Part shown: piece after piece, positions 1 through 64,000 of the stretch
Numbering within the stretch: position 1 is the first letter of the stretch
How the letters are laid out: the number at the start of each line of letters is the position of its first letter
Assembly (NCBI GenBank): GCA_017427285.1
Contig: JAFRTE010000046.1
Location: 71,401-135,400, forward strand
Source of the DNA: Clostridia bacterium
GTDB taxonomy: Bacteria; Bacillota; Clostridia; Oscillospirales; UBA644
Reading direction: 5' to 3'
DNA: 64,000 bases
Program-made: the position numbers and the translations under genes
The notes under the pieces: model-generated
Database searches by the model: none
Seen by the model: only the letters and a program-made list of their open reading frames with translations
Told to the model about the DNA's origin: nothing

Positions 1-417
1 TCCCGCGACCCAGAACTCCGGCTCTTCAAGATGGATCGCCTCAACGCCCGCGTCGATCGCAGTTTTCAGTCTTTTTGCAAGATACTGAGAATACGATACC
101 GAAGGCACCATATACGGAACGCCTTTATACCGTATATTGCTGCCGTGAGTTATTTCGTTTCCCTCGCAGTCTTTCTGTCCTTCGTCGCTGTGATCTCTTC
201 CGTCAAATTCGCCGTTATAATAGTCGTTATAGTTGCCCCAGGAAATTCCCGTCATAAGATGGACGATATACCCGCGCTTTTTCCAGTGAGCTATTCTCTC
301 TTTCAGTTTGTGAAGCCCGTAAACGATTGCAACGTCCGCCTGGATATCGTATCTTTCGTCATAGTCGGGGCTCTCCTGAAAAGCGGTCCGCTCTTCGCGT
401 CTGTCATATTCTTTCAT
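1..417 (-). CDS. Uncharacterised protein, N-terminal 139 residues (C-terminus beyond window)
   Basis: An open frame starts with ATG at 417 (minus), 18 bases after the stop of the GH95 gene, with an AAAGGAT ribosome site, and runs off the window edge. The visible 139 residues have no signal peptide and are rich in aromatic and charged residues, including the acidic motif HLEEPEFW near residue 130. A strand ending in adjacent acidic residues is what a TIM-barrel glycosidase-like fold would show, but I do not recognise the family. Being the third gene behind two fucosidases, it probably acts on the same class of carbohydrate; that is inference from position only. Confidence 0.7.
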   Translation of the reverse strand, partial: MKEYDRREERTAFQESPDYDERYDIQADVAIVYGLHKLKERIAHWKKRGYIVHLMTGISWGNYNDYYNGEFDGRDHSDEGQKDCEGNEITHGSNIRYKGVPYMVPSVSYSQYLAKRLKTAIDAGVEAIHLEEPEFWVAG

Positions 418-435
418 GGTAGATCCTTTCTGCTT

Positions 436-2568
436 TTATTCCGAATAAGTATAGTTTCCGTTAAATGTGTATTTTTTGCCGTTTATCATTACGCATCCGA
501 CATTGTTGCGTCTTCCTCTGATCTCGCACCAAACGGCTTTTCCGTTTTCCCATCTGCACGAAACCTTGAATCCGCCCCTGGCGACAAAACCGTCAAATTC
601 GCCGTTTTTCCATTCCTTCGGCAGCGCGGGCAGCACTTTTATACATCCGTCGTGGCTCTGCAAAAGCATTTCCATAATACCCGCCGTTCCTCCGAAATTA
701 CCGTCTATCTGGAAAGGCGGATGATTGTCGAACATATTCGGGAGCGTGCTGTTTTTCAGCAGCGCGATAATATTTTCATACGCTTTGTCACCGTCTGCAA
801 GACGGGCAAAAAAGTTGATTATCCACGCTCGGCTCCAGCCCGTATGTCCGCCGCCGTTTGCGAGTCTGCGGTCTATTGTCACCCTTGCGGCTTTAAACAG
901 TTCCGGAGTATTTTCGGTTATTTGCGCGGCGGGATGAAGCCCGTAAAGGTGGGACATGTGTCTGTGACCAGGCTCGGGTTCGTCAAAGTCTTCGGACCAT
1001 TCCATTATCTGGCCGTGTTTTCCTATGCGGATAGGGGGCAGTTTGGATAACTTTTCTTTCAGAACTTCTTTAAACCCGTTGTCCGTCTCAAGTATATCCG
1101 CCGCTTCGATGTTGAATTCAAAAAGCTCTCTTATTATGCATATATCCATCGTAGGCCCTGCGCAAATGCTTACGCTCTTGCCGTCGGTTGGGCTTATGAA
1201 TCTGTTCTCGGGCGAGCCGGCGGGAGCAGTCACAAGATACCCGTTTCGCGGATCGGTAACGAGATATGCACAGAAAAATTCCGACGAGCCCTTGATTATC
1301 GGATAAAACTCACGGAGGATTTCTTTGTCTCCTCCGTAAAGCCAGCGTTCTTTTACATGTCTCAAACACCATGCGCCGGCTGTGGCGAACGCGCCGAAAA
1401 CGGGATGCGCCCCGAGCGCGGTGTATCCCCACGGAGTCGTTGTGTAATGCGCGACCCATCCGGGACAGTTGTATACATTGCGCGCGGTCGCCTGTCCGTG
1501 TTTTGCGATCAGCTTTATCAGTTCAAAAAACGGCTCGATAAGCTCCGGCATGTCGGCGGTCTCCGCAAACCAGTAGTTCATCTGAATGTTTATATTGATA
1601 TGATAGTCTGCGCCCCACGGGGCCTGATAGTCTTTATTCCAAAGCCCCTGCAGATTTGCGGGCAGCATGCCTCTTGACGAACCTACGAGCAGATATCTGC
1701 CGAAATTGTAATAAAGCTCAACAAGACCGAGATCGTTTTCGGGGTTTTTTATCCTCTCGTTTGTAGGAATTTCGGCTTTCGATCCCGATTCCGGGAAAGA
1801 AAGTGTCGCTCTCGAAAGAATTTCCGAAAAATAATCGCAGGTATCTTTTAAAAGCTCGTCATATCCCGCTTCCATCGCGCGCCTGAGCGTTTCGTCACAT
1901 ACCTTGCACGGGTCGTTGTCAGTTCTGTATGACGTTGCAGCGGTAATGAATATATAAAGCGTGCCGTCTTTTTTGAAATATCGGATATATACCGCAAATT
2001 TCATCGGCAGATATCCTACAGACGTTATCTCGTTTTCGTTATACGTTATACGCGCGTTTTCTCTTTCATACCGTATTTTTGCGTCGTCAACGTCGCCCGT
2101 AACCCTGATAACGGCGGTATTGTATTTGTATGAAATAAAGCAGTCTCTGATGACAGTTCCGTATGAAACACGGGCGCGGCCTTCATCAAGGATCAGTTCG
2201 CGAACATAGTTTTCTTCTCCTTTGCCGGGAACGGTTATATAAAGTTCTCCCGCAGTCTGATTTGAGCCGAATGACGGCAAACGCTCTCTGTTTTTGTTTC
2301 GGCAAACCATATATTTTTCGCAAAGCTCGTCCGCCTGAGTGTATTTCCCCTCAAATATAAGCTGACGTATTTCGTCAAGATGCCTGATCGTCTGCGGATC
2401 GTCGTCGTCATCCGTTTCCCATCCTGACCAGATCGTTTTTTCGTTTAACTGAATACGCTCTTCGCCTGTCTTTCCGAAAACCATCATTCCGAGTTTACCG
2501 TTTCCGAGTGGCAGCGCCTCTTCCCATTCGTTGGCGGGAGAGGTATAAAACAGTCTGTTTTCTTTCAT
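436..2568 (-). CDS. Glycoside hydrolase family 95 protein (alpha-L-fucosidase type), copy 1
   Basis: A 710-residue GH95 enzyme, a family that removes terminal alpha-L-fucose (some members act on L-galactose) by an inverting mechanism. The N-terminal super-sandwich domain begins with the family signature ALPLGNGKLGMMVFG (residues 18-32). The (alpha/alpha)6 barrel carries the expected sites: NINIQMNYW near residue 327 with the two catalytic-site Asn, IMEWSEDF near 519 with the general-acid Glu, and QIDGNFGG near 619 with the conserved Asp. There is no signal peptide, so it should be cytoplasmic and act on imported fuco-oligosaccharides. It starts 17 bases after the second GH95 gene with a GAGGAG site, so the two are co-transcribed. 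Family is firm; the exact sugar is not. Confidence 0.95.
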   Translation of the reverse strand: MKENRLFYTSPANEWEEALPLGNGKLGMMVFGKTGEERIQLNEKTIWSGWETDDDDDPQTIRHLDEIRQLIFEGKYTQADELCEKYMVCRNKNRERLPSFGSNQTAGELYITVPGKGEENYVRELILDEGRARVSYGTVIRDCFISYKYNTAVIRVTGDVDDAKIRYERENARITYNENEITSVGYLPMKFAVYIRYFKKDGTLYIFITAATSYRTDNDPCKVCDETLRRAMEAGYDELLKDTCDYFSEILSRATLSFPESGSKAEIPTNERIKNPENDLGLVELYYNFGRYLLVGSSRGMLPANLQGLWNKDYQAPWGADYHININIQMNYWFAETADMPELIEPFFELIKLIAKHGQATARNVYNCPGWVAHYTTTPWGYTALGAHPVFGAFATAGAWCLRHVKERWLYGGDKEILREFYPIIKGSSEFFCAYLVTDPRNGYLVTAPAGSPENRFISPTDGKSVSICAGPTMDICIIRELFEFNIEAADILETDNGFKEVLKEKLSKLPPIRIGKHGQIMEWSEDFDEPEPGHRHMSHLYGLHPAAQITENTPELFKAARVTIDRRLANGGGHTGWSRAWIINFFARLADGDKAYENIIALLKNSTLPNMFDNHPPFQIDGNFGGTAGIMEMLLQSHDGCIKVLPALPKEWKNGEFDGFVARGGFKVSCRWENGKAVWCEIRGRRNNVGCVMINGKKYTFNGNYTYSE

Positions 2569-2585
2569 TTCGTTCTTCTCCTCTG

Positions 2586-4700
2586 TCAGCAGACAAATTC
2601 CGTTGTTTTACCGTTGTATTTAACGGTACATTTTTTACCTTTTTCGCCTTTGATATCAAGATGTTCAACTTTTCCGTCTTTCCAGCGGCACGACACTTTA
2701 AATCCTCCGCGCGCCGCCAGACCTTTGAATTCTCCGTCTTTCCATGCGTCGGGGAGGGCGGGCAGAAGATCTATATATCCGTCGTGACTTTGCAAAAGCA
2801 TCTCGGCAATACCCGCGGCTCCTCCGAAATTGCCGTCGATCTGAAACGGCGGGTGATTGTCAAACATATTGGGAAGAGTGCTTTTTGTGAAAAGCGCAAG
2901 AAGGTTTTCATACGCTTTGTTTCCGTCGCAAAGACGCGCGTAAAAGTTTATTATCCATGCTCTGCTCCAGCCCGTATGTCCGCCTCCGTGCGAAAGTCTG
3001 CGCTCTATTGTCTTTTTTGCCGCTTCAAACAACTCAGGCGTATTTTTTGTGATCTGAGCGGCGGGATACAGCGCAAAAAGATGCGAAATATGCCTGTGAC
3101 CGGGCTCGGCCTCATCAAAATCTTCCGACCATTCCATTATCTGCCCGTATTTTCCTATTCTTATCGGCGGAAGCTTTGATATTTTATCAAGCAGAATATT
3201 CTTAAACTCCGCGTCTTCTCCCAGCACGTCGATAGCTTCAACGTTAAATTCAAAAAGCTCCCTTACTATGCTTATATCCATTGTCGGACCGGCGCAGATA
3301 CTCGATTTTCCGCCGTCTTCGGGACGTATAAATGCGTTTTCGGGCGAGCTTCCCGGACACGTGACAAGATATCCGTTTCTCGGGTCGATAACCATATAAT
3401 CGCAGAAAAACAGCGAAGCTCCCTTGATTAACGGGTAGTATTTCCTTAAAACTTCCTTATCTCCCGAATACAGCCAGCGTTCCTTTATATGGCGGATAAG
3501 CCATGCGCCGCCCGTAACGTATACGCTCGACCAGCCGTAATTGCCGAGCGCTGCATGTCCGAACGGGTTCGTTACAACGCCCGCAAACCATCCTCTGCAG
3601 TGAAAATGAAGCTGCGCGCTCTCTTCTGCGGGCTTTAAAAACGTTTTTATCAGTTCAAAAAGCGGCTCAGTTAATTCGGAAAGACCGGCGACCTCCGCGA
3701 TCCAGTAATTCATCTGCAGGTTGATATTCATATGGAAGTCCGCAGCCCACGGCGGTCTGTATTCCTTATTCCATATCCCCTGCAGGTTTGCGGGAAGCTT
3801 TCCTCTCGATGATCCTACAAGCAGGTATCTTCCGAAATTGAAATAAAGCTCGGCAAGACCGACGTCCCCCTGAGGAGCAAGGATACGTTCGTTTGTAGGA
3901 ACGTCGTAATTTTTACCCGAATCGGCAAAGGTGATCTCCGCTCTCGAAAGCATTTCGCTGAAATAATCGGCTGTATCTTTCAAAACGACCTCATAGCCCG
4001 CGCCGATAGCTCTGTCGAGAGTTTCAGCAGTTGCTTTTTCCGGGTCTTCGTCCGTTTTGTATGAAGTTGCGGCGGTTATATAAATATATAAAGCGCCGTC
4101 TTTTTCAAAATGATGTATTCTTATAAAAAACTTTGTCGGCAGATATCCCACCGCGCATATTTCGCCGTCGCTCTGAGTTACCGATACGTTTTCTCTCTCG
4201 TATCTCAGCTTTGCGCCGTAAATATTTCCCGTCATTTTAATAACGGCAGTATTGTATGCGTATGATATAAAATAATTTCTTTCCGAACCGACAAAAGATA
4301 CTTTTGCACGTCCTTCGTCAAGAAACAGTTCGCGTTTATAGCCGTCGGCAGCAGCTTCGGGAAGCGTTATATAAAGGTCTCCCGCCGTCTGATATTCTCC
4401 GAATACGGACTTGTTGTGCGGACCTTCGCCCTTGCAGAGAAAATGTTTGTTGCATATTTCTTCCGCCTGCGCGTACTTGTTTTCAAATATAAGTCTGCGT
4501 ATTTCTTCAAGATAGCCGTATGCTTCGGGATTGAATGCTTCTTTCGATTCAAAACCCGCCCATATGCTTTCTTCATTTAGCTGTATCCTTTCTTCGGCAA
4601 CTCCTCCGAAAACCGTCATTCCGAGTTTTCCGTTGCCGAGGGGCAGCGCTTCTTCCCACTCGCGAGCGGGGGAGGTGTAAAACAGTCTGTTTTCTTTCAC
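2586..4700 (-). CDS. Glycoside hydrolase family 95 protein (alpha-L-fucosidase type), copy 2
   Basis: A 704-residue paralogue of the downstream gene and first gene of the operon, preceded by a consensus SigA promoter. The N-termini are nearly the same (both begin MKENRLFYTSPA), and the GH95 active-site blocks are all present: NINLQMNYW near residue 325, IMEWSEDF near 515, QIDGNFGG near 615. No signal peptide or membrane segment. The copies share architecture along their whole length but differ in the loop region around residues 340-380, where this protein reads GLSELTEPLFELIKTFLKPA, which could shift substrate preference. Tandem GH95 genes fit degradation of mixed fucosylated glycans; specificity cannot be read from sequence. 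Confidence 0.95.
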   Translation of the reverse strand: MKENRLFYTSPAREWEEALPLGNGKLGMTVFGGVAEERIQLNEESIWAGFESKEAFNPEAYGYLEEIRRLIFENKYAQAEEICNKHFLCKGEGPHNKSVFGEYQTAGDLYITLPEAAADGYKRELFLDEGRAKVSFVGSERNYFISYAYNTAVIKMTGNIYGAKLRYERENVSVTQSDGEICAVGYLPTKFFIRIHHFEKDGALYIYITAATSYKTDEDPEKATAETLDRAIGAGYEVVLKDTADYFSEMLSRAEITFADSGKNYDVPTNERILAPQGDVGLAELYFNFGRYLLVGSSRGKLPANLQGIWNKEYRPPWAADFHMNINLQMNYWIAEVAGLSELTEPLFELIKTFLKPAEESAQLHFHCRGWFAGVVTNPFGHAALGNYGWSSVYVTGGAWLIRHIKERWLYSGDKEVLRKYYPLIKGASLFFCDYMVIDPRNGYLVTCPGSSPENAFIRPEDGGKSSICAGPTMDISIVRELFEFNVEAIDVLGEDAEFKNILLDKISKLPPIRIGKYGQIMEWSEDFDEAEPGHRHISHLFALYPAAQITKNTPELFEAAKKTIERRLSHGGGHTGWSRAWIINFYARLCDGNKAYENLLALFTKSTLPNMFDNHPPFQIDGNFGGAAGIAEMLLQSHDGYIDLLPALPDAWKDGEFKGLAARGGFKVSCRWKDGKVEHLDIKGEKGKKCTVKYNGKTTEFVC

Positions 4701-4729
4701 GGTATCACCTGCTTTCGAAATATGTAAAA

Positions 4730-4758
4730 ATTATAATATAATATCCCGAAAAAGTCAA
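4730..4758 (-). promoter_or_regulatory. SigA promoter of the GH95 operon
   Basis: On the minus strand TTGACT (4758-4753), a 17-base spacer and TATAAT (4735-4730), about 30 bases before the first GH95 start codon. No obvious operator repeat overlaps it. Confidence 0.85.
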
Positions 4759-4904
4759 CACTTTTTTTTCGTCGGTATCCGGTAACTTTTAGAGTGTTTT
4801 ATGTTTTTTTCGGCCCTCAGAGAAACATTATGCAAAAAATATACCGGTTTTTAGAAAAACCGAATAAAAAACCGATAGTTTAAAAAAAATTTAATTTTAT
4901 CTTG

Positions 4905-4933
4905 TTGACACCGTAAAGAAAAGAGAGTATAAT
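4905..4933 (+). promoter_or_regulatory. SigA promoter of serC-serA
   Basis: Perfect TTGACA (4905-4910), 17-base spacer, perfect TATAAT (4928-4933), about 52 bases before the serC start. The leader is too short for a riboswitch or T-box. Confidence 0.9.
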
Positions 4934-4985
4934 ACCGTCTATATATTAATTAAAAAGACGCTTTGCGATATTCGGAGGGTATAAA

Positions 4986-6062
4986 ATGAGAGTTTACAAT
5001 TTTTCCGCAGGACCTTCTGTTCTTCCCGAAAAAGTGCTTGAACAGGCAAGGGACGAAATGCTCGACTGCAACGGCAGCGGTATGTCCGTCATGGAAATGA
5101 GCCACCGCTCAAAAGCATACGAGGCCATAATCGGAGGCGCAGAGGCGCTTCTCCGCGAAATCATGGGCATTCCGTCAAATTATAAGGTTTTGTTCCTTCA
5201 GGGCGGCGCATCTTCACAGTTCAGCATGATACCGCTCAACCTTATGAAAAACAACAAGATCGACCTCGTACTTACGGGTATGTGGGCTAAAAAAGCTATG
5301 GAAGAAGCTTCCCGTTACGGCCAGGTAAACGTCGTCGGCTCTTCGAAAGATAAAACGTTTTCGTATATTCCCGAACTAGACAAATCTGCATTCGATCCCG
5401 AGGCGGACTATTTCTATATCTGTCAGAACAACACCATTTACGGCACAAGATTCCCCGAGCTTCCCGATACGGGCAACGTTCCCCTCGTTGCGGACCTTTC
5501 TTCGTGCATACTCAGCGAACCGATAGACGTTAAAAAATACGGCATAATCTTCGCCGGCGCTCAGAAAAATATGGGTCCCGCAGGTCTTACGGTGGTTATA
5601 ATCCGCGAAGATCTTATTACGGAGCCGAAAGAGTTTACTCCGCAGATGTTTAGATATACTATCCATGCCGAAAACGGCTCGATGTACAACACTCCGCCGA
5701 CATATGCTATCTATATCCACAAACTCGTTCTCGAATGGCTCAAAGATCTCGGCGGACTTGAAAAAATGGGCGAAATCAACCGCAAAAAGGCCGATATTAT
5801 CTATAATTATCTCGATAGCTCTTCGATGTTCAAACCCACCGTTCACGGAGCATGCCGCTCGCTTATGAATATTCCGTTCGTTACCGGCAACGAAGAGCTC
5901 GACGCAAAATTCGTTAAAGAGGCAACCGCAAACGGATTCGTAAATCTCAAGGGTCACCGTTCCGTAGGCGGTATGAGAGCAAGCATATACAACGCTATGC
6001 CTGTCGAGGGCTGCGAAAAACTTGTTGAGTTTATGAAGGACTTTGAAAGGAGCAACGCGTAA
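4986..6062 (+). CDS. serC: Phosphoserine aminotransferase
   Basis: A 358-residue PLP enzyme that makes 3-phosphoserine from 3-phosphohydroxypyruvate and glutamate, the second step of serine synthesis. The N-terminus YNFSAGPSVLP is the SerC signature, and the Schiff-base lysine is K194 in FAGAQKNMGPAG. Length is normal for the family. The ATG follows a GGAGGG site. Its stop codon overlaps the start of serA (TAATG), so the two enzymes are translationally coupled. A shadow frame on the opposite strand is not coding. Confidence 0.97.
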   Translation: MRVYNFSAGPSVLPEKVLEQARDEMLDCNGSGMSVMEMSHRSKAYEAIIGGAEALLREIMGIPSNYKVLFLQGGASSQFSMIPLNLMKNNKIDLVLTGMWAKKAMEEASRYGQVNVVGSSKDKTFSYIPELDKSAFDPEADYFYICQNNTIYGTRFPELPDTGNVPLVADLSSCILSEPIDVKKYGIIFAGAQKNMGPAGLTVVIIREDLITEPKEFTPQMFRYTIHAENGSMYNTPPTYAIYIHKLVLEWLKDLGGLEKMGEINRKKADIIYNYLDSSSMFKPTVHGACRSLMNIPFVTGNEELDAKFVKEATANGFVNLKGHRSVGGMRASIYNAMPVEGCEKLVEFMKDFERSNA

Positions 6063-7225
6063 TGTTCAGCATCAAAACAATGAATAAAATCGCCGCAGTC
6101 GGCACAAAAAGATTCGGCGATAACTATACTGTTTCAGACAGCGAACAGAATCCCGACGGCATTCTCGTCCGTTCTGCATCACTTCTTGACGGAAACTTCA
6201 ATGACGGACTTCTTGCTATCGCCAGAGCAGGGGCGGGGGTAAACAATATTCCCCTTGACCTTTGCACGTCGAAAGGAATAGCTGTTTTCAATACGCCCGG
6301 AGCAAACGCAAACGCCGTAAAAGAGCTTACCATTGCAGGTATGCTCCTTGCTTCCCGCCGTATAGTGGAAAGCATAAACTGGGCTCAGACACTCAAGGGC
6401 AAGGGCGACGAAATACCAAAGCTCGTAGAAAAAGGCAAGAGCGATTTTGCCGGTCCCGAACTTGAAGGCAAAAAGCTCGGCGTTATCGGCCTTGGCGCAA
6501 TCGGAAGTCTTATAGTAAATGCCGCGTACGGACTTAACATGGAAGTATACGGTTACGATAATTATCTTTCCGTTGAAAGCGCGCTTCGTATGACAAGAAA
6601 CGTCAAGCGCGTTGAAAACGTAAAAACGATTTACGAAGAGTGCGATTACATAACGTATCACGTTCCTCTCAACGATTCCACGCGCCGTTATATCAATAAA
6701 GAAGTTTTCGCTCAGATGAAAGACGGCGTCCGCCTGTTTAACTTCTCAAGAGGCGAAATAGTAAACGAAGACGACCTCGAAGAGGCGCTGAACAGCGGCA
6801 AAGTCGCAAAATACGTTACGGATTTCCCGAACGAACATATCCTTTCCATGAAAAACGTTATCGCTATTCCTCATCTTGCGGCGTCCACAATGGAAAGCGA
6901 AGACAATTGCGCTGTAATGGCTGTAGACGAGATCAAAGATTATCTTGAAAACGGAAACGTCAAAAACAGCGTTAACTTCCCGAATGTTACATCCGAAAGA
7001 GCCGCGGGCGACAGAATCTGTGTTCTTCACAAAAACATCCCCAATATGCTCAGCCGCATATCCTCCGTTCTGGGCGAAATGAGCATCAATATCGAGTTTA
7101 TGCATTCAAAATCCCGCGGAGAGATCGGCTATGCTCTTCTTGACCTTGCAGGCAGCGTTCCCGAAACCGTCGCGGAAAATCTCAAGAGCATAGACGGCGT
7201 TCTTCTCGTAAGAATAATCAAATAA
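6062..7225 (+). CDS. serA: D-3-phosphoglycerate dehydrogenase with C-terminal ACT domain
   Basis: A 387-residue NAD-dependent dehydrogenase catalysing the first committed step of serine synthesis. The nucleotide-binding Rossmann motif GVIGLGAIGS lies at about residues 139-148, the catalytic Arg is in NFSRGEIVN near 230, and the catalytic His is in IPHLAAST near 271. The last ~70 residues form an ACT domain (RICVLHKNIPNMLSRISSVL), the usual site for serine feedback. This is the short SerA type, without the extra intervening domain of ~520-residue enzymes. It overlaps serC by one base and is followed by a terminator, giving a closed two-gene operon. Confidence 0.96.
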   Translation: MFSIKTMNKIAAVGTKRFGDNYTVSDSEQNPDGILVRSASLLDGNFNDGLLAIARAGAGVNNIPLDLCTSKGIAVFNTPGANANAVKELTIAGMLLASRRIVESINWAQTLKGKGDEIPKLVEKGKSDFAGPELEGKKLGVIGLGAIGSLIVNAAYGLNMEVYGYDNYLSVESALRMTRNVKRVENVKTIYEECDYITYHVPLNDSTRRYINKEVFAQMKDGVRLFNFSRGEIVNEDDLEEALNSGKVAKYVTDFPNEHILSMKNVIAIPHLAASTMESEDNCAVMAVDEIKDYLENGNVKNSVNFPNVTSERAAGDRICVLHKNIPNMLSRISSVLGEMSINIEFMHSKSRGEIGYALLDLAGSVPETVAENLKSIDGVLLVRIIK

Positions 7226-7241
7226 TCATTTCAGAATAAAG

Positions 7242-7275
7242 CGAAACCTTCGGCAAAACCGGAGGTTTCGTTTTT
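7242..7275 (+). terminator. Intrinsic terminator of serC-serA
   Basis: Eight-base stem CGAAACCT / AGGTTTCG with a GC-rich loop followed by five T. It lies between converging genes and ends the serine operon. Confidence 0.85.
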
Positions 7276-7284
7276 GTATTGAAG

Positions 7285-8664
7285 TTATTTATCAAGCTGA
7301 GCGTTTACTTTGTCCTCAACCGCGCCGAGAGCAGATGCAGCCGATTCCGAACCGTTCATAATTTTGCTGAACGCCGCGGTAATCGACGAATATGCCGATT
7401 CCAGAGGGCTTGACCAGTCGTATTTTACATTCTCCACCATGCTCAGAAAAGCATTTTTATCGTCTTCTCTGTAATAAAAAACGCTGCTTTCAAGAAAATC
7501 TATCCACGCTTTTCTGTTCGTCCCGTCAAGGGGCTCAAAAAGAATGTTCATAAGCGTTCCGAGATCGTCCTTTTCCATCTGTCCCATTTTAAGCAGCCAG
7601 TTTAAGCGCCTGCCCTGAGTAATATAGCTGCCTCCTATGCCGTATTCGCCGTTCGGACCGCACGGGAACGGAGCAAAGCCGTATCCGTCATGTTTGTATA
7701 CCGGCGTGTCGGCGTCAATGTGCCACTGTGTCATATGCGTAAAGTTGAATGACTCTCCCACAAAAAACAGCATTTTATGCTGGTTGAAGTCGCCGTATCC
7801 CGTCTGATATATGAGCTTTCTGTCTTTCAGTCCCTTTAACCAGTCGAATGTTTCATAAGCTTTCGAGTCTGTAAGAGCAAATCTGTTTTTGCCGTCGATT
7901 TCTTCAACTATCTGACATCCGTTTGAAAAAAGCGCCGTCTGCGATATCCTTGTTACGTCTTCATATCCCAGCCCCGTTACTTTTATATCGCCGTCTTCGT
8001 ATGTCGCGAGATCGAGAAGCGGCTCAAAGTTTTGCCATGTCCACGTTCCGTCCTCGAGCATTTCATGGGGAGTTTTTGTTATTCCCGCCTGTCGCAGGAC
8101 TGTTGAATCGAACATGCAAACTCCGAGTATTGCCGGAATAAACTCCCAGTCATAAGGAAAAGTTCCGTATTGCTTTCCGTCAAAATAACCGTATCTTATA
8201 AAATTCTTATTGCCCCATTTTTCATCGTTAATGTCTATTGTGTTTATGTCGTCATATGCAAAAAGCATATTCATTTTATAAATCCCGTATATCTCGCTTG
8301 CATGACAGTCAACCATATCGGGAATACGGTCCGTCGAAGCGGCAACATTTGTAAGAATAAATGTTTCAAATCCGTCGCTGCCTTCAAAAATATCGATTTT
8401 GCAGTTGTATTTCGATTCAATTTCCTTGTATCTTGCAATAAGGTGGTCGCCCATGGCGGTAAATCCCGCTTCGGGTTTCCATTCCTCATCCCAGCCGGTA
8501 AGGATAAGCATAGACTGACCTTCAAAATCGATCTTGAAGCTGTTTCTGCCGTCATCAAGGTTATAGTCAAAAACCTCTTTGCCGTCGCTTCCCGAACAGG
8601 CAAAAACCGACATCAGCGTGAAGACAACCATTGTCATACAGAAAATACGTTTCAATGTGTTCAT
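7285..8664 (-). CDS. Extracellular solute-binding lipoprotein (orphan, carbohydrate-type)
   Basis: A 459-residue family-1-like solute-binding protein. It has a lipoprotein signal peptide with lipobox SVFAC (Cys23), so it should be anchored outside the membrane. After the lipobox comes the acidic pattern EVFDYNLDDG, shared with other binding proteins in this window. Later motifs typical of Clostridia sugar-binding paralogues are visible: GTWTWQNFEPLL near residue 208 and FAPFPCGPNGEYG near 329. No permease or ATPase gene lies nearby, so either it works with a transporter encoded elsewhere or it has another sensing role. Own consensus promoter; monocistronic. Ligand unknown. Confidence 0.88.
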   Translation of the reverse strand: MNTLKRIFCMTMVVFTLMSVFACSGSDGKEVFDYNLDDGRNSFKIDFEGQSMLILTGWDEEWKPEAGFTAMGDHLIARYKEIESKYNCKIDIFEGSDGFETFILTNVAASTDRIPDMVDCHASEIYGIYKMNMLFAYDDINTIDINDEKWGNKNFIRYGYFDGKQYGTFPYDWEFIPAILGVCMFDSTVLRQAGITKTPHEMLEDGTWTWQNFEPLLDLATYEDGDIKVTGLGYEDVTRISQTALFSNGCQIVEEIDGKNRFALTDSKAYETFDWLKGLKDRKLIYQTGYGDFNQHKMLFFVGESFNFTHMTQWHIDADTPVYKHDGYGFAPFPCGPNGEYGIGGSYITQGRRLNWLLKMGQMEKDDLGTLMNILFEPLDGTNRKAWIDFLESSVFYYREDDKNAFLSMVENVKYDWSSPLESAYSSITAAFSKIMNGSESAASALGAVEDKVNAQLDK

Positions 8665-8691
8665 TTCCGTTTCCCTCCGTTTTTTTTCTTT

Positions 8692-8720
8692 ATTATATCA
8701 TCTCGGCTGAAGAAAGTCAA
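8692..8720 (-). promoter_or_regulatory. SigA promoter of the solute-binding protein at 7285-8664
   Basis: Minus strand TTGACT (8720-8715), 17-base spacer, TATAAT (8697-8692). It is back-to-back with the promoter of the next gene, leaving about 35 bases between the two -35 boxes. Confidence 0.85.
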
Positions 8721-8755
8721 TCGCATATTCACGCCTCAACTGTTTTTTCGACTGC

Positions 8756-8784
8756 TTGACAAAACACGACATATATGATAAAAT
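8756..8784 (+). promoter_or_regulatory. SigA promoter of the solute-binding protein at 8818
   Basis: TTGACA (8756-8761), 17-base spacer, TAAAAT (8779-8784), about 33 bases before the TTG start. Confidence 0.85.
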
Positions 8785-8817
8785 TACATTACATATAATA
8801 TTAAGGGGAAATATCTT

Positions 8818-10221
8818 TTGAAAAAAACGTTTTTTTCTGTTGTTTTAATACTGCTCGTATTCCTTGCGGCGTCCTGTGCTTCCGTTGAAGAAACCGTGCC
8901 TGAATACGATACGTCCTCTTTCGACGCTCTCAACTTTGCGGGAGCGGAATTCAAGTATCTTACCGAAGAGCTTGAAGCGTTTATCGGCGTAAAACAGGGG
9001 ACATTCCTTTACGACTGCGCAATGCAGCGCATAAGCGATATCGAAAAAACGCTCAACTGCGTATTGACCGTCGAGCATTCACCGACAACGTCGAGCCACT
9101 ACGACAGCTGCCGCGCGATTATCATGTCTGGACTTTCTCCTGCGGATATAATGGATTTCCGTTCAAGCAACACAACGGCCAATCTCGCATATGCGGGCTG
9201 TCTTTATCCTCTTACGGAAGTTCACGATATTATCCGCTACGAGGATTCCTTCAAATACGGTTCCGCGTCGGTGCTTGAATGCGCGATGTATAACGGCGTC
9301 CCGTACGCCGTTCAGCCCGCCTCTTGGCCCGGTTTTCCGGACGCTCAGTGCTTTTTCCTTACTTACAACAAAGACAAAACTTCCTCAAAGGGTCTTCCCG
9401 ATTTGCAGGAGTATTACGAAAACGGAACGTGGACATGGTCAAACTTTGAGGACGTTTTAGTATCCTATACCTCAACAGACCCGGGAGATCCTTACGTCGC
9501 GCTTGCAGCTCACGCAAAAGCGCTCGTGAATATGACTCTCTTTTCAAACGGAGTAAAATTTGCCGATTACATAGACGGCAAACTGCAGACAGACCTTTAT
9601 CAGCCCAAGGTCGTAAACGCAATAACGTGGCTGCAAAAAATATACTCGGATTATAAATCGTCCATACTTAATATTGAATACTGGTCCCTTTTGGAATTTA
9701 TTAACGGACAGTCCCTCATGACGTTCGTTTCCGGAGCTCAGGCGTATAACAGCGATATACAGTATAATTGCGATTTTACTTTCGGGCTTATGCCGTTCCC
9801 GTGCGGGCCCGACGCAACATACGGCGAATGGGCAAACTGGCGCGAAGAGCTTTACGGGGTCTGTATGCCCGTAACCGTTGCCGAACCCGAGGCGACCGCG
9901 CAAATAATATCCATGCTTTGCGAGCCCTTTGAGGAATTCGGCACAAATACCGAAGAGCTTGAAGAATACTATGCAAACAATGTTTTTTCTTCCGCTACAG
10001 ACGCCGAAATATACTTTGAAGTAGGCAAATACGGACGCTATATTTACTGGCAAGTAGGCGGACTGAACTTTACAACGGGCGTTATTGACAATTATTCAAG
10101 ACGGACTGCTCAGCAGATAGTGGAATCCTACGCTTCGAGCATGGACGAAGTTATAGAAAAGTATATAAAGCCCAATTTCGAAAATTACATATACGAAGTG
10201 CTTTACGGCGGCAAAGGATAA
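8818..10221 (+). CDS. Extracellular solute-binding lipoprotein (orphan)
   Basis: A 467-residue lipoprotein with a short signal peptide and lipobox LAASC (Cys20). The start codon is TTG at 8818, set by an AAGGGG site 10 bases upstream; no closer ATG would keep the signal peptide. It shares the body motifs of the other binding proteins here (NGTWTWSNFEDVL near residue 201, LMPFPCGPDATYG near 325), so it belongs to the same paralogous family although the N-terminal segment is more diverged. Transcribed divergently from the previous binding protein. No permease is encoded nearby. Ligand unknown. Confidence 0.87.
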   Translation: MKKTFFSVVLILLVFLAASCASVEETVPEYDTSSFDALNFAGAEFKYLTEELEAFIGVKQGTFLYDCAMQRISDIEKTLNCVLTVEHSPTTSSHYDSCRAIIMSGLSPADIMDFRSSNTTANLAYAGCLYPLTEVHDIIRYEDSFKYGSASVLECAMYNGVPYAVQPASWPGFPDAQCFFLTYNKDKTSSKGLPDLQEYYENGTWTWSNFEDVLVSYTSTDPGDPYVALAAHAKALVNMTLFSNGVKFADYIDGKLQTDLYQPKVVNAITWLQKIYSDYKSSILNIEYWSLLEFINGQSLMTFVSGAQAYNSDIQYNCDFTFGLMPFPCGPDATYGEWANWREELYGVCMPVTVAEPEATAQIISMLCEPFEEFGTNTEELEEYYANNVFSSATDAEIYFEVGKYGRYIYWQVGGLNFTTGVIDNYSRRTAQQIVESYASSMDEVIEKYIKPNFENYIYEVLYGGKG

Positions 10222-10240
10222 GCCGGAATACGTAAAAAAC

Positions 10241-10283
10241 AAAACCGTCTGTTTACGACTGATCGTAACCGACGGTTTTTTTT
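10241..10283. terminator. Bidirectional intrinsic terminator
   Basis: Stem AAAACCGTC / GACGGTTTT flanked by an A-run on the left and a T-run on the right, between two converging transcription units, so it can serve both. Confidence 0.85.
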
Positions 10284-10288
10284 GTTTG

Positions 10289-12004
10289 TCAGAGTTTTAT
10301 GTATGCCGTTTTGTATGAGGTATATATAACCATTCCGGGTTTTGCTCCCGGTTGTTTTTTTATGTTTTTTATTTCGGTGTAGTCTACAGCGACCGTTCCT
10401 CCCGTACCCGCCTTGCTGTTTTTTGCGGCGAGCGTTGCCGCTTCGTTAAGCGTTGTATCAGGCACATGCATCCCGTTTGCGGAAACCACAACATGTGAGC
10501 CGGGATATTCTTTCGTGTGAAACCATATATCCCTTTTATCCGCCATTCGCAGCGTTAAATAATCGTTTTGCAGATTGTTTTTTCCGATATAAACCGTAAA
10601 TCCGTCCGCGGAAACGACGGACTGTATTTTCGGAGCGTACGCTTTCGGTTTTTTTGTCCCCTTTTTTGCAGGGGATCTCTTCATATATCCGCTGTCGCTC
10701 AGCTCAGAACGTATCTCGTCCACGTCTGCAGCCGATTTTGCCCTCACAAGCTCTTCGAATACGCTGTCAAGATAGATCAGCTCGTTTTCCGATTCCGGGA
10801 TCTGCCTGTTAAGTATTTCAAGAGCGGTTACGGCTTTTTTGTATTTTTTGTAATACCTCTGCGCATTTTTAGCCGGAGATAACGACTTGTCAAGCTCTAC
10901 CGAAGTCTCCGAAGGCGGGTCTTTCGTGTAATCGGTAAGTATTGCGCTGTCCATACCCTGCTTTAACAGATAAATATTGGCGGTAATGAGGTCTCCCATA
11001 TCCTTGAAGCGCATCGCTTTTTCACACTCCGCAATATCCGCCCGCTGCGCCTCTATTTTCTTTGAAATCCTGCTCTGAGCGTTTGTAATTGCTTTCAGTA
11101 TATCGCCCGAAAGTCTTTTTACATGCTCCTGCTCGTCCTTTTCCTTATAAAAATCTTCTATTGCTTCAGAAAAAGCAGGATATTCTTTTATGAGCGATTT
11201 TACTCCGTACTGCTTTATCGGACGGAAATAAAACTCGAGCGGCTTTCCGTCGGAAACTATACACGGGGAATATCTGTTTGAATCGAGTTCTTCTTTGAGT
11301 AGCTTAAGCGCAAACAATAGCTTTTCGCGCTGCGGCTGCGTGAAGCAGTCAAGACACGTGTCTGTCTGACCGGTCGCAAAATAAACAAGCTCCCTCGAGA
11401 TAAGCGGCGAAAATCCTATGTATTTATCGGTAAGATATTTGTCCGCTCTTGCGTCCGAGGTAAAATCAATCGACAGCCCGCGCCCGTCAAACTCTTCTTT
11501 GTCCTGTTTCGGGGGCAGTTCGTAGGGAAGAGAGGGGAGTACACGTCTTTTTGAGGACGTTGTATAGTCTACCTGCCTGAGCGCGTCTATAATGATGTCG
11601 TTTTCGTCGGTTAAAATAATATTGCTGAAATGACCCATTATTTCAACGATGAGATTTTTTTTAACAACGTCAAGAAGCTCGGTCTGACACTCAAACGTAA
11701 ATACCGTTATCCTTTCAAATCCGGGCTGTGAAACGGAAACGAGCCGCGACGGCTGCAGATGCTTTCTGAGCAGCATGCAGAAATTCGGCGCGACTATCGG
11801 GTTTTCATATGAGTTTTCGGTGACGTTTACACGCGCTCCCTGAGGATTTACCGACATAAGGAGCTTTACGTTTTTGCTCTGAGTTCTTATATTCAGTATG
11901 ATCTTATCCCTTTCGGGCTGAAATATCTTGTCTACCTTGCCTCCGGTAAGCGAGGCGGAAAGCTCCGAAACGAGCGCGTGAACAGCAAGTCCGTCCAATG
12001 CCAT
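10289..12004 (-). CDS. rqcH: RqcH/NFACT family ribosome-quality-control protein
   Basis: A 571-residue NFACT protein (also annotated as fibronectin-binding protein A). The family's B. subtilis member RqcH binds stalled 50S subunits and recruits tRNA-Ala to add alanine tails. The order is complete: NFACT-N (about 1-180, starting MALDGLAVHALVSEL), a helical and coiled-coil middle (about 280-430), and an NFACT-R domain near the C-terminus (VSADGFTVYIGKNNLQND, then DIWFHTKEYPGSHVV). At the position of the RqcH residues D97/R98 the sequence reads E97/R98, a conservative change seen inside PGFERITVF. It is the last gene of an operon behind two ABC exporter subunits; this looks like simple co-transcription. 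Confidence 0.94.
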   Translation of the reverse strand: MALDGLAVHALVSELSASLTGGKVDKIFQPERDKIILNIRTQSKNVKLLMSVNPQGARVNVTENSYENPIVAPNFCMLLRKHLQPSRLVSVSQPGFERITVFTFECQTELLDVVKKNLIVEIMGHFSNIILTDENDIIIDALRQVDYTTSSKRRVLPSLPYELPPKQDKEEFDGRGLSIDFTSDARADKYLTDKYIGFSPLISRELVYFATGQTDTCLDCFTQPQREKLLFALKLLKEELDSNRYSPCIVSDGKPLEFYFRPIKQYGVKSLIKEYPAFSEAIEDFYKEKDEQEHVKRLSGDILKAITNAQSRISKKIEAQRADIAECEKAMRFKDMGDLITANIYLLKQGMDSAILTDYTKDPPSETSVELDKSLSPAKNAQRYYKKYKKAVTALEILNRQIPESENELIYLDSVFEELVRAKSAADVDEIRSELSDSGYMKRSPAKKGTKKPKAYAPKIQSVVSADGFTVYIGKNNLQNDYLTLRMADKRDIWFHTKEYPGSHVVVSANGMHVPDTTLNEAATLAAKNSKAGTGGTVAVDYTEIKNIKKQPGAKPGMVIYTSYKTAYIKL

Positions 12005-12026
12005 CTATATGTATCTCCGTGGTTTT

Positions 12027-13799
12027 TCAGACATTTTCTTTTTCTTTTATTTTTTGCATATAGTATTTTCCTTTTGCGGCCATAAGCTCGTCGTGAGTTC
12101 CCTGCTCCGCAATCCGTCCGTTTTCTATATACAGTATTCTGTCGCAGTCCCTTATGGTTGACAGTCTGTGCGCTATTATGAGCGACGTCCTGCCGTACAT
12201 AAGCGCCTTTATTCCTTCCTGGAGTATCTGCTCGGTCTGCGTATCGACCGTTGAGGTCGCTTCGTCAAGAATAAGGATTTTCGGCTTGCGCAAAAGCGTT
12301 CTTGCAAACGAAATAAGCTGTCTTTGCCCTGCAGAGAGCGACTGACCGCGTTCGCTTACCTCGGTATCGTACCCCTGCGGCATCTGAATTATAAAGTCAT
12401 GCGCTTTTACCGCTTTTGCCGCGGCTATGATCTCCTCTTCGGAAGCGTCCTCCGATCCGTAGCGAATATTGTCTCTTACGGTACCCGAAAACAGAAAAAC
12501 GTCCTGCAGCATTATTCCCATCTGACTGCGAAGCGAGGGAAGCGTTATTTCGCGTATCTCCGTACCGTCAAGGAAAAGTTCGCCTTCGGTAAGATCGTAA
12601 AAGCGCGAAACAAGATTGACTATCGTTGATTTTCCGGCGCCTGTCGGACCTACAAGCGCTATCCTTTCGCCCGGATCTACGGAAAACGAAACGTTGTTTA
12701 ATACGGGAAAGCCCGTTTCATATTCAAATACGCAGTTCCTGAATTCTATACCGCCGGCAAGTTCTTTCGGCTGTGAACCGGGAAGAGACTCGATATCGGG
12801 TCTTTCGTTCATCGTTTCGAAAATTCTTTCCAGATACGCGCCGATTTCGGCGATCTCGCTGTAAAAGTTGCCTATGTCAACTATCGGCGTCCAGAAACGG
12901 GAAGTATATCTTGTCATTGCAAGAATAGTTCCTATAAGGATCTGACCCTGCGAAAGAAGGTATGCAGCTACAAGATAAAGCACGCATGTGAAAATAAGCG
13001 AAATGTTTTCGATAAACACGGGAACGAGAAACTGCAGTTTCACTCTCTTCATCCACGTTGATTTATTGTCGGCAGCAAGGCGTTCGAATATCTGCTGATT
13101 GTAATCTTCTCGGGCGAATATCTGAGTGATCCTCATACCTATTATGCTCTCGTTGAGATAAGCATGGTAATTTGAGCTTTTATTGTTGTATCTTCTTTTC
13201 GCCTTGTGCTGCAGCGGCTTTAGAATAATAACGACAAGCGCGATCAGCGGCACGCCGCCAAGACATGCGACCGCAAGCTTCCAGTCAAGAGAAAACATGA
13301 AACCGCAGATCATTATGATCGTGAAAAAATCGACGATAAACGTTATAAGACCGGTAGTAAGAAAATCGGAAACCGCGGAAACGTAATTGATAACCCTTAC
13401 AAGTATCTTGCCGTGAGGACGGGAATCGTAATACTGAAACGGGAGCTTTTGCAGATGGACGAATAAATCGCGTCTCATGTCTGTAACAATGCTCTGTCCC
13501 GCAATATTCGTCATATAGCTGCCCAGCGCGGTAAAAAGTGTGGAAAACAGCAGCACGGCGGTGTATATAAGCGCGATTTTCAGCATTCCGCCGAGATCGC
13601 CGTCGGGTATCAGCCTGTCCGTCACCTCTTTTATGAGAAGGGGAGGGACAAGCGAGATCAGAGCGGAAGCTATCGACGCGCCGAACGCCGCAGCAAGATG
13701 CTTCCAGTATTTACGGGCGTATTTAAGGGCTCTTCCAAACTGCTTAGAGTCGAAATCGGCCTCAAGTACCTCGTCAATGTCGTATTTATTACGTGCCAT
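12027..13799 (-). CDS. ABC exporter subunit with canonical ATPase site (heterodimer partner B)
   Basis: A 590-residue type IV ABC exporter half-transporter: six membrane helices in the first ~320 residues, then a nucleotide-binding domain. Walker A is GPTGAGKST, the signature is LSAGQRQL (off-consensus), Walker B is ILILDEATS with the catalytic Glu, and the switch His is present in IAHRLST. Together with the upstream gene (21 bases apart) it forms a heterodimeric multidrug-type exporter of the BmrCD / TM287-288 kind. This subunit supplies the intact Walker B and switch His for the consensus ATP site. Substrate unknown. Confidence 0.93.
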   Translation of the reverse strand: MARNKYDIDEVLEADFDSKQFGRALKYARKYWKHLAAAFGASIASALISLVPPLLIKEVTDRLIPDGDLGGMLKIALIYTAVLLFSTLFTALGSYMTNIAGQSIVTDMRRDLFVHLQKLPFQYYDSRPHGKILVRVINYVSAVSDFLTTGLITFIVDFFTIIMICGFMFSLDWKLAVACLGGVPLIALVVIILKPLQHKAKRRYNNKSSNYHAYLNESIIGMRITQIFAREDYNQQIFERLAADNKSTWMKRVKLQFLVPVFIENISLIFTCVLYLVAAYLLSQGQILIGTILAMTRYTSRFWTPIVDIGNFYSEIAEIGAYLERIFETMNERPDIESLPGSQPKELAGGIEFRNCVFEYETGFPVLNNVSFSVDPGERIALVGPTGAGKSTIVNLVSRFYDLTEGELFLDGTEIREITLPSLRSQMGIMLQDVFLFSGTVRDNIRYGSEDASEEEIIAAAKAVKAHDFIIQMPQGYDTEVSERGQSLSAGQRQLISFARTLLRKPKILILDEATSTVDTQTEQILQEGIKALMYGRTSLIIAHRLSTIRDCDRILYIENGRIAEQGTHDELMAAKGKYYMQKIKEKENV

Positions 13800-13820
13800 A
13801 AAAACCCTTATTCCAATATG

Positions 13821-15545
13821 TCAGTCGTTATACTGCAATTCGTATATCTCTTTGTAATATCCGTTGTTTTTCAAGAGTTCCTCGTGCGTTCCCTCTTCGG
13901 TGATCTTACCGTTTTCAAGTACGATTATCTTATCCGCAAAGCTTACCGAAGATATCCTCTGCGCTATTATCAGCTGCGTGGACTCCTTGCAGTATTCTCT
14001 CAGATGTTCTCTGATATCGTGCTCGGTTTCCATATCGAGAGCGGATGTAGTATCGTCAAGGATAAGTATCGGCGCTTTTACGGCGATCGCTCTTGCAAGA
14101 GCCAGTCTCTGCTTCTGACCGCCCGAAAGACCGACGCCTCTTTCGCCGATTATCGTATCAAATCCTTCCGACGTATGCTGGATAAAATCATACGCTTCAA
14201 CGGTTTTTGCCGCCGCAACAACGTCGTCAACGGATATATCAGGCACGCCGTAGCAGATGTTTCCTTCTATCGTTTCGGAAAACAGGAAAACGTCCTGCGT
14301 CGATACCGCTATTTTTCTGCGCAGCTCCTTAAGATCATAATCGCGCACGTCTACGCCGTCTATCAGTATCCGCCCGCCCGTAACGTCGTATAGGCGGAGG
14401 ATAAGATTTGTTAAAAATGTCTTTCCGCTGCCCGTCGGGCCCATTATCGCAAGCGTCTGTCCCTTTTTAACCTTAAACGAGACTCCGTCAAGAATAGTCC
14501 TGTCTTCAAGGACAAGAGAAACGTTGTCAAATTCTATCTCTCCGTCATTTCTTTGCGGCGTTATCGGATTTTCGGGACTTACGATCTGCGGCTCGGCATA
14601 GTAAATCGGCTCGATCCTTTCGGTTGCGGTCCGTATTTTCTGATAATCGTTGATCAGTCGTCCGAGCGTCCTCAGCGGGCCCGAAAGCGACCACGAAAGA
14701 GAAATGAGGATCGATAGTTCGCCTATCGATATCGTTCCTTTTATCGCCATATAGCCGCCACCGACGAGCGCTGCGGCAGCCATGAACATAGCTATAAAAT
14801 CCATCGGAGTGCGGAACAGTATGAATCTGTTTGTCGCGTTGATCTGCAGGTCTTTTAAAGCTTCGTTTTCTTTGTCAAACTTCTGAGTTTCGAAGTCTTC
14901 GGTCGCAAAAGCCTTTACGACCCTGTTTCCCGCAATGTTTTCCTGAACGACTTTATTAAGATCCGCCATTTTCTGACGCATTTTCTGATAAAACGGACGG
15001 ACTTTCGTTGCCATTGCCCTCGTAAGAATAAAAATCGGAGGAGTGCAGAGAAGGAGTATCAGTGTGATCGGAACGTTTATGTAAAGCAGATACACGAGCG
15101 TTGAAACAAACGTTATTACTGAGTCTATTATGTTCGGCAGAAAAAACGATACGGAATATCTCATCCAGTCAAGGTCGCTTGAAAGTCTGGACATCAGCTC
15201 GCCCGTAGGATACTTTCTGAAAAATTCCATATCCTGACGCTGTATTGATTCGTAAAGTTTTTTTCTCACACCAAAAAGCATCGTCTGGCTTGAATTGTGC
15301 AAAACGATGCGAAGGATATATGACGCTACCGAGCGTATAAGCTGAATTGCGAGCAACGCAATAATAAGCTTTGGCAGCAGATCGTATTGTTGCGCCACAA
15401 GCCCTTCGTCGATAACTGTTTTTGTAACTTCCGACTGCAGAAGCGTTCCAAGAGGAAGGATTGCCCGTATTGCAAGAGAATTTATAAACGGGACAAGCAC
15501 GCCCTTCATATTGGATAAATAAATATTCATTACGTTCTTTTTCAT
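13821..15545 (-). CDS. ABC exporter subunit with degenerate ATPase site (heterodimer partner A)
   Basis: A 574-residue half-transporter with six predicted membrane helices and a C-terminal ATPase domain. Walker A is GPTGSGKTF and the signature is canonical LSGGQKQR, but Walker B reads ILILDDTTS, with Asp (about residue 498) instead of the catalytic Glu, and the switch region reads IAQRISS, with Gln instead of His. Those substitutions mark the non-hydrolysing site of heterodimeric exporters; its LSGGQ completes the active site of the partner. First gene of the operon. The predicted transcript starts about three bases before the ATG at 15545, so either the mRNA is nearly leaderless or translation begins at Met6 (15530). 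Confidence 0.92.
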   Translation of the reverse strand: MKKNVMNIYLSNMKGVLVPFINSLAIRAILPLGTLLQSEVTKTVIDEGLVAQQYDLLPKLIIALLAIQLIRSVASYILRIVLHNSSQTMLFGVRKKLYESIQRQDMEFFRKYPTGELMSRLSSDLDWMRYSVSFFLPNIIDSVITFVSTLVYLLYINVPITLILLLCTPPIFILTRAMATKVRPFYQKMRQKMADLNKVVQENIAGNRVVKAFATEDFETQKFDKENEALKDLQINATNRFILFRTPMDFIAMFMAAAALVGGGYMAIKGTISIGELSILISLSWSLSGPLRTLGRLINDYQKIRTATERIEPIYYAEPQIVSPENPITPQRNDGEIEFDNVSLVLEDRTILDGVSFKVKKGQTLAIMGPTGSGKTFLTNLILRLYDVTGGRILIDGVDVRDYDLKELRRKIAVSTQDVFLFSETIEGNICYGVPDISVDDVVAAAKTVEAYDFIQHTSEGFDTIIGERGVGLSGGQKQRLALARAIAVKAPILILDDTTSALDMETEHDIREHLREYCKESTQLIIAQRISSVSFADKIIVLENGKITEEGTHEELLKNNGYYKEIYELQYND

Positions 15546-15553
15546 TAATGCAA

Positions 15554-15582
15554 AGTATACACCGATATCCGGGAAAAGTCAA
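15554..15582 (-). promoter_or_regulatory. SigA promoter of the ABC exporter-rqcH operon
   Basis: Minus strand TTGACT (15582-15577), 17-base spacer, TATACT (15559-15554). The -10 box is only nine bases from the annotated ATG, which implies a very short leader. Confidence 0.8.
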
Positions 15583-15629
15583 GGGAAAAAGCCGAAAAAT
15601 CACACTTTATTTGATAATGTAAAGAATAG

Positions 15630-15655
15630 TTCGGATTTGATCTCTCAAATCCGAA
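15630..15655 (-). terminator. Perfect 11-base-pair hairpin, probable terminator of the divIVA operon
   Basis: TTCGGATTTGA / TCAAATCCGAA with a TCTC loop, between the end of the 33-residue ORF and the exporter promoter. The stem is strong, but the following minus-strand sequence is only moderately T-rich, so termination may be partial. Confidence 0.5.
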
Positions 15656-15727
15656 CCGTTTGTCAGCTTATGTATAAAAAACGTATAAATGAATATCTGC
15701 GTTTTGCATAATAACCTTCCGACTGAT

Positions 15728-15829
15728 TTATGAATTTGCGATTATCTGATAGATTAACGAAAACAGCAGAGACGCAACTAATATTATGCAAACTATTGCG
15801 GCAAATATACGGGCTGCCTTTTTGCTCAT
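15728..15829 (-). CDS. 33-residue single-pass membrane microprotein
   Basis: ATG at 15829, six bases after a strong GGAGGG site, TAA at 15728. The product starts MSKKAARIFAAIV, a positively charged N-terminus, followed by about 20 hydrophobic residues (IVCIILVASLLFSLIYQII) and a short polar tail: a typical N-in single transmembrane helix with no extra domain. The gene begins 14 bases after the divIVA-like stop codon, so it shares that transcript. I do not recognise the family. Location suggests a membrane partner or regulator of the DivIVA-type scaffold, which is inference. Confidence 0.7.
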   Translation of the reverse strand: MSKKAARIFAAIVCIILVASLLFSLIYQIIANS

Positions 15830-15843
15830 GTTTTCCCTCCGTA

Positions 15844-16758
15844 TTATTCTGGATCTATTTTCAGCAGTTTAAGCAGATCGTCGGGAATAGGGGACTGTTT
15901 TGCGGCTTTTCTGTCAAGATCAGAAACGGCAAGGTCAACTGACGTCTCGATATTCTGGACGGAAAGCTTGAGGTCTGAAAGCTTCTTTTTCAGCTCCAAG
16001 ATCATTGCCTCTTTTTCCGACGAAGCGGAATCGATTATAACCTTCGCTTTTTCCGAAGCGTCCTTCATCGTATCGTCCGCCTTCTTTGTCGCCTCGGCGA
16101 GAATGTTTTCAACGTTGTTTTTAACTTCCGTATATACGTTGAAATCGTTTTTATGCTGATTCCAGTTGTTTTCAAGGAATTTTATGCGTTCGTCCTTCTG
16201 CGCTATGACGGCTTCGAGCTCGCGCAGCTTCGAACCTGCCAGAAGATCTTCTTCCGCTTCGTTTTTCAGCTTTTCGGAGCGTTCTATATATACCCGCAGA
16301 TCGTCCTCCACCTGCTTGTTTTTGTCGTCAAGCGCGGTAAGACGTTCGGACTGTTCTGCGATCTTTTCGGACTGTTTATCCGAGTTTTCTCTCAGTTCGT
16401 TGTAAAGAGTAGTTACCTCATTCAGTTCTTTGCGGAGCAGATCGATCGCAGTCAGTTTTTCCTGCAATGAGTTCGCCTGCTCCAGTAATGCGTTTTTTAG
16501 TTGCATGACCTGCTCGGTCAGCTCGAGGTTCTCTTTATTTTTTTCTTCGATAATGCCGTTCAGAGATTCGATAATGCCGTTGAGCTTTTCTATCTCGCTC
16601 TGAGCGTCTTTCTGTTCGGTCGCGCGTATCTCTTCGGAATTAGCAAGGGCAGACTCCAGTTCCCTTATGCGGTCGTCCTGTTTTTTTATGTATTCTTTTA
16701 CGTCGTCGCGGTTATAGCCGTTAAACGCCGTTTCGCGGAATAATTTCTGCGTTGACAT
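15844..16758 (-). CDS. DivIVA/GpsB-type coiled-coil protein
   Basis: About 304 residues. The N-terminus (KLFRETAFNGYNRDDVKEYI, residues 5-24) is a DivIVA-domain start, which in this family binds curved membrane and organises cell division or polar growth. Nearly all the remainder (about 25-290) is long, charged, heptad-type coiled coil. An upstream in-frame TTG at 16767 abuts the GGAG site; the ATG at 16758, nine bases from that site, is the better start. Followed directly by a 33-residue membrane protein. It lacks the usual SepF-YggT-YlmH neighbours, so a specialised rather than the housekeeping DivIVA is possible. Confidence 0.82.
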   Translation of the reverse strand: MSTQKLFRETAFNGYNRDDVKEYIKKQDDRIRELESALANSEEIRATEQKDAQSEIEKLNGIIESLNGIIEEKNKENLELTEQVMQLKNALLEQANSLQEKLTAIDLLRKELNEVTTLYNELRENSDKQSEKIAEQSERLTALDDKNKQVEDDLRVYIERSEKLKNEAEEDLLAGSKLRELEAVIAQKDERIKFLENNWNQHKNDFNVYTEVKNNVENILAEATKKADDTMKDASEKAKVIIDSASSEKEAMILELKKKLSDLKLSVQNIETSVDLAVSDLDRKAAKQSPIPDDLLKLLKIDPE

Positions 16759-16812
16759 CCAAAACAACTCCGTTTCTTTATCGTCTTAAATCATTTTTTT
16801 CAATATATAGTA

Positions 16813-16841
16813 ATTATATCATTTCAATATTGTTTTGTCAA
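16813..16841 (-). promoter_or_regulatory. SigA promoter of the divIVA-like operon
   Basis: Minus strand perfect TTGACA (16841-16836), 17-base spacer, perfect TATAAT (16818-16813). Confidence 0.9.
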
Positions 16842-16884
16842 TACGGTTTTATTCGTATTTTTGCTTAAAATACAGATTTTCTAC

Positions 16885-16913
16885 TTGACAAACAGAAAAA
16901 AATTATGTATAAT
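16885..16913 (+). promoter_or_regulatory. SigA promoter of hom-lysC
   Basis: Perfect TTGACA (16885-16890), 17-base spacer, perfect TATAAT (16908-16913). The ~45-base leader contains no T-box or lysine riboswitch. Confidence 0.9.
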
Positions 16914-16965
16914 TACAAAATAAATCGCAAGCTCTTGCAAAAATCAGCATTACGGGAGAAAGATA

Positions 16966-18027
16966 ATGATTAACGTTGCCGTTGTCGGTTTCGGAGTCGT
17001 CGGTTCCGGCGTTGTGGAACTTCTCGACAAAAACAACAGACTTTTTTCGAAAAAAATGGGACAGGAAATCGCCTGCAAGTATATACTTGATATCAGAGAG
17101 TTCCCGGACAGTATATATGCGGATAAATTCGTTAATGACTTTTCGGTTATCGAAAACGACCCCGAGGTAAATATAGTTGTGGAAACCATCGGAGGCGCAA
17201 CGTTTGCGTATGAATATACAAAACGCGCTTTAAGGGCGGGCAAACATGTTGTAACTTCAAATAAAGAGCTTGTTGCAAGACACGCCCCGGAGCTTCTCGC
17301 CCTTGCAAGAGAAAACGGCGTTTGTTATCTTTTCGAGGCGTCCGTCGGAGGCGGCATACCGATAATAAATCCCATGTATCACTGCCTTGCCGCGAACGAG
17401 CTTAACAAAATAGTCGGGATAATGAACGGGACGACTAATTATATCCTTACCAAAATGATAAAAGAAGGCGTTTCGTTCGACTCCGCGTTAAAGCAGGCGC
17501 AGCTCCTCGGATACGCGGAAAAAGATCCTTCCGCAGATATAGACGGCATAGATACGGGAAGAAAAATATGTATTCTCGCGTCCCTCGCATTCGGAAAGCA
17601 TATTTATCCCGAAAACGTTATGACTAAGGGTATTCGCGGAATTTCGCTTGACGACATATACGAGGCGGACAGACAGGGAATGGTCGTCAAGCTTCTAGGA
17701 TGCGCCGAAAAGAAGGACGATGGATTTGTCGAAATATTCGTATCTCCCTGCGCGATACCGAGAGAACATCCTCTTGCAAACATAGAAGATGTTTTTAACG
17801 GAATAACCGTTACGGGCGATGCGATCGGAGACTGCACTTTCTACGGCAGGGGCGCGGGAAAAATGCCGACCGCTTCGGCAGTGGGAGCGGATATCATCGA
17901 CTGCGTAAAAGGTACGGAAAAGAGCGGTCTTTTCTGGGTGGATGCCGATAATTCCTCATTCGTCCGAAGCTTTGACCAACTGGATCTTGAATATTTTAAA
18001 AACGATATAGTTTTACTAAAGGAGTAA
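16966..18027 (+). CDS. hom: Homoserine dehydrogenase, short form without ACT domain
   Basis: A 353-residue NAD(P)-dependent enzyme that reduces aspartate semialdehyde to homoserine, the branch point to threonine and methionine. The Rossmann motif VVGFGVVGSGVVELL is at the N-terminus; the catalytic block is YAEKDPSADIDGIDTGRK (about residues 183-200). Many Gram-positive homologues are ~430 residues with a C-terminal ACT domain for threonine inhibition; this one ends after the catalytic domain, so that feedback is missing or lies elsewhere. lysC follows six bases later, so the two are co-transcribed. Confidence 0.95.
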   Translation: MINVAVVGFGVVGSGVVELLDKNNRLFSKKMGQEIACKYILDIREFPDSIYADKFVNDFSVIENDPEVNIVVETIGGATFAYEYTKRALRAGKHVVTSNKELVARHAPELLALARENGVCYLFEASVGGGIPIINPMYHCLAANELNKIVGIMNGTTNYILTKMIKEGVSFDSALKQAQLLGYAEKDPSADIDGIDTGRKICILASLAFGKHIYPENVMTKGIRGISLDDIYEADRQGMVVKLLGCAEKKDDGFVEIFVSPCAIPREHPLANIEDVFNGITVTGDAIGDCTFYGRGAGKMPTASAVGADIIDCVKGTEKSGLFWVDADNSSFVRSFDQLDLEYFKNDIVLLKE

Positions 18028-18033
18028 CTTCAT

Positions 18034-19227
18034 TTGGGTCTTATAATTCAGAAATTCGGCGGCAGTTCGGTAGCCGATGCGGAACGTATCCGCAGGGTTG
18101 CGGGCATAATAACCGACACATACAAATCGGGCAACGACGTTGTCGCCGTTGTTTCCGCTCAGGGCGATACGACCGACGACCTTATAGAAAAAGCGCATGA
18201 AATAAACAAAAAGCCGTCAAAACGCGAAATGGATATGCTGCTTTCAACCGGCGAGCAGGCGTCAGCCGCGCTTCTTGCCATGGCAATAGAAGACCTCGGT
18301 TTTCCCGTAACTTCTTTAACGGCGTGGCAGATCGGAATAACGTCTGACAGCAAATATTCAAACGCAAGAATAAAGCAGGTTGCGGACGAACGGCTTCGCA
18401 GAGAGCTCGACCAGCATAAAATAGTGATCTGCGCGGGATTTCAGGGCGTAAACAAATATGATGATATCACTACCCTCGGCAGAGGCGGAAGCGATACCAC
18501 TGCAGTGGCGATCGCCGCGGCGCTCAGAGCGGATATCTGCAAGATATATACCGATGTCGACGGCGTTTATACCGCAGACCCCCGCATAGCGAAAAATGCA
18601 CGCAAGCTCAGCGAAATAACATACGACGAAATGCTTGAGCTTGCCTCTCTCGGCGCGCAGGTCCTTTGCAACCGCTCGGTTGAGCTTGCAAAAAAATACA
18701 GAGTAAATCTCGAGGTCTGCTCAAGCTTCAAACAGGTACCCGGCACAATAGTTAAGGAGGATGTAAAAGTGGAAAAAATGCTTATTACCGGCGTAGCAAA
18801 GGATAACAACGTCACCCGTATCTCCGTTATCGGTCTTGAAGACGTTCCGGGCGTTGCGTTCAAGCTGTTTTCTTTACTCGGTCAAAACAATATAAACGTT
18901 GATATAATTCTTCAGTCCATAGGACGTCACGGCACGAAGGATATTTCATTTACCGTCGCTTCTGACAATACGCAGATAGCTTTGGACGTACTTCACGAAT
19001 CGTATCCGAACAACACCATTACTTACGACGAAAACGTTTCAAAAGTATCGGTCGTCGGCTCGGGCATGCAGTCAAACGCAGGCGTTGCTGCAAAAATGTT
19101 CGAAGCGCTCTATTCGGTAGGCGTTAATATCCAGATGATAAGCACATCGGAAATCAAAATCAGCGTTCTGATAGACAGAAGCGACGCCAACAAAGCGCTC
19201 GAAGCGATACACGACGCGTTTATCTGA
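18034..19227 (+). CDS. lysC: Aspartate kinase with two ACT domains
   Basis: A 397-residue aspartokinase that makes aspartyl phosphate, the first step towards lysine, threonine and methionine. The kinase domain (about 1-240) starts IIQKFGGSSVADAERI, with KFGGSS for ATP binding; two ACT domains occupy about 265-397 and give allosteric control. The start is TTG at 18034, nine bases after a GGAG site. A strong internal ribosome site at codon 246 probably yields a separate beta subunit (see separate entry). Forms a unit with hom upstream and the acetyltransferase one base downstream. Confidence 0.95.
   Translation: MGLIIQKFGGSSVADAERIRRVAGIITDTYKSGNDVVAVVSAQGDTTDDLIEKAHEINKKPSKREMDMLLSTGEQASAALLAMAIEDLGFPVTSLTAWQIGITSDSKYSNARIKQVADERLRRELDQHKIVICAGFQGVNKYDDITTLGRGGSDTTAVAIAAALRADICKIYTDVDGVYTADPRIAKNARKLSEITYDEMLELASLGAQVLCNRSVELAKKYRVNLEVCSSFKQVPGTIVKEDVKVEKMLITGVAKDNNVTRISVIGLEDVPGVAFKLFSLLGQNNINVDIILQSIGRHGTKDISFTVASDNTQIALDVLHESYPNNTITYDENVSKVSVVGSGMQSNAGVAAKMFEALYSVGVNIQMISTSEIKISVLIDRSDANKALEAIHDAFI
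18754..18771 (+). promoter_or_regulatory. Internal ribosome binding site and GTG start for an aspartokinase beta subunit
   Basis: Inside lysC, AAGGAGG (18754-18760) is followed after eight bases by an in-frame GTG (18769, codon 246), with an in-frame ATG three codons later. Initiation there would give a ~152-residue polypeptide made of the two ACT domains only. B. subtilis aspartokinase II is known to produce such a beta subunit from an internal start at the same codon position, giving an alpha2beta2 enzyme. The match of site, spacing and position makes the same arrangement likely here. Confidence 0.7.
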
Positions 19228-19228
19228 T

Positions 19229-20017
19229 ATGGAAAAGATAAAAAAACTTCTGTCAGACTCGTTTTGCGACCCCGTTAATTACCTCGATTATCTTGAAGAG
19301 ATCGGCTTTCTCAAACCCGAAGAGGCGTTTTGCCTTAACGGCGACGACGGACCGGTCTCGGTTCTTTTTGCAAAAAAATATCCGATAAACATAGGCGCAG
19401 AGCGTTTTACGGCGGACTATATCTTTTACGCCGCAACAGATGAATCTCAAAGACATAAAGGGCATATGAGCGCCCTTATTCACAGCGCTCTGTCTTCTCT
19501 GAAAACCGGGGGAGGGGATTTTGCCGTTGTTATCCCAGCCACAAAAGCGCTTTTCGGCTTTTATTCGCAATTCGGCTTTAAGACCGCTTTTTACTGCGAG
19601 AGCAGAGAGTTTTATTCGGAGAAAGCGGACAGGGAAATATCGGTTCTATCTGCAGACGAAGCCGGGAAGTTTTACGGGAAATATTATGATTTTTACGGAA
19701 AAAGAAAAAACACGCTTTTTAAAACCGAAGAAATTTTCTGCCAGTCCGTAAAAGAAAATCTTTTTGATACGGAAAATTATTCCGTACTTTCGGACGGCGA
19801 AAATATCGCTTTCGCCTCTTTCGGCGAAAAGATAGTTCTGCGCGAATTTACGGACGAAAACGTAAAACCGTTCGCTTCGTCCGTCTCCGCAAAATACGCC
19901 AGACCGGTGTCGGTCCGTCTGCCGTCCGAAAAAAATGGGGAGCCTCTCGGCATGATACTCTCTTACTGCGGTAAAGCCGGATTTCCTCCGCTTTTTACCG
20001 ACAATATGCTGAACTGA
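19229..20017 (+). CDS. GNAT-family N-acetyltransferase
   Basis: A 262-residue protein of the GNAT superfamily. The acetyl-CoA-binding region is around residues 65-110 (YIFYAATDESQRHKGHMSAL), followed by the beta-bulge segment and FYSQFGFKTAFY near 113. The C-terminal half is less conserved, as in the larger Eis-like GNATs. The ATG begins one base after the lysC stop, so translation is coupled. Substrate unknown; being in an amino-acid operon does not by itself indicate one. A terminator follows. Confidence 0.85.
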   Translation: MEKIKKLLSDSFCDPVNYLDYLEEIGFLKPEEAFCLNGDDGPVSVLFAKKYPINIGAERFTADYIFYAATDESQRHKGHMSALIHSALSSLKTGGGDFAVVIPATKALFGFYSQFGFKTAFYCESREFYSEKADREISVLSADEAGKFYGKYYDFYGKRKNTLFKTEEIFCQSVKENLFDTENYSVLSDGENIAFASFGEKIVLREFTDENVKPFASSVSAKYARPVSVRLPSEKNGEPLGMILSYCGKAGFPPLFTDNMLN

Positions 20018-20026
20018 ATAAAAAGC

Positions 20027-20059
20027 AAAAAACTTCTGCACAAAAGCGCAGAAGTTTTT
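20027..20059. terminator. Bidirectional intrinsic terminator
   Basis: Stem AAAACTTCTGC / GCAGAAGTTTT flanked by A-run and T-run, between the hom-lysC unit and the converging secreted-protein gene. Confidence 0.9.
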
Positions 20060-20077
20060 CAGTTAATTAACTTACTA

Positions 20078-23000
20078 TCATTCTTTCGGAGGAGGAAGCG
20101 GAGGATCTTTCGGCTTTTCTATAACGCTTTCCGCAGTGGGAACCCCGGCGAAGAAATAGTCGTAAAACCAGTTTGCAAGGTCGCCGCTCATCACTTGCAG
20201 AGTCGTTGTAAGATTCAGTTTGATACCGTAGTGGAGTGCGTCAAACAGATGCAGATTGAAACAGTAGTAAACATTTCCGTCCTCAATAACGAATTTTGAT
20301 GAATCGTATACCTCGCGAAGCTTGTCAAATCCCGCTCCTGCAAGACTGCTTAAGTATTGCGATACAACTTTTTCAACCGTTGCTTCAAATATCTTGTCGT
20401 TTGCGTAGCCTGCCAGCTTACGAAGCTCACCTTCAAGACCGAGCGAATCGTTGAGCTTTTTCTGAAGAGTTTCAAAACTCGTTTCATTAAACCATTTTGA
20501 AATCGCCGGCCCGATCTTCTCCTGGAATTTTTTGCTTTCCTTAAGCCATTTACCGATCAGATCGCCCGCTTTGCTCTTCATCATTGTATATCCCAGATCC
20601 TTGAAAGCCTCGCAAAGCGATCCCCAGATATCCGATTCGCCCTTCTCGTTGAGCTTCAGAATGTAATTCTTTAATGCGCAGTAGACAAAGTATCCGCCGA
20701 GTGTTGCAGCAGCTGTTTTCCAGTTTTTCAGGTCGATAGAGTTTGAAACAAGGTTTTCGCCCGCCGCAGCAAGATTTTTCGAAAACTCGAAGCGGTCCAT
20801 TATGCTTATGTCAAGTGATTCTCCGTAGTTAACCGCAGCGATAACCTCTCCGATTGCGCCTGTTGCAAAGTCTTTTGCAGGCGACAGCAACGCGTCTGCG
20901 ACCGGTCCGGCATACGCGTTGATGAGGAACGAGAAAGCGCAGTCTCCGGCGAATTTCGCCCATTCAAGAGCATTGACAATAATATTATAGGTTCTTGCCT
21001 CGGACTGAGCTTTTGTCTGCTCTGTAGTCCAGTAAGCCATGTATTCACGCAAAATCCATTTGCTTGTAAGACGAAGCTCTTCAACTGAAGCTTTCGGCTC
21101 CAGAGCGCACATTTTCATATCGTGAATAAGTTTTGCTCTGTTTTCGGGAATAGCAAACTTTTCTATGCGTCTTTCAAGCTCTTTGTATTCCTTCTCCCAG
21201 TCGCCCATCGGTTCAGGGTCCTTGCCACGCAGCCGAAGCGGGATGTCTGCTTGATACTCCATGCCGTCATAAGTGCATCCGACAGGCAGCATAACCATCA
21301 TAAGCGTTCCGTCTTCAGGCTCTTCGAGGTTTGCGTTCGGTTCGAAATCATACGTCATCTTGTCGTTATACATGCCGTACGCTTCTTTGTATTCGTATTT
21401 CTCCGCAAGGATCTGTTCCTTGTCCGCGCGCATTCCGAGTCCGCCGGTTCCCTTAAGCTTTTCAAACTCGTATGTCGCTTCGGGCGGATCGATAATCGCT
21501 CTGTCGGTGCCTTTGACTGCAAGTGTGAATTTCATTTCCGAAACCTGCCACTTCTTGTCAAGGTCTCCGACATAGTCCTTTTCATACGCCTGAACACGGA
21601 CGTATCTGATATCGTTTTTCTTTCCTATGTCGCGGGAATCGACCGTTATTCCTTCGGGATAAAGTCTTACCGTAACGTAGCCCTTTACCGGCTCTTTTTC
21701 TCCTTCGACGATCACGTGTATCTCGAAATTCATATCTTTCGGCTTTGCAAAAATATCGTAATCCGTTTCCGGCTTCGTATTATTGTACACGGACATTTTA
21801 TAACCCGCCTGATTGTCCGTTTTTTCAAAACTTACTTCCAGTTCGCCCGTATTGACTGCGGAAATATCAGCCGTATCGGGCGGAACGGGCGCGTCAACTA
21901 TCATAAAGCGCGCGTCGTAAGTAAAGCCGTCGCCCGGGATCGCTTCAATACCGTATGAGTTGTAGTTTATTAAAAACTCTCCGGGATTTCCTGATTCTGC
22001 AAGGAATTTGAGGGTGGGGCCGTCAACGATACGGAATATTATGTTGTTTGTAAACACGCCGCCCTCGCCCGCAAACGAAAAAGTGATTTTTGCGGTATCT
22101 TCCTCATATTCTGCGGAAACGCTTACGGTCGCTTCGCAGTATCTTCCCGAAACGGCTACTCCGTGTATTCTCATCCCTTCTGAAGAAACGTTGATTTTGG
22201 CAGTAAGGTCATTGCGGTCGTTTTCTTTTCCGTGCTCGTCAATCTCCGCCATTCTTGCGCGGATAATATACGGATTTTCCGCGCCTCTGCGTATTGCATC
22301 GCCGAAATCCTTCTGAACATACATCTTATACGCTTTTTTCTTTCCCTTCCCGTCGCCCGCGCTTGCGGCAGCTGCCCCTGCAACTGCGGCGCCGATGCCA
22401 AGTACGCCTACAACGACGGCAACGGGTATCGCTACGCCGCCGTCCTCGCCGGGCGTTGTCAAAGCGTTCTGAGTAACGTCCGCATAGTCGAAATCCTGAA
22501 GGATCTTCGGCTCAAGCCATTCTATTTTATAGTTTGACGGATCCGTAATATATTCCGCAGTTCTTAAAGACAGAAACTCCGCTTTTTCTTTATTGTGAGT
22601 TTCGATCATTGATTTATAGGTCGCTCCGTGTTTATCTTCATCGTAATCGCCGAGAAATCTTCCCGTTCCTATACCGAACTGATATTTGCATGACGCAACG
22701 AAATGCAGCCCGGGCAGCTCGGCAATCCGGAACACGCGTATCGTCCATATTATCTCATTGTATCCGTATGCAGGATCATCCCATTCATCCAGAAGATGTA
22801 GCGTGAGCAATACGCTGCCATCCGGCTCTGTTGTGACCTGAAGCGGAGTTTCTATAGAGTTTTTATCGCTTGTCCTCCATGAAAACAACGACATGGACTG
22901 TCCGGACTGTTCAAGCTCAAGCTTCTTTTTCTGTTCAGTCACGGTAGCGTCAAAAGATGCGGTGGCGTCTTCTTCGGCGGCTATAGTGATTCTGCAATGA

Positions 23001-23344
23001 CCCTCTTCGTTCTGGGAGCCGATATAAAAGAAATTGTCGTAATAATGATAAGTCCCGATAAATCCGGGCTTTCCGGGCAGAGTCATTTTCGCCTTCTGCT
23101 CAATATATTTGCCCTCGTTTTTAACGTATCCGTTAAATTCAAGGTCTGCGCTGAAAAACAGACCGTCGTTGAGAAGTTTTACGGTATCGTATTCTTCCGA
23201 AGCATACGATTTTGTGTATGCGTCTCCGCTCGTAAACTGCTTGTAAGGATACGGTTTTACGGTCGCAGCGAGCGCCTGACCGCAAAACATGGGAATAAAT
23301 ATCATTATAAGGATAACCGTTGCGATTATACGTCTTTTAATCAT
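20078..23344 (-). CDS. Large secreted multidomain protein of unknown function
   Basis: A 1088-residue protein with a clear signal peptide (residues 1-27, ending GQALA). Residues ~28-290 look beta-rich. At about 302-331 there is a small-residue hydrophobic segment (GGVAIPVAVVVGVLGIGAAV, then Ala/Gly-rich) resembling a glycine-zipper membrane helix, followed by KGKKK. Residues ~340-710 read as several Ig-like beta domains. From ~710 on the protein becomes helical (WEKEYKELERRIEKF) with a hydrophobic Ala/Gly stretch around 800-830, and it ends in a proline-rich tail (PPLPPPKE). I do not recognise the family. The profile fits a surface or membrane-inserted protein; a pore-forming or toxin-like role is only a guess. 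Own promoter, monocistronic. Confidence 0.8.
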   Translation of the reverse strand: MIKRRIIATVILIMIFIPMFCGQALAATVKPYPYKQFTSGDAYTKSYASEEYDTVKLLNDGLFFSADLEFNGYVKNEGKYIEQKAKMTLPGKPGFIGTYHYYDNFFYIGSQNEEGHCRITIAAEEDATASFDATVTEQKKKLELEQSGQSMSLFSWRTSDKNSIETPLQVTTEPDGSVLLTLHLLDEWDDPAYGYNEIIWTIRVFRIAELPGLHFVASCKYQFGIGTGRFLGDYDEDKHGATYKSMIETHNKEKAEFLSLRTAEYITDPSNYKIEWLEPKILQDFDYADVTQNALTTPGEDGGVAIPVAVVVGVLGIGAAVAGAAAASAGDGKGKKKAYKMYVQKDFGDAIRRGAENPYIIRARMAEIDEHGKENDRNDLTAKINVSSEGMRIHGVAVSGRYCEATVSVSAEYEEDTAKITFSFAGEGGVFTNNIIFRIVDGPTLKFLAESGNPGEFLINYNSYGIEAIPGDGFTYDARFMIVDAPVPPDTADISAVNTGELEVSFEKTDNQAGYKMSVYNNTKPETDYDIFAKPKDMNFEIHVIVEGEKEPVKGYVTVRLYPEGITVDSRDIGKKNDIRYVRVQAYEKDYVGDLDKKWQVSEMKFTLAVKGTDRAIIDPPEATYEFEKLKGTGGLGMRADKEQILAEKYEYKEAYGMYNDKMTYDFEPNANLEEPEDGTLMMVMLPVGCTYDGMEYQADIPLRLRGKDPEPMGDWEKEYKELERRIEKFAIPENRAKLIHDMKMCALEPKASVEELRLTSKWILREYMAYWTTEQTKAQSEARTYNIIVNALEWAKFAGDCAFSFLINAYAGPVADALLSPAKDFATGAIGEVIAAVNYGESLDISIMDRFEFSKNLAAAGENLVSNSIDLKNWKTAAATLGGYFVYCALKNYILKLNEKGESDIWGSLCEAFKDLGYTMMKSKAGDLIGKWLKESKKFQEKIGPAISKWFNETSFETLQKKLNDSLGLEGELRKLAGYANDKIFEATVEKVVSQYLSSLAGAGFDKLREVYDSSKFVIEDGNVYYCFNLHLFDALHYGIKLNLTTTLQVMSGDLANWFYDYFFAGVPTAESVIEKPKDPPLPPPKE

Positions 23345-23398
23345 TGCCGCAGTCCCTTCCGCATTCCGAATTCCGTCAAATAAAACTTTATTTTTTTA

Positions 23399-23427
23399 AT
23401 AATATCATAAATATGAACATTTGTCAA
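23399..23427 (-). promoter_or_regulatory. SigA promoter of the 1088-residue secreted protein
   Basis: Minus strand TTGACA (23427-23422), 17-base spacer, TATTAT (23404-23399), about 55 bases before the start codon. Confidence 0.85.
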
Positions 23428-23509
23428 CAAACATAGAGCCCTGAATCCTTAATTTTTTGAATTATTACGGCTTTATATCGAAAAGTCCGCTAAAAAACGG
23501 TAATCGGGC

Positions 23510-23538
23510 TTGACATATCTTAAAAAATAAGTTAAAAT
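23510..23538 (+). promoter_or_regulatory. SigA promoter of the solute-binding protein at 23611
   Basis: TTGACA (23510-23515), 17-base spacer, TAAAAT (23533-23538). Confidence 0.85.
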
Positions 23539-23610
23539 AAAAAAAACGGATATTCATACCGACGGATGACGTAAAACAGATTGAAAATTATAATTAAAGG
23601 AGTATTCGCT

Positions 23611-25032
23611 ATGCGTAAAACTGCAAAACTGATTTCGGTAATTATTGTTATTTCCGTTTTTCTTTCTGCGTGTCAGGGAGCGCAACCCGAAGTATTCGAC
23701 GTTGATTTCGCCATGCCGGACGGCGGGACGGACCTTGAAGGTGTGACCGTGATTTATCAGATGGGCATTGTCGATGCGCTTTCGGATAAACCGATCTGTC
23801 TTGGGTATATTATGGATACTCCGCTCGGTGACGCAGCCGTTCAGCGTATAAAAGACATTCAGACAAATCTTAACTGCGTTCTCGATATAAGATACGCCTA
23901 CGGCGGCAATAATTCTTCGAGCTTCATTTCTTCATCAGCGTCGGGGCTTTATCTTTGCGACGCGGCTATGGGTATTTCAGATATGTGGGCGGAAATTGCA
24001 AGGATAGGCATGCTTATCGGAATGACCGAGCTTGAAGAATACCTTGATTTTCGCAACGAGGCCAAATGGGGCTACCGCAATATGCTCGAAGTAATATATT
24101 ATGAAGACGACCTTTACGGCGTTGCTCCCATGCTCTGGCCCGAAATCGCGGTAACTTACGACTCTCCCATAGTTGTAAACGAAACAATGATATCGTCTCT
24201 CGGTGAAACCGATCCGCGCGACTATCTCGAAAATCTTCAGTGGAACTGGGATACGTTTGAGGAATGTCTGGACAGATATTACGTTCAGGAAGGCGCCGAA
24301 ATAAAAAACTACTCTCTTACCGTAGGCCTCGGCAATTTTGCGGCAATGTTCGTTCTTTCAAACGGCTCGAAATTTGCCGAAAAAGACGCGTCGGGCAAGT
24401 ATATCCCCGGATTTTTCACCCCGAATGCAATCACGGCTATGGAAAGGGCTTTAAATATCATCAACGGCCCCGTTTCACATACGATAGATACCGTGACCAA
24501 CGTTGCGGACGCGCTTGTCGGAGGTACGACCGTTCTCGGCTCACTTTCATCCGAGAGTATCGTAGGCAGCAACGGGCGAATTTCCAAGGAAATGGATAAT
24601 TTCGGCATCGTTTCCTGGCCGTACGGTCCCGACGTTGATCCGGGTTATGTTGCGGGTCGACATCACAATATAGAAAGATGCATATCTTTTTCAAGAATGT
24701 CTCCTCATCCCGATGCCGCCGCAACTGTCGTAGACGCTCTTTATGAACCGCTGGGCGGATACAACGACCTTGATTCGCTTCTTGATTATATGTCGAAGAA
24801 TTATTTTTACGACAGACGCGATGCGGAAGTATATTACAATATGTATTTTAATTCCTGTTACAGCTATTTCCATTACAGCGGTATGCTCGGATATATGCAG
24901 GACTGGATAACCTCCAATAAATCGATCACCGAGTATATAGAGTCGACCACGGATATGATCACCTCAAGAATTGATGAATACGTTCTCCCGTCAATGCGCG
25001 GAATAGACGCAGTATGGGGAGAAAATAACTGA
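23611..25032 (+). CDS. Extracellular solute-binding lipoprotein (orphan)
   Basis: About 473 residues. ATG at 23611 follows AAAGGAG with eight bases spacing and gives a normal lipoprotein signal (lipobox FLSAC, Cys21); an upstream in-frame TTG at 23581 would add ten residues and has no ribosome site. After the lipobox the shared pattern EVFDVDFAMPDGGTDLEG appears. Body motifs match the other copies in this window (LQWNWDTFEECL near residue 210, SWPYGPDVDPGY near 342). The next gene, an isomerase-like TIM barrel, is 40 bases downstream. No permease nearby; ligand unknown. Confidence 0.88.
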   Translation: MRKTAKLISVIIVISVFLSACQGAQPEVFDVDFAMPDGGTDLEGVTVIYQMGIVDALSDKPICLGYIMDTPLGDAAVQRIKDIQTNLNCVLDIRYAYGGNNSSSFISSSASGLYLCDAAMGISDMWAEIARIGMLIGMTELEEYLDFRNEAKWGYRNMLEVIYYEDDLYGVAPMLWPEIAVTYDSPIVVNETMISSLGETDPRDYLENLQWNWDTFEECLDRYYVQEGAEIKNYSLTVGLGNFAAMFVLSNGSKFAEKDASGKYIPGFFTPNAITAMERALNIINGPVSHTIDTVTNVADALVGGTTVLGSLSSESIVGSNGRISKEMDNFGIVSWPYGPDVDPGYVAGRHHNIERCISFSRMSPHPDAAATVVDALYEPLGGYNDLDSLLDYMSKNYFYDRRDAEVYYNMYFNSCYSYFHYSGMLGYMQDWITSNKSITEYIESTTDMITSRIDEYVLPSMRGIDAVWGENN

Positions 25033-25072
25033 TATCCGATCGCCTCCTTAAAGAATATGAGATTGTATAGTG

Positions 25073-25891
25073 ATGAAAAAAAGAATAGTTACCACCACTT
25101 CGGTATTTGAACCCGGATATCCCGCCGAAAAAGCTGCAAAACGGCTTTGCGCTCTGGGCTTCGAAGGTCTTGACATGGCGCTCGATTACTGGTTTTTTCC
25201 TGATTCGCCGTTTATGGGGGAGGGCTGGCGCGAATGGGCTGTTTCTCTTCGTGAATACGTCGAAAAAATCGGGATACCGTATACCCATTCACATGCTCCG
25301 CTCGATGCCGAAGGCGGCTCTGTTATTTCCCGTTCGATCGAAACTGCGGGGATTCTCGGCGCGAAATATACGGTCGTTCATCCCGTCTGCCGTCAAAACG
25401 GAGCTATAATCGAAGACGCGGAGGAGTTTATCAGGGTAAACGCAAACCTCGTCCGCCCTATGCTCGAAACCGCCGAGAAATGCGGCGTTGCAATTCTTTC
25501 CGAAAATCTTCTCTGGGGAGCGTCGAAAGACCCGAGAATAATATCTTCACTTGTCAAAGAGGTCGATTCTCCGTTTTTCGGCTGGTGTTTCGATACGGGA
25601 CATGCAAACTGTTTCGGATATCGCCCTTCGGTGCTTTGCGAGTGCGCATGTGCCCCGCTTTCTTTGCATCTGCAGGACAATTTCGGCGACGGCAACGATT
25701 CACATCTCATTCCCGGCGACGGCACTGTTGACTGGGATGCGCTGACAGACGCTCTTAACTGTGCTTCTTATTCCGGTGACTGCGTTCTTGAAGCACATCA
25801 TCAAAGTCTCGAAGCTCCCGACGGCGAAAGAGACGAAATACTCAAAAGACTTCTGAGCATCGCACACGTTTTGCGTGATAAAATGAGCTGA
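25073..25891 (+). CDS. Sugar phosphate isomerase/epimerase-like TIM-barrel protein
   Basis: About 272 residues of the xylose-isomerase-like/AP-endonuclease-2 fold. Metal-ligand-type motifs are visible: HSHAPLD near residue 80, the Glu in ILSENLLWG near 145, FDTGHANCFG near 178, LHLQDN near 202 and VLEAHHQ near 240, in the usual order. Such proteins isomerise or epimerise keto-sugars and inositol derivatives using a divalent metal. GTG at 25070 directly precedes the ATG and is an alternative start; the ribosome site is weak. It probably shares the transcript of the upstream binding protein. Exact substrate unknown. Confidence 0.88.
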   Translation: MKKRIVTTTSVFEPGYPAEKAAKRLCALGFEGLDMALDYWFFPDSPFMGEGWREWAVSLREYVEKIGIPYTHSHAPLDAEGGSVISRSIETAGILGAKYTVVHPVCRQNGAIIEDAEEFIRVNANLVRPMLETAEKCGVAILSENLLWGASKDPRIISSLVKEVDSPFFGWCFDTGHANCFGYRPSVLCECACAPLSLHLQDNFGDGNDSHLIPGDGTVDWDALTDALNCASYSGDCVLEAHHQSLEAPDGERDEILKRLLSIAHVLRDKMS

Positions 25892-25932
25892 ACGGCTTCT
25901 CGAAGTTTTGCAAAAAGACAATATAATACAAT

Positions 25933-25963
25933 ATCTCCCCGGCGGGTTTTCCGTCGGGGAGAT
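25933..25963. terminator. Intergenic hairpin between converging genes
   Basis: Stem ATCTCCCCG / CGGGGAGAT, nine base pairs, between the isomerase gene and the converging binding-protein gene. It lacks a long T-run on either side, so it is a stable 3' hairpin and a probable but not ideal terminator. Confidence 0.6.
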
Positions 25964-25986
25964 CAAATTTATTCGGTTTTTGCTGA

Positions 25987-27432
25987 TTATTCTTCGGGCC
26001 AGAGAGTTTTTATAGTCTCTCTCGGCGAAACTGCTTCGGTATCTATAAGTCTCTGATTGAAGTCGTGGTAAATTTCAACAAGTTCGGGAATGGTTTTGCC
26101 TTTTCTGTCGGTGATCCATTCGTTAAACTGTCTCATGCCGACTATAAAGTAATTGTACTGAGTATTTCTGAACATATCGAAGAATACGTCTGCGTCTCTG
26201 TTGTCAAAGAAATAGTTGTAAGTCATGAATTCTTTGATTTGATCCTTTGTTTCGTATCCTTCAAAGGGCTCGTAAAGCTTATTTATGATAAATGCCGAAG
26301 CGTCGAAGTTTTTGCTGTAATTTGAAAATACGATCATCGAGCGGAAGCTTTCGTGGACCGCAAACGTATATCCGGGCGCAACGTCCGGACCGTTTGGAGC
26401 GGGGAGGACCGCATAATTTTCAACGTATCTTGAAATCCTTCCGTTGTATCCGAAAAGCTGTTCGGTATCTACAACAGTCATCGTTGCCCTTCCTTCTATA
26501 AATGCATCCGCAACTGCGTCTGGGCTTGTAACGTCGTGGTCGAATGCGAAAGCATAGTCTCCGTTATATATGTTTCTGAATTCCTCAAGTGCTGCAAGCG
26601 CGTGAGGGTCCGCATAGCCCCACGAGTATTCTCCGTTGCCGTTGTCGATAATAATGGAGTCTCCGTTTGAACGGAGAATCATCTCTCCGAGATACGGCGG
26701 ATGGGCAGACATGCCGTAAACAGACGTTACTCCTCCTTCGGTTACGGTTCCCATAGTCAGGGTTTCTTCAAATTTATCCCATGTCCACTCTTTGTTTTCA
26801 ACCGTTTCGCGTATGTCGGGGATTCCAAGCGAGGACGCAAGATTCATATTCGCCATAAAAATGTAGCCGAAAGACGAATAGTTGAGTTCGGGCCATGCGG
26901 CGGGAAGAATGCCGTAGAGCTCTCCGCCCCAGCACATTTCTTCAAGCATTGCCGGTGTTCCCCATTTTTCCGAATCTCTGTAGTCTATATATTTATCGAG
27001 CGCGTTTATACTCTGAAAGAAACCGATTTTTACGGATGAGCGAAGACCGTGCGTGCTGCCCTGCAAAACGTCGCAGTAAAACGCTCCGGACATGGAGCAT
27101 ACCGTAAATTCGTTTTCGTTTGCGCCGTCCGCCTGATAAAATGCATCGATCTTACAGTTGTATTTGTCTTCTATCTCAGCTTTTCTTTTTGCTGCCAGAT
27201 CTGAAAACAGTGTGCCGGATGTGAATCCGAGTATGTTTTCCGCATTCGAATCGCCGAAAAGTGTCGCGCACGTTACCGCATATCTCATCGAAAAACCGTT
27301 CAGGTCTTCATTTCCTCCTTGTAAGCCCGCTTCAAGGTCTATGTCGAATGTTTCCTGCTGTTCCGTTGCGCACGCAATCGAAGCTATAAGCAGGATTGCG
27401 GCAAGTAAAATAACTTTTACCGTTTTTTTCAT
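25987..27432 (-). CDS. Extracellular solute-binding lipoprotein (orphan)
   Basis: A 481-residue lipoprotein (lipobox ASIAC, Cys21) followed by the pattern ETFDIDLEAGLQGGNEDL. It is most similar in layout to the protein at 23611-25032: NKEWTWDKFEETL near residue 218, LPAPNGPDVAPGY near 344, YNYFFDNRDADVFF near 410. It starts 29 bases after the aldose-epimerase-like gene, so it may be read from the galU transcript; no separate promoter was found in that gap. No permease is encoded nearby. Ligand unknown. Confidence 0.88.
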   Translation of the reverse strand: MKKTVKVILLAAILLIASIACATEQQETFDIDLEAGLQGGNEDLNGFSMRYAVTCATLFGDSNAENILGFTSGTLFSDLAAKRKAEIEDKYNCKIDAFYQADGANENEFTVCSMSGAFYCDVLQGSTHGLRSSVKIGFFQSINALDKYIDYRDSEKWGTPAMLEEMCWGGELYGILPAAWPELNYSSFGYIFMANMNLASSLGIPDIRETVENKEWTWDKFEETLTMGTVTEGGVTSVYGMSAHPPYLGEMILRSNGDSIIIDNGNGEYSWGYADPHALAALEEFRNIYNGDYAFAFDHDVTSPDAVADAFIEGRATMTVVDTEQLFGYNGRISRYVENYAVLPAPNGPDVAPGYTFAVHESFRSMIVFSNYSKNFDASAFIINKLYEPFEGYETKDQIKEFMTYNYFFDNRDADVFFDMFRNTQYNYFIVGMRQFNEWITDRKGKTIPELVEIYHDFNQRLIDTEAVSPRETIKTLWPEE

Positions 27433-27460
27433 TTCTCAGATCTCCTTTGTTTGCAAATAC

Positions 27461-28342
27461 TTACATGATTTCGATCGCATATGCTGCTAAATACTCTTTG
27501 CCTGTATCGAGAGCGATGATCGCCGGCTTTATCGTCAGTTCCTCATTGCTTACAACTTCCGACGGAAGTCCGTTCCATGGTTCTATGCATACATACGGCG
27601 CTTCCGTCATCGGTTTATGCCAGATCCCGAGATAGTCAAAGTCCGCGAAATCAACGGTTATCGAACTGTCTGATTTTTCCGAGCATACGGAAAGCTTTCT
27701 TGACTTCATATCCGCAAGTATTATCGCGTCGTTGTCAAAAAGGTTATGGCGAAGGGGGAGAATGCGTTTGTCTTTCAATGAGAAAGGACGTTTTTCACCC
27801 GTAATATAGCAGTTTTCGCAAATAACTTCGTTCGGTTCGCAGTCGTTTTCAAAAACGATCGAATAATCCTCGAATTTCTCGCCTTCGTTTATCGGAATAT
27901 TAAATCCGGGATGCGCTCCGACCGAGAAATACATTGTTTTGTCGCCAGTGTTGCGAATATCGTATTTTACCGCTATTCTGTTATCCTCAAGGGTATACGA
28001 AACTTCAAAATCAAAATCGAAAGGATACACTTTAAGCGTTTCTTCGCAGGACGAAATCGCAAAAGTCAGGGATTTATCCGTCTTTTCTTTAACGTCAAGC
28101 TCCGAAATGCGGACGAATCCGTGAGGACTCTTTATCGAATACTCTTTTCCGCCGAATCTGTATTTGCCTTCTTTTATCCTTCCTACGATCGGGAAAAGGT
28201 TAGGGGATCTTCCCGTCCAGAATTCTGGATTGCCCTGCCAGAGATATTCTCTTCCGTTTTTCTTGTTTATTATCGACCGAAGCTCTCCGCCGAGAGAAGA
28301 AAAAGTCAGTCTGAGAAAGCCGTTTTCAAGATTATATTCCAT
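27461..28342 (-). CDS. Aldose 1-epimerase-like protein (galactose mutarotase fold)
   Basis: About 293 residues of the GalM/LacX-like family. Conserved pieces are visible: WTGRSPNLFPIVG near residue 42, HGFVR near 72 with the catalytic-type His, and SVGAHPGFNIP near 140 with the second His. The substrate may be a free or phosphorylated sugar. The ATG at 28351 sits directly on the GGAG site; the ATG at 28342, nine bases away, is the better start. galU ends 15 bases upstream, so the two are in one operon and both handle hexoses. Confidence 0.9.
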   Translation of the reverse strand: MEYNLENGFLRLTFSSLGGELRSIINKKNGREYLWQGNPEFWTGRSPNLFPIVGRIKEGKYRFGGKEYSIKSPHGFVRISELDVKEKTDKSLTFAISSCEETLKVYPFDFDFEVSYTLEDNRIAVKYDIRNTGDKTMYFSVGAHPGFNIPINEGEKFEDYSIVFENDCEPNEVICENCYITGEKRPFSLKDKRILPLRHNLFDNDAIILADMKSRKLSVCSEKSDSSITVDFADFDYLGIWHKPMTEAPYVCIEPWNGLPSEVVSNEELTIKPAIIALDTGKEYLAAYAIEIM

Positions 28343-28357
28343 ATCAAGCATCTCCGA

Positions 28358-29236
28358 TTACAGATTTTTGCAGAATTCCTTGAGATATTCGCGGAAACCA
28401 TTACCGATTTCGGGGTGCTTCAGCGCCATTTCTACCTGCGCCTTCATTACTCCGAGTTTGTTGCCCATATCGTAGCGTTTGCCGATAAAGTCGACTGCAA
28501 TCATGCCGTCCGTGTTTGAAAGCACCTTCATTGCGTCGGTAAGCATGAGCTCTCCGTTGTTAAAAGGTACGGTCGTGAGTATATCGTAAATTTTTGCGGG
28601 TAAGACCATTCTTCCGAGACACGAGAAAAGCGAGAAGACCTCTTCGGGCTTCGGCTTTTCTATCATATCGGTAAGATCGTAGATGTTGTCGCGTATTTTT
28701 TGGACCTTCATTGTGGAATACATCAGTATCTGCTCAAGAGTTACCGCCTGAACGCCCACAACGCCCTTGCCCGTCTCTTCGTAAATGTCGGTCAGCTGTT
28801 TTGCAACGGGGTATTCGTCGTTGATTATAACGTCGTCTCCGTAACATACAACAAACGGATCGTCGCCCGTAAAGGATTTTGCCTGCAAAAGAGCGTGTCC
28901 CGTTCCGAGCATCTCTTTCTGCCTTGTATATACGATCCTTACGTTGTTTGCGATATTCCTTACGCTTTCAAGCAGATGTTTCTTCTTTTCTCCGCCCGCT
29001 TCAAGGCGTTCTTCAAGCTCGGGGGACTTGTCGAAATGATCTTCAATAAGGGTTTTGCCTCTTGAAATAATGATCATTATGTCTTCGATTCCGCTGTTTA
29101 CAAGCTCTTCAACTATATACTGAAGCGCCGGCTTGTCAACGATCGGGAAAAGCTCTTTCGGAACGGATTTCGTTGCGGGGAGCATTCTTGTTCCGAGGCC
29201 CGCGGCCAGGATTACTGCCTTTGTTACTTTTTTCAT
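28358..29236 (-). CDS. galU: UTP-glucose-1-phosphate uridylyltransferase
   Basis: A 292-residue nucleotidyltransferase making UDP-glucose from UTP and glucose 1-phosphate for glycan and glycolipid synthesis. The N-terminal signature is KAVILAAGLGTRMLPATKS (residues 6-24), and the GalU block FPIVDKPALQYIVEE follows. Length is normal. Upstream AAGGAG site with good spacing. It lies between the radical-SAM pair (34 bases upstream) and the epimerase-like gene, probably within one long transcript. Confidence 0.96.
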   Translation of the reverse strand: MKKVTKAVILAAGLGTRMLPATKSVPKELFPIVDKPALQYIVEELVNSGIEDIMIIISRGKTLIEDHFDKSPELEERLEAGGEKKKHLLESVRNIANNVRIVYTRQKEMLGTGHALLQAKSFTGDDPFVVCYGDDVIINDEYPVAKQLTDIYEETGKGVVGVQAVTLEQILMYSTMKVQKIRDNIYDLTDMIEKPKPEEVFSLFSCLGRMVLPAKIYDILTTVPFNNGELMLTDAMKVLSNTDGMIAVDFIGKRYDMGNKLGVMKAQVEMALKHPEIGNGFREYLKEFCKNL

Positions 29237-29270
29237 ATCTGTTTCTCCTTAAATTATATCAAGATATCAA

Positions 29271-29903
29271 TTATCTGAAAATGTTTGATTTTCCGTCCAG
29301 AAAAGCCGTTCTTGCAATATCAAAAACGGAGCTGTTCCCCGTTTTTTCGGCAAATGCGGCGGTCAGAAGCGTAGGACTGATATTGCGCTCGTTGCCGCAG
29401 GGAGCAATGACCTCAAAAACGGCGCTGTCTTTGTCTTCGCGGGTTTTCCGTATCTGCATTTCCTCTTTAAGGTCGATCTTTATTTCTCCGCTTTTTGTCT
29501 TTTTGCTTGCGGGAATTGTCGGACCGGAAGCAAACTCTTCGAATATTTCCGACAGATCCGTCGGTACTGTCAGGACGTAAACCGCTTTTTCAATATATTT
29601 GAAATCGAGATCGGAATCGTAAATATCCGAAAACGATATTCCGTCCGGAGAGTTTTTTATCATTCTGTCAAGCAAAACCGCGTATTCGGGCGGATCTACA
29701 AGCTTTATGTCAAGCAGTTCGCGCTCTCCGCATACGCCTATCGGCAAAGCTGCCGAAAATACCATATACGGGTGCGGATTAAACCCCTGGGTATACCAAA
29801 TCGGGATTTCGGCTCTCGCCATTATTCTTGCCATACACCGTGTAAGGTCGAGGTGGGAGATGTATTTTGCATATCCCGTTTTTGAAAAAACGATTCTTGT
29901 CAT
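29271..29903 (-). CDS. TIGR03936 / DUF2344 protein, partner of the radical-SAM protein
   Basis: About 210 residues. The N-terminus TRIVFSKTGYAKYISHLDL and the block YTQGFNPHPYM (about residues 36-46) are hallmarks of the TIGR03936 family, whose members are nearly always next to, or fused with, TIGR03960 radical-SAM proteins. The ATG at 29903 overlaps the TGA of the upstream gene by four bases (ATGA); in-frame upstream sequence lies inside that gene, so 29903 is the start. Molecular function is not established; in many Clostridia the pair lies beside ribonuclease G and ribosomal protein genes, not seen here. Confidence 0.9.
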   Translation of the reverse strand: MTRIVFSKTGYAKYISHLDLTRCMARIMARAEIPIWYTQGFNPHPYMVFSAALPIGVCGERELLDIKLVDPPEYAVLLDRMIKNSPDGISFSDIYDSDLDFKYIEKAVYVLTVPTDLSEIFEEFASGPTIPASKKTKSGEIKIDLKEEMQIRKTREDKDSAVFEVIAPCGNERNISPTLLTAAFAEKTGNSSVFDIARTAFLDGKSNIFR

Positions 29904-31672
29904 GGACAAACGTCCCCCTTGCACAGTCTGTTTACGCCGCAGCCGGCACATTTTTCCGCGCAGCTCGGCGTCGTCTCTTCCTTATACGCCTTTTCGCATT
30001 CGCGTTTCAGAAATTCGGTCGTGATTCCCGAATCCACGAAGCCCCACGGCAGCTCTTCGTCAAAACTGCGTTTTCTTGCGGTATAAAAGTAAAAATCGAT
30101 GTCGCATTCCTCGGCGGCTTTCTGCCATTTTGAAAAATCGAAGTGTTCGGACCATGCGTCAAGTCTGCATCCGAGCCGCCATGCGGTCTCTATGAGCTTT
30201 GATATCTTTCTGTCTCCGCGCGCAAACACGCCTTCAAGCACCGTAGTATCCGCGTCGTGGTATTTGTAATGGACGCGTTTTGACGTGATCGAGGATTTCA
30301 GCAGCTCCTGACGTCTCTGTATTTCCCCGAGAGTCAGCTGCTGTTCCCACTGAAACGGCGTGTGCGGCTTCGGCACAAACGTTGCGCACGAGATCGTAAC
30401 GTTTATTCCCCGTGAGCGGTTTGTCGCGTATTTATAAAAGTAATCAAGCACTTTTTCGGCTGTTTTTGCTATTCCGATTATGTCTTCGTCGGTTTCCGTC
30501 GGCAGACCGATCATAAAATACAGTTTGACCGCGCTCGCGCCGTTTTCAAAAGCGATTTTGCAGGACCTTTCGATATCCTCGTCCGTTATGTTTTTGTTTA
30601 TAACGTCTCGCAGCCGCTGTGTGCCGGCCTCCGGGGCAAAAGTCAGTCCCGTTTTACGGATAGAGCTTATCTCGTCGCTTATTTCCTTTGAGAAATTGTC
30701 TATTCTCAAAGAAGGGACTGCAAGACTGATTTTTCTTGGTATGCAGTAGTCCTTCAGACTTTCCGCAAGTTCCGGCAGCTTCTGAAAATCGCTTGTTGAA
30801 AGAGAGAGCAGGGATATTTCATCGTATCCCGTATTTTGACAAAGCTTTACCGCGTCGTTTTTCAGCCGTTCAACCGGTTTCTGACGGTAGGGGCGGTAAA
30901 TGATCCCTGCCTGGCAGAAGCGGCATCCGCGTATGCAGCCGCGCATTATTTCGAGCGAGATCCTGTCGTGAACGACCTGAGCGAACGGCACGACAAGCTT
31001 GTCGGGATAGTAAACGTTCGGAAGGTCGTTTATTATCGCACGCGTTACTTTTTTCTGTCTCTCTCCGTGATTCGGTACGTAAATACCCCTTATATTTTTT
31101 GCGCGTTCAAGAAATTCATGTCTGTTTTTCCCGCATTCTCTGTAAAGGTCGAAAAGCTCGTTTAAATTTTCTTCTCCCTCTCCGATATCTATAACGTCAA
31201 AGAAATCCGCAACGGGTTCGGGGTTGCACATGCACGGGCCGCCCGCAAGAAGTATGGGCATGTCGTCGGTCCTGTCCTTTGCGTAAAGAGGTATTCCCGC
31301 AAGGTCGAGGATTGTCGCTATTCCCGTATACGACAGTTCGTATACGAGTGTAAAAGCAACAAAATCGAATTCTTTCAGCTCGTCTTTCGATTCAAGCGCA
31401 AATATCGGTGTGCCCGTCTTGCGTAAAAGCTCCTCCATATCGGTGTTAGGCGTAAAAACCCTTTCGCACCAGAGATCTTCGCGTTCGTTCATCATGTGGT
31501 AAAGAAGCTTCATTCCCAGATGAGACATCCCGACGTCGTAAAGGTCGGGAAAACAGTATGCAACGCGAGTATGGACTTTTTCTTTGTCTTTGTGAACGGC
31601 GTTCAGCTCGGTTCCTATATACCAAGACGGTTTTGAAACCGAAGAAAGGATCCTATCTATATCGTTTATCAT
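29900..31672 (-). CDS. TIGR03960-family B12-binding-type radical SAM protein
   Basis: A 590-residue radical SAM enzyme. The [4Fe-4S]/SAM motif is MRGCIRGCRFCQAG (CxxxCxxC, about residues 245-258), preceded by a B12-binding-like domain (about 60-200) with AGGPCMCNPEPVADF near 140. The C-terminus has a Cys-rich tail (CAEKCAGCGVNRLC) that may bind another metal cluster. It overlaps the TIGR03936 partner by four bases. The family is widespread in Clostridia but its reaction is not known. Confidence 0.93.
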   Translation of the reverse strand: MINDIDRILSSVSKPSWYIGTELNAVHKDKEKVHTRVAYCFPDLYDVGMSHLGMKLLYHMMNEREDLWCERVFTPNTDMEELLRKTGTPIFALESKDELKEFDFVAFTLVYELSYTGIATILDLAGIPLYAKDRTDDMPILLAGGPCMCNPEPVADFFDVIDIGEGEENLNELFDLYRECGKNRHEFLERAKNIRGIYVPNHGERQKKVTRAIINDLPNVYYPDKLVVPFAQVVHDRISLEIMRGCIRGCRFCQAGIIYRPYRQKPVERLKNDAVKLCQNTGYDEISLLSLSTSDFQKLPELAESLKDYCIPRKISLAVPSLRIDNFSKEISDEISSIRKTGLTFAPEAGTQRLRDVINKNITDEDIERSCKIAFENGASAVKLYFMIGLPTETDEDIIGIAKTAEKVLDYFYKYATNRSRGINVTISCATFVPKPHTPFQWEQQLTLGEIQRRQELLKSSITSKRVHYKYHDADTTVLEGVFARGDRKISKLIETAWRLGCRLDAWSEHFDFSKWQKAAEECDIDFYFYTARKRSFDEELPWGFVDSGITTEFLKRECEKAYKEETTPSCAEKCAGCGVNRLCKGDVCP

Positions 31673-31715
31673 TTTTATCCCGCAGCGAATTTAACCGAAA
31701 TATATATTTAGTATT

Positions 31716-31744
31716 ATTATATTACAATCAATCGGTTATTTCAA
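31716..31744 (-). promoter_or_regulatory. SigA promoter of the radical-SAM/galU transcript
   Basis: Minus strand TTGAAA (31744-31739), 17-base spacer, TATAAT (31721-31716). The remaining intergenic sequence up to 31918 is AT-rich and shows no further gene. Confidence 0.8.
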
Positions 31745-31918
31745 GTCAGTTTACAATTTTTTACTATTTCGCAGGACGTTTTTATACGATATTTATTTCT
31801 TTGAGTATGTGCGGCGCCTTGAAAACGGTATAGCGTTCATATGCAAAATCGGAAATAAACGGATGATTTTGCAGACGAAAAAAGAATATGAATAAATTAT
31901 GTTTTTTTGCATTTTAAC

Positions 31919-31948
31919 TTGACAACGGTAAGAATATTGTCGTATAAT
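31919..31948 (+). promoter_or_regulatory. SigA promoter of the rodA-like transcript
   Basis: Perfect TTGACA (31919-31924), 18-base spacer, perfect TATAAT (31943-31948). Confidence 0.85.
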
Positions 31949-31990
31949 AATATATAATGAATTATTATGCGCAAAGGAGGTATTGTGCTT

Positions 31991-33202
31991 ATGAAAGGCG
32001 ACCGTCCTGCTTTTTTAGACAGCTTTTTATCATATATTCGGCGTCTTGATAAGCCGATACTTATACTTGTTACCGCGCTTTCAGTCTGCGGAATGATCGC
32101 GATATCGTCTGCGGTTATCGCCGATTCTTCCAAAGCACGCTGCATTCCGATGCAGCTTATAGGTATTTTCGGCGGATTTGTGATAATGTTTATTATTGCG
32201 AGAATAGATTACGAATTTATCTGCAAATTCTATATCCCGATAGCGATCGTTTCGTCTGCGCTCCTTCTCGTCACGGCTATTTTTGCGGACAGTCAGGGAG
32301 GCAACTACAACTGGCTAACCTTCGGCTCCGTTAATATCCAGACTTCCGAATTTACAAAAACCGCATTCGTCGTAAGTATTTCAACGCATATCTCAAAAAT
32401 AGAGGATAAGCTAAACAAACCCATACACGTCCTTCTTCTGGGGATTCATTTCCTTTTTTATTTCGTCCCAGTCCTTTTGCAGCACGATCTCGGCTCTGCG
32501 ATCATTTACGCGATAGTTTTTGTTATTATTCTTTACGCCGCGGGGCTGAAATACAGATATTTTATCATTGCCGCCGCTGCGATTGCGGCAGCCGCGCCGG
32601 TTATATGGCAGTATCTTCGCGTTGACCAGAAAAAGCGGATAATATACGGTTTTCAGCCCGAACTTGATCCCCTTAATTACGGCTATCAACCGATAATCTC
32701 CAAAAGAGCGCTCGGCTCGGGGCAGATGTACGGTCTTGGCTTCGGCAACGGTATTCAGACTCAGAACGCTCTTCTCCCCGCAAATCATACGGATTTCGTT
32801 TTTGCTATCATAGGCGAAGAGTTCGGTTTTGTGGGCTGCGTCATCGTCCTTGCGCTGCTTGTGGCGCTTGTTGTGTTTATTCTTCTTAACGTTACTAAAA
32901 TAAAAAACACCTGCGGCAGACTTATCTGCGTAGGCGTTGCGGGAATACTCATCTCGCAAACGCTTATCAATATCGGCATGGTCCTCGGCCTTGCCCCCGT
33001 TATAGGCGTTACACTTCCTTTCGTATCATACGGCGGATCGTCCGTTATGAGCCTTTTCTTCGCTGTGGGCATGGTTCAGAGCGTAAGAGAAAAAGAGCTT
33101 ACAGATAACAGTCTCCGTTTCGGAGGCAAAACAAAGCGGATAAACCCCGTCAACATAAATTTCAGCAATATCGCTAAAAATCGGGAGAAAAACAATACAT
33201 GA
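31991..33202 (+). CDS. rodA: RodA/FtsW-family (SEDS) peptidoglycan glycosyltransferase
   Basis: About 403 residues with ten hydrophobic helices. SEDS motifs are present: LQHDLGSAIIY near residue 162 and the C-terminal VSYGGSSVMSLFFAVGM. These enzymes polymerise lipid II into glycan strands, RodA for elongation and FtsW for division; no penicillin-binding protein neighbour decides which. The ATG at 31991 is ten bases after AAAGGAGG; an ATG at 31967 lies upstream of that site. The stop overlaps the next gene by four bases, an odd pairing of cell-wall and flavoenzyme genes. Confidence 0.9.
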   Translation: MKGDRPAFLDSFLSYIRRLDKPILILVTALSVCGMIAISSAVIADSSKARCIPMQLIGIFGGFVIMFIIARIDYEFICKFYIPIAIVSSALLLVTAIFADSQGGNYNWLTFGSVNIQTSEFTKTAFVVSISTHISKIEDKLNKPIHVLLLGIHFLFYFVPVLLQHDLGSAIIYAIVFVIILYAAGLKYRYFIIAAAAIAAAAPVIWQYLRVDQKKRIIYGFQPELDPLNYGYQPIISKRALGSGQMYGLGFGNGIQTQNALLPANHTDFVFAIIGEEFGFVGCVIVLALLVALVVFILLNVTKIKNTCGRLICVGVAGILISQTLINIGMVLGLAPVIGVTLPFVSYGGSSVMSLFFAVGMVQSVREKELTDNSLRFGGKTKRINPVNINFSNIAKNREKNNT

Positions 33203-34641
33203 AAAGCACTCAGTTTGATTTTGCGGTTATCGGCGCAGGCGTTGCCGGATCATGGATAGCTTACGAGCTGTCGAAATACGCTGCAAAGACATGTCTTATC
33301 GAAAAAGAAAACGACGTGGCAATGGGAGCAACAAAAGCGAACAGCGCCATTATTCACGCGGGCTACGATCCTGTCCCCGGTACGCTCATGGCAAAGCTCA
33401 ACGTACGCGGAAACGAGCTTGTAAGAGCTCTTCACAAAAAAATGGATATTCCTTTCAGACAGATCGGCTCTTTTGTAATTGCCCTTACGGACGAGGATGA
33501 GATAAAGATCCGCGAGCTATACGAAAGAGGACTTGAAAACGGCGTTGAAGGGTTGAAAATTCTCTCAAAAGAGGAAACTCTCGCTCTCGAACCGAATCTT
33601 TCGCCCGAAGTACGCGGCGCGCTTTTTGCGGCTACGGCAGGGGTCTGCTCCTCGTTTGAAATGAGCTGCGCTCCCGCAGAGGTTGCGGAAAATAACGGAG
33701 TGGAGCTTATCCGCAATTTCAACGTTACCGGAATGACTCGCGAGGGCGATCGCCGCGTGCTCGTTTCTTCCGACGGCAGAACGATCGCCGCGCGTACCGT
33801 GATCAATGCGGCGGGCGTACACGCAGACGAAATAGCCGCGCTTTTCGGCGATTATTCCTTTAAGATGATAGCAAGAAGAGGGGAGTATTCCATCCTCGAC
33901 AACAGCTGCGGAAATCTTGTTCACCATATCATTTTCCAGCCGCCTGTAAAATACGGAAAAGGCATCCTCGTATCTCAGACGGTTGACGGCAACATAATCG
34001 TCGGACCGACTGCCGAAAACATAGACGATAAAGAGGACAAGGCAACCACGCCGGAAGGACAGAAAACGGCTTTTGACGGCGCGAGACGTTCCGTGCCTTC
34101 CGTAAGCGAAAGAGACGTTATCACGTCGTTTTCCGGGATCCGTCCCATCGGCGGAAAAGGCGACTTTATTATCGGTTTTTCGGACGCAGACAAAGCGCTT
34201 TTCAACGTTGCCGGCATAGAGTCTCCCGGACTTACTGCAGGCCCCGCTATCGGGGAATACGTAGTTGAAAAAATAGCGGAAAACGGTTTTGTTTTCGAGA
34301 AAAATCCCGATTTTGACAATAGCCGCAAGGTTATCCGTTTCAAGGACCTTTCGGACGACGAAAAAAACAGGATCATCGCCGAAAATCCGCTTTACGGACG
34401 AGTGATCTGCCGCTGTGAAACGGTAACAGAAGGCGAAATCGCCGATTCGATAAACCGTGGGGCCGGCGCGCGCGATATGGACGGAGTAAAAAGACGCGTA
34501 AGAGCCGGAATGGGCAGATGCCAGGGCGGTTTTTGCGGTCCCAGGGTTATGGAGATACTTGCCCGCGAGCTTAAAATACCGATGAGCGAAGTTACAAAAT
34601 TCGGCGGCGGGTCAAGAATGACCGAAAAAGAGGAGATATAA
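33199..34641 (+). CDS. FAD-dependent oxidoreductase, anaerobic glycerol-3-phosphate dehydrogenase (GlpA)-like, with BFD-type [2Fe-2S] domain
   Basis: A 480-residue DAO-family flavoprotein. The FAD dinucleotide motif is VIGAGVAGSWIAYEL (about residues 10-24), followed by the substrate-side segment KANSAIIHAGYD. The C-terminal ~80 residues are a BFD-like [2Fe-2S] domain with Cys pairs VICRCET and GRCQGGFCG. With the next flavoprotein and the DUF1667 protein it forms the trio seen in Clostridia and often annotated as anaerobic glycerol-3-phosphate dehydrogenase. It would feed electrons from glycerol 3-phosphate or a 2-hydroxyacid to an acceptor; the substrate is not proven. ATGA overlap with the RodA-like gene. 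Confidence 0.9.
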   Translation: MKSTQFDFAVIGAGVAGSWIAYELSKYAAKTCLIEKENDVAMGATKANSAIIHAGYDPVPGTLMAKLNVRGNELVRALHKKMDIPFRQIGSFVIALTDEDEIKIRELYERGLENGVEGLKILSKEETLALEPNLSPEVRGALFAATAGVCSSFEMSCAPAEVAENNGVELIRNFNVTGMTREGDRRVLVSSDGRTIAARTVINAAGVHADEIAALFGDYSFKMIARRGEYSILDNSCGNLVHHIIFQPPVKYGKGILVSQTVDGNIIVGPTAENIDDKEDKATTPEGQKTAFDGARRSVPSVSERDVITSFSGIRPIGGKGDFIIGFSDADKALFNVAGIESPGLTAGPAIGEYVVEKIAENGFVFEKNPDFDNSRKVIRFKDLSDDEKNRIIAENPLYGRVICRCETVTEGEIADSINRGAGARDMDGVKRRVRAGMGRCQGGFCGPRVMEILARELKIPMSEVTKFGGGSRMTEKEEI

Positions 34642-34691
34642 TGCGGAGATCGCTTTTCAGATGGATCCCGTTAAGAAAGGTTACAGTATAA

Positions 34692-35675
34692 ATGAAAATG
34701 AACGTTGACGTTGCCGTAATTGGGGGCGGCCCGGCAGGGCTTGCCGCGGCGATCGAGTGCCGAAAAAACGGCGTTGAAAATATTCTCGTTATCGAGCGCG
34801 ACAGACAGCTCGGCGGGATCCTTAACCAGTGTATACATCCGGGGTTCGGCCTTCACGTATTCGGCGAAGAGCTCACCGGCCCCGAATATGCGCAGAGATA
34901 TATAAATATGCTTGCCGAAACAGACATTAAAACACTTACCGACACAATGGTCCTTTCTCTCTCTCCCGAGAGGGTGATCAGAGCGGTCAATACCGTATTC
35001 GGCGTAGTGGAAATACACGCAAAAGCGGTCGTTCTCGCAATGGGCTGCCGCGAACGCACAAGGGGAATGCTCAGGATCCCCGGAACGCGTCCTTCGGGCA
35101 TATATACCGCGGGCACAGCGCAGCGCCTTGTCAATATCGAAGGGTTGATGCCCGGAAAAAACACCGTTATCCTCGGCTCGGGAGATATCGGCCTTATTAT
35201 GGCGCGCAGAATGACGCTTGAAGGCGCGAAGGTAAGCGGCGTTTATGAAATAATGCCTAAAAGCGGAGGACTTAAACGCAATATCGTCCAGTGCCTCAAC
35301 GATTTCGGTATCCCGCTTCATCTGAGCCGTACCGCAGTTGAAATACACGGCCGCGAGAGAATAGAAGGTATAACAGTAGCTTCGGTCGATGAAAATCTTT
35401 CTCCGATTAAAGGGACTGAGGAATACGTTGAGTGCGATACTCTCCTCCTTTCCGTCGGACTTATTCCGGAAAACGAGCTATCGAGAGGCGCAGGCATAAT
35501 CATCGACCCCAAAACGAAAGGCCCCGTTTGCGAAACGGGTTTTGAAACCTCCGTTCCGGGCATTTTCGCATGCGGAAACGTATTTAAGGTCTACGACCTT
35601 GTTGATAACGTAACAAAAGACAGTATCCTTGCGGGAAGATCCGCAGCGGAATACGTAAAAAACATAACAGCTTAA
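34692..35675 (+). CDS. NAD(P)/FAD-dependent oxidoreductase (second subunit of GlpA-like trio)
   Basis: A 327-residue pyridine-nucleotide-disulfide-type flavoprotein. Residues 8-20 hold the FAD motif VIGGGPAGLAAAI, and NTVILGSGDIGLIMARRM near 157 is the NAD(P) motif. ERDRQLGGILNQCIHPGFG (about 35-53) is a family-specific block. The last segment ends with the usual second FAD contact (GIFACGNVFKVYDLVDNV). It lacks a redox CxxC, so it should pass electrons from its flavin rather than through a disulfide. Fifty bases separate it from the upstream flavoprotein, and the DUF1667 gene starts 11 bases later. Confidence 0.9.
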   Translation: MKMNVDVAVIGGGPAGLAAAIECRKNGVENILVIERDRQLGGILNQCIHPGFGLHVFGEELTGPEYAQRYINMLAETDIKTLTDTMVLSLSPERVIRAVNTVFGVVEIHAKAVVLAMGCRERTRGMLRIPGTRPSGIYTAGTAQRLVNIEGLMPGKNTVILGSGDIGLIMARRMTLEGAKVSGVYEIMPKSGGLKRNIVQCLNDFGIPLHLSRTAVEIHGRERIEGITVASVDENLSPIKGTEEYVECDTLLLSVGLIPENELSRGAGIIIDPKTKGPVCETGFETSVPGIFACGNVFKVYDLVDNVTKDSILAGRSAAEYVKNITA

Positions 35676-35686
35676 CAGAGGGAAAT

Positions 35687-36055
35687 ATGCAGACAACAAA
35701 AGTAACTTGCGTCATCTGTCCCGTAGGATGTACGATAGAAGTCGATCACGAAAAAATCGACGGCAAAGAAACGGTAATCGAAGTCAGAAACAACAAATGC
35801 CCGAGGGGCTATAAATACGCTTCCGCGGAAGTCATAAATCCCGAAAGAGTGCTTACATCAACGGTGCGCCTTGTCGGGGGCTCGGCTGCCCGCCTTTCCG
35901 TAAAAAGCGAAAAGCCGGTGCCGAAAACATCTCTTTTTGATTGTATGAAAGAGATACGGAGGGTCTCCGTTGCCTCTCCCGTCAGAATGGGCGATGTCAT
36001 TATAAAAAACGTTGCCGGTACGGGCGTTGATATCATAGCCACGCATAACGGATGA
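35687..36055 (+). CDS. DUF1667 protein (small Cys-rich subunit of GlpA-like trio)
   Basis: A 122-residue protein with the DUF1667 pattern: a Cys-rich N-terminus (CVICPVGC at about residues 9-16, NNKCPRGYKYA near 43) and a beta-rich C-terminal half. The Cys arrangement suggests an iron-sulphur or zinc site. The family is found next to GlpA-like oxidoreductases and is thought to be an electron-transfer or assembly subunit. Last gene of the trio. Confidence 0.92.
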   Translation: MQTTKVTCVICPVGCTIEVDHEKIDGKETVIEVRNNKCPRGYKYASAEVINPERVLTSTVRLVGGSAARLSVKSEKPVPKTSLFDCMKEIRRVSVASPVRMGDVIIKNVAGTGVDIIATHNG

Positions 36056-36094
36056 CTTGCCGCCAAATGTTGAAGAATTTTAACAATCTTACAC

Positions 36095-36123
36095 TTGAAA
36101 AACAGGGGAAACTGTGCTATAAT
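36095..36123 (+). promoter_or_regulatory. SigA promoter of tRNA-Thr(CGT)
   Basis: TTGAAA (36095-36100), 17-base spacer, TATAAT (36118-36123), 11 bases before the tRNA. Confidence 0.85.
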
Positions 36124-36134
36124 ACCAAATGTTC

Positions 36135-36210
36135 GCTGGTATGGCTCAGCAGGTAGAGCAGTTCACTCGTAATGAACAGGTCATCGGTTCGAATCCGATT
36201 ACCAGCTCCA
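36135..36210 (+). tRNA. tRNA-Thr (anticodon CGT)
   Basis: A 76-base cloverleaf with acceptor arms GCTGGTA / TACCAGC, D-arm GGCTCAGCAGGTAGAGC, anticodon arm GTTCA-CTCGTAA-TGAAC, T-arm with GGTTCGAATCC, discriminator T and encoded CCA. The anticodon CGT reads ACG (Thr). Confidence 0.96.
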
Positions 36211-36240
36211 AAGACCCCTTGCTTTTGCATGGGGTCTTTT
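36210..36240 (+). terminator. Intrinsic terminator of tRNA-Thr(CGT)
   Basis: Stem AAAGACCCC / GGGGTCTTT with a following T-run, directly after the CCA end. Read-through could supply the sulfatase gene, for which no separate promoter is obvious. Confidence 0.85.
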
Positions 36241-36288
36241 GCTTTGCAAGACGCAGTGAGTATTGCCGAAATTTGAAAGGAAAAGAAA

Positions 36289-37752
36289 ATGAGGATCTTA
36301 TATCTCGACCTTGATACGCTCCGCCCCGACCATCTCGGTTGCTACGGATATCACAGAAATACGTCTCCGAATATCGACTCCGTTGCAAAGGATGCGATGC
36401 GGTTTGATAATTACTACTGTTCCGACGCTCCGTGTCTTCCTTCCAGAAATGCGCTCATGACGGGCAGATTCGGTATCCATTCCGGCGTTGTGGGACACGG
36501 CGGCACAGCCGCGGATATGCGCAGGGAGGGCTATCCGCGCGATTTCTGCGATACGCTCAACGCTTCAAGTCTTCCCGGATTTTTAAGAAGACAGGGCTTC
36601 AGAACGGTGCTTGTCAGTCCGTTTGCCGAGCGTCATTCATGCTGGCAGTTTTACGCCGGCTTTTCCGAAATGTTCAATACTGGACGTCAGGGCGGTGAAT
36701 CCGCCGACGAGATCTCCCCCGCGGCTCTCGACTGGCTTGAAAGAAACGCCGAAAGCGACAACTGGTATCTTCACGTTAATTTCTGGGATGCCCACACTCC
36801 TTACAGAGCGCCGCTTTCCTTCGGCGAACCGTTTGCAAACGACCCGCTGCCGGACTGGATAACAGACGAAGTGCTTGCCGAGCACGTCCGCCACGTCGGG
36901 CCTCATTCGGCAAGGGAGATCGGCATGTATAACAGTAACGAAAATCCCAATGTGCCGCGGCACCCCGGTGAAGTAGTTGACAGAAAGGGCCTTCGCAGAA
37001 TATTCGACGGCTACGATACCGGCATTCTCTATATGGATATGCATATAGGGTATATCCTCGACGCGCTAAAAAAAGCGGGGGTATACGACGATACGGTGAT
37101 CATTATCAGCGCCGATCACGCCGAGAATATCGGAGAGCTCGGCCTTTACGCCGAACACGCCACCGCAGATTACGTCAACTGCCGGATTCCCATGATAATA
37201 AAATGGCCCGGCGGTAAAACCGGTACGGACGGCAATCTTCACTACAATCTTGATCTTCTGCCCACATACGCGGATATCTTCGGCGCCGAAAAAAACATCA
37301 GTTGGGACGGCGAATCGTTTGCTTCCTGCCTGATCCCCGATTTCCCGAGAGAGTCAAAAAAAAGAGATTATCTCGTTTTGTCGCAATGCGCGCACCTTTG
37401 TCAGCGGGGCGTTCGCTTCGGCGATTACATCTATCTTCGCACTTATCACGACGGATATCATCTTTATCCGAAAGAAATGCTTTTCAATATAAGATCCGAT
37501 CCTCACGAGCAGTTTGACCTCGCCGAAAAAGAGCGTTCTCTTTGCGAAAAAGCAGTATATTATCTTAACGACTGGCACGACGGTATGATGCTTACCATGC
37601 CCGACGACGTCGATCCTTTATGGACGGTCATGCGTGAGGGCGGCCCGTATCATACAAGAGGCCATCTCGAACAGTATTGCAAACGTCTTGAACAGACCGG
37701 CAGAGCCGATGGTGCCGCGGAGCTTCGCAGACGTCATCCTAACGAAAAATAA
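36289..37752 (+). CDS. Sulfatase (S1 family, Cys-type, cytoplasmic)
   Basis: A 487-residue arylsulfatase-fold hydrolase that removes sulfate esters. The N-terminal metal site is LDLDTLRPDHLGCYG, and the maturation motif is CLPSR with Cys49, which must be converted to formylglycine; in anaerobes this is done by a radical-SAM maturase, not encoded in this window. The second metal block is IIISADHAENIGELGLYAEH near residue 265. No signal peptide, so it acts on imported sugars, such as sulfated glycan fragments. The start follows GAAAGGAAAAG. A small hypothetical gene is 15 bases downstream. Confidence 0.94.
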   Translation: MRILYLDLDTLRPDHLGCYGYHRNTSPNIDSVAKDAMRFDNYYCSDAPCLPSRNALMTGRFGIHSGVVGHGGTAADMRREGYPRDFCDTLNASSLPGFLRRQGFRTVLVSPFAERHSCWQFYAGFSEMFNTGRQGGESADEISPAALDWLERNAESDNWYLHVNFWDAHTPYRAPLSFGEPFANDPLPDWITDEVLAEHVRHVGPHSAREIGMYNSNENPNVPRHPGEVVDRKGLRRIFDGYDTGILYMDMHIGYILDALKKAGVYDDTVIIISADHAENIGELGLYAEHATADYVNCRIPMIIKWPGGKTGTDGNLHYNLDLLPTYADIFGAEKNISWDGESFASCLIPDFPRESKKRDYLVLSQCAHLCQRGVRFGDYIYLRTYHDGYHLYPKEMLFNIRSDPHEQFDLAEKERSLCEKAVYYLNDWHDGMMLTMPDDVDPLWTVMREGGPYHTRGHLEQYCKRLEQTGRADGAAELRRRHPNEK

Positions 37753-37767
37753 ATACGGAGAATAACG

Positions 37768-38088
37768 ATGGAAAGAATTTATTACGATACCTACGAAAAC
37801 CGTATCCGCGTAACCGTCTGGGCAGATACCGCCTTTGACGGAAGCTTGCGGATCCATAACTATACGCGCGGGGTCTATATCGACGATATTTTCGGAACTG
37901 ACGAATACGAAACCTTCGCCGTAATTCCCGCAGATTTCGTTTCGGACGCGCTCACCGCCTCAGGCGCGTCTTCGCTTAAGGAACTGCTCGTTTATTTTGA
38001 TAATTTTGCTTGTTGCCGCAACGGCTATGAGCGGGTAAAATCGTGGCTCGGAAAAGAGGGTGTCTCTTTCACCGAGGAAACGCTGTGA
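37768..38088 (+). CDS. Small hypothetical protein
   Basis: 106 residues, no signal peptide or membrane segment, rich in Tyr, Asp and Arg (starts MERIYYDTYENRIRVTVW). The pattern of short alternating beta strands in the first half and helix in the second is all that can be seen; I do not recognise the family. A GGAG site lies before the ATG, and it is 15 bases after the sulfatase, so it is co-transcribed. The following ~150 bases up to 38236 hold no gene I can support. Confidence 0.75.
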   Translation: MERIYYDTYENRIRVTVWADTAFDGSLRIHNYTRGVYIDDIFGTDEYETFAVIPADFVSDALTASGASSLKELLVYFDNFACCRNGYERVKSWLGKEGVSFTEETL

Positions 38089-38236
38089 CGGAGAGCGCTT
38101 TTAAAATAGCTTGATAATTTGCTCCTTTAACGGGATCCGGACGGTAACGATTCCGATCATCGCCGCCTTATTTTATTATATCTTAAACCATTTCAGTATC
38201 ATTTTCCTCCAAAAAATAAAATTTTATTATTTTCTA

Positions 38237-38266
38237 TTGACATTTCTGTTTTTTTTTTGATATAAT
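38237..38266 (+). promoter_or_regulatory. SigA promoter of peptide-permease cassette 1
   Basis: Perfect TTGACA (38237-38242), an 18-base T-rich spacer and perfect TATAAT (38261-38266). The predicted transcript begins near 38273, a few bases before an AAGGAG ribosome site at 38281. Confidence 0.88.
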
Positions 38267-38291
38267 GAAAAAAAATGAATAAGGAGTAAAA

Positions 38292-38651
38292 AAAAAGAAT
38301 TATTTTAAGAAAATAATAAGCGTTCTGGTAATCGTCTCGGTTCTTGCGATATTTGCGGTTTCCGCGGCTGCGTCATTGTCTTACACCACGTCTGTTTACT
38401 GGAATGCTAATGAAACCGCAGCGTGGGCGGTAACAGAGGGCACGGGATCTTCTGCGCAGAATTTTTATGTAATGGCAAAAATAACAAGTTCGTCAACGGG
38501 TCAAACCGCCGTTGATTATGGAGACAGTAATTTTACAACGTATGCAATTGCTACTACCAATCAGGTTGCAGTGACTTATCCTTCGAGTATTCCGCTGGTA
38601 ACATATTCAGGATCTATTCGATACGGTTACGCTCCTGTTATTGACGGATAA
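38292..38651 (+). CDS. Small secreted protein of cassette 1, start codon missing
   Basis: The frame ending at 38651 continues upstream without a stop to the AAGGAG site at 38281-38286 and encodes a perfect signal peptide (KKNYFKKIISVLVIVSVLAI, then FAVSAAAS), but no ATG, GTG or TTG lies in frame where initiation is expected. The only in-frame candidate, TTG at 38376, would delete the entire signal. The mature part (~90 residues) is rich in Ser, Thr, Tyr and Ala, lacks Cys, and ends IPLVTYSGSIRYGY, a motif resembled by the second cassette (IPFVVSYYGSATY). Not a family I recognise. Either a start was lost by a small indel, or the sequence has an error in the nine-A run at 38288-38296. Confidence 0.6.
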   Translation, partial: KKNYFKKIISVLVIVSVLAIFAVSAAASLSYTTSVYWNANETAAWAVTEGTGSSAQNFYVMAKITSSSTGQTAVDYGDSNFTTYAIATTNQVAVTYPSSIPLVTYSGSIRYGYAPVIDG

Positions 38652-38665
38652 ATAATTAACAAAAT

Positions 38666-38704
38666 CTGACCCTGCAAACTCTAACGTTTATAGGGTCAGT
38701 TTTA
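38666..38704 (+). terminator. Hairpin between peptide and permease genes, cassette 1
   Basis: Perfect stem CTGACCCT / AGGGTCAG with an 18-base loop followed by TTTTATTATT. It lies inside the cassette, 15 bases after the peptide stop, so it probably acts as a leaky terminator or RNA stabiliser that gives more peptide than permease mRNA. Confidence 0.75.
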
Positions 38705-38756
38705 TTATTACACTGTTTTAAACATCATTTACTTCAACAGAAAGGATATTAACATT

Positions 38757-41243
38757 ATGAGATCCGTATTTGCGGATATTTGGTCAAGCTTAAAGAAATC
38801 ACCGTTTCTTTTCCTTTTTCTGTTCGTTCAAATCGTCATCACAAGTCTGATTCTATATATTTCGATCGCGAATTATTACTGGACCGAAGAGGCAAACAAT
38901 ACTGCAAATATAGCTTGGGGCAATAAGGAATATTATAAGCTTTACAATCCTGTTGTTATGGATGACAGCGATATGGAAGAGTTATTTTCGTTCATATGGA
39001 CTCCCTCGTATTATACTTATATGATGGATCCGGATACATACGATTTTTATTATTCTTTTCTTAAAAAAGTTGAAGATCTTACCGAAAGGCTTGAAGAGAT
39101 AGACGGTTTAACGGTAATGCCCGTAAAAACGAGTTACACTACGTTGCTTGAGGAGCGCAACTGGTCCGAAGAGGATAAAAAATACGGAGAGTTCGACATG
39201 TTTGAGCAAAACACGCCGTCGGTAAAGGACGAAAACGGCAACATAAGATACGTCAGGCTCAAAACTCTTTATGTAGACAGTAAATATTTCGAATATTACA
39301 ATACTAAGGTCAGCGAAGGAAGACTTTTTGAGAAAAACGATTTTCTGTACGATGACGAATATGTTCCGGTTATCATGGGCAGTAAATACAAAAAGTATTT
39401 TTCTTTGGGCGAGGAGTTTGAAATTCAGAGTCGGTTCGGCAAAACAAAAAACAAAGTTATCGGTTTTATCGCCGAAAATCAGTATTATACACATCCGAAC
39501 GGAGTTGGCTTGGTTTTTTCCTATGATAGTATAATAATAAAACCGATTATAGAAAGAAAAGCTGACGAAATACTCGAAAACGAGGAATATCTGCCTTATC
39601 TCGGACAGCTTGGCGCAGTTATCGATCAGGCGTTTTTGCTTATCGAACCCGAAAAGCAGGATGAAGTCGTATCTGAAATCGAAAATCTTCTTGACGAGTT
39701 TGAGCTCTCCGATTACCTTCGGCTCTTTCATTTGAGGATCGACAAAGAAATCGTGAGCAACTATAACGATCAGCTCGTTATCGGCATTGTGGCATGCGTG
39801 TTAACGCTTATCTTCTCTCTCTTCAGCTTCATATTTACAATGCTTTATAAGATAGATAATAATATAAAAAACTACGCCATCCGTATGGTGGTGGGCGAAA
39901 CGTATACCGGCATTTCGCTGCGTTATATTATTGAATCTTTGATCGTGTTTTTTCTCGGTCAGGCAACCGGTCTTTTCCTCTTCAGGATTTATGCCGTATA
40001 CTCATATATCTATCAGGGCTACAACAGTCTTGAAACGGCAACTCTGCGCACGGGAATTATACTTAATATGATTTTCTGCATAGTAAGCGCCGTTATCCTT
40101 TATATATGCGTTTCGGTCAAGCTGCGCTCTTACAGTCTTGCAACGCTCATCCGCGGAAATGAAGTGAGAAAAGAAAAGCATCTGCCTTTTTACCGCGTCG
40201 TCATCTTCCTTATGCTTGCCGTTGTCGGCGTTTTTGCGATGTTTATAGCAAGTTATCGTGTTCTGCTTGACAGAATAGATATTTATTACAACAGTTACTA
40301 TACAAAAAACGTTAAGATAGCATACGTTTTGAAAAAGAGCGGCGATGATGCGCCGGAAGTAACGGTAAACTGCGATGAAATAACCGGTAATGTCGGCGAC
40401 TCTGTCATAAACAAATATATCGATATGTTTTACAAGGGCGACGACTATATAGAGGAACGAGGGCTTTACTTTAACGGATATATAGACCCCGTAAATATGC
40501 TTTACGGAAGATTTTTCACTTCCGAGGAATCAGCCGGAGAAGAAAAGATCGCCGTCGTTGGAAAAGGCATATACGAAAAATATGTTACTTTTAACGAAGC
40601 TGGCGAACCGGTATATCACTCCGACGCGCTTGACGCAGATCTTCTCGTAACAGGCGTTATGGGCAAGGAGGACGCCGATACAAGTATAGACTTTACCGTT
40701 TTTACTCCCATAAAAGTTGCGACTGCAAAAAGCGCTTCGGGCTCCTATACTCTGGACGGAAAAGATAAAGCAACCGTTGAAAAACTCACCGAAGAATTTG
40801 AAAAATACGTTTCCGAAACCGCTGAGATAAACACGAGAGATTATAAACCGCGAATAACCGTCGAAGCTCCTACCGATATGCTTCTTATGCTGCTTGCGCT
40901 TATAGTTATCAACGCAATGGTCTTCTGCTTCTATTACGTATCAAAGCAGCGGAATATTCATTACGTCAAAAAACTTGTCGGTTATTCAAAAATAATGATT
41001 CTTGCCGACACTCTCATTGATTTTCTCGTTCTTACCGCCTGTGCGTTCATTTTCGGCAATGCGGTCACGGTCCTTCTTAAAGAGACCGTTTTCGCCGGCG
41101 CGGGTCTGTTTTCGATTTATATACTCGATTTTCAGGCGGTCCTTATTGCTTTCGTCGCCGTTGCGCTGCTTACCGTCGTGCTTACCGTTATTGCCGTGGC
41201 AAGAACGTTCGCTTCGGCAAACAACAACGAATACCGCGTATGA
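38757..41243 (+). CDS. Large FtsX-like membrane protein of cassette 1
   Basis: An 828-residue integral membrane protein with no ATPase domain. About eight hydrophobic helices can be read: ~13-38, an extracytoplasmic domain to ~335, helices near 340-365, 390-415, 435-455 and 480-500, a second external domain (~505-700), and helices near 704-723, 745-770 and 790-815. This is the topology of FtsX/MacB-type ABC3 permeases and of bacteriocin-associated integral membrane proteins. The N-terminus (ADIWSSLKKSPFLFL) aligns without gaps with the partial protein at 63830. No partner ATPase gene is adjacent. Likely job: export of, or immunity or response to, the small secreted protein upstream; this is inference. 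Confidence 0.82.
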   Translation: MRSVFADIWSSLKKSPFLFLFLFVQIVITSLILYISIANYYWTEEANNTANIAWGNKEYYKLYNPVVMDDSDMEELFSFIWTPSYYTYMMDPDTYDFYYSFLKKVEDLTERLEEIDGLTVMPVKTSYTTLLEERNWSEEDKKYGEFDMFEQNTPSVKDENGNIRYVRLKTLYVDSKYFEYYNTKVSEGRLFEKNDFLYDDEYVPVIMGSKYKKYFSLGEEFEIQSRFGKTKNKVIGFIAENQYYTHPNGVGLVFSYDSIIIKPIIERKADEILENEEYLPYLGQLGAVIDQAFLLIEPEKQDEVVSEIENLLDEFELSDYLRLFHLRIDKEIVSNYNDQLVIGIVACVLTLIFSLFSFIFTMLYKIDNNIKNYAIRMVVGETYTGISLRYIIESLIVFFLGQATGLFLFRIYAVYSYIYQGYNSLETATLRTGIILNMIFCIVSAVILYICVSVKLRSYSLATLIRGNEVRKEKHLPFYRVVIFLMLAVVGVFAMFIASYRVLLDRIDIYYNSYYTKNVKIAYVLKKSGDDAPEVTVNCDEITGNVGDSVINKYIDMFYKGDDYIEERGLYFNGYIDPVNMLYGRFFTSEESAGEEKIAVVGKGIYEKYVTFNEAGEPVYHSDALDADLLVTGVMGKEDADTSIDFTVFTPIKVATAKSASGSYTLDGKDKATVEKLTEEFEKYVSETAEINTRDYKPRITVEAPTDMLLMLLALIVINAMVFCFYYVSKQRNIHYVKKLVGYSKIMILADTLIDFLVLTACAFIFGNAVTVLLKETVFAGAGLFSIYILDFQAVLIAFVAVALLTVVLTVIAVARTFASANNNEYRV

Positions 41244-41289
41244 TTTATAATTCACTTTACTTTTTTAATAATAATTTCACATCTTTTTA

Positions 41290-41318
41290 TTGACTTTTCT
41301 GCATATAAGTGATAAAAT
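41290..41318 (+). promoter_or_regulatory. SigA promoter of the ECF-coaW-pocR operon
   Basis: TTGACT (41290-41295), 17-base spacer, TAAAAT (41313-41318). The predicted start site near 41325 falls inside the terminator stem described next. Confidence 0.8.
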
Positions 41319-41353
41319 AAAGGGTAGTATATATTCTGCCCTTTTATTTTTTT
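41319..41353 (+). terminator. Intrinsic terminator overlapping the next operon's start site
   Basis: Nine-base-pair stem AAAGGGTAG / CTGCCCTTT (one G-T pair), an eight-base loop and then TATTTTTTTT. It ends transcripts from cassette 1. Because the following promoter's -10 box touches the left arm, transcripts from that promoter lack most of the left arm and escape termination. Confidence 0.8.
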
Positions 41354-41366
41354 TAGGAGAAATCAG

Positions 41367-41993
41367 ATGTCCGGAAACAATTCACTTCAAACTTCAAACA
41401 AATTATCAAAAACAAAGAAAATCGCTTTGTACGGGATCCTTTCCGCAATTATTATCATAATGAGCTTTACGCCGCTCGGCTTTCTTAAAATAGGTACGTT
41501 TTCAATTACTTTTTTACCGATCCCCGTTGCGGTAGGTGCGGCGATACTCGGCCCTTACGGCGGGCTTTTCTTCGGTTCGCTGTTCGGCCTAATGAGCTTT
41601 TTGCAGTGCTTCGGTCTCGACCCGCAGGGAGTGATCCTTCTTGAAATAAATCCGGTTTACACATTTATACTGTGCGTTGTTACAAGAGCGCTGATGGGCT
41701 TATGCTGCGGCCTGATTTTTAAACTTATTGCCAAAATAGACAAAACAAAAATAATCTCATTTATCGTTTCAAGCTTTTCCGCCGCTTTTTTAAATACGGT
41801 ATTCTTTCTTTTCACGTTTACCGTTCTTTTCGGCGATGGCGAGATCTCTGAGCGATTCGGAGCGTCAGTTTCAACTATCCTTGTTACCGTCGTTTCGTTA
41901 AACGGAATAGTTGAAGCGATCGTCTGCACCGCAGTCGGCTTTGCGGTATCAAAAGCGCTTTCATATTTCCTTACCAGGGAGAAATCCGCATGA
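41367..41993 (+). CDS. ECF transporter S component, probably pantothenate-type
   Basis: A 208-residue membrane protein with about six hydrophobic helices. The N-terminal helix follows a basic stretch (NKLSKTKKIALYGILSAI), and the segment VAVGAAILGPYGGLFFGSLFG is typical of energy-coupling-factor substrate-binding subunits. Such proteins bind vitamins and use a shared ECF ATPase module encoded elsewhere. The gene overlaps the pantothenate kinase by four bases (ATGA), which argues for pantothenate as ligand, as in PanT; that part is inference. Confidence 0.82.
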   Translation: MSGNNSLQTSNKLSKTKKIALYGILSAIIIIMSFTPLGFLKIGTFSITFLPIPVAVGAAILGPYGGLFFGSLFGLMSFLQCFGLDPQGVILLEINPVYTFILCVVTRALMGLCCGLIFKLIAKIDKTKIISFIVSSFSAAFLNTVFFLFTFTVLFGDGEISERFGASVSTILVTVVSLNGIVEAIVCTAVGFAVSKALSYFLTREKSA

Positions 41994-42820
41994 AAACAGT
42001 TATCGGTATAGATATCGGCGGCAGCACCACAAAAATAGTCGGCATTTGCTCAGGCGAGCCGATAAGACCTATGCAGGTCAAGGCCACCGACCCAATAACG
42101 TCGCTTTACGGTGCTTTCGGCAGATATCTCAGCGAAAACGGACTCTCTATCCCCGATATTTCCGAAATACGCATAACGGGCGTCGGATCGTCGTTTGTCA
42201 AAGACGATATTTACGGCATTAAAACCCTAAAGGTCAACGAATTCAAAGCTATCGGCCTCGGCGGACTTTATCTTACGGGACTTTCCGACGCTATCGTTGT
42301 AAGTATGGGCACAGGTACGGCTTTTGTCCATGCAAAAGGCGACAGCTTCGAACATCTCGGCGGCACCGGCGTCGGAGGAGGCACGCTTCTCGGACTTTCC
42401 TCAAAACTTCTCGGCACAAGAAACTTCAAAAATATCTGTGAGCTTGCCGAGGAGGGAGACCTCTCAAAAATCGATCTTGCCGTAGGCGATATAACTAAAA
42501 GCGAAGCGGGGATCCTTAAAAACGAAACGACCGCGTCCAACTTCGGCAAGATATCCGATTACGCAAATAAAAACGACATTGCCGCAGGGCTTATAAACAT
42601 GGTCTGCCAGACTATCGGCATGCTCGCTTATTTTGCGAGCCGCTTTTCGGAGACTGACAATATCGTCCTTTGCGGCAGTATGACGACCATACCCAATACT
42701 AACAATTACTTTTCCGTAATCAATTCGCTTTACGGCGTAAATATCCATGTCCCCGAGGACGCGGAATTTGCGACCGCTCTTGGCGCCGCGCTCGTAAAAG
42801 CAGACACAGAGTTAACATAA
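41990..42820 (+). CDS. coaW: Type II pantothenate kinase
   Basis: A 276-residue ASKHA-fold kinase that phosphorylates pantothenate, the first step of coenzyme A synthesis. The phosphate-binding start is GIDIGGSTTKIVGI (residues 5-18), the second block is VVSMGTGTAFVHAKG near 102, the Gly-rich loop is HLGGTGVGGGTLLGL near 118, and the C-terminal adenosine block ends ATALGAALVKA. Type II enzymes, known from Staphylococcus and found in many Bacillota, are typically not feedback-inhibited by CoA. Start overlaps the ECF gene; the regulator follows 15 bases later. Confidence 0.93.
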   Translation: MKTVIGIDIGGSTTKIVGICSGEPIRPMQVKATDPITSLYGAFGRYLSENGLSIPDISEIRITGVGSSFVKDDIYGIKTLKVNEFKAIGLGGLYLTGLSDAIVVSMGTGTAFVHAKGDSFEHLGGTGVGGGTLLGLSSKLLGTRNFKNICELAEEGDLSKIDLAVGDITKSEAGILKNETTASNFGKISDYANKNDIAAGLINMVCQTIGMLAYFASRFSETDNIVLCGSMTTIPNTNNYFSVINSLYGVNIHVPEDAEFATALGAALVKADTELT

Positions 42821-42835
42821 ATACGGAGAACTCCT

Positions 42836-44080
42836 ATGCAGGATCAGGCCAACGCTCTTTTCGATGAGATAAAAGACTTTTCCGTTTCGACCGGAATAAC
42901 GGCGAAGGTATTCAATTCCGACGGCGTCGAAATGATGTCCTTCGGCAGCTGTCCCGAATGCGAACTTTGCCGCCTTGTGGGCTGTCCCCGGTCAGAATGC
43001 GACAGAACTCATAAAAAGGCAGGGGAGGACACTCTCAGATTCGGCGGTAAATACATATACCTGTGTCCGATGGGCTTCGTCTATTCCGCGTCGCCCGTAC
43101 TGACCGAAAATTCGGAAATTGTAACCGCGGCCGCCGGTCCGATACTCATTATCGGCAAAACCGATTATTTCAACGAATATATCAGGGGGAAAGACAAACT
43201 TTCTCCCGAAACCGTTGATGCGATCAGATCAAAGCTTGATACGATACATCTTTATTCTCTCGATCAGGTTACCGCATATTCAAATATGCTTTACTATCTC
43301 GCTTCGTATTCAAGCGGGAAAGACGCGGTAAAGCTGCTCAATTCCGAAAAGGAAAACACCGAAGAAAAGCACGGAGAAGAAATGATCAGCTTCAAAAACG
43401 GATTTACCGAGAGAACGGAATATCCGCTTTTCAAGGAAAAAGAGCTGCTTGAAGTAATGTCCGTGGGCGACAGAAAAAACGCGCAGCGTCTTCTTAACGA
43501 GATCCTCGGTTATATCTTCTTTGCTACAGGCGGCGACACGGACGTTATAAAGACCCGCGTTGCGGAGCTGATAGTCCAGCTTTCAAGGACCGCCGCTCTG
43601 AACGGAGGCGTAAACCGCCAGAAAATCATGGAGATCAGCGTTGAATACATGAAAACGATCTGGACTCTCGAATCGGTCGATGATATTTCCGCTTGGATGT
43701 CAAGGATTCTTTCGTCGTTTACTCAGATGGTTTTTTCCACGAAAGATATAAAACATCTGGACGTTATACAGAAAGTAGTTTCGTATATCAACGCAAATTA
43801 TATGAACAAAATATCCCTTGACGATATCGCGAGGGAAGGATTTCTCTCATCTTCGTATCTCAGCAAGCTTTTTAAATCCGAGATGAAAATAAATCTTTCC
43901 ACATACATAAACAACGTAAGGGTCGAAAAAAGCAAGCTTCTTCTTCTCGATGAAACGCTCAGCATCATGGACGTTGCGACCATGGTCGGCTTTGAAGAGC
44001 AAAGCTACTTTTCAAAAGTCTTTCGTAACGTTACGGGGGTTTCACCCGGTAAATTCAGACAGTTAAAAGGACATATATAA
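42836..44080 (+). CDS. PocR-domain AraC-type transcriptional regulator
   Basis: A 414-residue regulator. The N-terminal PocR sensory domain (about 1-165) has its usual Cys cluster (Cys39, 42, 45, 50, 55) and YLCPMG near 77; in the family this domain binds small hydrocarbon or diol-type ligands, as in 1,2-propanediol control. The C-terminal ~100 residues are an AraC double helix-turn-helix (KISLDDIAREGFLSSSYLSK and SIMDVATMVGFEEQSYFSKV). It lies mid-operon, so it probably controls its own transcript in response to an intermediate of the pathway encoded downstream. The true ligand is unknown. Confidence 0.92.
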   Translation: MQDQANALFDEIKDFSVSTGITAKVFNSDGVEMMSFGSCPECELCRLVGCPRSECDRTHKKAGEDTLRFGGKYIYLCPMGFVYSASPVLTENSEIVTAAAGPILIIGKTDYFNEYIRGKDKLSPETVDAIRSKLDTIHLYSLDQVTAYSNMLYYLASYSSGKDAVKLLNSEKENTEEKHGEEMISFKNGFTERTEYPLFKEKELLEVMSVGDRKNAQRLLNEILGYIFFATGGDTDVIKTRVAELIVQLSRTAALNGGVNRQKIMEISVEYMKTIWTLESVDDISAWMSRILSSFTQMVFSTKDIKHLDVIQKVVSYINANYMNKISLDDIAREGFLSSSYLSKLFKSEMKINLSTYINNVRVEKSKLLLLDETLSIMDVATMVGFEEQSYFSKVFRNVTGVSPGKFRQLKGHI

Positions 44081-44110
44081 CAAATTCTAAAAATCAGTAA
44101 GGAGCATATT

Positions 44111-45370
44111 ATGAAAACAAAAGCTTGCAGACTTTACGGCAAAAAAGATCTGCGACTGGAAGAATTTGAGCTTCCGCCCATAAAAGATGACGAAATTCTT
44201 GCAAAAATTGTCTCCGACAGCGTTTGCATGTCTTCATACAAGGCAGCCATGCAGGGCGAGGATCATAAACGCGTACCGAATGACGTAGCCGAAAATCCGA
44301 TCATTATCGGTCACGAGTTCTGCGGAGAAATATTGGAAGTCGGAGCAAAATGGCAGCATAAATTCAAGGCAGGCAATAAATTTTCAATCCAGCCCGCCCT
44401 CAATGCCGATTTCAATCCTTACGCCGCTCCCGGTTATTCGTTCCGGTATATCGGCGGCTCCGCAACGTATATAGTAATCCCTTCCGTTGTTATGGAAAAG
44501 GACTGCCTTCTTGACTACGGCGGCGACGCGTTCTTTTACGGTTCACTCTCCGAACCGATGAGCTGCATCATCGGCGCTTTCCACGCAACTTACCATACGA
44601 AATACGGCGTGTACGAACACGAAATGGGCATCCGCAAAGGCGGAAATATGGCTATTCTCGCCGGCGCGGGACCTATGGGCCTCGGTGCGGTAGACTACGC
44701 GATTCACTGCGACAGAAAACCTGCGCTTTTGGTCGTTACCGATATAGACGATGCGCGCCTCGCAAGAGCGGCGTCTATTCTTACACCGAAGGAAGCCGAA
44801 AAAAACGGCGTGAAACTTGTATATTTAAACACTTCAAAGCCCGAAAACGACAACGATTATATCAAATCTCTCACCGGCGGCGCGGGATTTGACGACGTAT
44901 TCGTATTCGCACCGGTCAAACCCGTTGTTGAACAGGCGGACAGACTTCTCGCAAGAGACGGATGCCTTAACTTCTTTGCCGGTCCCACAAATACCGAGTT
45001 TTCGGCAAATCTCAATTTCTACAACGTTCACTATTCCATGACTCACGTTGTGGGAACAAGCGGCGGAAATACCGACGATATGCGCGAATGTCTAAAAATG
45101 GTATCGGAAGGCAAGATCAATCCCGCGGCTATGATAACGCACGTCGGAGGACTTAACGCCACAGCCGAAACTATACTCAATCTTCCCAACATACCCGGCG
45201 GAAAGAAACTCATTTATAACCATATCGATCTGCCTCTTACCGCAATATCCGATTTTGCTTCATCTGAAGACCCGATGCTCGTAAAGCTCGGCGAGATCGT
45301 TGAAAACAATAACGGGCTCTGGTGCCTCGAGGCGGAAAAATATCTTCTTGCAAACGCAAAACATATATAA
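44111..45370 (+). CDS. Zinc-type medium-chain dehydrogenase, L-sorbose-1-phosphate reductase-like
   Basis: A 419-residue MDR-superfamily dehydrogenase. The catalytic-zinc residues are suggested by VCMSSYKAAMQG (Cys near 38) and IIGHEFCGEI (His-Glu near 64); the NAD(P) motif is LAGAGPMGLGAVDYA near 185. It looks most like SorE-type L-sorbose-1-phosphate reductases, which interconvert L-sorbose 1-phosphate and D-glucitol 6-phosphate. The next gene carries a sorbitol-6-phosphate-dehydrogenase-like SDR domain, which supports a hexitol-phosphate substrate, but the reaction is not proven. AAGGAG site before the ATG; 33 bases to the next gene. Confidence 0.82.
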   Translation: MKTKACRLYGKKDLRLEEFELPPIKDDEILAKIVSDSVCMSSYKAAMQGEDHKRVPNDVAENPIIIGHEFCGEILEVGAKWQHKFKAGNKFSIQPALNADFNPYAAPGYSFRYIGGSATYIVIPSVVMEKDCLLDYGGDAFFYGSLSEPMSCIIGAFHATYHTKYGVYEHEMGIRKGGNMAILAGAGPMGLGAVDYAIHCDRKPALLVVTDIDDARLARAASILTPKEAEKNGVKLVYLNTSKPENDNDYIKSLTGGAGFDDVFVFAPVKPVVEQADRLLARDGCLNFFAGPTNTEFSANLNFYNVHYSMTHVVGTSGGNTDDMRECLKMVSEGKINPAAMITHVGGLNATAETILNLPNIPGGKKLIYNHIDLPLTAISDFASSEDPMLVKLGEIVENNNGLWCLEAEKYLLANAKHI

Positions 45371-45403
45371 ATCAAGTGAATTTATTAAAAAGAGGGAAAT
45401 AAT

Positions 45404-47371
45404 ATGCTTGAAGACCTCGTTAAAATCTCGAATAAATACGGCAAACGCGAAGACTGCGTTATCGCCGGAGGCGGAAATTCGTCCGTAAAAGACGAAAACC
45501 ATATTTATGTAAAAGCATCGGGAACCACTCTTGCGACCATTACGGCGGACGGATTCGTTAAAATGAACCGACGCGCTCTTGCCGAAATGTTTAACCGCGC
45601 GTATTCCGATAAAACCGAAGAACGCGAAGCGGAAGTTTTGGAAGACCTTTTAAACGCACGTGAAAGAAGCGAATATTCAAAGCGTCCGTCCGTTGAAACG
45701 TCGCTTCACGATCTTTTGCCGCAAAAATACGTTCTTCATCTTCATCCCACCGCGGTCAACGCGCTTTCCTGCGCAAGGGAAGGCGAAAAATACGCCCGTG
45801 AAATACTCGGAAACAATATCGTATGGGTCGCTCCCACCGAACCGGGCTGGACTCTTGCGGTAGCCGTTAAAAAGGCGGTAGACTCATACAGGGCTGAAGC
45901 CGGCGCGGACGCAAACATAATAATACTTGCAAATCACGGTATTTTCGTCGGAGCGGATACCGTTGAAGAGATCGACAGGATATACGGCGAAATATTCGAG
46001 AAGATAAACAGCCGTCTTACGTCCGTTCCCGATCTTTCCGAAGCTGAGTTCGACAGGGAAAAGGCCGCGTACGCAGCTCCCGCTATAAGAATGATCCTTA
46101 AGGGCGACTGCGCAACTTCGTCCGTAGTATTCAGAACAAACAGCGAGATCAAGGCGTATACCGCCGATGAAAACGCTTTCGCTCCCGTAGCAAGAGCGTA
46201 CACGCCCGACCATATGGTATACTGTAACAACGATTTTCTTTTCGTTCCTTCCGTTGACGGCATAGATGCTCAGGACGATCTTATTAAGGATAAAATCGAA
46301 GAATACAGAGATAAATTCGGATATTCGCCGAAGATCATCGCTTTGCAAAACGTCGGAGTATTTTCCCACGGCGCAACGAAAAAGGCCGCGGACGTTGCCA
46401 TGAAGCTTTTTATCGACAATATGAAGATCGCTTCATATTCCCGTAATTTCGGCGGAAACGCATTCCCGCCGCAGAAGCTTGTTGATTTTATCAATAACTG
46501 GGACGCAGAACGTTACCGCAGATCTGTAAGTCTTACGGGCGTAACAAAACGCCTCGGAGAAAAAATCGTTATCGTTACCGGCGCTGCACAGGGCTTCGGA
46601 GCGGGCATTGCCGATTCTCTCATCGAAGCGGGCGCAAAAACCGTTATTGCGGACCTCAATTACGATCTTGCAAAGAAAAACGTCGATTCTATAAACGAAA
46701 AATACGGCGAAGGCGCTTCCCTCGCGGTCAAAGCGGATGTTTCGGACGAAGCAAACGTCCAGAATATGATTTTCGAAACCGTTTTTGAATACGGAGGACT
46801 CGACCTTTTCGTTAACAACGCCGGGATTGCAAAACCAGGCAATCTAGAGGAAATGAGCCCGAGTCTTTTCGAGCTTATCACAAAAATAAACTATACCGCA
46901 TATTTCCTCTGCACGAAACACGCTGCCAGGATCATGAAAATCCAGCATAAATACGCAGAAAGCTACTATACCGATATAGTTTGCGTAAACTCCAAATCGG
47001 GACTTCAGGGAAGCAATAAAAACTTCGCCTATGCCGGCAGCAAATTCGGCTCGATAGGTCTTACGCAGAGCTTTGCTCTCGAACTTCTCGATTACAATAT
47101 AAAAGTCAACGCCGTCTGTCCGGGCAACTTCTTTGACGGACCGCTCTGGTCAGATCCCGTTAAAGGACTCTTTACTCTCTATCTTAACTCGGGCAAAGTT
47201 CCCGGTGCGAAAAACGTGGCTGACGTTAAAAAGTATTACGAAAGCAAGATCCCGATGAGAAGGGGATGCCTCCCGTCGGATGTCGCCCGTGCAATTATGT
47301 ACTGCGTTGAGCAGGAATATGAAACGGGTCAGGCAATTCCCGTTACAGGCGGTCAGGTAATGCTTAAATAA
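45404..47371 (+). CDS. Class II aldolase / short-chain dehydrogenase fusion protein
   Basis: A 655-residue two-domain enzyme. Residues ~1-215 are a class II aldolase/adducin domain (GGGNSSVK near 23, the metal-binding HLHPTAVN near 112, ANHGIFVG near 174). Residues ~380-655 are an SDR domain: VTGAAQGFGAG near 390, NNAG, and YAGSK with catalytic Tyr and Lys near 543-547. The SDR tail (ESKIPMRRGC and TGQAIPVTGGQVML) resembles sorbitol-6-phosphate 2-dehydrogenase (SrlD), while the fused layout resembles YuxG-type rhamnulose-1-phosphate aldolase/dehydrogenase. It could oxidise a hexitol phosphate and cleave the resulting ketose phosphate. Both domains appear intact. Confidence 0.88.
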   Translation: MLEDLVKISNKYGKREDCVIAGGGNSSVKDENHIYVKASGTTLATITADGFVKMNRRALAEMFNRAYSDKTEEREAEVLEDLLNARERSEYSKRPSVETSLHDLLPQKYVLHLHPTAVNALSCAREGEKYAREILGNNIVWVAPTEPGWTLAVAVKKAVDSYRAEAGADANIIILANHGIFVGADTVEEIDRIYGEIFEKINSRLTSVPDLSEAEFDREKAAYAAPAIRMILKGDCATSSVVFRTNSEIKAYTADENAFAPVARAYTPDHMVYCNNDFLFVPSVDGIDAQDDLIKDKIEEYRDKFGYSPKIIALQNVGVFSHGATKKAADVAMKLFIDNMKIASYSRNFGGNAFPPQKLVDFINNWDAERYRRSVSLTGVTKRLGEKIVIVTGAAQGFGAGIADSLIEAGAKTVIADLNYDLAKKNVDSINEKYGEGASLAVKADVSDEANVQNMIFETVFEYGGLDLFVNNAGIAKPGNLEEMSPSLFELITKINYTAYFLCTKHAARIMKIQHKYAESYYTDIVCVNSKSGLQGSNKNFAYAGSKFGSIGLTQSFALELLDYNIKVNAVCPGNFFDGPLWSDPVKGLFTLYLNSGKVPGAKNVADVKKYYESKIPMRRGCLPSDVARAIMYCVEQEYETGQAIPVTGGQVMLK

Positions 47372-47411
47372 TCGGAAAAATAATAAATAATATACAGAAG
47401 GATGTGTTTTA

Positions 47412-48761
47412 ATGGCAACACCTGTAATTATGCCCCGTCAGGGTCAGAGCGTTGAAAGCTGCATTATCACCAAATGGCAGAAAAAGCCGGGCGATCATGT
47501 TGCGCTCGGAGACGTTCTTTTTACTTACGAAACAGACAAAGCCACCTTTGACGAAAAGGCGAAGGTCGAAGGCGAACTCCTAGGTATTTTCTTTGAAGAA
47601 GGCGACGACGTCGAATGTCTCCTCAACGTCTGCGTAATCGGCAATAAAGGCGAGTCATTCGAAGAATTCGATCCGAAAAACAGCGCTCCTGCCGAAAAAG
47701 CGGAAGAGACGGAAAAGCCCGTTCAGACAGAAACGGCTGCCTCTCCGCAGACGGTTTCGCCGCAGATTACCGATAACGAACATCTTAAAATATCCCCGAG
47801 AGCGAAAAATCTTGCGGGCAATACAGGCGCCGATCTCCGTTTCTGCACACCCACAGGCCCGAACGGACGTATTATCGAGCGCGATATAAGAAAACTGGTT
47901 TCAGAGGGTAAAACAGTCTCCCCGGCAGCTGCAAAGGAATATGCGGCAGGCGGAAAAGACGTTGTCGGCACGGGCATAGGCGGAATGATATCCACATCCG
48001 ACCTTTCGGCACCGGCAGAAGACGCGAAAGCAGCGCCCGCTCCTTCCGTTACCGCCGTAAACTTCGGAGAATGCGAAGAGGTCAAACTTCCCAATATCCG
48101 CAAAGTTATCGCACGCCAGATGCACGCTTCGCTTTCAGAAATGGCGCAGCTTACTCTCAATTCGTCGTTTGACGCTACCGAAATACTCGCTTACCGCGCC
48201 AAGGTGAAGGAAGGCAGAGAAAAACTCGGTCTTGCAAACATCACTTTAAACGACATAATTCTTTTTGCGGTTTCAAGAGTACTTCCCAACCATAAAGACC
48301 TCAACGCAAACTTCTATGAGGATAAGATAGTTTATTACAAACACGTAAATCTCGGCGTTGCCGTAGATACTCCGAGAGGACTTATGGTCCCTACCGTATT
48401 CGGCGCAGACACTCTTTCGCTCAGCGAAATATCGTCCGCTTCAAAAAAGCTGCAGGATGAAGCAAAATCAGGCACCGTAAATCCCGATCTTCTCAGAGGC
48501 GGAACGTTTACCGTTACAAATCTCGGCAGTCTCGGTGTAGAATCATTTACTCCCGTTATCAATCCTCCGCAGACAGGTATTCTCGGAGTTGACAACATCA
48601 CAACGAGAGTAAAACTCGTAAACGGCGAAGTAAAACCGTATCAGGCGATGGGTCTTTCTCTTACTTTTGACCACAGAGCCCTTGACGGCGCGCCTGCCGC
48701 AAAATTCCTTTCCGACCTTGTATCGGCGCTTGAAAATTTCTCGCTGCTGCTTGCTAAATAG
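47412..48761 (+). CDS. 2-oxoacid dehydrogenase E2 component (dihydrolipoamide acyltransferase)
   Basis: A 449-residue E2. The lipoyl domain is at 1-80 with the lipoylated K43 in YETDKATF; a linker rich in Ala, Pro and Glu follows; the peripheral-subunit-binding domain starts at ISPRAKNLAG (about 130), and a second short PSBD-like block (PAAAKEYAAGGKDV) is near 175. The catalytic domain (about 225-449) ends with the active-site block TFDHRALDGAPAAKF. It transfers an acyl group to CoA. It lies between the aldolase-SDR gene and E3, all on one transcript. Substrate (pyruvate, acetoin or another 2-oxoacid) cannot be read from sequence. Confidence 0.94.
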   Translation: MATPVIMPRQGQSVESCIITKWQKKPGDHVALGDVLFTYETDKATFDEKAKVEGELLGIFFEEGDDVECLLNVCVIGNKGESFEEFDPKNSAPAEKAEETEKPVQTETAASPQTVSPQITDNEHLKISPRAKNLAGNTGADLRFCTPTGPNGRIIERDIRKLVSEGKTVSPAAAKEYAAGGKDVVGTGIGGMISTSDLSAPAEDAKAAPAPSVTAVNFGECEEVKLPNIRKVIARQMHASLSEMAQLTLNSSFDATEILAYRAKVKEGREKLGLANITLNDIILFAVSRVLPNHKDLNANFYEDKIVYYKHVNLGVAVDTPRGLMVPTVFGADTLSLSEISSASKKLQDEAKSGTVNPDLLRGGTFTVTNLGSLGVESFTPVINPPQTGILGVDNITTRVKLVNGEVKPYQAMGLSLTFDHRALDGAPAAKFLSDLVSALENFSLLLAK

Positions 48762-48775
48762 GGGAGGATAAACAT

Positions 48776-50143
48776 ATGGTTTACGATCTTATCGTGCTCG
48801 GCGGAGGCCCCGCCGGCTATCTTGCAGCCGAAAGAGCCGCTCATGCGGGACTTTCCACCGCGGTGATCGAAAAGCGTTTTTTCGGCGGCTGCTGTCTTAA
48901 CGAGGGATGCATCCCTTCAAAAGCGCTTCTTTATTCCGCAAAGATTTTCGATTATACAAAACACGGCGATAAATACGGCGTTACTGCAGAAAATCAGAAA
49001 ATCGACCATGCAAAAGTAGTCGAACGTAAAAACAAAGTAGTCAAAACTCTCGTTTCGGGCATCAAAGGCGCTCTCAAATCAAACGGAGCGGTCGCGATTG
49101 AAGGCGAAGGATATATAACAGGCAAAAACGCAGACGGAAATATCACCGTCTCGGTCGGAAGCGATGTTTACGAAGGCAAACATCTTATCATCGCCACCGG
49201 CTCCATGCCGGTCGTTCCCCCGATCCCCGGAGTAAAAGAGGGGATCGGTTCCGGTTTTGTTTTAACAAACCGCGAAATACTCGATCTTCAAAGCGTTCCC
49301 GAAAATCTCACGGTAATCGGCGGCGGCGTTATAGGCCTTGAAATGGCGTCTTATTTCAATTCCGTCGGTTCAAAAGTAACCGTCATCGAAATGCTCGATA
49401 AAATTGCGGGACCCACCGATCGTGAAATAAGCGAAATTCTCATGAATAACTACGCTAAGAAAGGCGTTGATTTCCGCCTCGGATGCAAAGTCGTTTCAGT
49501 TGAAAACGGTTCCGTTACTTATGAAAAAGACGGCGTTACCGAGTCAGTAAAGGCGGATAAAGTCCTTCTTTCGATCGGCAGACGCGCCGTAACGAAAGAC
49601 ATCGGCATAGAAAATCTCGGCGTAGCCCTCGAACGCGGAGCGGTAATTACCGACAGATATATGAAAACGAACGTTGCAAACGTATACGCGGCGGGTGATA
49701 TAAACGGCAAATCGATGCTCGCTCATACCGCATACAGGGAAGCGGAAGTCGCTGTCAACAATATCCTCGGTAAAAAAGACGTAATGCGATACAATGCAAT
49801 CCCGTCCGTTATTTATACCAATCCCGAAGTCGGCTCCGTCGGCGAAACCGAACAGACTGCCGCGCAGAAGGGAATAGATTTTACGGTCGCTAAGATCTCC
49901 ATGCGCTATTCCGGAAGATACGTCGCCGAAAACGAAGGCGGAGACGGGATCTGTAAGGTTATCGTAAACAAGAAATACGGAAACGTGATCGGCGTTCATA
50001 TGATCTGCAACTACGCTTCCGAAATTATCTGGGGCGCGGCGCTTGCCATCGAGCAGGAAATGACGCTTGACAGGATGAAGGAAGTCGTTTTCCCGCATCC
50101 CACGGTAAGCGAAATTATCAGAGAAGCTATTTTCAGTATATAA
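48776..50143 (+). CDS. lpdA: Dihydrolipoyl dehydrogenase (E3)
   Basis: A 455-residue FAD disulfide oxidoreductase that reoxidises dihydrolipoyl groups with NAD+. It shows the FAD motif LGGGPAGYLAAERA (residues 8-21), the redox disulfide GGCCLNEGCIPSK (about 38-50), the NAD motif VIGGGVIGLEMASYF near 180, and the C-terminal active-site HPTVSE with the His and Glu. Nothing is missing. Fourteen bases after E2, twelve before E1. Confidence 0.96.
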   Translation: MVYDLIVLGGGPAGYLAAERAAHAGLSTAVIEKRFFGGCCLNEGCIPSKALLYSAKIFDYTKHGDKYGVTAENQKIDHAKVVERKNKVVKTLVSGIKGALKSNGAVAIEGEGYITGKNADGNITVSVGSDVYEGKHLIIATGSMPVVPPIPGVKEGIGSGFVLTNREILDLQSVPENLTVIGGGVIGLEMASYFNSVGSKVTVIEMLDKIAGPTDREISEILMNNYAKKGVDFRLGCKVVSVENGSVTYEKDGVTESVKADKVLLSIGRRAVTKDIGIENLGVALERGAVITDRYMKTNVANVYAAGDINGKSMLAHTAYREAEVAVNNILGKKDVMRYNAIPSVIYTNPEVGSVGETEQTAAQKGIDFTVAKISMRYSGRYVAENEGGDGICKVIVNKKYGNVIGVHMICNYASEIIWGAALAIEQEMTLDRMKEVVFPHPTVSEIIREAIFSI

Positions 50144-50155
50144 GGAGAGAAAACA

Positions 50156-52621
50156 ATGCCAAAGAGTCAATTTATCAACCCCGATGAGATACGTAAAAGC
50201 GGCGTTCTCAGTTTTCAGGATATTCAGCTTAACCAGTATAACAAATCGATAAGAGATGAAAAAGAAAACTTCTCGGATAAGGATCTGATGAGAATTTACC
50301 GCGATATGGCTTATATCCGTGAGTTCGAAACAATGCTTTATCTTATCAAGACAACGAGCGAATACAACGGCGTCGCTTACAACAACCCCGGTCCCGCCCA
50401 TCTTTCCATGGGACAGGAAGCGTCCGCTGTCGGTCAGGCGTATCTTCTTGGTATAGACGATTTTATATTCGGTTCACACAGAAGCCACGGCGAAATCCTG
50501 GCAAAAGGTCTTTCCGCTATCGAAAAGATCGACGATACTCAGCTTTATGATATCATGAAGAATTTCTTGGGCGGAAAAATTCTTAAAATCGTTGAAAAAG
50601 GTCAGAAATCCGTAAAAGATCTCGCTATCGATTTTCTTATCTACGGCGCTCTCGCCGAAATATTCGCGCGCGATACCGGTTTCCATGAAGGACTCGGCGG
50701 TTCTATGCACTGCTTCTTCCTTCCCTTCGGCATTTATCCCAACAACGCTATCGTCGGCGGCTCGGCAACGATTGCAACAGGCGCTGCTCTGTTTAAAAAG
50801 GTCAATAAGAAAAACGGTATATGTATTTCCAATATAGGCGACGGCGCTATGGGCCGCGGCCCTGTTTGGGAAGCTATGAACTTTGCCGCCATGGACCAGT
50901 ACACCCAGCTTTGGGAAGAGGCATACAAAGGCGGACTCCCCGTTATCTTCAACTTCTTCAATAACTCCTACGGTATGGGCGGTCAGACATACGGCGAAAC
51001 GATGGCATACGGTATCCTTGCAAGAGTAGGCGCCGGCGTTACCCCGTCGCAGATGTATTCCGAACGCGTAGACGGATACAATCCTCTCGCAGTGATCGAC
51101 GCTATGCGCCGTAAGATCGATATAATCAAAGAAAACAAAGGTCCCGTCCTTCTCGATACAGTTACTTACCGTATCGCCGGCCATTCTCCTTCCGACTCAA
51201 GCTCTTACAGAACTCAGGAAGAGATTCAGGCATGGGAAGAACAGGATGTCCTGAAATCATACAGCGCAAAGCTTATCGAAGCAAACGTTGGCAGTGAAGA
51301 CGTTTTTGAAGCGATCAGAGAAGAGGTTAAAAGCCGCATAACAAAGATTTGCGCAATGGCGGTCGACGAATCGATCTCTCCCAGAATGGATCTTTTCAAA
51401 ACACCCGACGCAATCGAAAAACTCATGTTCTCCAACGAGAAAATCGAGAAAATGGAAGACAGACCCGTTGAGGTCAATATGCCTATGTCCGAAAATCCGC
51501 GTGTTCAGGCAATTGCAAAGAAGGAACGTTACGGCTTTGACGCAGAGGGCAAGCTCGTATCCAAAAACAAGGTTTTCCAGCTCAGAGACGGTCTTTTCGA
51601 GGCAATTATAGATAAATTCTACAAAGACCCCACTCTTATCACTTACGGCGAAGACGTCCGTGACTGGGGCGGAGCATATGCGGTTTACAGAGGACTTACC
51701 GAGGCGTTGCCGTATCACAGACTTTTCAACGCGCCCATTTCCGAATCCGCAATTATCGGCACCGCCGTTGGCTATGCTATGGCAGGCGGCCGTGCGATAG
51801 TCGAGCTTATGTACTGCGACTTTATCGGTTGCGCGGGCGATGAAATATTCAACCAGCTCGCAAAATGGCAGGCAATGAGCGCAGGCCTTCTCAAAATGCC
51901 CGTTGTCGTCCGCGTTTCCGTCGGTTCAAAATACGGCGCGCAGCATTCTCAGGACTGGACGTCGCTCTGCGCTGCTATCCCCGGTCTTAAATGCGTATTC
52001 CCCGTAACTCCTTACGACGCAAAAGGACTTATGAATGCCGCTCTTGCAGGCACCGACCCCGTAATATTCTTTGAAAGCCAGAGAGTATACGACGTAGGCG
52101 AACAGTTCCACGAAGGCGGAGTTCCCGAAGGCTATTATGAAGTAGAAATCGGCGAACCCGATATAAAGAAACAGGGCAGCGATATCACGATCCTTACCGT
52201 CGGCTCTACTCTTTATACGGCGCTTAAAGCGGCTAAGGAGCTTGAAGAAAAATACAATATTTCGGCAGAAGTCATAGACGCCCGTACAATCGTTCCTTTC
52301 AATTACGATAAGGTTATCGAAAGCGTAAAGAAGACAGGCAAGATACTTCTTGCTTCCGATGCGGTTGACCGCGGCTCCGTTCTCAAAACAATGGCAGCCA
52401 ATATTTCGGAGCTTGCGTTTGATTATCTCGACGCTCCTCCGGTCGTTCTCGGCTCGCGCAACTGGATAACTCCGGCATTTGAGCTTGAAAAACACTTCTT
52501 CCCGCAGCCCGACTGGATAATCGATGCTATCCACGAACGCATCATGCCTATTGAGGGCTATGTTCCCACCCGCAACTTTACGGACGGCGAACGTATCCGC
52601 CGCGAAAAACTCGGAGTTTGA
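50156..52621 (+). CDS. Fused E1 alpha-beta subunit of a thiamine-diphosphate 2-oxoacid dehydrogenase
   Basis: An 821-residue fusion of both E1 subunits, which are usually separate proteins of ~330 residues. The alpha part (to about 440) has HLSMGQEASAVG near 81 and the ThDP-Mg motif from GDGAMGRG (about 227) to the Asn pair in FFNNSYGMGG (about 270). The beta part (about 470-821) contains ITYGEDVRDWGGAY, NAPISESAIIGTAVGYAMAG and VGSKYGAQHSQDW. It decarboxylates a 2-oxoacid (or acetoin) and acylates E2. The size and the extended N-terminus are those of a Clostridia E1 group of unsettled substrate. Last gene of the eight-gene run; a hairpin follows. Confidence 0.93.
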   Translation: MPKSQFINPDEIRKSGVLSFQDIQLNQYNKSIRDEKENFSDKDLMRIYRDMAYIREFETMLYLIKTTSEYNGVAYNNPGPAHLSMGQEASAVGQAYLLGIDDFIFGSHRSHGEILAKGLSAIEKIDDTQLYDIMKNFLGGKILKIVEKGQKSVKDLAIDFLIYGALAEIFARDTGFHEGLGGSMHCFFLPFGIYPNNAIVGGSATIATGAALFKKVNKKNGICISNIGDGAMGRGPVWEAMNFAAMDQYTQLWEEAYKGGLPVIFNFFNNSYGMGGQTYGETMAYGILARVGAGVTPSQMYSERVDGYNPLAVIDAMRRKIDIIKENKGPVLLDTVTYRIAGHSPSDSSSYRTQEEIQAWEEQDVLKSYSAKLIEANVGSEDVFEAIREEVKSRITKICAMAVDESISPRMDLFKTPDAIEKLMFSNEKIEKMEDRPVEVNMPMSENPRVQAIAKKERYGFDAEGKLVSKNKVFQLRDGLFEAIIDKFYKDPTLITYGEDVRDWGGAYAVYRGLTEALPYHRLFNAPISESAIIGTAVGYAMAGGRAIVELMYCDFIGCAGDEIFNQLAKWQAMSAGLLKMPVVVRVSVGSKYGAQHSQDWTSLCAAIPGLKCVFPVTPYDAKGLMNAALAGTDPVIFFESQRVYDVGEQFHEGGVPEGYYEVEIGEPDIKKQGSDITILTVGSTLYTALKAAKELEEKYNISAEVIDARTIVPFNYDKVIESVKKTGKILLASDAVDRGSVLKTMAANISELAFDYLDAPPVVLGSRNWITPAFELEKHFFPQPDWIIDAIHERIMPIEGYVPTRNFTDGERIRREKLGV

Positions 52622-52634
52622 TCCTTATATGATA

Positions 52635-52659
52635 ACGGCAGCGGTTTTACCGCTGCCGT
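52635..52659 (+). terminator. Hairpin after the E1 gene
   Basis: Perfect 11-base-pair stem ACGGCAGCGGT / ACCGCTGCCGT with a three-T loop, 14 bases after the E1 stop. It lacks a clean T-run but is the likely operon end. Confidence 0.65.
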
Positions 52660-52702
52660 AACCTCTTATTTCGCACATTTTTTCGAACAATTCCGTATTT
52701 TG

Positions 52703-52731
52703 TTGATTTATACACAAAACTATGTTATAAT
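52703..52731 (+). promoter_or_regulatory. SigA promoter of rpsB-tsf
   Basis: TTGATT (52703-52708), 17-base spacer, TATAAT (52726-52731). Confidence 0.8.
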
Positions 52732-52737
52732 ACCAGA

Positions 52738-52865
52738 GTTCGCTGACTGCGAATTAAATTACTCAGACTACACACACGGGGTATATCCGACCAGGTGCGG
52801 AAAAACGGTTTTTTTCGTTGTCGGTCAAGCCGCGTGGTGGTAAAAACTGAAAAAGGAGCAAAAAA
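52738..52865 (+). promoter_or_regulatory. Structured 5' leader of rpsB
   Basis: About 128 untranslated bases. A possible long stem pairs CCGAC near 52789 with GTCGG near 52820, enclosing AAAAACGG / CGTTTTTTT-type complementarity. Length and position suit an S2 autoregulatory leader, but I did not match it to a known leader motif. Function inferred only from context. Confidence 0.4.
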
Positions 52866-53609
52866 ATGGCAGTAGTATCCATGAAACAGCTTCTTGAAGC
52901 CGGTGTTCATTTCGGACATCACACAAGAAGATGGAACCCCAAGATGGCCGAGTATATTTTCACCGAAAGAAATGGTGTTTATATTATCGACCTTCAGAAA
53001 ACCGTAAAGAAAATCGAAGAAGCTTATGACTTTGTCCGTCAGCTCGCGGAAGACGGTGAAACCGTTCTTTTTGTCGGAACAAAGAAGCAGGCTCAGGACT
53101 CTATCCGTGAAGAAGCGGAAAGAGTAGGCATGTTCTACGTCAACGCAAGATGGCTCGGCGGCATGCTCACAAACTTCACCACTATCAAAACCCGTATCGA
53201 CCGTCTTGCGCAGCTTCGCAAGATGGAAGAAGACGGCACATTCGATCTTCTTCCCAAAAAGGAAGTTATCAAACTCAACCTCGAGATCGAACGTCTTGAA
53301 AAATACCTCGGCGGTATTAAAAACATGAAAAAGCTTCCCGGCGCTCTCTTTATCGTAGACCCGCGCAAGGAACGCAACGCAGTAGCCGAAGCAAGAAAAC
53401 TTAACATCCCCATCGTTGCCATCGTAGACACAAACTGCGACCCCGATGAGATCGACTATCCCATTCCCGGTAACGACGATGCTATCCGCGGCGTACGTCT
53501 TATATCCGCTACAATAGCAAACGCTATCCTCGAAGGCAAGCAGGGCGAACAGCTTTCAGACAGCGCCGAAGACGCAGCTCCCGCAGAAGAAGTTGCAGAA
53601 GAAGAATAA
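52866..53609 (+). CDS. rpsB: 30S ribosomal protein S2
   Basis: A 247-residue small-subunit protein. Signature blocks: [20 protein letters not shown] at the N-terminus, [12 protein letters not shown] near 75, [15 protein letters not shown] near 93 and the Asp-rich end [20 protein letters not shown] near 189. It ends with an acidic tail. The start follows AAAAGGAGC. tsf follows 18 bases later, the conserved order in bacteria. Confidence 0.98.
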
Positions 53610-53627
53610 TTCAAGGAGGAAAGTTGA

Positions 53628-54521
53628 ATGGCAAATATTACAGCTAAAGAAGTCCAGGCCCTCAGAGAGAGAACCGGCGTAGGCATGATGAAATGCAAAG
53701 AAGCTCTCATCGCAACAGACGGCGATATGGAAAAAGCCGTTACCTTCCTTCGCGAAAAAGGACTTGCAGTTGCCGCTAAAAAGGCAAGCAGGATCGCTGC
53801 CGAAGGTATCGTAGCGCTTTACTGCGACGAAAAAGTAGGCGTTCTCGTTGAAGTTAACTCCGAAACAGACTTCGTTGCAAAGAATCCCGTATTCAAAGCA
53901 TTTGCAGACGGCGTTGCAAAAGTGATTGCCGAAAACAACCCCGCAGACGTAGACGCTCTTCTCGGTATGAAATTCCCCGAATCCGACCTCACCGTTGAAG
54001 AAATGCGCAAAGAAAAGATCCTCGTCATCGGCGAAAACATCAATATCCGCCGTTTCGCACGCGAAGAAGGCGCAACATTCTGCTACAGCCACGGCGGCGG
54101 CAGAATCGGCGTTCTCGTTAAATTCGACGGCAAGGGTACAGGCGATTTCGCAACCGACGCAAAGAACGTTTGCATGCAGATCGCAGCTATGACCCCCTCA
54201 TATCTCAATAAAGAGTCCGTTCCCGAAGATATCATCCAAAACGAAAAAGACATTCTCCTCGCTCAGATCAAAAACGATCCCAAGCAGGCGAACAAACCCC
54301 AGAATGTCATCGACAAAATGATCAACGGCAAGCTCACAAAGTTCTATACCGAAAACGTTCTTCTCGAACAGGCATTCTTCTTTGATGAAACAGTAACCGT
54401 CGGCAAGGCGCTTGCTCAGTCCGGTCTCAATCTCGTTACCTTCACCCGCTTTGAAAAAGGCGAAGGACTTCAGAAGAGAGAAGACAACTTTGCTGCCGAA
54501 GTAGCCGCAATGACCAAATAA
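53628..54521 (+). CDS. tsf: Elongation factor Ts
   Basis: A 297-residue guanine-nucleotide exchange factor for EF-Tu. The N-terminal UBA-like domain has VQALRERTGVGMMKCKEAL (about residues 10-28), and the core motif VEVNSETDFVAKN is near 75. Length is normal. AAGGAGG precedes the ATG. In many Bacillota pyrH-frr follow; here the next gene is rpsT. Confidence 0.97.
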   Translation: MANITAKEVQALRERTGVGMMKCKEALIATDGDMEKAVTFLREKGLAVAAKKASRIAAEGIVALYCDEKVGVLVEVNSETDFVAKNPVFKAFADGVAKVIAENNPADVDALLGMKFPESDLTVEEMRKEKILVIGENINIRRFAREEGATFCYSHGGGRIGVLVKFDGKGTGDFATDAKNVCMQIAAMTPSYLNKESVPEDIIQNEKDILLAQIKNDPKQANKPQNVIDKMINGKLTKFYTENVLLEQAFFFDETVTVGKALAQSGLNLVTFTRFEKGEGLQKREDNFAAEVAAMTK

Positions 54522-54575
54522 TCGGATAATAAACATCATTACATTTTCTTACACTAATTCGGAGGTGTGAATACT

Positions 54576-54821
54576 TTGCCTAATATTAAATCAGCAAAGA
54601 AACGTGTTAAAGTAAACGCTGCTAAGCGTATGCAGAATAAAATACAGAAAAGCGAAATGAAAACCCAGCTCAAAGCGATTGCTGCCAAGATAGCTGAAAC
54701 AAAGGATGAAAAACTCCTCAGCGACGCTTACAAAACGATCGACCAGGCAGTTGCAAAGGGTCTTCTTCACCGCAACACCGCAGCGCGCAAAAAAGCTCAG
54801 TATGCTGCAATGGTTAAATAA
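54576..54821 (+). CDS. rpsT: 30S ribosomal protein S20
   Basis: An 81-residue basic protein that binds 16S rRNA, with PNIKSAKKRVKVNAAKRMQN at the N-terminus and RNTAARKKAQ at the end. An upstream in-frame GTG at 54567 touches the GGAGG site, so the TTG at 54576, ten bases from it, is taken as the start; the protein then begins MPNIKSAKKR like other S20 proteins. Followed by a strong terminator. Confidence 0.95.
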   Translation: MPNIKSAKKRVKVNAAKRMQNKIQKSEMKTQLKAIAAKIAETKDEKLLSDAYKTIDQAVAKGLLHRNTAARKKAQYAAMVK

Positions 54822-54836
54822 TCAGTATAAACCGAT

Positions 54837-54867
54837 AAAACGGTCCCTTTAAAAGGGGACCGTTTTT
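54837..54867 (+). terminator. Intrinsic terminator of rpsB-tsf-rpsT
   Basis: Stem AAAACGGTCCC / GGGACCGTTTT with a short A/T loop and a T-run. Confidence 0.92.
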
Positions 54868-54946
54868 GTCAAAGAAAACAGATAAAACTTCAACCGTAAA
54901 ATCGTTGAAAAATCAACAAATTCACAAAAAGTTCACACTGCGCATA

Positions 54947-54975
54947 TTGACCTTTAACCGAAAATGTGATATAAT
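54947..54975 (+). promoter_or_regulatory. SigA promoter of the tRNA-Thr/tRNA-Tyr unit
   Basis: TTGACC (54947-54952), 17-base spacer, TATAAT (54970-54975). Confidence 0.85.
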
Positions 54976-55007
54976 AATCAAGCGTTGAAAAACGGATGAC
55001 AGAATAT

Positions 55008-55082
55008 GCTGGTGTGGCTCAATGGCAGAGCAGCTGATTTGTAATCAGCAGGTTGATGGTTCGACTCCGTTCACCAGCTCCA
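55008..55082 (+). tRNA. tRNA-Thr (anticodon TGT)
   Basis: A 75-base cloverleaf: acceptor GCTGGTG / CACCAGC, anticodon arm GCTGA-TTTGTAA-TCAGC, T-arm with GGTTCGACTCC, discriminator T and encoded CCA. Anticodon TGT reads ACA and ACG (Thr). Confidence 0.95.
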
Positions 55083-55116
55083 CCGGACAGTATTCATCCG
55101 TAAAACTGAATATTAT

Positions 55117-55201
55117 GGGGGAATTCCCGAGCGGCCAAAGGGGGCAGACTGTAAATCTGTTGTCAGTGACTTCGGTGGTCCGAATCCACCTTCCCCCACC
55201 A
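55117..55201 (+). tRNA. tRNA-Tyr (anticodon GTA)
   Basis: An 85-base class II tRNA with a long variable arm: acceptor GGGGGAA / TTCCCCC, anticodon loop CTGTAAA flanked by CAGA / TCTG, variable arm TGTCAGTGACTTCGG region, encoded ACCA end. Confidence 0.95.
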
Positions 55202-55202
55202 G

Positions 55203-55230
55203 AAAAGCCTCGTCATCAGACGAGGCTTTT
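55203..55230 (+). terminator. Intrinsic terminator of the tRNA unit
   Basis: Stem AAAAGCCTCGTC / GACGAGGCTTTT with an ATCA loop, starting two bases after the tRNA-Tyr CCA. Its last T is immediately followed by the multi-hairpin element. Confidence 0.92.
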
Positions 55231-55424
55231 CAACTAAGTGTTCCGCCCCGGCGGAACGTGAAGTGTTCTCCGGACGTGAAGTGCTCTTCGCGCGTGAAGT
55301 GTGCCTTCGGCACGATATGCGGAACACTTAACTTCACTTTGCGGCAAAGCCGCAAAACTTCACTGTGAGCGCAGCGAACAACTTCACTTGCCCGCAGGGA
55401 AAACTTCACTGAAAGGAAACGATC
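55231..55424 (+). repeat. Multi-hairpin repeat element, copy A
   Basis: A 194-base stretch built from small hairpins separated by fixed words. The left half holds GTGAAGTG at 55258, 55276 and 55294; the right half holds its complement ACTTCAC at 55331, 55357, 55381 and 55403. Between them lie mini-palindromes such as TTCCGCCCCGGCGGAA, GTGCCTTCGGCAC and TTTGCGGCAAAGCCGCAAA. AAGTGTTCCGC (55236) also pairs with GCGGAACACTT (55319). The whole can fold into a branched structure. It starts right after a terminator and ends at the ATG of the four-helix-bundle gene, whose AAAGG ribosome site lies inside it. Copy B has the same length. Confidence 0.85.
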
Positions 55425-55781
55425 ATGTCCGAATCAAAACTCCGCGATCAGTCCCTTGAGTTTGCCATCTCTGTTATCAACCTCGTCAAAGACCTGAAAT
55501 CCAAGCATGAAACTGTAATTTCCAACCAGATCGGACGCTCCGGCACGTCCATCGGCGCGAATATCCGTGAAGCTCAGTACGCCCACGGCAAGCCGGATTT
55601 TATCGCAAAACTGCAAATCGCGCTCAAAGAGGCAAACGAGACCGGCTATTGGCTCGAACTCTTATATAAAACCGATTATATCGGCGAGCAGACGTATAAA
55701 TCCCTCGACGCCGCCTGCGCCTCGATCCGCGTGATGCTCATCGCCTCGATCAATACGTCGAAAGAGAATAGCCGAGGTTGA
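55425..55781 (+). CDS. Four-helix-bundle protein (S23 / 23S rRNA intervening-sequence family)
   Basis: A 118-residue protein of the bIVP/S23 family (TIGR02436 type), homologous to the Avd accessory protein of diversity-generating retroelements. The family signature ISNQIGRSGTSIGANIREA is at about residues 35-53, and KEANETGYWLELL near 75 is the usual third-helix block. Members form pentameric bundles with a basic channel and are often encoded inside 23S rRNA genes; this copy stands alone behind the structured repeat and tRNA genes. No reverse transcriptase is nearby. Molecular role unknown. Confidence 0.93.
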   Translation: MSESKLRDQSLEFAISVINLVKDLKSKHETVISNQIGRSGTSIGANIREAQYAHGKPDFIAKLQIALKEANETGYWLELLYKTDYIGEQTYKSLDAACASIRVMLIASINTSKENSRG

Positions 55782-55806
55782 AAAATCCACATCTTTCTGC
55801 TATAAT
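55778..55806 (+). promoter_or_regulatory. SigA promoter of the GNAT gene at 55844
   Basis: TTGAAA (55778-55783), 17-base spacer, TATAAT (55801-55806). The -35 box overlaps the stop codon of the four-helix-bundle gene. Confidence 0.78.
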
Positions 55807-55843
55807 TAACTCAACAAATCGGGATTTGCAGGAGAAACAGATT

Positions 55844-56323
55844 ATGAAGCAGATTTTTGAATCGGATCAAATCAGCTTTATTGAGGTGTCGGAGTGCTTG
55901 ATTCATGATTACCTTATCATGTTCAGTGATTACGAAAATGTCAATCGGTGGTTTAGCGATGGGGAAAGAGTGTTTTCCGTTGAACAGGAGCTTGAGTGGG
56001 TGCGGAATACTCTGGAGAAAAAAGCCGTTGTTTTCTCTATGATTGAAAAGAAAAGCGGCATGTTTATCGGAAACATCGAATTGAAGGATCCAAAGGACGG
56101 GGAAGGAGAACTCGGAATCGTCATAACGGCGCAAATGCAGAATCGTGGCTACGGAACCGAAGCCGTTCTCGCAATTACAAAATACGGTCGGGAACAACTG
56201 GGACTGAAGAGAATCTTTCTAAGAACCAAACCTTACAACGCCAGAGCGATCCATGTTTACAAAAAATGCGGTTTTAAGGAGTATGATCGTGATTCCGTGC
56301 ATGTTTACATGGAAATGCCTTGA
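55844..56323 (+). CDS. GNAT-family N-acetyltransferase (RimJ/RimL type)
   Basis: A 159-residue acetyltransferase with the RimJ/RimL-like layout: MFIGNIELKD near residue 75, the acetyl-CoA loop QMQNRGYGTEAVLAI near 100, and the C-terminal NARAIHVYKKCGFKEY. The ATG at 55844 follows AGGAGA; an upstream in-frame ATG at 55778 lies inside the previous gene and in the promoter. Substrate unknown. It sits between the two copies of the multi-hairpin element. Confidence 0.88.
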   Translation: MKQIFESDQISFIEVSECLIHDYLIMFSDYENVNRWFSDGERVFSVEQELEWVRNTLEKKAVVFSMIEKKSGMFIGNIELKDPKDGEGELGIVITAQMQNRGYGTEAVLAITKYGREQLGLKRIFLRTKPYNARAIHVYKKCGFKEYDRDSVHVYMEMP

Positions 56324-56350
56324 CAAATTCCGGTTTGTCGAAATAAAGAC

Positions 56351-56468
56351 GCATCTATTCTGCACGTTTGCAAGAGGGCGAATGCATCTAAACTGTACGT
56401 TTGCTTTTTAACGAAATGCCAGAAAAAACCGGTTTTTTACAGGAATGCATCTAAATTGATCGTCACGC
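56351..56468 (+). repeat. Three imperfect direct repeats around a 16-base palindrome
   Basis: GCATCTATTCTGCACGTTTG at 56351, GCATCTAAACTGTACGTTTG at 56384 and the more diverged GCATCTAAATTGATCG at 56447. Between the second and third lies the perfect palindrome AAAAAACCGGTTTTTT (56423-56438). No gene in this stretch. Confidence 0.6.
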
Positions 56469-56472
56469 TCAG

Positions 56473-56500
56473 AAAACCCGATGCGCAAGCATCGGGTTTT
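56473..56500 (+). terminator. Terminator-like hairpin preceding element copy B
   Basis: Perfect stem AAAACCCGATGC / GCATCGGGTTTT with GCAA loop. It ends in TTTT followed at once by CAACTAAGTG, exactly as the tRNA terminator does before copy A, although the stem sequences differ. Confidence 0.8.
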
Positions 56501-56694
56501 CAACTAAGTGTTCCGCCCCGGCGGAACGTGAAGTGTTCTCCGGACGTGAAGTGCGCTTCGCTCGTGAAGTGTGCCTTCGGCACGATATGCGGAACACTTA
56601 ACTTCACTTTGCGGCAAAGCCGCAAAATTTCACTGTGAGCGCAGCGAACAACTTCACTTGCCCGCAGGGCAAACTTCACTGAAAGGAAACGTTG
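56501..56694 (+). repeat. Multi-hairpin repeat element, copy B
   Basis: Same length and order as copy A, offset exactly 1270 bases, with only a handful of substitutions. One hairpin differs by a swap (GCTCTTCGCGC in A, GCGCTTCGCTC in B), and single changes occur near the ends. It again abuts a terminator on the left and a four-helix-bundle start on the right. Confidence 0.85.
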
Positions 56695-56895
56695 ATGTCC
56701 GAATCAAAACTCCGCGATCAGTCCCTTGAGTTTGCCATCTCTGTTATCAACCTCGTCAAAGACTTAAAATCGAAACACGAAACGATCATCTCCAACCAGA
56801 TCGGACGCTCCGGCACGTCCATTGGCGCGAATATCCGCGAAGCGCAGTACGCCCACGGCAAGCCGGATTTTATCGCAATTGTGAACTCATTGTAA
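56695..56895 (+). pseudogene. Truncated four-helix-bundle (S23-type) gene
   Basis: The first ~61 codons match the gene at 55425 in protein (identical MSESKLRDQSLEFAISV start and GRSGTSIGANIREA block) and then break at DFIA, after which unrelated codons IVNSL and a stop follow. The last two helices are missing. Differences from the intact copy within the shared part are mostly synonymous, so both copies were once under protein-level selection. Probably non-functional. The breakpoint is near 56877. Confidence 0.85.
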
Positions 56896-56933
56896 ATTAT
56901 GGTAACAGAACCTCTTTTTTTTACTCAATCCTC

Positions 56934-56963
56934 TTGACAAGATATATATATATTATATATAAT
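56934..56963 (+). promoter_or_regulatory. SigA promoter of the lipoprotein at 57022
   Basis: Perfect TTGACA (56934-56939), 18-base alternating AT spacer, perfect TATAAT (56958-56963). Confidence 0.85.
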
Positions 56964-57021
56964 GTTTTCTGTCAAAATTTAGTCTGTTTTGGTAGACAAT
57001 TTATGTCAGGAGGAACATAAC

Positions 57022-57699
57022 ATGAAGAAGATCATAGCAGCAGTTCTCGCTGTGCTGATGCTTGCAAGCCTTTGCGCATGCGGCGTTATAAACAACCAGG
57101 GGCAAAACACCCCGTCGAACCAGACCGGAGATCCGGGACAGCCCGGAAACAATTCCGGTAACAGCGGTCAATCCGGGAATACAAATCCCGAAGCGGCGAA
57201 ACTGACCGGTAAGCTCAACATCATCAATCTTGACGACAGAGATCCCTCTGTCCTGCGCGGCGTGATTATCAAAGGCAATAGTGTCGGCTCAGCCGAAGGC
57301 TTCAACGGAAGAGAGTCTTCTCTTACCGACGTCCGCTGCATTTTCGAACTCGGCGAGTGGATCGAGTTTTACCCCGACACCGACGCAACCTACGGCATCA
57401 GAGTCTGGATCCTTAAGCACCGTGATGATCAGGAGTATTACAATACAGCCAAATTCTCCGATCTCGATCCGAACTTTGCAAACTACTGCGATCTGCATTA
57501 TCCTGAGGATGCGGAAACCCCGGACGAGTGGTATTGGGGCAATTTCTCTCTCCATCAAGAAGAGTGCGAACCCGGATATTACGATTTCGTTTTCACCTAT
57601 GAAGGAAAAGCCGTCGCCACCTTGCTCACCCGTTTTTATAAGGTAGGCGAAATCTCCGCAAAATCCGACGCCGAGCTTGAGGCGCTGATGCATGAATAA
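57022..57699 (+). CDS. Hypothetical lipoprotein with Gly/Asn/Gln/Pro linker
   Basis: About 225 residues. The ATG at 57022 follows AGGAGG; earlier in-frame codons lack a site. Signal peptide with lipobox-like LCAC (Cys20), then a low-complexity tether rich in Gly, Asn, Gln, Pro and Ser (about 21-60), then a ~160-residue globular part that reads as beta-sandwich (EWIEFYPDTDATYGIRVW, HQEECEPGYYDFVFTYEGKA). The layout is that of a surface-anchored binding domain. Family not recognised. Confidence 0.82.
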   Translation: MKKIIAAVLAVLMLASLCACGVINNQGQNTPSNQTGDPGQPGNNSGNSGQSGNTNPEAAKLTGKLNIINLDDRDPSVLRGVIIKGNSVGSAEGFNGRESSLTDVRCIFELGEWIEFYPDTDATYGIRVWILKHRDDQEYYNTAKFSDLDPNFANYCDLHYPEDAETPDEWYWGNFSLHQEECEPGYYDFVFTYEGKAVATLLTRFYKVGEISAKSDAELEALMHE

Positions 57700-57797
57700 C
57701 GGACTCTGTACCTGTAATTAAAGTCATTTGACCTGATACCGGAAAGAACAGACGAACCGGTGAGTTCGACAAATTCCTGTTTACGGAGCAAAAAGCA

Positions 57798-58124
57798 ATG
57801 GAAAAGACCGAAGAAAAAAAGATATTCGACCTAGCGACCGAGAAACTCGATCTTTACGTTCCACTGTGTCTTGAAGACGGCTGCACCGAAGATGCAAAAG
57901 CGTTCCTTCAGCCGGGCGGACCTTACGTGAGATTCGCCTTGAAGGAGTTCATGAAAGAGCTTTTGTTTGAGCTTATAAAGCCCGTGGGAGAGTGGACGAA
58001 GGACCCTTATTATATCGATATGGTCCCGATCTACGAGACGGTAAAGCATGAGCTTGCGGAGCATTTTGAGGTCAGTCACGGGCTCGAGGAATATATTTTT
58101 CCGAATACGTCCACGTGCAGATAA
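57798..58124 (+). CDS. Hypothetical protein, probable N-terminal half of a frameshifted gene
   Basis: 108 residues starting MEKTEEKKIFDLATEKLDLY after a GGAGCAAAA site; acidic, helical and soluble. The last residues (FPNTSTCR) look out of register: reading one frame further at the TTTTTCC run near 58099 gives EYVHVQIND, which leads directly into the next frame. I read 57798-58426 as one ~208-residue gene broken by one base. Family not recognised. If the break is genuine, the next entry is a coupled second gene instead. Confidence 0.6.
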   Translation: MEKTEEKKIFDLATEKLDLYVPLCLEDGCTEDAKAFLQPGGPYVRFALKEFMKELLFELIKPVGEWTKDPYYIDMVPIYETVKHELAEHFEVSHGLEEYIFPNTSTCR

Positions 58125-58426
58125 ACGATATCCTGTCTTTCGATCTTCTGAGGGGACACCATGCGTTCTCTACCGTCGGGGTACGCGTCAACGGCTTTTG
58201 GGACGACGACGACAGCGACTGGATGGGATACGTAGCAGAAAAAACGGACGACGAGCTGCTTGAGTGTCAGGCGAACGGTGACTGCGAGCGATGCTCCGCG
58301 TACTTTTTCCCCGATCAGACGGCAGAGTTCTGCCGCGTCGCGGAATACGTATACGACAACGTAGACCGTTTCACTCAGATGGCTGAGGAAAAGGCGCGGG
58401 AAGAAAGAAAAAAGTATGACCTGTAA
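58115..58426 (+). CDS. Hypothetical protein, probable C-terminal half of a frameshifted gene
   Basis: 103 residues if started at GTG 58115, overlapping the previous frame by ten bases. It contains FWDDDDSDWMGYVAEKTDDE and a Cys pair in CQANGDCERCSAYF. No ribosome site sits at a sensible distance from GTG 58115, and the open frame continues upstream of it, which favours a frameshift over two genes. It ends six bases before the ATG-rich region of the DUF4116 gene. Confidence 0.55.
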   Translation: MQINDILSFDLLRGHHAFSTVGVRVNGFWDDDDSDWMGYVAEKTDDELLECQANGDCERCSAYFFPDQTAEFCRVAEYVYDNVDRFTQMAEEKAREERKKYDL

Positions 58427-58449
58427 ATCATATGAAAACAGGTGGTTTT

Positions 58450-60330
58450 ATGGAAACGATAGAAAAGTATACCGACTGCAAAAAAGAGGACGTGATCCGC
58501 AAAGTCCCGGAGAAACTCTGGTGCGACTGGCTCGAGCGGGCGTCCGATGAGGACAGAGCGGACGAGGCCTTTATGAAAAAGCTCGTCCTGCGCCGCGGGG
58601 AATGTCTGCGGTTCGCGCCCGACTCGCTGCGATCCGATCAGAGCACGGTCCTGAAGATCGTAAAGAGCTTCCCCGCCGCCATCGTTTATGCGTTGGAGGA
58701 GCTGCAGAACGACCGTAAGTTCATCAAGCAGGCGGTAAACCTGAACGCCGAAGTGATAAAATACGTAAGCGAAAGGTTCAGAAACGACAAAGGGCTCGTC
58801 CTCCTCGCCGTCAGAAGTGACCGGGAAATATTCTCCTTTCTCACGGAGGAGATGCAGAGCGACGCCGACGTGGCGGAAGCGTGGCTCGGCGGAAAACCGT
58901 TCAAACTGAAAAACGCGCCGGAAATAATACGGGACAACAAGGAGTTTGCGATCAGAACGCTTTCCATGTACGGCAGTATGCTAAAAGACGTGAGTGATCG
59001 TCTCCGCGCCGACAAAGAAGTCGTGACGGCTGCAGTCGGTTCGGCGTGGAACGCGCTCGGATACGCCGCCGAAGATTTGCGCGGCGACCGCGATGTGGTC
59101 CTTGCCGCCGTCGGGCACGACGGCTACGCACTTCAGTTCGCGTCTGAAGAATTGAAGGACGACAAAGAGATAGTCCTTTCGGCGATAGAGACCTATGAAG
59201 GCGACGTACTCGAATACGCATCGGAGCGGCTGAAGGACGACAAGGAGACGGTCCTTGCCGAGGTAAAGAGATGCGGAGATTCTATCGGCTTCGCGTCAGA
59301 GCGGTTAAGACACGACGGCGACGTTATCCGCGCGGTTCTTGACGCTTACCCCGGTCAGTTTGAAAACCTGCCGGACGACGTGCAGGAAAACCTCGATTAC
59401 ATTCTTTTCGGGCTCGAAAGCGTCGTAAGGAATCTCCCCGATCCCGAAAATTACAGCTTTTTCGAAGATTCGACAAGCGAATATTACTCCGACTTTGCTC
59501 AGGCGGAAGAGGATTTTCTCGACATATTCGAATCGATACCGCCCGAGGAACTGGAGGATGATCCGGAGCTGAACGACAGAGTCAGCCGGCTTGCCGTCGA
59601 ACTGAACGGCGCATATTACAAAGAAGGCGATTATCCGTATGAAGACGTTCACGACGGATTCATCTGCAGCATTGAAGCGCTGTACGAAGAACACGATATC
59701 CCGGTAAGCCCTGTCCTGAAAGAAGCTGTCGACGCGCTTCGCCGGGAAAGCGAAAAGAAAAAGGACGATAAATACAAGGATCTAAGCCCTGAGAAGAGAT
59801 CATTTTACGAAAATCTTGACTGGTATGAAAAGACCGTCGGCGGATCAGCCGTGAGATTCGGAGCGGAAGACAATCGGGATTATCTCGCCCCGGACGGCGG
59901 CTTTGTGAAAAACTGCATGACGTCCTTTGTCAAGGATCTGGTTTACTCGACGGACGGACTTTACCGCGACAGCGGGCTGTGGGAGGACGACGGATACGAG
60001 GTCGATCTCGACAAAGCTTACGAAGAGATCCGCGCACGGCTGTCTCCTGAGATAAACATCGTAAGGAATCATGATTCTTATTATTCGGAAAACATCACCG
60101 TCGACGTGACCGACGATATTCATCTCATACTTGTCAGATCCGTTCCGATGAAAATCATGAATATATGGGTGAACAAACAGGATTCCGAGCACGAGCGCGG
60201 CAGGTGGCTTTCCCCCGACAGGCTCGGAGAGTTCTGCGGCATGGTCGAACATATCCGCGATATTTACGGAAAATATGAGGAGCTTGCCCTGCTGCGCGCC
60301 GCAGAAATCAGAGAAAAACTCTGCTTGTAA
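58450..60330 (+). CDS. DUF4116-repeat protein
   Basis: About 626 residues. Residues ~40-310 are a run of ~48-residue DUF4116 helical repeats, recognisable by the recurring pattern ASEELKDDKEIVLSAI / ASERLKDDKETVLAEV. The second half (about 330-626) is not repetitive, acidic, and contains a beta-rich end. No signal peptide. The ATG at 58450 follows AGGTGG; an ATG at 58432 has no site. DUF4116 repeats form solenoid-like protein-binding surfaces in bacterial proteins of unknown function. Neighbouring genes are hypothetical too. Confidence 0.85.
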   Translation: METIEKYTDCKKEDVIRKVPEKLWCDWLERASDEDRADEAFMKKLVLRRGECLRFAPDSLRSDQSTVLKIVKSFPAAIVYALEELQNDRKFIKQAVNLNAEVIKYVSERFRNDKGLVLLAVRSDREIFSFLTEEMQSDADVAEAWLGGKPFKLKNAPEIIRDNKEFAIRTLSMYGSMLKDVSDRLRADKEVVTAAVGSAWNALGYAAEDLRGDRDVVLAAVGHDGYALQFASEELKDDKEIVLSAIETYEGDVLEYASERLKDDKETVLAEVKRCGDSIGFASERLRHDGDVIRAVLDAYPGQFENLPDDVQENLDYILFGLESVVRNLPDPENYSFFEDSTSEYYSDFAQAEEDFLDIFESIPPEELEDDPELNDRVSRLAVELNGAYYKEGDYPYEDVHDGFICSIEALYEEHDIPVSPVLKEAVDALRRESEKKKDDKYKDLSPEKRSFYENLDWYEKTVGGSAVRFGAEDNRDYLAPDGGFVKNCMTSFVKDLVYSTDGLYRDSGLWEDDGYEVDLDKAYEEIRARLSPEINIVRNHDSYYSENITVDVTDDIHLILVRSVPMKIMNIWVNKQDSEHERGRWLSPDRLGEFCGMVEHIRDIYGKYEELALLRAAEIREKLCL

Positions 60331-60398
60331 TACCGGATCCATTGAGAAAAAAGGAAAGTTCATGGTGGAAACAAATTACGGTTTGCCGAGGTAATCGA

Positions 60399-60812
60399 AT
60401 GGATAGTAACCGTAAATACGACATAATCAAAAATCATCTGCACCACGTTTCACAACGTCATCCGCAGCTGAGCAAGGCAAGCTATGCAGCGAGATTTTCT
60501 CCGTTTGCGGCGCTTACCGGCTATGACGATATCGTCAATGAGGCCGCAAGAAGTACAGATGAGAAATACGATTTTGATGACGACGCAAGACTGAGGCTGT
60601 CAAACAGACTGTCAGTGGTTTTTGACCATCTCGACGAATAGCCCGAGATCTCAATTACATACTTTATTCTCATCGGTAGTGCGGGAAAATACATCTACAG
60701 GGATGACGCAGGCAGGTACGTCGTTCCGAATCACACTGACGGAGGAGATCATGAATGCATCAGCACTTATCAAACTTACGAGTATATCGGTGTCAGCCGG
60801 AAATTCAATTGA
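60399..60812 (+). pseudogene. Small FAALTG-motif protein (YolD/Y-family polymerase-associated type) interrupted by an amber codon
   Basis: From ATG 60399 (GAGG site seven bases upstream) the frame encodes 80 residues with YDIIKNHLHHVS and SYAARFSPFAALTGYDDIVN, blocks typical of a small Clostridia protein usually found beside Y-family DNA polymerase genes. It stops at TAG 60639, but the same frame continues with PEISITYF, which is how the family goes on after LDE-Q; so CAG to TAG is the simplest explanation. Beyond ~60665 the sequence no longer follows the family, and a related piece seems to continue in another frame to ~60830. No polymerase gene is adjacent, in line with a remnant. Confidence 0.72.
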
Positions 60813-60898
60813 GGTAGAATATGGTGTCTGATAAAGCAAAGAAAATCCGGCCGTTTTCGGCATGTGGTGTGGATTCGGACGTCCGGAACGAAAAAAGC

Positions 60899-60941
60899 GG
60901 GCAGATTTTGAGCTGTTTTCAGCAAGAAATCTGCCCTTTTT
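60899..60941. terminator. Intrinsic terminator
   Basis: Stem GGGCAGATTT / AAATCTGCCC with an 18-base loop that has its own GCTG / CAGC pairing, A-run before and TTTTT after. It closes the DUF4116/FAALTG region. Confidence 0.85.
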
Positions 60942-61040
60942 CTTTCCCCTGAAATGTTATATTGTCTCTTCTTTTCTTGAATTCTCCCGTACTGAAAAAG
61001 TTTCATTTCGCACTTGCCTGCATTTCAGTTTTCAAGAACC

Positions 61041-61069
61041 TTGACATCACGCTGTTTATTTGCTATAAT
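61041..61069 (+). promoter_or_regulatory. SigA promoter upstream of the solute-binding protein at 61348
   Basis: Perfect TTGACA (61041-61046), 17-base spacer, perfect TATAAT (61064-61069). About 270 bases separate it from the next start codon; that stretch has no gene I can support, only possible decayed coding remnants (for example NNKEALKRLYDVCLRFF in one frame without a start). Confidence 0.82.
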
Positions 61070-61347
61070 ACAAAATAGGGTAGGTAATGTCAAATGTGTT
61101 AAAGGAGCATATCCCGATTTATACCGAAATAACAAAGAAGCATTGAAGCGTCTATATGACGTATGCCTTCGTTTTTTCTCTGCAAACGGATAATGAGGCT
61201 GAATAGCCGTTCGGCACTTTTCAAACCGTTCGATGATACAAAACCGCATTATCGGGAAAAGACTGCGGTATACGGAAATGATAATATTTGACCCCTCGGC
61301 ACGGTAATACAGATAAATGATAAGACACGGGAAAGAGGTCGTAAATT

Positions 61348-62727
61348 ATGAAAAAGATCTTAAGCACGGTTATTTCATTCATTCTTGTTTTTTCTGTTTC
61401 CTGTTCTCAGGCGGAGGAGATCTTTGATGAAGATTTCACCACTGAATATGGCGTCGATCTCGGAGGGATAACGTTCAGATGGGGCACGGCGTGGCCTCAG
61501 CAGTTAATTCCAAACGAAGGCTTCAGCATTATGGGCGACAAGATGAGGGCCCGCTACCGCGAAGTTGAAAGCGAGCTGAACTGCAAGATAGAGATCGTAA
61601 CCTGGGCTGACGGCGTCGGAAGTCTTCCCGCGGAAGTAGCTTCCGGTTTCCAAACGCTCGATCTTCTTGACGGACACGTCTACGCCGCAGGACTTCCCCT
61701 GTATAGGGCGGGAATACTTCTTCCCGTCGAGTCTGTTCCGAATATGAACGGATACGATGAAAAATTCGGTCCTCTCAGATTCCGTCAATACGGCATATTC
61801 GACGGCGTACTGTACGGTATCTATCAGTACGCGTGGGATTTCCCTCCCGAATTCGCATGCGCGATGTCGTTCAACAAGGATATGCTTACGATATTCGGCG
61901 TAACATCTCCTTATGAACTGCAGGAAAACGGAACGTGGGACTGGGAACATTTCAAATCGCTTCTCTATTCCATACAGGATGCGGCGGTCGATGCAGGTTA
62001 TGAAAGCACATTTGCGCCGGCTGTATCGCTTGATCTAGCAAAGGACGCCCTCGGCTTCATGTTCGTAAACGGATGTCAGGTCATTGAAAAGAGTGCAAAC
62101 GGAGACTATTACTTCGGTCTGGACAATGAAAGCGGGATCGAAGCTCTTGAGTTTTTGCAGGGCATTTATAACGAGAAGCTCTACAGAGGCGGCAATGCCG
62201 ATATGTTCATCCGGGAAAATGCCGCAATCATGATGGGTGAATCGTATTATTCAACACATTATACCGAATCGAACGGTTATCTGCCTGGCAGCGATATCAT
62301 CTACGGATTTATGAACTATCCTCACGGTCCCCACGGTGATGAAACCTGTGTTTCCTCTTTCGTTCACAGAGTAAGAAGGATGAACTGGATCATCGGTTTC
62401 AGCGGAAACAGCATAGACGACATAGGCACAGTCATCAACAGACTGTTTGATCCGATAGACGATAACGGGGGCTGGAAAGGTTCGCTTGAGAGGAATATAT
62501 TCTTCGATTCAAGGGATTTTGAAAATTACAAATTCATGGTCGAAAACATCAATTACAGACACGACGCAGATCTCGGAGACAGCGCGTCAAGTCTCATGGA
62601 CGATGCTTTCACGAAAGCGATATCCGGATCAAAAGCGCCCGCTGAAGCATTCAATTCCATACGTACAGCTGTCAACGAAGCGATAGCTCAGAATGTCAAC
62701 TGGGTATTTGAGGACATAATACAGTAA
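61348..62727 (+). CDS. Extracellular solute-binding lipoprotein (orphan)
   Basis: A 459-residue lipoprotein (lipobox SVSC, Cys19) followed by EIFDEDFTTEYGVDLGG. It is the closest match in this window to the protein at 7285-8664: same length, same sequence of blocks (SIMGDKMRARYREVE against AMGDHLIARYKEIE; NGTWDWEHFKSLL; PHGPHGDE; VRRMNWIIGF against GRRLNWLLKM). The start follows AAAGAGG. No permease or ATPase is encoded nearby. Ligand unknown. Confidence 0.88.
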   Translation: MKKILSTVISFILVFSVSCSQAEEIFDEDFTTEYGVDLGGITFRWGTAWPQQLIPNEGFSIMGDKMRARYREVESELNCKIEIVTWADGVGSLPAEVASGFQTLDLLDGHVYAAGLPLYRAGILLPVESVPNMNGYDEKFGPLRFRQYGIFDGVLYGIYQYAWDFPPEFACAMSFNKDMLTIFGVTSPYELQENGTWDWEHFKSLLYSIQDAAVDAGYESTFAPAVSLDLAKDALGFMFVNGCQVIEKSANGDYYFGLDNESGIEALEFLQGIYNEKLYRGGNADMFIRENAAIMMGESYYSTHYTESNGYLPGSDIIYGFMNYPHGPHGDETCVSSFVHRVRRMNWIIGFSGNSIDDIGTVINRLFDPIDDNGGWKGSLERNIFFDSRDFENYKFMVENINYRHDADLGDSASSLMDDAFTKAISGSKAPAEAFNSIRTAVNEAIAQNVNWVFEDIIQ

Positions 62728-62819
62728 CATAAACAGTCACATATACGGACATAATCTTCATTGACCGATCACTTTTTGTCAAAGTCGGTTGGCAGAAAGA
62801 TCCTGTAAACATCGAATAT

Positions 62820-62850
62820 AGACCGTTGCGCTTCCGGAGAGCAACGGTCT
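62820..62850 (+). terminator. Hairpin after the solute-binding gene
   Basis: Perfect ten-base-pair stem AGACCGTTGC / GCAACGGTCT, 93 bases after the stop, no T-run. The following ~165 bases up to 63015 contain no gene I can support. Confidence 0.6.
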
Positions 62851-63015
62851 GTTCGGCAGGACTGCAAATGTTGATTTTGTGCAGTTAATTAAAGTATATT
62901 TTTACCCGTCAGGATATGCGGCGATCGAGCATATCTTGATAAGATTAACAGAGGAAAAACCATGAATAAAATATACCTATACCTTTTCGAACCCTTCAAC
63001 AATCTTTCAAAGCGG

Positions 63016-63180
63016 TTATACATAACGATAATGACCGTTCTTTCTTGAAATAAAAGCTTTCTCGCATATATCGCTAATTGACAGGTGGCTTTTTTCTCCT
63101 TTTAAAAGCTCAACTGCAATACTTTTAATCTGTTCGTGATTGGAGTTTGTTATATCGTAATTGTTTATTACCATATTCAT
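63016..63180 (-). CDS. Short HTH-like protein (TetR N-terminus-like), possibly a fragment
   Basis: A 54-residue frame from ATG 63180 (or ATG 63174, better spaced from GAGAG) to TAA 63016. The sequence QIKSIAVELLKGEKSHLSIS followed by DICEKAFISRK and HYRYV follows the helix-turn-helix pattern of TetR-family N-termini, with one extra residue before the final Tyr motif, and it ends where the ligand domain would begin. It could be a tiny DNA-binding protein or the remnant of a TetR regulator. A near-consensus promoter with a 14-base palindrome lies upstream, and the peptide cassette 2 is divergent from it. Confidence 0.5.
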   Translation of the reverse strand: MNMVINNYDITNSNHEQIKSIAVELLKGEKSHLSISDICEKAFISRKNGHYRYV

Positions 63181-63242
63181 CTCTCTGTTAAATAAAAGAG
63201 TGCATATTTAAAAAAACTGTGAACTTAACATTGCTTCTTTTC

Positions 63243-63274
63243 TATAGTATACTATATACAGCAGCACTTGTCAA
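63243..63274 (-). promoter_or_regulatory. SigA promoter with a palindromic operator candidate
   Basis: Minus strand TTGACA (63274-63269), 17-base spacer, TATACT (63251-63246). The -10 box lies inside the perfect palindrome TATAGTATACTATA (63243-63256), a reasonable binding site for a dimeric repressor such as the HTH protein downstream. Confidence 0.7.
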
Positions 63275-63403
63275 CCCACCCCATTCGGAGTATATACGAT
63301 TCCGTTTCCTGCGCGCAAAACGAAACGGAAACCGAGAGCTCATTTAATTCGGATCTGTGCTGACAATGTTTCCACATATTAATATAATAAGGAGAAATAC
63401 AGC

Positions 63404-63749
63404 ATGAATTAAAACTATTATTGCGATTGCCGTTGTTGCGGTGATCATTTCAGCTATCGCTGTTCCCGCGTTTGCAGGTGCGACCGGTCTGACGTATCAG
63501 GCGGGATGGGAAGCATCTGACTTGCCACATAATTTGGTTGCTCGTGCAACTCTTTCCTTCAGCGGTGGTAATGGCAGAGAGGTCTATTGTTCTGCAGTTG
63601 CGGAAACAAATTTGGGGAATCTTTCGATTATATTCGAATTAACCCATGCGATCTCCGCATCATACGTGGGCGAATATGTTCCGTATCAATTGGATATTCC
63701 GTTTGTTGTCAGCTATTATGGTTCAGCCACATATACCGGCAGACCGTAA
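63404..63749 (+). CDS. Small secreted protein of cassette 2, frameshifted at the start codon
   Basis: AAGGAG (63389-63394) is followed nine bases later by ATG 63404, but that frame stops at the third codon (ATG AAT TAA). Shifted by +1 from 63408, the frame is open to 63749 and gives a full signal peptide (IKTIIAIAVVAVIISAIAVP, then AFAG) and a ~90-residue mature protein ending IPFVVSYYGSATYTGRP. Restoring two bases in the A-run after ATG would repair it. The C-terminal motif resembles the cassette 1 protein. A CTGACA-17-TATAAT match (63360-63388) exists, but its start would lie beyond the ribosome site, so it is doubtful. Confidence 0.6.
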
Positions 63750-63766
63750 TTAAAAAATGAAATGCT

Positions 63767-63790
63767 GAGGGGATGATATTGCATCCCCTC
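63767..63790 (+). other. Hairpin between peptide and permease genes, cassette 2
   Basis: Perfect nine-base-pair stem GAGGGGATG / CATCCCCTC with an ATATTG loop and no T-run, 17 bases after the peptide stop. It is in the same place as the hairpin of cassette 1 with a different sequence, so position rather than sequence is conserved. Confidence 0.75.
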
Positions 63791-63829
63791 GCATAAAGGA
63801 ATCAATAAAGGATAAAATGAGGGATCGAT

Positions 63830-64000
63830 ATGAAAATGCTTCTTTTGAATATATGGTGCAATATTAAAAAATCCCCAATCATTTCTCTGATTATTTTTTT
63901 ACAAATCCTTCTTACGGGATTTTTCCTTTTTGTAACCGTAAACACACATGTATATCAGTCGATGCGCAATACGGACGTTCAGAATGCATACGGTGTAAAC
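63830..64000 (+). CDS. FtsX-like membrane protein of cassette 2, N-terminal 57 residues
   Basis: ATG 63830 follows GAGGG with seven bases spacing; the gene runs off the window. The visible part has a basic start and one long membrane helix (NIWCNIKKSPIISLIIFLQI, then LLTGFFLFVTV). It aligns without gaps with residues 1-57 of the cassette 1 permease (IW-x3-KKSP and the QI-x2-T helix core). So this is a paralogue in the same position relative to a secreted peptide gene. Confidence 0.8.
   Translation, partial: MKMLLLNIWCNIKKSPIISLIIFLQILLTGFFLFVTVNTHVYQSMRNTDVQNAYGVN

Follow-up and report, generated by a model that had tools for sequence, protein, structure and literature searches.

A gene pair in which a small secreted protein precedes a large FtsX-like permease is found twice in the 64,000-nucleotide stretch of Clostridia DNA analysed here (the window), and raises the question of what such a cassette does for the cell. 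The initial annotation of this DNA had proposed a new export, immunity or antagonism cassette, by analogy to bacteriocins of the lactococcin 972 kind. As described below, the cassette is probably a bacteriocin-type antagonism system working like lactococcin 972, where the permease would be protective and the peptide would be antibacterial. In such a system, the small beta-sandwich protein would leave the cell through its Sec signal peptide and attack related bacteria, probably at the cell envelope, and the MacB-like permease with eight transmembrane (TM) helices would confer protection through an effect either on the peptide or on its target. The permease would be driven by a LolD/MacB-type ATPase, which is encoded beside only some of the copies and is perhaps shared. 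The many cassettes of one genome would move between species by recombination and exchange their mature peptides, and the permease would often be kept after loss or silencing of the peptide, giving rise to immune non-producers. Export as the main role finds little favour, since a Sec-type signal peptide makes an export function unnecessary and half of the permeases stand without a peptide.

The two window cassettes and their family

The promoter, signal-peptide frame, hairpin and eight-helix permease that had been described at 38.2-41.2 kb were all found (38237-41243; Table 1), and the same order of peptide frame (63408-63746), hairpin and permease start (63830) is repeated at 63.4 kb. Permease 1 is an intact reading frame, where hydropathy shows two rounds of one TM helix, an ectodomain and three TM helices, the first ectodomain having about 300 and the second about 200 residues; it scores 26.3 bits for FtsX (cut-off 25.5) and 48.1 bits for MacB_PCD (cut-off 27). 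Permease 2, read past the window end (C42:135230-137731), has 834 residues and is 27% identical to permease 1. The two peptides end alike, as had been noted, in IPLVTYSGS (copy 1) and IPFVVSYYGS (copy 2). The spacer hairpin of copy 1 has a folding energy of -20.3 kcal/mol (z -3.4), and in most other cassettes the spacer between peptide and permease also holds a hairpin, of different sequence.

Table 1. Features of the two cassettes, in window positions; C42 is the contig that runs on past the window.
Feature	Position	Strand	Basis
Exchangeable cassette copy 1 (promoter, peptide frame, hairpin, permease)	38055..41267	+	homology breakpoints against the empty site in G001
Sigma-70-like promoter, TTGACA-N18-TATAAT	38237..38266	+	-35/-10-like boxes, read from sequence
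Secreted peptide 1 frame (signal peptide, then 92-aa mature beta sandwich as modelled)	38283..38648	+	ATG to AAG at 38295-38297; AlphaFold2 model; fold match
Hairpin with T-rich tail in the peptide 1-permease 1 spacer	38665..38699	+	folding energy
Permease 1, 828 aa, 8 TM (1+3+1+3), FtsX and MacB_PCD	38757..41243	+	ORF, Pfam, hydropathy
Upstream element with inverted repeat CCGTTTC...GAAACGG, common to copy-2-type cassettes	63231..63388	.	sequence comparison
Secreted peptide 2 frame (mature part about 63477-63746), frameshifted directly after ATG AAT	63404..63746	+	sequence; AlphaFold2 pLDDT 92.6
Hairpin between peptide 2 and permease 2	63757..63796	+	-21.6 kcal/mol, z -4.8
Permease 2 start	63830..64000, runs on to C42:137731	+	contig read past window end

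The lack of an adjacent ATPase, which had been remarked upon, holds for copy 1, where the next gene encodes the substrate-specific component of an ECF transporter, but not as a general feature. An ATPase gene looked for past position 64000 does lie 3' of permease 2, from C42:137834 to the contig end, where it is cut, and the order peptide-permease-ATPase is also found on contigs C43, C7 and C28 of this genome. The ATPase copies of the window genome are 97-100% identical beside widely different permeases, which suggests that one ATPase type could serve many permeases, acting in trans.

Several further observations concern the surroundings of the cassettes. The upstream element of copy 2 (window 63231-63388; 110-190 bp where it recurs) also precedes the cassettes L042, L043, L045, L047, L131 and L052, and in L052 its inverted repeat is kept with different letters, a pattern that suggests an operator or a structured element. 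Divergent to a copy-2-type cassette in L041 lies a TetR-type regulator (3489-4073, plus strand; TetR_N and TetR_C_8 above cut-off), and the corresponding place in the window holds only a 54-aa frame (63016-63180, minus strand). Elsewhere in the window, positions 58432-60330 encode a 632-aa protein with seven DUF4116 repeats.

To call the cassette duplicated was correct in that a second copy exists, but it understated a large dispersed family: in the window genome, about 20 paralogous loci account for 26 permease matches, many of them at contig ends, and the identity of the others to copy 1 ranges from 25 to 57% across the parts that align better. Permease matches occur in eight of the ten genomes of the genus. 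In other genera, 49 genomes gave a single weak match, and when 295 genomes of the order were searched with a profile, only four weak partial matches lay outside the genus. The family, all but absent from the 285 other genomes of the order, is regarded as genus-restricted. The genus is one of cow-rumen bacteria; the named relatives are rumen metagenome assemblies. A search of viral contigs found no relatives of the permease, and thus no phage carriage was seen; PADLOC gave no match, and the PDB searched by sequence gave chance capsid matches only.

The peptide frames form five BLAST clusters, with both window peptides in the largest, and in all clusters they encode a small secreted protein with a Sec-type signal peptide (a charged, then hydrophobic N-terminus, by inspection and hydropathy). 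Profiles of the two main groups of the largest cluster match five species (window genome, G001, G005, G006 and G009), in which the peptide-permease order recurs, so that the gene pair is indeed present in other genomes; with this and the many paralogous loci, the arrangement goes far past what chance would give. The same profiles had no match in G004 and G008, despite many permeases there, all without a peptide. Every full-length peptide match adjoins a permease, where the one apparent exception lies beside a permease start that runs off its contig end. At some loci (L043, L045, L047, L048, L142 and L164), the permease is encoded by two half-size genes, an N half of about 480 and a C half of about 370 residues, which are consistent across species and have peptide clusters of their own. 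In L157 (G004; 386-7835), three complete tandem permeases follow each other with hardly any gap, and no peptide accompanies them.

Resemblance to the lactococcin 972 system

The analogy to lactococcin 972 is supported by the predicted fold of peptide 1, which was modelled by AlphaFold2 with 11 family members as a six-stranded sandwich (pLDDT 95.6). In Foldseek against the PDB, lactococcin 972 (2LGN) is ranked first (E 0.095, prob 0.85), and it is also first in VIA-align, with Z 7.6 and an rmsd of 2.2 A over 66 of its 66 residues, followed in second rank by "Formosin D", for which no paper was traced. A structural Z under 8 can mean a common arrangement, and this value lies just under 8; the match counts for more here, as the genomic context leads independently to a lactococcin 972 system. 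For peptide 2 (pLDDT 92.6), 2LGN is again at the top, with Z 5.5 over 65 residues, tied with unrelated beta sandwiches. PF09683 and TIGR01653 had no match to the peptides, and PF09683 is absent from all ten genomes of the genus.

A peptide that is a secreted signal or a surface beta-sandwich protein, involved in communication, adhesion or sugar binding and released or sensed by the permease, is quite unlikely. It would account for the similar Z scores of carbohydrate-related and adhesin beta sandwiches, above all with peptide 2, and for the TetR-type regulator divergent to one cassette. However, peptide 1 matches lactococcin 972 at full length with a score well above the sugar-enzyme rows of VIA-align (Z 5.0 and below), no cell-wall anchor motif was noticed in the sequences, and orphan permeases are common.

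Evidence from the permease also favours the lactococcin 972 system. When compared with five permeases found with the TIGR01654 model in the class, one of which is over the cut-off, the family permeases align in a profile-profile comparison (hhalign) with E 1.1e-6 and prob 91, and by hydropathy both have the same 1+3+1+3 TM plan. The members that match TIGR01654 itself do so weakly, at 17-23 bits and E 1e-3 to 3e-5, against a cut-off of 189 bits; PF07242 has no match in the family permeases, and the ADOP and MacB models of NCBIfam score the permease far below cut-off. The best model for the ATPase is TIGR03608 at 227 bits, below its cut-off of 254.85, with LolD almost equal at 224 bits. These two models are well separated by the ATPase of a positive control, the lactococcin-972-like locus L224 (TIGR03608 241 vs LolD 167 bits), where a peptide with a weak TIGR01653 match (26.6 bits) is followed by a permease and then by an ATPase whose best model is TIGR03608, with a hairpin in the spacer. 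Permease and peptide thus lean to lactococcin 972, and the ATPase lies between the TIGR03608 group and LolD/MacB.

The same data bear on another explanation, in which permease and ATPase form a MacB/BceB-like exporter for detoxification of foreign antimicrobials or for envelope stress, with the peptide in an accessory role as sensor, decoy or capturer of the substrate. The MacB_PCD and FtsX domains above cut-off, the LolD/MacB-like scores of the ATPase, the half of the permeases that stand alone (including all of those detected in G004 and G008) and the loose pairing of peptide and permease are all consistent with such an exporter. We nevertheless regard it as unlikely, as the permease aligns with TIGR01654-type permeases of the same TM plan, the peptide fold is closest to lactococcin 972, and the mature peptides are far more divergent than the signal peptides, which is what one would expect if a weapon has to follow targets that change.

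The bacteriocin-type reading can be placed among known systems. With lactococcin 972 (lcn972-orf2-orf3; PF09683/TIGR01653, TIGR01654, TIGR03608), which acts on lipid II (PMC4055356), the cassette shares a Sec-secreted small beta sandwich, a hairpin, a fused MacB-like permease with eight TM helices and, at some loci, an ATPase gene after the permease. It differs from that system in a mature peptide of about 90 rather than 66 residues, in a first permease ectodomain of about 300 rather than 165 residues, in the lack of a sequence-model match, in an ATPase that is found only at some loci and is not clearly of the TIGR03608 group, and in being dispersed over each genome in many copies. Mediterrocin of Mediterraneibacter gnavus, which has 18% identity to Lcn972, has the same predicted fold and has been shown to be antibacterial (PMC12345188). 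It is likewise clostridial, with a 114-residue precursor, a 25-residue signal and a permease and ATPase nearby, but it is annotated in the lactococcin 972 family, has a DUF1430 permease and occurs in one cluster with mobile elements (PMC12345188). In the lactococcin-972-like streptococcin B system, scbABC, many strains also retain the B and C genes without the peptide: 27.5% of pneumococci keep scbBC without scbA, and the functions of scbB and scbC are experimentally unverified (PMC11796350). The pneumococcus has one locus under competence control (PMC11796350), whereas the family described here has up to about 20 loci, interspecies exchange and no competence-type regulator. The MacB, LolCDE and ADOP-type FtsX permeases share the FtsX and MacB_PCD domains, the duplicated permease layout and a LolD-like ATPase, and from these the family differs in that it is confined to one genus and that a secreted peptide often accompanies it. 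Judged from sequence and modelled structure, the cassette proteins would be a functional analogue and distant relative of the lactococcin 972 system that lies outside the curated models; the system is a divergent, expanded and exchangeable relative of a known kind and not a new kind.

Broken peptide genes beside open permeases

Both peptide frames of the window lack a usable canonical start before the signal peptide, and both permeases are fully open. In copy 1, the initiator codon reads AAG, as opposed to ATG in the near-identical relative L109 (Tb.RUG.167), and in RUG12846 (L110) the ATG of peptide 1 is also missing and the A-run is shorter, so that this loss is seen in two genomes. A non-ATG start for peptide 1 was rejected as first choice, given the normal ATG of L109 at that very codon. 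In copy 2, the start reads ATG AAT TAA and the signal-peptide frame is one base off, which may be an assembly error. As the remainder of both frames is intact, the start losses look recent.

Similar damage is found throughout the family, where 13 of 45 peptide genes examined by eye are broken through loss of the start, a frameshift or reduction to a fragment, including copies with damage in the middle of the gene. The permease beside a broken peptide gene is open in 12 of these 13 cases, as far as the contigs reach, and the reverse case, a broken permease beside an intact peptide, occurs once (L136), though the permease gene is seven times longer. This contrast is quoted as a trend, as it is inflated by shared ancestry (W1/L110, L149/L171) and by a search that began from the permease, with the result that permease loss is under-counted. 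Two further peptides, the upstream copies in L040 and L165, have an ambiguous start. In L149 (G005) and L171 (G006), the peptide frames are broken at an A-run just 3' of the start codon, and a slippage-type on/off switch by programmed frameshift or phase variation is possible there.

A peptide is missing beside 33 of the 65 permeases that could be used for a tree, and the well-supported branches of that tree force at least 11 changes between presence and absence of the peptide.

Exchange of peptides and cassettes

Selection for protein, on which the initial annotation had made its proposal depend, is present in the peptide frames: dN/dS of the mature part is mostly 0.04-0.3, with dS often saturated, and non-coding peptide frames were rejected on these purifying values. 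In several groups, the signal peptides are much more alike than the mature parts. Permeases that are 95% identical in L035/L167 stand beside peptides of 58% identity, and those of 94% in L044/L150 beside peptides of 65%; conversely, an identical (100%) mature peptide is found in L042/L131 beside permeases of 64% identity. Such a change of partners argues for recombination between cassettes, and in both directions it is awkward for a rigid one-to-one immunity lock.

Whole cassettes are exchanged as well. The window genome, Tb.RUG.167 and RUG12846, which represent three species, have in common a 3.2-kb island of about 99% identity (97-100% along it) that spans about 37.9-38.1 to 41.3 kb, between flanks of roughly 78-88% identity. 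An assembly or binning error behind this island was rejected, as single contigs carry both the island and its diverged flanks. The corresponding site is empty in G001, where homology breaks off at 38054 and, after about 68 bp in G001, begins again at 41268; G004 has no cassette at this site, and G009 has a decayed copy there of 53% identity. No transposase or integrase was seen with the insert, which makes homologous recombination the likely route of its spread. A tRNA-Thr gene lies near the left flank of the site (window 36135-36210), with no integrase seen beside it.

The missing starts of both window peptides and the G009 copy at the same site, which has many stops, could also be taken to mean that the window copies are decaying remnants with no present function, and that the 99% island reflects hitchhiking with a neighbour. 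This is very improbable: both permeases are fully open, copy 1 shows a dN/dS of about 0.25 between species, and no more than about 25 bp separate the end of the island from the permease 1 stop, with neighbour genes as diverged as the rest.

Under the bacteriocin-type reading, it is a tentative but real possibility that within one genus, a lactococcin-972-like toxin/protection cassette has become a dispersed repertoire that recombines freely. At a fixed site, near-identical cassettes would sweep between species, mature peptides would be swapped behind constant signal peptides and permeases, and starts would be repeatedly lost with the permease kept, where cells collect protection against the weapons of their neighbours, like the orphan immunity genes of contact-dependent systems. 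Since the proteins escape all curated models used (Pfam, NCBIfam, PADLOC), model-based surveys of rumen bacteriocins are expected to miss the family. Dozens of natural permease variants with and without a peptide, together with the peptide swaps, make the protective role directly testable, and a probably non-producing allele that spreads from species to species would clearly illustrate, in nature, how protection can travel without its weapon.
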